Virus record (IMG/VR): IMGVR_UViG_3300027872_000126
Coordinates: 1-20,289 of that record
Direction: 5' to 3' (one strand)
DNA from: a virus
Length of the DNA: 20,289 bases
The translations under genes were made by a program, and so were the position numbers. The notes beneath the pieces are model-generated. The model searched no databases. It saw only the letters and a program-made list of their open reading frames with translations, and was not told the DNA's origin. Positions 1 through 20,289 of this stretch are shown here, piece by piece (within the stretch, counting starts at the first letter, position 1; each line of letters opens with the position of its first letter).

Positions 1-150
1 TCTCCCCCTCTCAATATCCCATGTAAATGTAACCGACACATGTACTTCATCGTACTGTCCCATAGAATAAAAAGTCGGCAACCCGACATAAGCATCCTTA
101 TCTACAGGTGTCATTTTTGTTCTTCTGGGGAAGACTCGCGCTATTTTCAT
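1..150 (-). CDS. conserved phage protein of unknown function, N-terminal 50 residues (cut by left window edge)
   Basis: The reading frame starts at an ATG at 148-150 with a GAGGG ribosome binding site five bases upstream, and stays open to the window edge, giving 50 codons. The protein starts MKIARVFPRRTK and continues through a DEVHVSVTFTWD-like stretch. I recall this opening (RVFPRRTK followed by a HVSxTFTWD segment) from many hypothetical proteins of tailed phages, but know no function for it. It follows the 59-aa cysteine protein by 18 bases and is the last visible gene of the early operon. The translation was made by hand from the reverse complement. The identity of the rest of the protein is unknown. 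Confidence 0.75.
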   Translation of the reverse strand, partial: MKIARVFPRRTKMTPVDKDAYVGLPTFYSMGQYDEVHVSVTFTWDIERGR

Positions 151-168
151 TTGCCCTCTTTGTCAAAT

Positions 169-348
169 TTATTTTGCTGCGTTCACAGCAAACGCACAAT
201 TCGCTCGCTCAGTATATCGCGCGTTCGCGGAGTTCCCAACATACCCCATCCATAACTGACAAGCTTCTTTTTGACAGTTGACAAAAATTGGATTGCGTAA
301 ACGGCTGTCTGGTTTATTCATTAAAGGACATATCTTTTCGTTTGGCAT
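169..348 (-). CDS. small four-cysteine protein, probable metal-binding
   Basis: This is a 59-residue protein. Its ATG at 346-348 follows an AGGAG ribosome binding site, and it ends in TAA at 169-171. Four cysteines sit at residues 7, 25, 30 and 51, in the order ICPLM, NCQKEACQLW and ANC. That spacing fits a small zinc-binding fold. Similar short proteins opening with CPLM and carrying CxxxxCxLW are common as hypothetical genes in phage early regions (from memory of the family). It lies 24 bases after the lipoprotein gene and 18 bases before the next gene, so it belongs to the same operon. Function unknown. Confidence 0.72.
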   Translation of the reverse strand: MPNEKICPLMNKPDSRLRNPIFVNCQKEACQLWMGYVGNSANARYTERANCAFAVNAAK

Positions 349-372
349 AACTCTCCTATTCTGACGGGTTTA

Positions 373-648
373 TTAATAATTCAATATCCATCCGTCTTTT
401 TCTCTCATATCATCTGCTTCTTTTTTTGCATTAACATCATCACGAACCCGAGACAAAGAGATCCCACGGATTTCTTTTAAAGCAAACGGGAACTCCCAAC
501 TTTTATAGTGCTCGCCTTTCTCAAGTATACACTCAAACACTATCTCTTGTTTGCTATTTGCTATCTCAAGAAACACATGCTCCGGGGCCTGTTTTCCTTG
601 ACAGCCAATCAACATCAAGCTTACCAGGACTATTATCGCTATTTTCAT
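373..648 (-). CDS. small predicted lipoprotein
   Basis: This is a 91-residue protein with a short basic N-terminus (MK), a hydrophobic stretch and a clear lipobox, LIGC, with the lipidation cysteine at residue 16. The mature part is charged and soluble and shows no domain I recognise. The start ATG overlaps the stop of the upstream winged-helix gene as ATGA at 645-648, so translation is probably coupled. An exported lipoprotein in a recombination operon is out of place by function. Superinfection exclusion or another envelope modification is one possibility, but nothing in the sequence proves it. Confidence 0.8.
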   Translation of the reverse strand: MKIAIIVLVSLMLIGCQGKQAPEHVFLEIANSKQEIVFECILEKGEHYKSWEFPFALKEIRGISLSRVRDDVNAKKEADDMREKDGWILNY

Positions 649-995
649 ATAAATAGCTCCTTTTGGATCTCGCTTTTAAGGCCACTGGCTTGCCCTACAG
701 GGGTTTCAGGGGTATATGGGGTCGTGTCCGGGGATATCGTCTGTTCTTTAAGGGCAAAACCCCCCTCAGCTATTGCATTAGAAGGTACTTTCCAAGGAAT
801 ATACATGAAATATGTATGTCTTTGCCCATCCACGACCTCAGCCTTGTTCCGAATATCGTGCCCAGAGCGCCTCAACTCAAAGATCCGCGCATTATATTGT
901 GCGATTCCAAGCATCATTATCACTGGTAACGGTATCCAGTAATTGGGTCGTTTTTCAAATAAATCCAAGAGTGCCTCTTTTTGGGTTCTTCTCAT
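645..995 (-). CDS. winged-helix / HTH phage protein
   Basis: This is a 116-residue protein. I chose the ATG at 993-995 because a GGGAGGT ribosome binding site lies directly upstream. The frame extends further 5', but only into the NinB gene. Residues 1-65 look like the small winged-helix domain common in phage early genes: TQKEALLDLF, then AQYNARIFELRR at residues 32-43 (probable recognition helix), and a short wing region around DGQRHTYF. The tail from about residue 70 is proline- and threonine-rich and probably disordered. DNA binding is inferred; the target is unknown. It follows the NinB-like gene after a 13-base gap and overlaps the lipoprotein gene by ATGA. Confidence 0.75.
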   Translation of the reverse strand: MRRTQKEALLDLFEKRPNYWIPLPVIMMLGIAQYNARIFELRRSGHDIRNKAEVVDGQRHTYFMYIPWKVPSNAIAEGGFALKEQTISPDTTPYTPETPVGQASGLKSEIQKELFI

Positions 996-1008
996 GATAC
1001 CTCCCGCG

Positions 1009-1437
1009 TTAATGCTTCGCGTAGTACTTCTCGTAATCCTTCCAGAACTCACTCGTGTCAACATGATGATACTCGATTACAACCTTATCGACCTTCTCAA
1101 GGTATTCAGCGAACTCATGCTTGTCCAGATCTGTTGTGGATCCAACTACGATAATTTTGAACCCACCTTTACTCATGACCTTCTTTGCTAGGAACCGGCC
1201 CTTCAGGGTTTCGTGCAATTCTTCCTTGTCCAGGTACTCTTCTTTCAGATTGCAATCATCTAACAGGAATTGCAAAAATGTCCAGTAGAGCGCGTTCTGC
1301 AGAATCGACCGGACCTTGCCCCACTTGACAGTGACCATATCCCCCACGCGGGGAAGCTTCTGGTTAAACTGCAGCTTCGCCAGGAGCTTCCCTTTTTCAT
1401 CCTTCAAGACCGCTAAGACCTTGGCTTTAACCTTCAT
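1009..1437 (-). CDS. ninB: NinB/Orf-like recombination mediator
   Basis: This is a 142-residue protein, close to the roughly 145 residues of lambda NinB (Orf). Visible family features are an N-terminal beta-rich part, RSILQNALYW at residues 43-52, LHETLKGRF at 74-82, and a GSTTDLDKHEFAEYLEKV segment at 99-116, which corresponds to the conserved STxxLxxxEFxxYL block. Lambda Orf binds single-stranded DNA and SSB and can replace RecFOR in loading recombinases. The ATG at 1435-1437 gives the family length. It overlaps the end of the upstream 74-aa gene by 11 bases. Its ribosome binding site is weak (GGGAG, rather far upstream), which suggests translational coupling. A start at 1470 is possible but has no ribosome binding site. 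Confidence 0.82.
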   Translation of the reverse strand: MKVKAKVLAVLKDEKGKLLAKLQFNQKLPRVGDMVTVKWGKVRSILQNALYWTFLQFLLDDCNLKEEYLDKEELHETLKGRFLAKKVMSKGGFKIIVVGSTTDLDKHEFAEYLEKVDKVVIEYHHVDTSEFWKDYEKYYAKH

Positions 1438-1651
1438 CGCCGAGATCCACTTCTCCCTCTCGGTATCCATGCTGCGGGGGTTGATCATCTTTCGGTTTCG
1501 GTGCGAATACAAAAATTTGCACACCGGGGATATGAAACAGTTTTACATATTTCTTCCCGTTTGCCTCAAACAAAGTTCCGATCCGATTCCAGTTGACCTT
1601 CTTGTTACCCTGCTTGTCTGTGTACTCTTCTCTGATACATAGATTGTCCAC
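1427..1651 (-). CDS. small conserved phage protein next to the recombination genes
   Basis: This is a 74-residue protein with a GTG start at 1649-1651 preceded by a strong AGGAGG site. The core runs REEYTDKQGNKKVNWNRIGT, then LFEANGKKYVKLFHIPG and QIFVFAPK: short beta-strands in a WxxIGTxxxxxGxxxxKL...P pattern. I recall this pattern from small hypothetical phage proteins near recombination or single-strand-binding genes. A small OB-like or beta-barrel fold would fit, but I cannot show it. The C-terminus (DQPPQ to DLGDEG) is polar and acidic and resembles the acidic tail of an SSB-like protein. It lies 32 bases after the coiled-coil gene and overlaps the NinB gene. Confidence 0.68.
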   Translation of the reverse strand: MDNLCIREEYTDKQGNKKVNWNRIGTLFEANGKKYVKLFHIPGVQIFVFAPKPKDDQPPQHGYREGEVDLGDEG

Positions 1652-1683
1652 TTGCTACCTCCTGTTTTGTTGTTTGGTTAATG

Positions 1684-2556
1684 TTAAAAACAATCCAGAG
1701 AAAAACTTGCTCTCTCTAATAGCCTTTTCGCTCGTTCGCTTTTGACTTCAGGAATCATACTGTTCACGTAATTGGCTACCTTGGTGAGTTTGACTTTATC
1801 TGATGATCTTTTGTCCTTTTCAATCCGTTCCTCTTCTGTTCTTCTCTCCTTCTCTTCCTTCTCTTCTTTCTCCCGCAACTCAGCCTCAACCTTTTCCCTC
1901 TTTTTTTTCTCTACTTGAACAGCAACGTCTTTTTCGCGTTTGGCTCTGGCATCGGCTTCCTGTTGTTTGCGTTGAGCCTCTTTCCGTTCGTTCTCAATTG
2001 CCTCTTCTTTTTTACGTTTCTCGGCTGCTGTTTTTTTCTTTTCCCGAAGTAGCTTCTCTTCGTTTTTCCGGTTCGCTTCCCTTAACTGTTCATTCTCTTT
2101 GCGGATACGTTCCTGTTCCGCTGCGTCGGCCTTCTCTTTGGCTATCCGTTCTCGCTCACTTCGTTCTGCGTCCTCGATCCGTAACACCTCTGCCCTTGCC
2201 TGTTCTTTGCGAACAACGAAGTTCTCCTGATCACCAAGGTAGTTCTCAATCGGGATGATGAGCGCCTTAAGGACATTGGCTATTCCGTCAATAGCCCGCC
2301 CCTCCCGCATGGATTGTTCCTTTAATTCTTTCCGTACCCGATCCAAGGTTGTTCGTTTTCTCATTAGGAACAACCGCCCGGTGCGAGCCATTTCCATATC
2401 TGCGGTCTGCGACTCACTTGTTACCTTCAGAGTCTTCGCTTTCTTTTCCCACTCAGCGGCGACCTTGAAATAATCCTGAAAGTTATCAAGCATGACCTGT
2501 GATTTTTGCTTATCAAGACCGCTGTCTTTGATGATAGTTATTAAGTTTTGCTTCAT
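1684..2556 (-). CDS. coiled-coil protein of the phage recombination module
   Basis: This is a 290-residue protein. Residues 1-115 hold a globular conserved part, with EWEKKAKTLKV, then a TRKELKEQS-like stretch (here VRKELKEQSMREGRAI) and IIPIENYLGDQENF. Residues about 120-250 form a very long charged coiled coil rich in E, K and R, which attracts misleading TolA-like labels. The C-terminal 40 residues are again mixed. Proteins with this N-terminal block are repeatedly found beside Erf/RecT and YqaJ in phages, where they may act as a scaffold or partner; that role is inference. The start ATG overlaps the stop of the 66-aa gene (ATGA, 2553-2556). Confidence 0.78.
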   Translation of the reverse strand: MKQNLITIIKDSGLDKQKSQVMLDNFQDYFKVAAEWEKKAKTLKVTSESQTADMEMARTGRLFLMRKRTTLDRVRKELKEQSMREGRAIDGIANVLKALIIPIENYLGDQENFVVRKEQARAEVLRIEDAERSERERIAKEKADAAEQERIRKENEQLREANRKNEEKLLREKKKTAAEKRKKEEAIENERKEAQRKQQEADARAKREKDVAVQVEKKKREKVEAELREKEEKEEKERRTEEERIEKDKRSSDKVKLTKVANYVNSMIPEVKSERAKRLLERASFSLDCF

Positions 2557-2753
2557 GGTTTTTTCCTTTCGATGTCTCTACCTGTTTCTTGTTTGTAATC
2601 CCCACACCAATTGGTGTCATAGAGATTAGGCCATGTCGGATCGACAGTACACTGTGACGTTGTTATAAGTAAATTTACTGGCGCATGCCGTCGGCAATCG
2701 CCTGACATAGCGTACTGCTTATAAAAATACTTACAGGTCGCACACGTTTTCAC
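2553..2753 (-). CDS. five-cysteine mini-protein, probable zinc-binding
   Basis: This is a 66-residue protein with a GTG start at 2751-2753, one base after the YqaJ stop, preceded by a G-rich stretch that can serve as ribosome binding site. The cysteines are at residues 4, 7, 20, 35 and 50: CATCKYFY, GDCRRHAP, SQC, and WCGDYK near the end, with TWPN between the last two. The CxxC...GxCRRxxP...WP...WCG pattern is a recurring small phage family (from memory), probably a zinc knuckle. Its place directly after the exonuclease suggests an accessory role in DNA processing; this is inference only. Confidence 0.75.
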   Translation of the reverse strand: MKTCATCKYFYKQYAMSGDCRRHAPVNLLITTSQCTVDPTWPNLYDTNWCGDYKQETGRDIERKKP

Positions 2754-2754
2754 G

Positions 2755-3357
2755 TTAACCCCCTATCTGTTTTGTAACATCCGCAAGCTCCACACAAAAC
2801 GTATCAAGTCGAGAATAGAGCATTCTAATAAACGGCTCATCTCTCGTAACCCGAATAATCAACGGTTTGATGCCTGGGTAATAAGACATGAAATCCCACC
2901 ACTTGCGACCCGTAATAAGTAGAGATCCCTGAATCTGTTGGAAATAGATCGCAGGGATCGCGTTGGCACGAAGGTATTCAACCTGCGTTGTCATCATAGG
3001 GCATTTGATCTCAAGCCCGCCAGGTTTCCCGACAAGTCCATCCGGGCTGCAGAGATATCTTTTCTTCGTGTCCTGATAGCACACACCAACCAACTCAACG
3101 TCCACACCAGTTATGATCTCGTACAAGCTCCGCGCCTCTGGCTCGCGCTCTAAGCCTTTGTCGGTATGCTTAGAGGAAAAGGTCTCTTCTCCGGTCCCAG
3201 AGACACGCTCTCCCGCGAGGCGATTCATGTACTTTGTGTGTTGCTTTGACAGTGCCCCAGTTGATGTTATGATTTCGCTGAAGTGAGAGGAACTGGGAAC
3301 CCCCAACTTCAGGGCGAGCCACTCCGGCGAGTTTTGTTCTACTTTCGATATGATCAT
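2755..3357 (-). CDS. YqaJ-like viral recombinase/exonuclease (PD-(D/E)XK)
   Basis: This is a 200-residue protein, the usual size for the family. The motifs run in order: SPEW at residues 10-13, GVPSSS at 19-24, LEREPEAR at 69-76 (helix acidic residues), SPDG with D106, LEIKCP with E116 and K118 (the catalytic E-x-K), and the QQIQGSLLITG helix around 140-150. Lambda-exonuclease-type enzymes digest one strand of linear duplex DNA and leave single-stranded tails for the annealing protein. Its start overlaps the stop of the Erf gene (ATGA at 3354-3357), so the two would be made together as a resection and annealing pair. All catalytic residues I expect are present. Confidence 0.92.
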   Translation of the reverse strand: MIISKVEQNSPEWLALKLGVPSSSHFSEIITSTGALSKQHTKYMNRLAGERVSGTGEETFSSKHTDKGLEREPEARSLYEIITGVDVELVGVCYQDTKKRYLCSPDGLVGKPGGLEIKCPMMTTQVEYLRANAIPAIYFQQIQGSLLITGRKWWDFMSYYPGIKPLIIRVTRDEPFIRMLYSRLDTFCVELADVTKQIGG

Positions 3358-4082
3358 GCTTTCTTTACCTTCTTCCTCGCCGCAAGAGCTGCGAATGCTT
3401 TGTTGTAATCTGATGCAGGGATCTTGTCCAATGCATCGACACCCATAAACTCAAGAACCTTATCGATCTTTGCATTCGTATCAGTGATCATGTCGAGCAA
3501 TATGTCCTTTTGCTCGGGGCTGATAAGCTTACCGGACGTAGCCTGACCATCATCATCCTCCTCAAACGTCGCAAGGCCGGTTAGAGATAATAAGGTATAC
3601 CTCTGTAGATACGACACCGCTGATGCCATGGCTTGGATCGCATTCTTTGACCCCGTCGTATCCGGACTCGCCGTTAATACTGTCCTCTCAGAATGCCCCA
3701 ACATATGCGTGATAACACATGTGACAGAGATAGTCCCATTGACCTGATTCGTTAACCATGCTGCGGACAACCCATGCTGACTCAGCGCAGTGTTAATCTT
3801 GTCGGCCACGTTATATAAGGAGGCGTGTTTGTACTTCACATCCTTGAATTTAACGGTTCTATCCTTCCCGATTTTCGGCGGGTTCGCTTTGAACTCGGAC
3901 ATGGCTTTGTGATACGCTTTCCTGGCCTCGTTCTTTTCCCATTGGATTTTAATGTCAAGAAGTTTTGACACCTTTTCGAGATCCCCACCTTTGCTAACAG
4001 CCGTCTCAATCAATTCGGATGTTGTTTGCGGTAATTGAGCCTCCACAACCTGCACTTCCTTCGATTCTTTTTTCTTCTTCAT
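3354..4082 (-). CDS. erf: Erf-family single-strand annealing protein
   Basis: This is a 242-residue protein. The start is the ATG at 4080-4082, with AAAGGAG upstream; an in-frame TTG 18 bases earlier lies inside that ribosome binding site and is unlikely. The Erf core spans about residues 45-180: YKHASLYNVADKINTAL (84-100), GLSAAW, a GTISVTCVITHMLGHSE strand pair, QAMASAVSYLQRYTLLSLTGL (150-170) and an acidic EEDDD patch at 174-178. Erf of P22 forms rings on single-stranded DNA and anneals complementary strands. The C-terminal 60 residues are a separate helical, lysine-rich part. It is separated by one base from the upstream membrane-protein gene and is coupled to the exonuclease gene. Confidence 0.92.
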   Translation of the reverse strand: MKKKKESKEVQVVEAQLPQTTSELIETAVSKGGDLEKVSKLLDIKIQWEKNEARKAYHKAMSEFKANPPKIGKDRTVKFKDVKYKHASLYNVADKINTALSQHGLSAAWLTNQVNGTISVTCVITHMLGHSERTVLTASPDTTGSKNAIQAMASAVSYLQRYTLLSLTGLATFEEDDDGQATSGKLISPEQKDILLDMITDTNAKIDKVLEFMGVDALDKIPASDYNKAFAALAARKKVKKA

Positions 4083-4083
4083 C

Positions 4084-4314
4084 TTACCTGCTCCTTTCAA
4101 ATAGGGCCTTCAGTTTGTTGGATAGATTTTTAACCGTTTTTTTACCTCGGTATTTAAATCCATCCAGTCCCAGTTTTACGCACTCGCGCTTATATAAAGG
4201 TAGGCCCCCGAACCATGTGGCCGCTTTTACTTGGTATCCCCACACGAGTAACACCAGTAAAATAAGGCCGGGGAATGTTATCACGATCTGGAACCCACCT
4301 CTACGTTTTGTCAT
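4084..4314 (-). CDS. small single-pass membrane protein
   Basis: This is a 76-residue protein. A short basic start (MTKRRG) is followed by one hydrophobic segment, roughly residues 9-30 (IVITFPGLILLVLLVWGYQV). The remaining 45 residues are basic, with many lysines and arginines, and would lie on the opposite side of the membrane from the N-terminus or return to the cytoplasm. No cleavage site or lipobox is obvious. The ATG follows the stop of the 49-aa gene after two bases, with AAGGGG about ten bases upstream. No family is recognised. It could be an envelope-acting early phage protein. Confidence 0.65.
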   Translation of the reverse strand: MTKRRGGFQIVITFPGLILLVLLVWGYQVKAATWFGGLPLYKRECVKLGLDGFKYRGKKTVKNLSNKLKALFERSR

Positions 4315-4316
4315 TA

Positions 4317-4466
4317 TTAATGCCCCTTAAACCATGAGTTAAAGCATCTCGCACAGCACAGAATAAAGGTACGTCGATGTGTTTGTGACAACACCGCGAA
4401 TACGTCTTTACTCTGACACTCCGAACACACCTGACCTTTTGTAATTTCTTTTTTCCATCGGGTCAT
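4317..4466 (-). CDS. 49-residue zinc-ribbon-like mini-protein
   Basis: I translated this short gene by hand. ATG at 4464-4466 overlaps the stop of the 93-aa gene (ATGA), and the frame ends in TAA at 4317-4319. The protein has two cysteine knuckles: CSEC at residues 14-17 and CCARC at 37-41, the latter followed by FNSWF. That is the layout of a minimal zinc ribbon. The rest is basic (TRWKKE, THRRTF), which fits nucleic-acid binding. It fills exactly the space between its neighbours and is flanked by coupled genes on both sides, which supports it being real despite its size. Confidence 0.7.
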   Translation of the reverse strand: MTRWKKEITKGQVCSECQSKDVFAVLSQTHRRTFILCCARCFNSWFKGH

Positions 4467-4744
4467 AACGCCATCCTCTCTGCGTTTGTGATTGCTTCTT
4501 GCAATTCTTCATTATAAATCATATGTTCACCCTCAAACCAATCTCGGATATCTTTGCATACCTGCAACAACTCAGCATTGACTTCCCGTAAGTTTTTATT
4601 CTCCTTGTGAAGTCTAGGCGCGGAGATCACTAGGAGGGCATCTGCGAGTGAGAACATCCCCGCATCATTAATTCTATACTTATCGCACATTTCATCTCCA
4701 CAACCACACTTTTTCATTGTCCACGGTTCCGGTGTGTGTGTCAT
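4463..4744 (-). CDS. small phage protein with HTPEPW start and helical tail
   Basis: This is a 93-residue protein. Its start overlaps the stop of the upstream zinc-ribbon gene (ATGA at 4741-4744). The N-terminus MTHTPEPW followed by a cysteine cluster (C13, C15, C20) and a NDAGMFSLADALLVISAP segment resembles the frequent MTHTPGPW-type hypothetical phage proteins. Residues 45-93 form a helix pair with the recurring NAELLQVCKDIRDWFEGE and LQEAITNAE pattern. No function is known to me. It is part of the run of small coupled genes at the head of the early operon. Confidence 0.75.
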   Translation of the reverse strand: MTHTPEPWTMKKCGCGDEMCDKYRINDAGMFSLADALLVISAPRLHKENKNLREVNAELLQVCKDIRDWFEGEHMIYNEELQEAITNAERMAL

Positions 4745-4911
4745 TTTTTACCTTCTTCCTTTATTACATCGCCATTTATCTCGTAGTATTCTTCCCGGTA
4801 CGAATCATAACAGAAGTCATATTCGCAATCTTCACAGGTACAATGGTGAAACCCCGGGTGATTCGGTACATCAGACTCTACGTTATCGCTATGGCATTTT
4901 GGGCAGTTCAT
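4741..4911 (-). CDS. 56-residue zinc-ribbon-like protein
   Basis: I chose the ATG at 4909-4911 because it overlaps the stop of the preceding Cys-rich gene as ATGA and has AGGAG six bases upstream. In-frame ATGs up to 4935 lie inside the preceding gene. The protein opens MNCPKCHSDN (CPKC at residues 3-6) and has a second cluster with C24, C26, C29 and C34 in HHCTCEDCEYDFC. This is a typical zinc-ribbon layout. The C-terminus is acidic and tyrosine-rich. Function unknown; nucleic-acid or protein binding is the usual role of such folds. Confidence 0.75.
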   Translation of the reverse strand: MNCPKCHSDNVESDVPNHPGFHHCTCEDCEYDFCYDSYREEYYEINGDVIKEEGKK

Positions 4912-5051
4912 ACTCCACTCCTGTGACATTCGCACTCACAGTCCAGATCGCAGTTAATGTCACACTCGCATAACGTCTGCTCTCTGGGACCGGACCTGAA
5001 TCCATCAATCATTACATTTCCGCTTGGTGCTACTCTATCGAATCCGTTCAT
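4908..5051 (-). CDS. 47-residue cysteine-rich mini-protein, first gene of the early operon
   Basis: I translated this by hand. ATG at 5049-5051 follows AGGAGGAGG seven bases upstream, and TGA is at 4908-4910. The first 27 residues are unremarkable (MNGFDRVAPSG and on). The rest holds six cysteines at 28, 30, 34, 38, 40 and 42 in an alternating acid/cysteine ladder, CECDINCDLDCECECH. That density is like metallothioneins or a compact metal cluster. It is coupled on both sides: its ATG overlaps the stop of the leader ORF and its stop overlaps the ATG of the next gene. No family is recognised. The strong ribosome binding site and perfect packing argue that it is expressed. Confidence 0.68.
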   Translation of the reverse strand: MNGFDRVAPSGNVMIDGFRSGPREQTLCECDINCDLDCECECHRSGV

Positions 5052-5191
5052 GTATACCTCCTCCTAAAAAAGAAAACGGTCGGATGAGAGAGACCGTGCG
5101 AAGGCGGCAAGTTAGCCTTTAACAATCCCATCCGACCTAAATAGACACAAAAAAAACTTGCTCTCACTTCTCGCACGGATTTGTTTTGCAT
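5048..5191 (-). CDS. 47-codon leader ORF of the early operon (candidate leader peptide)
   Basis: ATG at 5189-5191 lies about 25-30 bases after the predicted transcription start, with AAGGAG eight bases upstream. The frame reads through the whole attenuator-like hairpin and T-run, and stops (TGA, 5048-5050) overlapping the ATG of the Cys-rich gene. The product (MQNKSVREVRASFF, then ending FFFRRRYT) matches nothing I know and is basic with no domain. Its last residues are forced by the T-run (Phe codons) and by AGGAGGAGG, which is also the next gene's ribosome binding site (three Arg codons). It may matter as a translated leader and not for its product. It could also be a chance ORF in a 5' leader. 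Confidence 0.45.
   Translation of the reverse strand: MQNKSVREVRASFFCVYLGRMGLLKANLPPSHGLSHPTVFFFRRRYT
5064..5178 (-). promoter_or_regulatory. candidate transcription attenuator with competing hairpins
   Basis: On the transcribed (minus) strand a 9-base stem GGTCGGATG (5129-5137) pairs with CATCCGACC (5078-5086), followed at once by GTTTTCTTTTTT (5066-5077), the form of an intrinsic terminator. Its loop holds a 5-bp hairpin AAGGC/GCCTT (5101-5105 with 5115-5119). Further upstream CCGTGCGA (5171-5178) is perfectly complementary to TCGCACGG (5094-5101) inside the loop. That pairing would cross the terminator stem, so the two are mutually exclusive or form a pseudoknot. This is the architecture of an attenuator or riboswitch-like leader. 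The pairing is seen; regulation is inferred. Confidence 0.55.
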
Positions 5192-5219
5192 TGTACACTC
5201 TCCTTTGCTACTGGAAGAA

Positions 5220-5248
5220 AGTATACCTGATGCTTTCAAGAAAGTCAA
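5220..5248 (-). promoter_or_regulatory. consensus sigma70-type promoter for the early operon
   Basis: Reading the minus strand, TTGACT (5243-5248) is followed after exactly 17 bases by TATACT (5220-5225). Both boxes are one base from the sigma70 consensus. The sequence upstream of it (5249-5275) is A/T-rich (AATAAAATATA), like an UP element. It lies in the only sizeable noncoding gap of the window (5192-5286), after the last virion-region gene and before the leader ORF, so it would drive the recombination operon. The start point would be near 5213. No operator-like palindrome is obvious around it. Confidence 0.8.
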
Positions 5249-5286
5249 ATATATTTTATTGTGAACTGTGCGCTGAGTTTACTGTG

Positions 5287-5523
5287 TTACTTTTTCTCGT
5301 CGTGAGACATGGCTTGTATGGCTTTTTTCGTCATGCCAATAGCAAGGGTCATCCATCTCTCGACAAGGACTTTGGCATCCGGATTCTTCAGCACTCCAGG
5401 TGCTTGCGGAGCCAAGGATTTTATTTTTTTTGCTTTTGCCAATGCTGTGATCTTCGTGTAGGAAGAATACCCGCAACCGGAGAGCATCACGCATACCAAA
5501 ATAACGGATAAAATCTTTTTCAT
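5287..5523 (-). CDS. small predicted lipoprotein
   Basis: This is a 78-residue protein starting at the ATG at 5521-5523, which overlaps the stop of the DUF1353 gene as TAATG, with GAGG upstream. A longer frame to 5568 runs inside DUF1353 and has no ribosome binding site. MKKILSVILVCVMLSGC is a textbook lipoprotein signal, with the lipobox LSGC and cysteine at residue 17. The mature part is lysine- and alanine-rich and helical (KITALAKAKKIKSLAP, VERWMTLAIGMTKKAIQAM). A small lipoprotein after virion genes could be a spanin-type lysis component, but no partner is visible here and there is no proline-rich Rz1-like tail. Function unknown. Confidence 0.8.
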   Translation of the reverse strand: MKKILSVILVCVMLSGCGYSSYTKITALAKAKKIKSLAPQAPGVLKNPDAKVLVERWMTLAIGMTKKAIQAMSHDEKK

Positions 5524-5909
5524 TACAAACCTCGCTTTCTTTTTTTTCCGAATGTCCACGGTATCCATCCGAATAGCCTAACTCCTCTATACATAATTCG
5601 CTGTTTCCAAACCGGTACTTCCAATACCCCCATAGCCTCTAAGAATATCTTGTCTGCTCTCTTACGGATGTACATTCGTCTATTATACATGAAGTCATGT
5701 AAGACTGCTGCTTGTGCGTACTCACCGTCTGGAGGAAAGATCGGCCACAGGAATCGAGGCACAGTAGCAAAATCCGTTACGAAACCTTTTGGAACGGTTA
5801 TTGTTTCGTCTAAATCTTCAGATCCGATATGGTATTCAAACGGTATTTCTACAGATCGTAATCGTGCGCTTAATTTTCGTGTGACTAAATCTTCTGTAAA
5901 GCTAGACAT
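5523..5909 (-). CDS. DUF1353 family phage protein
   Basis: This is a 128-residue protein. The family signature is clear: TITVPKGFVTDFATVPRFLW at residues 36-55 and AAVLHDFMY at 67-75, with conserved D46 and the H71-D72 pair, followed by RADKIFLEAM around 84-93 and a hydrophobic aromatic C-terminal helix region (VRLFGWIPW). DUF1353 proteins are widespread in tailed phages; their function is not established to my knowledge. The conserved Asp and His residues look like a metal or catalytic site. It sits 17 bases after the giant gene, with AGGAG upstream, and overlaps the lipoprotein gene by TAATG. Confidence 0.9.
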   Translation of the reverse strand: MSSFTEDLVTRKLSARLRSVEIPFEYHIGSEDLDETITVPKGFVTDFATVPRFLWPIFPPDGEYAQAAVLHDFMYNRRMYIRKRADKIFLEAMGVLEVPVWKQRIMYRGVRLFGWIPWTFGKKRKRGL

Positions 5910-5926
5910 TCAGCATGTCTCCTGTT

Positions 5927-8900
5927 CTATTTTATGTATTCTCGCTCGTTACGGCCGGAATCGATGTACTCCCGCGCTGTGCCGCTGTCCTGTATATACT
6001 CTCTCCCCGTAGAATCCGGTGCGGCCGGGGGTTCAAACCCATACGTCGTTCTCACTCCAAGACCTGCGGAATTTGCTAAAGAGTCAAACCCTTCCATCTC
6101 GCCGGCAAACCAAGACATCAGATTCTGGATCTGAACAGGTTGCCATCCCCGTATCTGCGAAAGAATAAACGACGGGAACTGCTCATACGAGATAGGACCG
6201 CCGCCATCGCCAGACCAAGTAACAGTTTTGCCTGTTAACTTGCCATACTTAGGATCACCTTTTTTGTATTTTCCTTTGCGCGTAGTTGCGTACACACCCT
6301 TCACATAATCGACTCCGAGGAACTCTGGGAAAGTAGTGAAGCGACGACCGGCCCAATCAACCCCAGTGAGCATTTCATGAAAAAACTTATATATGACACT
6401 CCCTTTGTGATGAGCGGATCTGATTGGGTTGAGCATGAACTTTACAGGATCTGTAAAGTGTCCAAGTATCGAGAAGTATTTTCTCTCTGTGGTTTTACTG
6501 CCAAACATCCTGGCGATCGCAGTGACATCGATGTCAAGAGACTTTTGGAGCGGAGGGAAAAATTCCCGGCCGCGCCGCGTTGTTGCGCGTTTAATGATCC
6601 ATGTATAGTTTCGGATGAACCGTTGCCATGCACCTTCTGTTTGAGAATCGTCTTCGTCTATCGTGGCAAGGAGTAGATTGCCCGCAACAGTTAACCCAAC
6701 GCCCTTTGTAAAGATCCCTGCCCAAAACTTCCTGTAAAATGCGGTCTCTTCTTTGCTGCCGGCATTGATAGCCTTGATCATTGTTCGCACGTTCGATTCC
6801 GTCCAATCTGGAGCCAACGCAAGAAGCCGGAAGATATGCTGCATGGTAGGATTCCGGCCAAGTCTCTGCAGGTGCAAGCCACCGAAATCATCGTTGATAA
6901 GGTTCGCAGCCATCTTAGCAAGATCGTTTATATTCATGTTGGGATGCTTCTTTAAAAGATTCCTATATTCTATCAGGAACGCCTTTGCTTTTAAGCCGGC
7001 CCCGAATTTGCCAAACAGAAAATCAGCCTGTTGCTGTCGCAACGCGAGGACCTTATCCTTAACTGCTTTTGCAACCTTCCACTGATCAAGCTTATGATCG
7101 AGCACTGATTTCTCGCGGATGATCTCCTCGTTCCAATCCTGTTTTATCCCCAACGTCAAACCGTTCCGGACACCCAACATAACAATAGGCTCCTCTTCTC
7201 TAATAGCCTTCAGGCCCTCTTGGTACGCTGTCCGGATCCCCATCTCAGACCACTTCTTGTGCTGTGTCCCCAGATAGTAAGATCTCATAAATGCCAGGTG
7301 ATGGAAGAATGAGCTCTGGAGGATCCACGCCTTCAACACAGCATTGTATTTTGTTGCGAAGTCGATTACCCCAATCCCTTTCAGCCGTGAGATCCCCATG
7401 ATGTTGTTTAAGTTCTGCGCTGCGTACTTTGGCGCGTACAGATCTTTTCGTTCGAGAACCTGCCCGTCGTCGTTAATAAAGAAGTTCCGTCCGCTGATAG
7501 GAGCCTCATCCCCAATCGATCGCGTCTGGCCGGTCCATTGCCATACCTTAAAGTTAGGATGCTCGACTTGGACATAGTCCTCTAATTGTTGCGTTGTTAA
7601 AAGCGGTGCCCCGTCGATAGATTTGAGTTGCCGTAATGTCTTAAGGAATTTCTTATCTTCGATCGTCTTTACCACTTCCTCTTTTACCGCCGCTAAATTG
7701 TTTGTAGCGCCTTCGATCTTTAGCTCAAGATCATTTGCCCATCCTTCAAGAATCGTTTCAAGCTTCCGGTGCTTCGCGTGTCCCGTTGTCGCTTTGAATT
7801 TCCGTGCCCCGCCAACGCCTTCTTTCCCTTTGAGATCCCATTTTCGAGCCACATAGTTATCCAGAACATTCCGGATGACATCCTCTTCTAATGCTTCAAG
7901 GCCCAGGGCCTGGTAGCTTTTGTCTATCTGATCAGCGATCGCTTTGATCTCCTCAGGGAGATTCTGAGAAAGATTGACAATTGCCGCTTGCTCGTTTGTC
8001 AACTTATCGCGGAACAGGGCAAGATGATCTGGATTGCGCTTTAGGTCAAGATATATTTGGATTGCCTTATCTATATCTTTTACGCTTTGGTCATACCTCT
8101 TTTTCCCCGTTGCTTTTAAAATGCTTTCTTGAAAAGTCGCTTTTTCATTCGCGGTCTGTAGGATCCGGATATCCTTCTCCCCGATCCATAGATCCTTCTG
8201 GACGGCATACGCATCGAGTACAGCTTGTCCTTCAGCCGTGGTTACGTCTAACGGCTTCAACTCTTTCTGCACTTTGCCGGCAGACGCTTTACGTTCAAAC
8301 CCGGTCTTGGCTTCTGAGCGATGAGCGATGAAGTAGTCCCCGTCTTTGATCAGGAACTTCTCCTTCGTGAGCGGATAGACATAAACATCCTCACCTTCTG
8401 TGAGTTTGTGCTTATCGCCAAAGACATCTTTTACGGACACAGGGTTTTCTATAATGTAGATCTCCAACATCTCCCCCTGAGCGGGAACGATGTTTTTACG
8501 CTTCAGGTAAGCCTGGAACTTTTTGATCTTTTCTGGATCGTGAACCTGTCCACCGGCCTTGACCCCTCTCAGTGTAAGTGGATCCAACTTGGTCACTCCC
8601 TCAGCGCCAGTTCGTTTTGCAACATTCATTATCGATCGCGCCATCCCGGCGTACTGGTTTGATACCGATGTTAAGTCGTCCTCCGGAACCGTCATATACT
8701 CAAACGCTTTTTTGAGATTCGCTTTTGACATATCAATCTTGGGGATCGATGCATCTTTCCCGTACTCCGCGCCTCTCACGCCGATCAGCTTTTCGTATCC
8801 TGGCATTTCTTTGTATTGGTCAAACTTCGGGATGATCTCCATGCCCATGACCCGGGAAGCGTCCTCAACCGCCTTCAAATACTTCGCGGGATCCTTAGTG

Positions 8901-11900
8901 GCGGCGCCTTGAGCAATGATCTCTTTTGCTTGGATGAGGTTGTCTCCGGTCTCCAGGGAAGCCAGATTCCTCAATGAACCATCGATTACGACTTTCTCGC
9001 TTTGTTGTCTTTTGAAATCCACAAAATTCAAATCCGTTGCCATCTTCAGCCAATTCTTTGGAGTACCGCCACCTAAGTGAGCCGGGATGATATTGTGGAT
9101 CCGGGGATCCTTCATTGCCTTCAGGAGATCTCGTTCGTTGATAGCGACATACATGACACCTGCATTTGGATATCTCTGTGCATATGTGTGCGCGATATCG
9201 ACCGGCAAACCAATGCCTAAAGTAGAGCCCGTCGAAATGTTAAATTTGACACCCGTGTCCCCCAAGATCTCAAGCTGATTTAAGTTTTTCGTATAACTAC
9301 CTAGACCTACGTTAATCTTGGCCAAGTCCCGACCAAGGAGAATCATTGTGGGGATATCTCCAGAGGTGAAGTCGCCGGTCCCGTAGCCTCGGAAGATCCC
9401 GGCTTTTTTCAAATCCTCTTTGTGCTTAAAAATTTGGCCAGGCTTATAAACTTTCATTCCCTGTGTGATCGGTTTTGCTTGGTATCCGATGAGCTGCTTC
9501 TCGAAGGTATAGCACATAAGGCACGGGGTTTCTAATTTTTGTCGGATCCTGGCTTCAAACAATTTCCGTGCAGCCGCTGTTTTTATCTTGGCGTTGATGC
9601 TTTTTATTTCGTCTGTCGTCGGCTCAGGCAATAGCTCGTCGAGCATTTCACGCATTGTGATTACTTGCGTGGTCAGTGCTTTTCCTCTTTTGCAGGTGCT
9701 ATCCGGAACAAGCGCAATCCCGTAATCCGAGTTCTTTACTATTGGACTCCCGGTGACTACAGGGAATCGATCTGGGTTGCTAAAGATCATCGATAGATAA
9801 ACACCCGCCTGAGCTTCTACATCAGACATATTGTTCTGCGCGACTTTTGGGATATCTCCTGCCCCTTTGGATTGCGGAATCTGCTTGCTGATTTTTTGGA
9901 TCTCTCCGGGCAATCCTCCGGCCATGGGCTGATCCCCTACAATAGAACGCTTTATAGTAGGTGTGAGATGTAAGATAGATTGTACTGCTTTTTTCTCCCT
10001 CATCGCAGGGAATAACCATATCGTCAATTTATCTATTAAGTCTTCTGACGCATTGGCTTTTTTAAGCTGTTCAATGCTTATCGTGTCTATTGGTTCCCCT
10101 ATAAACCCTTCAATTTCGTCAACGAAATCTGCTTCATTGAAAGGAAGATTCTTAAGCCCGCCTTCTTCTTGCGTAGGCCCGATTCTTTCCTTTGCAACTT
10201 TGCCCCCCGTCAACTTCTCCATCGCTTGCGGGATCATACGGTCGTAAAGGTTCTTGGCCCATTCACCGCCGATTTTGAGATCTACTCCAGAAATCATTTT
10301 TTCTTTAACCCCATTAGAAAAAGATTTCTCCTCTGCTTTCAACACTCTTTCTGCCGGGGTTTTCCCAATGTATTTTTCGATATCTTTGTCATCTTTAATA
10401 ACCTCATCCAAAATCCTCTGTCCAGTTTTTCCTGAGGCTACTAAACGCCTTGTTCCATCTTTCTGAGTCACTAATAACACGTTATCAATTTGCTTACTCA
10501 AATCATATCGAGCAGCTTGTTGCTCTCCGGTCGTCCATGCAATGGCATCGTAGCCTTCCCTCACAGCCACTTCCAATGCTTTCCTGACAGCTTGCTCGTG
10601 CCAGTTCTTAAGAGCCGGGTGTGATATCTTAGCGGTATCCACAGAGCCACGAACAGCCTTTGCCCAATCACTTTGGATCTCTTCAATGAACAAAACTTTC
10701 TTGTCGATTATAATCTTGGCCTGTTGCTTTCTTATCTTCTTTACTTTGTCCATATCCTCAAGATTAAGAGCCTCTCGCGCTTTGACATCAAGCGCTCTTA
10801 CCCGTTCGACTACATTCTCATTCGGAATCATACGATCGTTCATGCGGATATGGAAGAGGACGTTGGGTTCGTCCCAGTGGGGGGAGATGTAGTTGGCTTG
10901 TGGCACAAGATCATCCTTAAAACCATATTTCTTTTTAATGTTTTTAACCCTATTCATATATTGCTCTGCGTTTAATTGTCCCGATTCGTGTTTAGTTGCT
11001 GCGTCTTGTAAAGCAACGTCCAATGCGCTTGATATTTCTGGCGCCGTCACCACCAACTCCCGGTAATTCTCGCCGCCGGGGGTTTGGTATGCCTCGAATT
11101 TGGTCTCCTGCACAAGAGATGGTAATTCCTGTCTTGCTTGTGATATGGGAATACCCGCATCTTGAGCATGGGCAATAACTTCGCTTTCGCTTACTTCTTT
11201 TACATCCGCACCCTTCCAAACCTCCTGTGTCCCGGGGATCCCCTGCTCCTTCTCGCCCAACTCAGTGCTATGCCCTTCGACGTTGGCAAGCTGCGACTTG
11301 TTGACAACAACGTCTTTCCCGTCATGCAGCCACACCTGGCCATTGGAAAGGTTCATCTCAAAAAGCTCATGACCTTTTTTAAGAGTTACCTTGTTCCCTG
11401 TCAGCTTATCCTGAACCGTGACATCAGACTCGAGACGCATCATGTCGCCGAATCCGGTAGTGGTGATCCCTTTCTTCTTCAGCTTTGCGGTAATCGCCCT
11501 GCGTGACTCTGGAGCGAGGCCACCGGCGCGAGGTTGCTGTGCCTTATTCCAGATGTCGGTGAGTTCGGTTTTGGGTCTATAAATAAAAGCATCATCTACT
11601 CCAATAGCTTCTTGTGCTTTTTTCAACCGAAGATCTCCCGCTCTTACTTTTTGTGATATAATTTTTGCTTCTGTTCCACCTCTTTGTCCAACTATATCTT
11701 TTGCATAAAAACTTGCTTGTTGCCTATCCGTTGTAACGAAATTTCCGGCACTTAATTTCCCACCCTTTTCGCTCGCCCTATAGACAGTAACAATCTCATC
11801 TTCATTAATGCCTTTCACATCAGCGTAACTACTACCTAAATCTGCCTTCACAAACTCCTCTGTCGTCTTAAACTTCTTCGCCTCTTCAATGCCTACCCCC

Positions 11901-12856
11901 GCTCCGGGCTCAATCTCCTCACCTGGGGCAACTGTGGGCTTCTGTGGGGCTCCTGTAATAGCGTTTGTGATTGCGACAGGCAAGCCTTCAAAATCCCCGG
12001 CCTTTATTGCCTCTAACTGCTGTGGAAGCAGGTTAAATCGTTTTCCGAGATCTACCAGTTCTTTCCCTGATGGAATCCGGAGCCCTCCGGCTTGAGCAAG
12101 GATCCCGCCAAACTCAGGCACAACAGGTTCTCCGTATCTCGTTGTCGCGCCACTCGTCCACCCGCGAAGGAGATCCATAACGGCTTTCTTTTTCCCGGCA
12201 GATACATGTTTGAGGATCTCAGCAGGGGATGTTTTCGTGTCCATGATCCGGCTTGCTAATTCTTCAGGAGTCCTAAACGCTTTGTCGATTCGTTGACCTA
12301 TTTGTGAAGACGATAATCGTGCAGAAATATATGGATCGGCAAGCAATGATTTTACAGCGCTAATCCCGACAACGACGGTTCCGGCCAAAGCCAAATGTCT
12401 TGCGATCGGCGGCTCTTGTCCTTCTGTCCTTCCACCCGTCAAATAATGGCCAAGACTTGTTTTTGTCCATTCTTTGTATCCCTCATGCTTTTTAAATTGG
12501 TCATCGCTGAGATACTTCACTCGTTTTTGTGTCGGCCCAGGGACTCCCCCTGCAGGGAACCCGGCCTCCTTCCAATCGAGAAAAGAGCTTTCGTATTCAA
12601 CAGGATTTTTTGTCCACTCTGTGGGAAGATCTGATCCTTCCAATGGAGCAGGTGCCTGTAGACCCACTTTTTGCAAAGCCTCCGTGCGATCGGCGCTTAT
12701 CATTTCATCATCGGACATAATCGAAGGCGCATCGGGCTTTTTCTCTGGGGCAGACATCTCGTCATCGGAAAGGATTGATGGGATCTCAGGGGTGTCCGGA
12801 GCATTCATCTCCTCATCCGATAAAATAGAAGGCGTGTTTAATCGATTCTGTGCCAT
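5927..12856 (-). CDS. giant polyvalent phage protein, candidate ejected internal virion protein (2309 aa)
   Basis: The start ATG has GAGG upstream and overlaps the preceding gene by 19 bases. Regions in order: three copies of a PSILSDEEM peptide (9-52); a hydrophobic helix (154-173); an ADP-ribosyltransferase-like stretch (about 354-430, VYRASE, NFVTTDRQQASFYA); a domain common in phage polyvalent proteins (about 590-800, VLFIEEIQSDW at 721-731 and AWTTGEQQAARYDLSKQ at 773-789); a radical-SAM/GP88-like region (about 1040-1260) with C1055, C1112 and C1115; and a long helical C-terminal part with hydrophobic segments (about 1820-2070, including FRLLALAPDWTES) typical of large phage internal proteins. 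It ends in three REYI repeats. Its place after the glycine-zipper and coiled-coil genes matches the largest ejection protein of T7 and P22-like phages. I see no lysozyme or transglycosylase motif. Confidence 0.82.
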   Translation of the reverse strand: MAQNRLNTPSILSDEEMNAPDTPEIPSILSDDEMSAPEKKPDAPSIMSDDEMISADRTEALQKVGLQAPAPLEGSDLPTEWTKNPVEYESSFLDWKEAGFPAGGVPGPTQKRVKYLSDDQFKKHEGYKEWTKTSLGHYLTGGRTEGQEPPIARHLALAGTVVVGISAVKSLLADPYISARLSSSQIGQRIDKAFRTPEELASRIMDTKTSPAEILKHVSAGKKKAVMDLLRGWTSGATTRYGEPVVPEFGGILAQAGGLRIPSGKELVDLGKRFNLLPQQLEAIKAGDFEGLPVAITNAITGAPQKPTVAPGEEIEPGAGVGIEEAKKFKTTEEFVKADLGSSYADVKGINEDEIVTVYRASEKGGKLSAGNFVTTDRQQASFYAKDIVGQRGGTEAKIISQKVRAGDLRLKKAQEAIGVDDAFIYRPKTELTDIWNKAQQPRAGGLAPESRRAITAKLKKKGITTTGFGDMMRLESDVTVQDKLTGNKVTLKKGHELFEMNLSNGQVWLHDGKDVVVNKSQLANVEGHSTELGEKEQGIPGTQEVWKGADVKEVSESEVIAHAQDAGIPISQARQELPSLVQETKFEAYQTPGGENYRELVVTAPEISSALDVALQDAATKHESGQLNAEQYMNRVKNIKKKYGFKDDLVPQANYISPHWDEPNVLFHIRMNDRMIPNENVVERVRALDVKAREALNLEDMDKVKKIRKQQAKIIIDKKVLFIEEIQSDWAKAVRGSVDTAKISHPALKNWHEQAVRKALEVAVREGYDAIAWTTGEQQAARYDLSKQIDNVLLVTQKDGTRRLVASGKTGQRILDEVIKDDKDIEKYIGKTPAERVLKAEEKSFSNGVKEKMISGVDLKIGGEWAKNLYDRMIPQAMEKLTGGKVAKERIGPTQEEGGLKNLPFNEADFVDEIEGFIGEPIDTISIEQLKKANASEDLIDKLTIWLFPAMREKKAVQSILHLTPTIKRSIVGDQPMAGGLPGEIQKISKQIPQSKGAGDIPKVAQNNMSDVEAQAGVYLSMIFSNPDRFPVVTGSPIVKNSDYGIALVPDSTCKRGKALTTQVITMREMLDELLPEPTTDEIKSINAKIKTAAARKLFEARIRQKLETPCLMCYTFEKQLIGYQAKPITQGMKVYKPGQIFKHKEDLKKAGIFRGYGTGDFTSGDIPTMILLGRDLAKINVGLGSYTKNLNQLEILGDTGVKFNISTGSTLGIGLPVDIAHTYAQRYPNAGVMYVAINERDLLKAMKDPRIHNIIPAHLGGGTPKNWLKMATDLNFVDFKRQQSEKVVIDGSLRNLASLETGDNLIQAKEIIAQGAATKDPAKYLKAVEDASRVMGMEIIPKFDQYKEMPGYEKLIGVRGAEYGKDASIPKIDMSKANLKKAFEYMTVPEDDLTSVSNQYAGMARSIMNVAKRTGAEGVTKLDPLTLRGVKAGGQVHDPEKIKKFQAYLKRKNIVPAQGEMLEIYIIENPVSVKDVFGDKHKLTEGEDVYVYPLTKEKFLIKDGDYFIAHRSEAKTGFERKASAGKVQKELKPLDVTTAEGQAVLDAYAVQKDLWIGEKDIRILQTANEKATFQESILKATGKKRYDQSVKDIDKAIQIYLDLKRNPDHLALFRDKLTNEQAAIVNLSQNLPEEIKAIADQIDKSYQALGLEALEEDVIRNVLDNYVARKWDLKGKEGVGGARKFKATTGHAKHRKLETILEGWANDLELKIEGATNNLAAVKEEVVKTIEDKKFLKTLRQLKSIDGAPLLTTQQLEDYVQVEHPNFKVWQWTGQTRSIGDEAPISGRNFFINDDGQVLERKDLYAPKYAAQNLNNIMGISRLKGIGVIDFATKYNAVLKAWILQSSFFHHLAFMRSYYLGTQHKKWSEMGIRTAYQEGLKAIREEEPIVMLGVRNGLTLGIKQDWNEEIIREKSVLDHKLDQWKVAKAVKDKVLALRQQQADFLFGKFGAGLKAKAFLIEYRNLLKKHPNMNINDLAKMAANLINDDFGGLHLQRLGRNPTMQHIFRLLALAPDWTESNVRTMIKAINAGSKEETAFYRKFWAGIFTKGVGLTVAGNLLLATIDEDDSQTEGAWQRFIRNYTWIIKRATTRRGREFFPPLQKSLDIDVTAIARMFGSKTTERKYFSILGHFTDPVKFMLNPIRSAHHKGSVIYKFFHEMLTGVDWAGRRFTTFPEFLGVDYVKGVYATTRKGKYKKGDPKYGKLTGKTVTWSGDGGGPISYEQFPSFILSQIRGWQPVQIQNLMSWFAGEMEGFDSLANSAGLGVRTTYGFEPPAAPDSTGREYIQDSGTAREYIDSGRNEREYIK
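5930..6016 (-). repeat. three-copy REYI peptide repeat at the C-terminus of the giant protein
   Basis: The last 29 residues contain REYI at 2285-2288, 2295-2298 and 2305-2308, an exact 10-residue spacing, with D/S/G/T/A-rich linkers. The codons differ between copies (CGG GAG TAC ATC, AGA GAG TAT ATA, AGA GAA TAC ATA), so the peptide and not the DNA is conserved. Confidence 0.85.
12689..12835 (-). repeat. three-copy PSILSDEEM peptide repeat at the N-terminus of the giant protein
   Basis: PSILSDEEM, PSILSDDEM and PSIMSDDEM begin at residues 9, 26 and 44, each preceded by a T/I/A residue and followed by an A-P/A-D stretch. The DNA of the copies differs at many synonymous positions, which indicates selection on the peptide. 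The motif would form a short helix N-capped by S-D. Confidence 0.88.
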
Positions 12857-13587
12857 TGGTTATCCTCTTGTTTTTCCCAGGTATACCCAAACTTCTCTTT
12901 AGTTTGTCGTTCTTTTCCGCGACCGAGAAACCCTGTTTTTGTAGTTGTAATTTTTTCCTCGCGTGGTTTGTATTGATCAAGGGCCTCTTGAATCCTGGGA
13001 TCTGTTATGTCTGCATTCCAGTTCTCAAGAACATGACCTACCGCAAGTTCTCTGTTTTTTAGTGGATACCGTCCTGTTCCATCCCATCCTGTCCCTGTCT
13101 GCAACGACGCAATAATCTCGTCAACAGAAATGTCTTCTTTTCTTTGTTGTGTCGGAGTGATCCCTTTTTTGGTCGGCTCTTTATAGGAATACGCCCCGCC
13201 AAGATTTATCTCTTCACCCGGGCGCAAATTCCCGCCTCCCGCGACAGTATCTAATCGAGAAAGAGCTTCTTCGTAACCGCGAGCAGCTTCCTTCTCTTCC
13301 CTTTCCGCAGTATCGATCTTCAACACGTTGAGATTGTATGCGGATTTCTTCGCAGCGGTTTCTACCTTTACTCGTTCGTTCCTGAGTTTAATCTGATCTG
13401 GGTCAAGATAATCCTCTGCCTTTTGGATCTCTAGCTTTTTGATTTTTGTATCCAGTTCAAACTCTTTGTTCTCCCGGTTCAACTTGGTCCGTGCGGAAGA
13501 AATGTTCATCAGGTTTGTTGTGGCTTTATCAAGCCCTTCGGCAATACCTACTCCTATAGACAACATTCTATCTTCGTCAAATGCCAT
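12838..13587 (-). CDS. coiled-coil candidate ejection/internal virion protein
   Basis: This is a 249-residue protein with AAAGGAG nine bases before its ATG. Residues about 5-110 are alpha-helical and highly charged (SARTKLNRENKEFELDTKIK and on), a likely coiled coil. Then comes a glycine-rich linker (AGGGNLRPGEEINLGG, 116-131) and a C-terminal part with DISVDEIIASLQTGTGW and a basic tail. No family is recognised. Its position between a glycine-zipper protein and a giant protein mirrors gp14-gp15-gp16 of T7 or the ejection genes of P22. The role as an internal virion protein is inferred from this order. Its end overlaps the giant gene by 19 bases. Confidence 0.72.
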   Translation of the reverse strand: MAFDEDRMLSIGVGIAEGLDKATTNLMNISSARTKLNRENKEFELDTKIKKLEIQKAEDYLDPDQIKLRNERVKVETAAKKSAYNLNVLKIDTAEREEKEAARGYEEALSRLDTVAGGGNLRPGEEINLGGAYSYKEPTKKGITPTQQRKEDISVDEIIASLQTGTGWDGTGRYPLKNRELAVGHVLENWNADITDPRIQEALDQYKPREEKITTTKTGFLGRGKERQTKEKFGYTWEKQEDNQWHRID

Positions 13588-13604
13588 AGTTCACGCTCCT
13601 TTAT

Positions 13605-14270
13605 TTATCCAAATATGTCGTTTACGTCAAACATTCCCTTTATGGCATTTGCCCCTTCTTGCATATGAGGTGCTACCCCTGAAACTTGATTGCCCACGGC
13701 GCTTCCGATCATGCCTCCGGCTTTTGCCCCGAAAGGTCCACCAATCATAGCCCCGCCGATAGTACCGGCAGTACCAAGAGCAGCAGCAATCATTTTTCCC
13801 CACATAGCATCTTTTGAGGCTTTTTTCTGTGCTTCTATTTCTTCCTGTTGCAGTTTGAGTTTGGCGGCCGAGAGGCCATACTGGTTCCTTTGCCCACCAT
13901 ACTCTAATCCGGCCCCGCGAACACCCTCTGTTATCCCTCGGCCCTGCTGAAAGAGAAACTTCTTACCCTCAATACTGCTCATTAAATCTGTATACCGGCC
14001 CTTGATGCTTGCAGTGGCGGTTGCGTCAGCAACAGATTTTGCGATCGCGCCTTTATTCATGCGCCGTCTCGCACCCATTTCTCCGACAGAAGTAGCGATA
14101 TCCCTCTTTGTCAAGCCGAGCATACGCTCGAACTCCTCGCTTCCGCTCTCGCCAATACCTTTATAGTAATCAGGGATATTCCCTCTTAATATGCCTTCCC
14201 CTAACGGCGCTAAAGACTTTTGGGATTTCTCAAAATATTCGTCTGTGTAAAAATCAGGAATCTTTACCAT
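13605..14270 (-). CDS. glycine-zipper candidate ejection protein
   Basis: This is a 221-residue protein with AGGAGG upstream of its ATG. Residues 1-110 are mixed (a RRRMNKGAIAKSVADATATA stretch around 68-87). Residues about 130-150 are a charged helix (KLKLQQEEIEAQKKASKD). Residues 158-196 are a strong glycine-zipper, hydrophobic segment with repeated G-xxx-G (MIAAALGTAGTIGGAMIGG, then FGAKAGGMIGSAVG), able to insert in membranes. This composition is typical of the small DNA-ejection proteins of short-tailed phages (T7 gp14-like, P22 gp7-like). The similarity is in architecture, not detectable sequence. Confidence 0.75.
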   Translation of the reverse strand: MVKIPDFYTDEYFEKSQKSLAPLGEGILRGNIPDYYKGIGESGSEEFERMLGLTKRDIATSVGEMGARRRMNKGAIAKSVADATATASIKGRYTDLMSSIEGKKFLFQQGRGITEGVRGAGLEYGGQRNQYGLSAAKLKLQQEEIEAQKKASKDAMWGKMIAAALGTAGTIGGAMIGGPFGAKAGGMIGSAVGNQVSGVAPHMQEGANAIKGMFDVNDIFG

Positions 14271-14283
14271 TGCAGCCTCCTTG

Positions 14284-14595
14284 TTATTTAATCGTTTTTA
14301 TTTTATTCTTAATATCTTCGTCGTCTAAAAGGTCCAGTATCTTTTCTTTGAAAGTTTTTGAAGGTATTACAGGTTCTTTCCATACAACAATCAGGTCAAG
14401 CGCCGCCTGATCCGCGACTTCGTGATATGTGTATGTGTCTTTAATCGAATGCTTCCCCTTCGGTAGCCGGGCCTTTGCCACAATCGTACCAGACGAATCT
14501 TTGAAATAGCCATACTCCGTCACAACCTGCATATCTGCCCCGATCGCCGTAGCACAGTAACACATGATTATACACATGATTAAAAAGGTTTTCAT
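14284..14595 (-). CDS. small secreted protein with signal peptide
   Basis: This is a 103-residue protein from the ATG at 14593-14595, with GGGAG just upstream. The longer frame to 14661 lies inside the preceding gene. MKTFLIMCIIMCYCATAIGA is a good Sec signal peptide, with cleavage likely after AIGA (about residue 20). The mature 83 residues start DMQVVTEYGYFKDSSGTIVA (a small beta-rich part) and end in a lysine-rich helix. No family is recognised. It starts two bases after the lipoprotein gene, so both are co-translated in the middle of the virion block. A virion or host-envelope role is possible but unproven. Confidence 0.75.
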   Translation of the reverse strand: MKTFLIMCIIMCYCATAIGADMQVVTEYGYFKDSSGTIVAKARLPKGKHSIKDTYTYHEVADQAALDLIVVWKEPVIPSKTFKEKILDLLDDEDIKNKIKTIK

Positions 14596-14597
14596 AA

Positions 14598-15083
14598 TTA
14601 CTCCCATGCCATCCAATACACAACAATAGATGCTGCCCCACCCGCTTTGGCAACTTTCCAATATGCCCCGTTTTTAACAGAAAAAAATATATAACTTGCC
14701 ATACTATTACCCGCGACACCCTTTGTCCGATTCTTCGCTATTAGTGTTGTTGGTGGATTGCTACCATCCGTATAACCATTTATCTCTGAGTCAGGGTCCT
14801 GTTCTTGCCAAGACGCTACAAACCCATCTGTTGACGCTAGATAAGAGGTATCCTCAGAATACGTGCTTGTATCCCATGAACTGAAATCAGGCACGGTAAC
14901 GACAAGCGATTCGGCATAAGTCCGGGTAGAGTAGTTCTTTCGCTGCTTCCGCATTTCTTCACGATGAGTAGGTAACGATTCCTCTTCAAAGGCTTCAAGG
15001 ATTTCTTGCGGGTATGCCCTCTTGCACCCTGGCAAACTTGCAAATTGCATAACCAGACAGAATATCAATACGATGTTACGCAT
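14598..15083 (-). CDS. predicted lipoprotein between tail and ejection genes
   Basis: This is a 161-residue protein. The ATG at 15081-15083 overlaps the stop of the nozzle gene as TAATG, and a GGAGG site lies about ten bases upstream. The frame extends further 5' but only into that gene. MRNIVLIFCLVMQFASLPGC is a lipoprotein-type signal with cysteine at residue 20; the lipobox LPGC has an unusual proline. The mature part starts with charged helix (EILEAFEEESLPTHREEMRK) and ends in a beta-rich segment (KGVAGNSMASYIFFSVKNGAYW, AASIVVYWMAWE) that resembles the terminal strands of phage structural proteins. Function unknown. Confidence 0.78.
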   Translation of the reverse strand: MRNIVLIFCLVMQFASLPGCKRAYPQEILEAFEEESLPTHREEMRKQRKNYSTRTYAESLVVTVPDFSSWDTSTYSEDTSYLASTDGFVASWQEQDPDSEINGYTDGSNPPTTLIAKNRTKGVAGNSMASYIFFSVKNGAYWKVAKAGGAASIVVYWMAWE

Positions 15084-18000
15084 TAGTACAATTCCTCCGC
15101 AACAGCTTGAATTTGTATCTTTGAAATGTCCCATGAAATTATACCATCTTCTGAAATCACAAACCGCCAATACTCACCAGTTGCCCCGGGAGTCTCTTCT
15201 GAGTTCCCCGGAGGATCATAAGTGTAAATCTTATCCTCACCCACACCGGTATATAAATCCGTGTCCGAATCATCCGGAGCCACGGATAAATCGATCTCTA
15301 TTGTCTCATCGACATCATCCTCTTCGTTGTAGTAATTTATTTTCAACGTACCAGACGTTCCCCTGTAATGAACTTTGATTCTTTGAAGAAGTTTTTTATA
15401 CCCCTCAGCGCCCAGGTTTGTCCACCCGGTATCCCATGTACTCAATATCGTGCTCTCGTAGGCATCACCAACTTTAGAATATGTCAGCCGGTACACGTAA
15501 TTACTCGCCTTATACAGATATGGCGCATACGACCCATTTGCTGATGTCAGATTTATTTTTATCTGCAAGAAGTTATTAGCCGTAATCCCTGATAAATCCG
15601 ACCCCGTAGGCGTTGTTACGGCAGTTTCGTAAGCGCCAAGAGCACCAGACGTTGCCCCTTGTCGTATCTGGAAGGTGATATCCCCATATGCCCCCAAATT
15701 CTCGTTCCAGTACAGCTTATCCAGATCCGTTGCGGTTATCTCGTAAACAGGGCTTACATACGTTGCTGTAAGAGAACTCGGTCTAATCTTGTCGATGTAA
15801 AAGATGTTCCCGGCATCTGCGTTTGTGACCTTCACGCCAATATGCGTGATTGCGTCCTTGCTGCCATCGGCAACACCCGAAAAATCAAGGGCGACGCGCT
15901 CCCACGTATTCGCAGCAGTTATCGGAATATTCACAAAATCAGCGTTTGTCGCCCACGTAGTATCGTTCTCCTTAATCCCAAATTGCAAATTGGTCCCTGT
16001 CCGGTTGGAGTAAACGTCAACGACTATAGTATCATGCGTTGTCGCAGATAAGTCTGTTGCCGTAATGGTTTTGATAAACACATTGTTTAACGAGCCGGTC
16101 GTCATGGCCTCACACTGTAATGATTGGTCGCCTTCGTTGACGATCGTTGACTCGTTGTAACATTGTAGGTTCTTAGAGGCTATCGCAAAAGTATCGAACA
16201 GACAGACAACAGCCTGGTTATACCCCCGGACCTCTATGGCAATATCTTTTGTCGCTGCAGACAAGGGCACAGTTACACCCGTCGTTTGTAATACCCCATC
16301 CTTGTACGTGTCTACATAATAATCACCAGATCCATCTTCGCGGACATCGAACTTCCAAAGATATTCAACACCCTCAGTATATGTTGCCAAAATCTCACCA
16401 ACCGATGCACTCGCGATCCGTGCTTTCCCATCAGTAAAAAATACGGAGAAAATACTCGTTCCGTTTTTCACTACAACAGATACATTGTCTACATCCCCGC
16501 CATTACCATCACCCGTGATATTCAACTCAAAGGAGAGTGTGTACCATAAAGGAATAGTCGGTACAGACGTTAAGCTACGTTTCGCAATATGTCCACTACT
16601 CCCTGACGTAGTAAATTGAAAATACTCCGTTGATGCAACAGCAGAAACACCGCCACCCGAATCATCATCATCCCAATCACTAATCCCCGTGCAATCCTCG
16701 TCGAGAACATCAGCCGTTGCGGAAGCATCGTCAGAAACCCATGCGGCTTGCGCCAAAGCTTCTGTCGTATATGTTTCCATTCTCTCGAGCGTTTCCATAG
16801 ACAACTCAGGGGCCAACTCGGTCCTGTACGCTTCGCTCTCCGTATGAGTACCATCAGCAAACTCGCTTTTGTACCGGGCCTGAACAGCAGAAGTCGAGCC
16901 GGCGTGAGCAAGCACATATCCGTCGGTTGTCGAGGACCCTGCATATAACGTACCAAGGTCTGTACCGGAATTGAACACAGAATAACAATTCACGTTTTTT
17001 GTATCAATTACAAATGAATCTCGGACAAAATTATAGATAGCTTCCCTGTCGTTAACGGAAGACCCAGAGCTGCTTGACCTATATGCCAAACGATACTCTT
17101 CATCAAAAAACACCCCTGCGGTATTGGCAATATCCCCGGGGTCGATATCCCGTATCTCAGGGGTTATCGCATCAGAGAATAGTTGCGACGTAGCACCATT
17201 ATATATCCGCAATCCTTTTCGTGATAAATACGCTATCCCTTTTGGGGTACTCGCCACGGAATAGGGAGCCGGGCACCCGATATGCGACATTACATTACTT
17301 GAGTACCAGTTCGATGTCGTGCTATCGTCTGTATAATAGTGCTGAAGCGTATTGGTTTTTCCAAGAACCATAATCCCATTCTCAGGCATCATAAAGGTAA
17401 TCTTGTCGCCGTCGTCTGCGCGGATCACATCGTAAGTAGTCGCTGAGAAATAGTCCGGGTTACTATCATCTGACCAATAAATGTCCGATAAATTCGTTAA
17501 ATTGCCGGAGATGAACACTCTGTCCTGAAGTAAAGCTATAAGCGTACCCTTTGGCGGGGTTGCTGACGTACCGCCTGAGCCCGTAGCCCACGTAGGCGCA
17601 CGGTCTGTCTCAAGAGTTCCGTCTGATATCGTATCTGCCTGTGTTCTGGCGGTATTATTGGCTATATCATACACCATATAATAGGTTGCCGCACCAAGAC
17701 CGCCTTGTGTGGCTATCCCCGACGTTCTGTATAGATACCTATTCGTTGTGCCTGTTGGTCCAATAGGGATATCGGTAAGTAGAATATCGTAAACTGCTGC
17801 CCCGGTCAGGATCGGATTGCTTACTGCGGTACTGTGCGTGTAGTTCGAGCCGTCATAAAACGCTATCTTGTACTGATACCACTTTGAGGCATCAAGGTTT
17901 GTGCCAGTATTCAACTCAGCAAACGGAGCGCCTAACTGAGCGCATACCTCTGTCGCGGTCCGTGATGCGTCAGTATTCGCCGTGATTTGCGTCTTTCCGT

Positions 18001-18454
18001 CGTATTTATACGGTTGCTCGTACCCATTTGTGCCTATGGCGATATCCTTAAATGTTATCCATTGCCACCTGGCCCCATCCGTTAACCCGTCCTGTATTGT
18101 TTGAGTTGAAGAAGCATCACCTATCACAAGAAGCGTACTGTTTGCCGCTATAGCCGCCGTTGTGCCGTCACTGTTATAATACCTGTATAAGGAGTTGACG
18201 GCTGCAGCACCTGCGTCAAAGTGCGTGAGTAGCGGCTCACGCTTCGATAACTTACCGTAACGGACATTTGTTCGGACATTTGTTGCAGATTGCGCATAGT
18301 TCTTCGGGGTTTTATACTCAGAGATATGTGAGTTCTGCCCTTTCGAGAAATCGTCGATAACCCAGAAGAAAGGCTTCGAGGATCCCCAAGCGGGAGTTAT
18401 AACAGTTATAACAAGAACTGACGCTATTAAAATTAAACGGGATTTTTTTAACAT
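15083..18454 (-). CDS. propeller-type tail nozzle/hub-like protein with signal peptide and jelly-roll domains (1123 aa)
   Basis: The ATG has GGAAGG six bases upstream and lies 12 bases after the adaptor gene, so the start is well supported. Residues 1-24 form a Sec-type signal peptide (MLKKSRLILIASVLVITVIT, then PAWG). Residues about 33-520 look like a beta-propeller found in phage tail nozzle/stabilisation proteins (P22 gp10-like architecture): DFSKGQNSHISEY, YAQSATNVRTNVRYGKLSKR, then repeated blades (NRYLYRTSG, LIALLQDRVFISG, DIYWSD, GIAYLSRKGLRIYNG). Residues about 584-760 form a concanavalin-like jelly roll (EDCTGISDWDDDDSGGG to CLFDTFAIAS). Residues about 765-892 are a carbohydrate-binding-type jelly roll (EGDQSLQCEA, TWERVALDFSGVADG, GNIFYIDKIRP). 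The last 230 residues are beta-rich. P22 gp10 has about 470 residues, so half of this protein is added adhesion-like sequence. Confidence 0.8.
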   Translation of the reverse strand: MLKKSRLILIASVLVITVITPAWGSSKPFFWVIDDFSKGQNSHISEYKTPKNYAQSATNVRTNVRYGKLSKREPLLTHFDAGAAAVNSLYRYYNSDGTTAAIAANSTLLVIGDASSTQTIQDGLTDGARWQWITFKDIAIGTNGYEQPYKYDGKTQITANTDASRTATEVCAQLGAPFAELNTGTNLDASKWYQYKIAFYDGSNYTHSTAVSNPILTGAAVYDILLTDIPIGPTGTTNRYLYRTSGIATQGGLGAATYYMVYDIANNTARTQADTISDGTLETDRAPTWATGSGGTSATPPKGTLIALLQDRVFISGNLTNLSDIYWSDDSNPDYFSATTYDVIRADDGDKITFMMPENGIMVLGKTNTLQHYYTDDSTTSNWYSSNVMSHIGCPAPYSVASTPKGIAYLSRKGLRIYNGATSQLFSDAITPEIRDIDPGDIANTAGVFFDEEYRLAYRSSSSGSSVNDREAIYNFVRDSFVIDTKNVNCYSVFNSGTDLGTLYAGSSTTDGYVLAHAGSTSAVQARYKSEFADGTHTESEAYRTELAPELSMETLERMETYTTEALAQAAWVSDDASATADVLDEDCTGISDWDDDDSGGGVSAVASTEYFQFTTSGSSGHIAKRSLTSVPTIPLWYTLSFELNITGDGNGGDVDNVSVVVKNGTSIFSVFFTDGKARIASASVGEILATYTEGVEYLWKFDVREDGSGDYYVDTYKDGVLQTTGVTVPLSAATKDIAIEVRGYNQAVVCLFDTFAIASKNLQCYNESTIVNEGDQSLQCEAMTTGSLNNVFIKTITATDLSATTHDTIVVDVYSNRTGTNLQFGIKENDTTWATNADFVNIPITAANTWERVALDFSGVADGSKDAITHIGVKVTNADAGNIFYIDKIRPSSLTATYVSPVYEITATDLDKLYWNENLGAYGDITFQIRQGATSGALGAYETAVTTPTGSDLSGITANNFLQIKINLTSANGSYAPYLYKASNYVYRLTYSKVGDAYESTILSTWDTGWTNLGAEGYKKLLQRIKVHYRGTSGTLKINYYNEEDDVDETIEIDLSVAPDDSDTDLYTGVGEDKIYTYDPPGNSEETPGATGEYWRFVISEDGIISWDISKIQIQAVAEELY

Positions 18455-18466
18455 GAGTGCCTTCCG

Positions 18467-19141
18467 TTATTTTCTGAACTTTGGTCCTTGCAGTTTTGCT
18501 TTTATGTCAGATCGCCTGTTGAACAGTGCCTTTTTTTCTCTGCGTTCTTTTATATATGCTTGTTCATTAAAATTGACAGTAGCATCCTTGTTGATCATCG
18601 GCTCCAGTTTCCACTTCAGGTATTTCAGGATAGCATCATCAAAAATCGATAAGTGCGGCCGCTCGGTTGTCGATCCAACAAAAGGATAGTGATTATCGTT
18701 TGTCATCCTTGTTGGCTTATGGCCATAGTACAGCTTGAATCCCGCAGCTAGAGTCGTATCCGGTTTCGGATGAACTGTGATAATGTCCCCGTTCAACGAA
18801 TATCTCAATGGATTGTCGGACGAATCATCTCTCCACAATGGGAAGTTTTCATCAAGATACGCAAACGTCACAGCATCAAGCTGTTTCCAGTTGGATCCAT
18901 CGTACCACCAGAGTCCCGGCTTATCCATTGTCAGATAGTCTGTGAGCTCAGTCGATATGACATAATCCGCAGTTTCTGCGGTCACGGTAAAAGTAGCATT
19001 CTTTTTCAGGCATACACTAAAGTTCGCAAGGTCAAGGATCCCTAATTCGATGAGTAGATTCAAGTTTGTATTAGATACAACACCTTTTTTTGCTCCCGAA
19101 ACGGTAAGCCTCGCAAGTGCTCTTAAGTCTGAACGGGTCAT
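18467..19141 (-). CDS. head-tail adaptor-like virion protein
   Basis: This is a 224-residue protein with GGGAGG right before its ATG. The N-terminus is a helical piece (TRSDLRALARLTV). The centre has a beta-strand run (GDIITVHPKPDTTLAAGFKLYYGHKPTRM), followed by a long helix (SIFDDAILKYLKWKLEPMINKDATVNF) and a basic tail (ERREKKALFNRRSDIKAKLQ). This order, with IxVxPxPxxxxxxxLxYYxxPxxM and then a helix of the form xxxLxxYxxxxLEP, is what I know from phage adaptor or head-completion proteins in P22- and T7-like phages. It lies directly upstream of the nozzle-like gene, which is the expected place. Sequence similarity is modest, so the call rests on pattern and context. Confidence 0.68.
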   Translation of the reverse strand: MTRSDLRALARLTVSGAKKGVVSNTNLNLLIELGILDLANFSVCLKKNATFTVTAETADYVISTELTDYLTMDKPGLWWYDGSNWKQLDAVTFAYLDENFPLWRDDSSDNPLRYSLNGDIITVHPKPDTTLAAGFKLYYGHKPTRMTNDNHYPFVGSTTERPHLSIFDDAILKYLKWKLEPMINKDATVNFNEQAYIKERREKKALFNRRSDIKAKLQGPKFRK

Positions 19142-19150
19142 AATCCCTCC

Positions 19151-19330
19151 CTAATTCTTTACGGCGTTTATGTTGACAACATCCTTTACCGGATTGTATG
19201 CTTCCAAACTTTTCAATTGTCCGTTCTCATGCCATTCAGCGCGGCCGCCAATCAACCAACCTTCGCCAACTATCGCACACCCGTTGAGACACAATAACAA
19301 TATGATACCTATAAGTAGCTTTCTATCCAT
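19151..19330 (-). CDS. tiny lipoprotein with a MORN-like motif
   Basis: This is a 59-residue protein from the ATG at 19328-19330; a GTG one codon earlier is an alternative. GGAAGAG lies upstream. MDRKLLIGIILLLCLNGC is a lipoprotein signal with the cysteine at residue 18. The short mature part contains GRAEWHENGQLKSLEAYNP, which fits one MORN_2/YwqK-type repeat (W/Y-x-E-N-G-Q-L-K-S). One repeat is too little to name a function. The gene overlaps the end of the 66-aa gene and ends nine bases before the adaptor gene. Confidence 0.72.
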   Translation of the reverse strand: MDRKLLIGIILLLCLNGCAIVGEGWLIGGRAEWHENGQLKSLEAYNPVKDVVNINAVKN

Positions 19331-19523
19331 CACTGTTTCTCTTCCTGTTCATATGCTTTACGGTCATTTCGTCGGAAAGATTGTTTAAATCTCTTGACGC
19401 ACATTCAAGCTCATAAGCTAACCATGCCTTCGCTTGCGCTAATCGCCTAAAGCGATCTGAAATACGAACTAATCTCTGCAAATCAGGGTCAAGCACTCTC
19501 TTAGGTCTTTTTCCCTCGCCCAT
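19323..19523 (-). CDS. small basic helical protein
   Basis: This is a 66-residue protein with GGAG seven bases before its ATG, which lies one base after the upstream stop codon. It is helical and basic, with RRLAQAKAWLAYELECASRD in the centre and an arginine/lysine-rich start and end (GEGKRPKRVL, KHMNRKRN). No domain is recognised. A single cysteine and no signal peptide suggest a cytoplasmic or virion location. It is supported by coupling to both neighbours and by its ribosome binding site. Confidence 0.65.
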   Translation of the reverse strand: MGEGKRPKRVLDPDLQRLVRISDRFRRLAQAKAWLAYELECASRDLNNLSDEMTVKHMNRKRNSDG

Positions 19524-19524
19524 G

Positions 19525-19827
19525 TCAGTTCTCCAACCGTTGAATATTCTCTTTAATCGAAACCTGAGCCGTTGAGATGATAGCTACTTTGGTTTTAATA
19601 GTACCAATACCCGCCATTATTCTATCGAATTTATCCTCTAATCTCTCGTCTGCCGCTTGATAGCATTTTGTTATATCACTGTCTCTGGCTCTGGCTTCCT
19701 TATCGTTAGTAATGATATGGCCCGCCATTGTCGGGACGGCGTATACGCAAAATACGGTAAACAGGATTCCCACCAAAACGCCTACTATTTTAACGAGTAA
19801 ACTTATCATAACATTTTTCTCTGCCAT
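19525..19827 (-). CDS. single-pass membrane protein with coiled-coil tail
   Basis: This is a 100-residue protein with a strong AAGGAGGT ribosome binding site. Residues about 7-32 form one transmembrane helix (MISLLVKIVGVLVGILFTVFCVYAV). Residues 40-100 are charged and helical (CYQAADERLEDKFDRIMAGIG, then VSIKENIQRLEN), a likely coiled coil. This layout is seen in holin-like, spanin-like and phage membrane-associated proteins, and none of these can be picked on sequence alone. It follows the beta-helix gene by nine bases and precedes the small basic gene by one base. Confidence 0.7.
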   Translation of the reverse strand: MAEKNVMISLLVKIVGVLVGILFTVFCVYAVPTMAGHIITNDKEARARDSDITKCYQAADERLEDKFDRIMAGIGTIKTKVAIISTAQVSIKENIQRLEN

Positions 19828-19836
19828 GACACCTCC

Positions 19837-20289
19837 TTAATTCAACCACCCGAAGACATCGTTTGTCGTAGCGCCACCAGTTTCCTCATACGGAGCTGCT
19901 CCCATTTCCGCATTACCTGTTGTAGCTGCATTGCCTGGAAAAGAGGCAGGGTACGCCGTATCATCTAACGCCCCAATGTTAAAGTCGTTTGCACCTGTAA
20001 ATGCGGGGGCGGTAGTCGTTTCCCCACCAAGATTATATCCATCGGCAGATACAGCAAAGTTGTTTGTTGCACCAGTAACTCCACCCGTTAGATTGTTAAA
20101 TCCATACATCTTAAACGTCGCACCATTAACACAGTCGATGTTATAGCTACCTGCTGTGTCTAATATGTTGTTCCAAAAAAATTGGTCATCACTCCCTGCG
20201 TTACCGAGATTTACGTTGTCACCCGTTGAATTGTAGATTGTGTTATTCCAAACCCACGCTTTATCATATGACCCATACTCAATACCGTT
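19837..20289 (-). CDS. right-handed beta-helix protein, C-terminal 150 residues (cut by right window edge)
   Basis: The frame is open from the right edge to TAA at 19837-19839; the ATG at 20109 is internal. The visible part has the repeats of a parallel beta-helix: WVWNNTIYNSTGDNVNLG, then FFWNNILDTAGSYNIDC and FKMYGFNNLTGG, with rungs of about 25 residues and asparagine ladders. It ends with a block common in such proteins (a NDFNIGALD-like segment, AYPASFPG, then MGAAPYEE). In phages this fold is used for tailspikes and depolymerases; here it lies upstream of the adaptor gene. No catalytic residues can be judged from this fragment. Confidence 0.75.
   Translation of the reverse strand, partial: NGIEYGSYDKAWVWNNTIYNSTGDNVNLGNAGSDDQFFWNNILDTAGSYNIDCVNGATFKMYGFNNLTGGVTGATNNFAVSADGYNLGGETTTAPAFTGANDFNIGALDDTAYPASFPGNAATTGNAEMGAAPYEETGGATTNDVFGWLN

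Follow-up and report, generated by a model that had tools for sequence, protein, structure and literature searches.

In phage lambda, the Q-dependent pR'-tR' unit consists of a phage promoter and, within about 150-200 nt, an intrinsic terminator that must be passed. In the P4 immunity and P1/P7 c4-type leaders, early transcripts are terminated prematurely and translation of the leader plays a part. Trp-type attenuators (trpL, hisL, pheL) combine a leader peptide, a terminator and an alternative pairing in the leader. The E. coli pyrL-pyrBI operon, which serves pyrimidine synthesis, has a UTP-sensitive, trailing-ribosome attenuator; its 44-codon pyrL ORF carries a Shine-Dalgarno (SD) sequence, contains an intrinsic terminator and has its stop codon at pyrB, the first structural gene. 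The terminator there is prevented by coupling across pyrL (PMC5021804), and terminators are repressed when a ribosome is close to them (PMC4824070). We describe here a 47-codon leader ORF of the same plan in front of a phage recombination operon (ERF, YqaJ, NinB). With a probability of roughly 0.4, it is a pyrBI-type attenuator of that operon, in which a conditional intrinsic terminator would be relieved by a trailing ribosome on the leader. The part of the literature covered yielded no report of a phage operon attenuated through a leader peptide.

The window, that is the whole stretch of DNA analysed, is a 20,289-base IMG/VR virus record (IMGVR_UViG_3300027872_000126), and its accepted genes all lie on the minus strand. 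Genes that look structural fill a block from 20289 down to 5287, which ends with a DUF1353 gene and a lipoprotein gene and is followed by a gap of 235 nt and then by small genes, ERF, YqaJ and a NinB-like gene. The gap (5052-5286) is the only long intergenic gap in the window, the next longest being 32 nt. The operon opens with gene 1 (4908-5051, 47 aa) and includes genes for an ERF-family single-strand annealing protein (3354-4082; Pfam PF04404, E = 2.4e-17; PHROG 155), a YqaJ-like exonuclease (2755-3357; Pfam PF09588, E = 4.2e-22) and a NinB/Orf-like recombination mediator (1009-1476; PHROG 72, E = 2.9e-12). Positions 1684-2556 encode a charged coiled-coil protein of 290 aa with no Pfam or PHROG match. 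Many phage loci with ERF and YqaJ have it, at 43-60% identity, as the gene immediately following YqaJ, and it is likely an unnamed part of the ERF/YqaJ recombination module. A protein of 2309 aa without a Pfam match is encoded at 5927-12856; it has only remote relatives in phages and IMG/VR, and to judge from its sequence it may be a large protein of several domains that is injected or part of the virion.

The gap holds a sigma-70-like promoter on the minus strand, TTGACT-17 bp-TATACT (5220-5248; TTGACT 5248-5243, TATACT 5225-5220; 10/12 matches), from which transcription would start near 5213. Matches of at least 10/12 are expected 0.015 times in the 235-nt gap and 2.3 times per strand over the whole window. 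Downstream on the same strand, the SD sequence AAGGAG (5200-5205) stands 8 nt before the ATG, at 5191, of the 47-codon ORF MQNKSVREVRASFFCVYLGRMGLLKANLPPSHGLSHPTVFFFRRRYT (5048-5191), which spans the terminator, and the TGA of this ORF (5050-5048) overlaps the ATG of gene 1 (5051-5049). Among random leaders, 0.28% have an ORF with SD and ATG that overlaps gene 1 at its stop, a figure that, like the other chance figures given here for leader elements, was obtained with thresholds chosen after the sequence was seen. These elements were already described in a first-pass annotation made from the letters alone; the promoter, the AAGGAG, the 47-codon ORF with its ATG, its passage through the whole structure and its overlapping stop were all recovered.

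The leader ORF showed no coding signature, and its codon statistics grouped with wrong-frame sequence, not with genes. Gene 1 scored almost as low as the leader ORF, although gene 1 has a homologue. A leader whose job is being translated need not encode a useful peptide. The peptide had no homologue in phage records and no Pfam match, and it holds no run of a single regulatory amino acid apart from codons that arise from the U-tract and the SD sequence. A Pro-Pro pair is present at codons 29-30, where a ribosome would be inside the terminator loop.

The terminator hairpin (5078-5137, minus strand, -25.8 kcal/mol) has a GC-rich 9-bp base, GGTCGGATG (5137-5129) with CATCCGACC (5086-5078), placed directly 5' of the T-tract GTTTTCTTTTTT (5066-5077), as in an intrinsic terminator; the T-tract is the predicted 3' end of the attenuated RNA. 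Above the base, a 7-bp upper stem (5128-5122/5097-5091) was obtained by folding, and the loop holds a 5-bp hairpin of its own, AAGGC/GCCTT (5119-5115/5105-5101). Both the 9-bp stem with its T-rich tract and the small loop hairpin had been noticed before and are present. No other 9-bp inverted repeat in the window combines a loop of up to 60 with a T content of at least 8/12 behind it; 0.07 such repeats are expected per 20 kb, counting both strands. At 42 nt the loop exceeds the usual length for an intrinsic terminator, much of it being closed by the upper stem and the inner hairpin, and a dedicated terminator scan restricted to loops of at most 8 did not list the hairpin 5137-5078.

The position of the hairpin would also suit an ordinary intrinsic terminator acting as an insulator between the late genes upstream (lipoprotein and DUF1353, ending at 5287) and the early operon, the promoter-like and ORF features then being chance and the early genes being served by another or weaker promoter. 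It lies exactly between two gene blocks of the same strand and is the sole T-tailed 9-bp repeat in the window; promoter-like matches this good arise about twice per strand by chance, and the leader ORF lacks a coding signature. Such an insulator is unlikely, with an appreciable chance of being right nevertheless. The terminator stands 13 nt before the gene 1 ATG and after the promoter rather than before it, the 42-nt loop is atypical, and the combination of terminator, SD, ATG and overlapping stop is improbable by chance.

The first-pass annotation had also proposed that the leader could be a small structured RNA. An Rfam search at gathering and permissive thresholds returned chance matches only and no known riboswitch or structured RNA family, and the whole leader folded no more stably than its shuffles (z = -0.84). 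Both results weigh against a small trans-acting phage RNA gene of about 150 nt, running from the promoter to the terminator, whose leaky read-through would feed the operon. Such a gene would account for a structured stretch bracketed by promoter and terminator; it would leave the SD and the ORF unexplained, and the window contains no long antisense match, the best being of 12-14 nt and including U-rich or purine-rich stretches. We consider it most unlikely. The P4, P1 and P7 leaders resemble the locus as phage early operons under termination in a leader with small ORFs; they differ in using a trans-acting antisense RNA, of which no strong copy is present in this window.

The leader was then scanned by masking the nucleotides covered by a ribosome at successive codons. 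The terminator probability was 0.98 with the ribosome up to codon 13, 0.53 at codon 15 and 0 from codon 16, so that in the computation the terminator was abolished only by a ribosome in its stem or loop, from codon 15/16 onward. The same scan of E. coli pyrL-pyrBI, used as a control, gave a matching profile with the terminator dropping at codons 26-27. The two leaders share further features: ORFs of 44 codons in pyrL and 47 here, each led by an SD sequence, enclosing an intrinsic terminator and reaching as far as the first structural gene, and a T-rich tract at the same relative place inside the ORF (TTTTTCTT at +60 in pyrL, U8 at +35 here). They differ in the terminator loop (4 nt in pyrBI, 42 nt here), in the competing 15-bp stem present here, in the leader stop that here overlaps the ATG, and in the genes controlled. 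Since the ribosome scan, the U8 tract and the overlapping stop match pyrL-pyrBI, a pyrBI-type attenuator is the best reading. An SD-led ORF through the terminator, a terminator that folds unless a ribosome is within it and a U-rich tract upstream were all found; pyrimidine biosynthesis genes and homology of the leader to the pyrL sequence were not. The proposal is thus one of pyrBI-like function, and the leader is not taken for a pyrL. The unique T-tailed terminator, the promoter in the sole long gap and the rarity of such an ORF by chance also favour this reading, while the wrong-frame codon statistics, the ordinary fold stability and the long loop count against it.

The outer part of the competing stem pairs the 5' arm CCGTGCGA (5171-5178) with the 3' arm TCGCACGG (5094-5101), and it is the 8-bp complement reported earlier (5178-5171 with 5101-5094), which proved real. 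An inner part that had been missed, GCAAGTT (5155-5161) with AACTTGC (5107-5113), both on the minus strand as well, extends it past an internal loop by 7 pairs (5161-5155 with 5113-5107), giving 15 nested pairs in all. The nested 8+7 stem arises in 0.12% of random leaders of the same composition, and jointly with the T-tailed repeat in 0.02%. Growing transcripts were folded by partition function, a model that covers nested structures only. While the terminator arm was still incomplete, the competing stem passed through a probability of 0.3-0.6; once that arm was transcribed, the terminator took up about 0.96 of the nested-fold ensemble and the competing stem less than 0.01. A ribosome at codons 1-13 blocked the 5' arm of the competing stem, and the terminator stayed at 0.98. 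In the folding model, the competing stem appears neither needed for the terminator nor effective against it. It pairs with the terminator loop and not with the 9-bp base, which gives an H-type pseudoknot topology, and both stems could form together as such a pseudoknot with linkers of 17, 15 and 7 nt. The earlier statement that the two pairings cannot coexist in a simple fold thus holds for nested folds only; strict exclusivity of the stems was dropped because ensemble folding favours the terminator and the topology permits a pseudoknot.

The same data bear on a trp/erm-type attenuator, as proposed in the first-pass annotation, in which the stem 5178-5155/5113-5094 would be the antiterminator and the position of the ribosome would set the outcome. 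Its 15 nested pairs, rare by chance, and their transient formation speak for it; the loss of the stem once the terminator arm is made, its pairing with the loop instead of the base, the possible pseudoknot and the missing run of regulatory codons speak against it, and it is very unlikely. Neither an antiterminator that excludes the terminator on ribosome stalling nor an early regulatory codon run was found, and unlike in trp-type leaders the ORF spans the terminator and the alternative stem loses to it. Of the earlier proposal, the general idea of an attenuator before a phage recombination operon is retained on the anatomy, and the choice between mutually exclusive hairpins is given up on the folding.

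In a pyrBI-type attenuator at this locus, the hairpin 5137-5078 would fold on leaving the polymerase whenever no ribosome is close behind, and transcription begun near 5213 would stop near 5066 with an RNA of about 150 nt. A ribosome at about codon 15 or later at the time the T-tract is made would occupy the 5' arm or the loop of the hairpin; the hairpin could then not form, and transcription would continue into gene 1, ERF and YqaJ. The leader ribosome would finish at the TGA overlapping the start codon of gene 1 and could couple translation as well. The SD sequence of gene 1 (AGGAGGAGG) can pair weakly with the U-tract of the terminator (-4.8 kcal/mol, 5056-5077), and through this pairing gene 1 might be further coupled to translation of the leader ORF. 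If the proposed mechanism is true, the phage would have a direct sensor of host translation, and perhaps of UTP: the distance between ribosome and polymerase would gate one of its early operons just when it commits to recombination and replication.

A run of 8 T/U (5149-5156, minus strand) lies in the leader ORF upstream of the terminator and is possibly a pause or slippage tract for RNA polymerase. As a point where the polymerase waits for the ribosome, it would make the switch depend on the UTP level or on the speed of translation. The fuller proposal, that a phage attenuator of the pyrBI kind ties the recombination operon to host translation and UTP with the U8 tract as its pause or slippage site, is decidedly unlikely. 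Gain or loss of one or two U's in this tract, by transcript or ribosome, would lead to a stop at 5139, at the base of the terminator, or at 5114, in its loop. The tract includes U UUU UUU as an in-frame slippery heptamer; programmed ribosomal frameshifting there was considered and set aside as unsupported, the -1 product stopping after 26 codons.

The order of promoter, leader of about 150 nt, intrinsic terminator and operon is equally that of lambda pR'-tR', and the layout can be likened to this unit and to HK022 put. The terminator could accordingly be a conditional one that an antitermination factor of the phage, either an N/Q-type protein or a put-like RNA, allows the polymerase to pass, with the ORF incidental, and the nested 15-bp upstream pairing could be a structured antitermination signal. 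In contrast to those systems, the leader here looks translated, and family scans of the window genes, in a record that is a fragment, identified no N, Q or put element. An SD-led ORF with an overlapping stop would moreover be a coincidence at the rate given above, and relief by an antitermination factor is rather unlikely.

Relatives were sought at several levels. The leader DNA had no homologue among phages and plasmids, where a single 21-base match was attributed to chance, and the exact 18-mer of the competing stem was not found in IMG/VR. The exact stem pattern occurred at 8 IMG/VR loci, none with a T-tract or shared genes, and these were judged chance. Structural proteins as queries returned no relatives or remote ones. 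Searches of IMG/VR with YqaJ and ERF returned about 160 loci (about 80 each), and the nearest share ERF, YqaJ, the coiled-coil protein and NinB, with about 46-57% identity in the recombination proteins. No leader homologue was detected among these YqaJ and ERF loci, and promoter/terminator layouts upstream of ERF in 14 loci were unlike that of the window. The relatives have ordinary short-loop terminators upstream of ERF, which also favours an insulating terminator. The first-pass annotation had held that related phages keeping the genes and losing both pairings without compensation would speak against the attenuator; the absence of the leader from relatives with the same ERF, YqaJ and NinB genes is on this measure a point against it, although the recombination proteins of these relatives are only about 46-57% identical. 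This absence, and the lack of a leader homologue in phage and plasmid records, IMG/VR patterns and genome contigs, also count against the pyrBI-type reading.

Related viral loci, 2.55 Mb counted by strand, were surveyed for short ORFs with an SD sequence, a terminator inside them and a stop at the next gene. Strict settings returned the window only. Relaxed settings returned the window, the pyrBI locus (in a different reading frame) and nine viral cases, most of them weaker, and no second case of comparable strength appeared in the related loci. As far as these collections show, the leader seems to be lineage-specific or newly acquired.

Gene 1 belongs to a small family with the N-terminus NGFxxxxPSGNxMID and a Cys-rich tail, found in IMG/VR and the genome contigs in the window and in one further locus, L014, only. 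In front of the L014 copy (1758-1946) stands another gene where the window has its leader. That upstream gene region, L014:1029-1745, encodes a protein with tandem QASSGNNA repeats.
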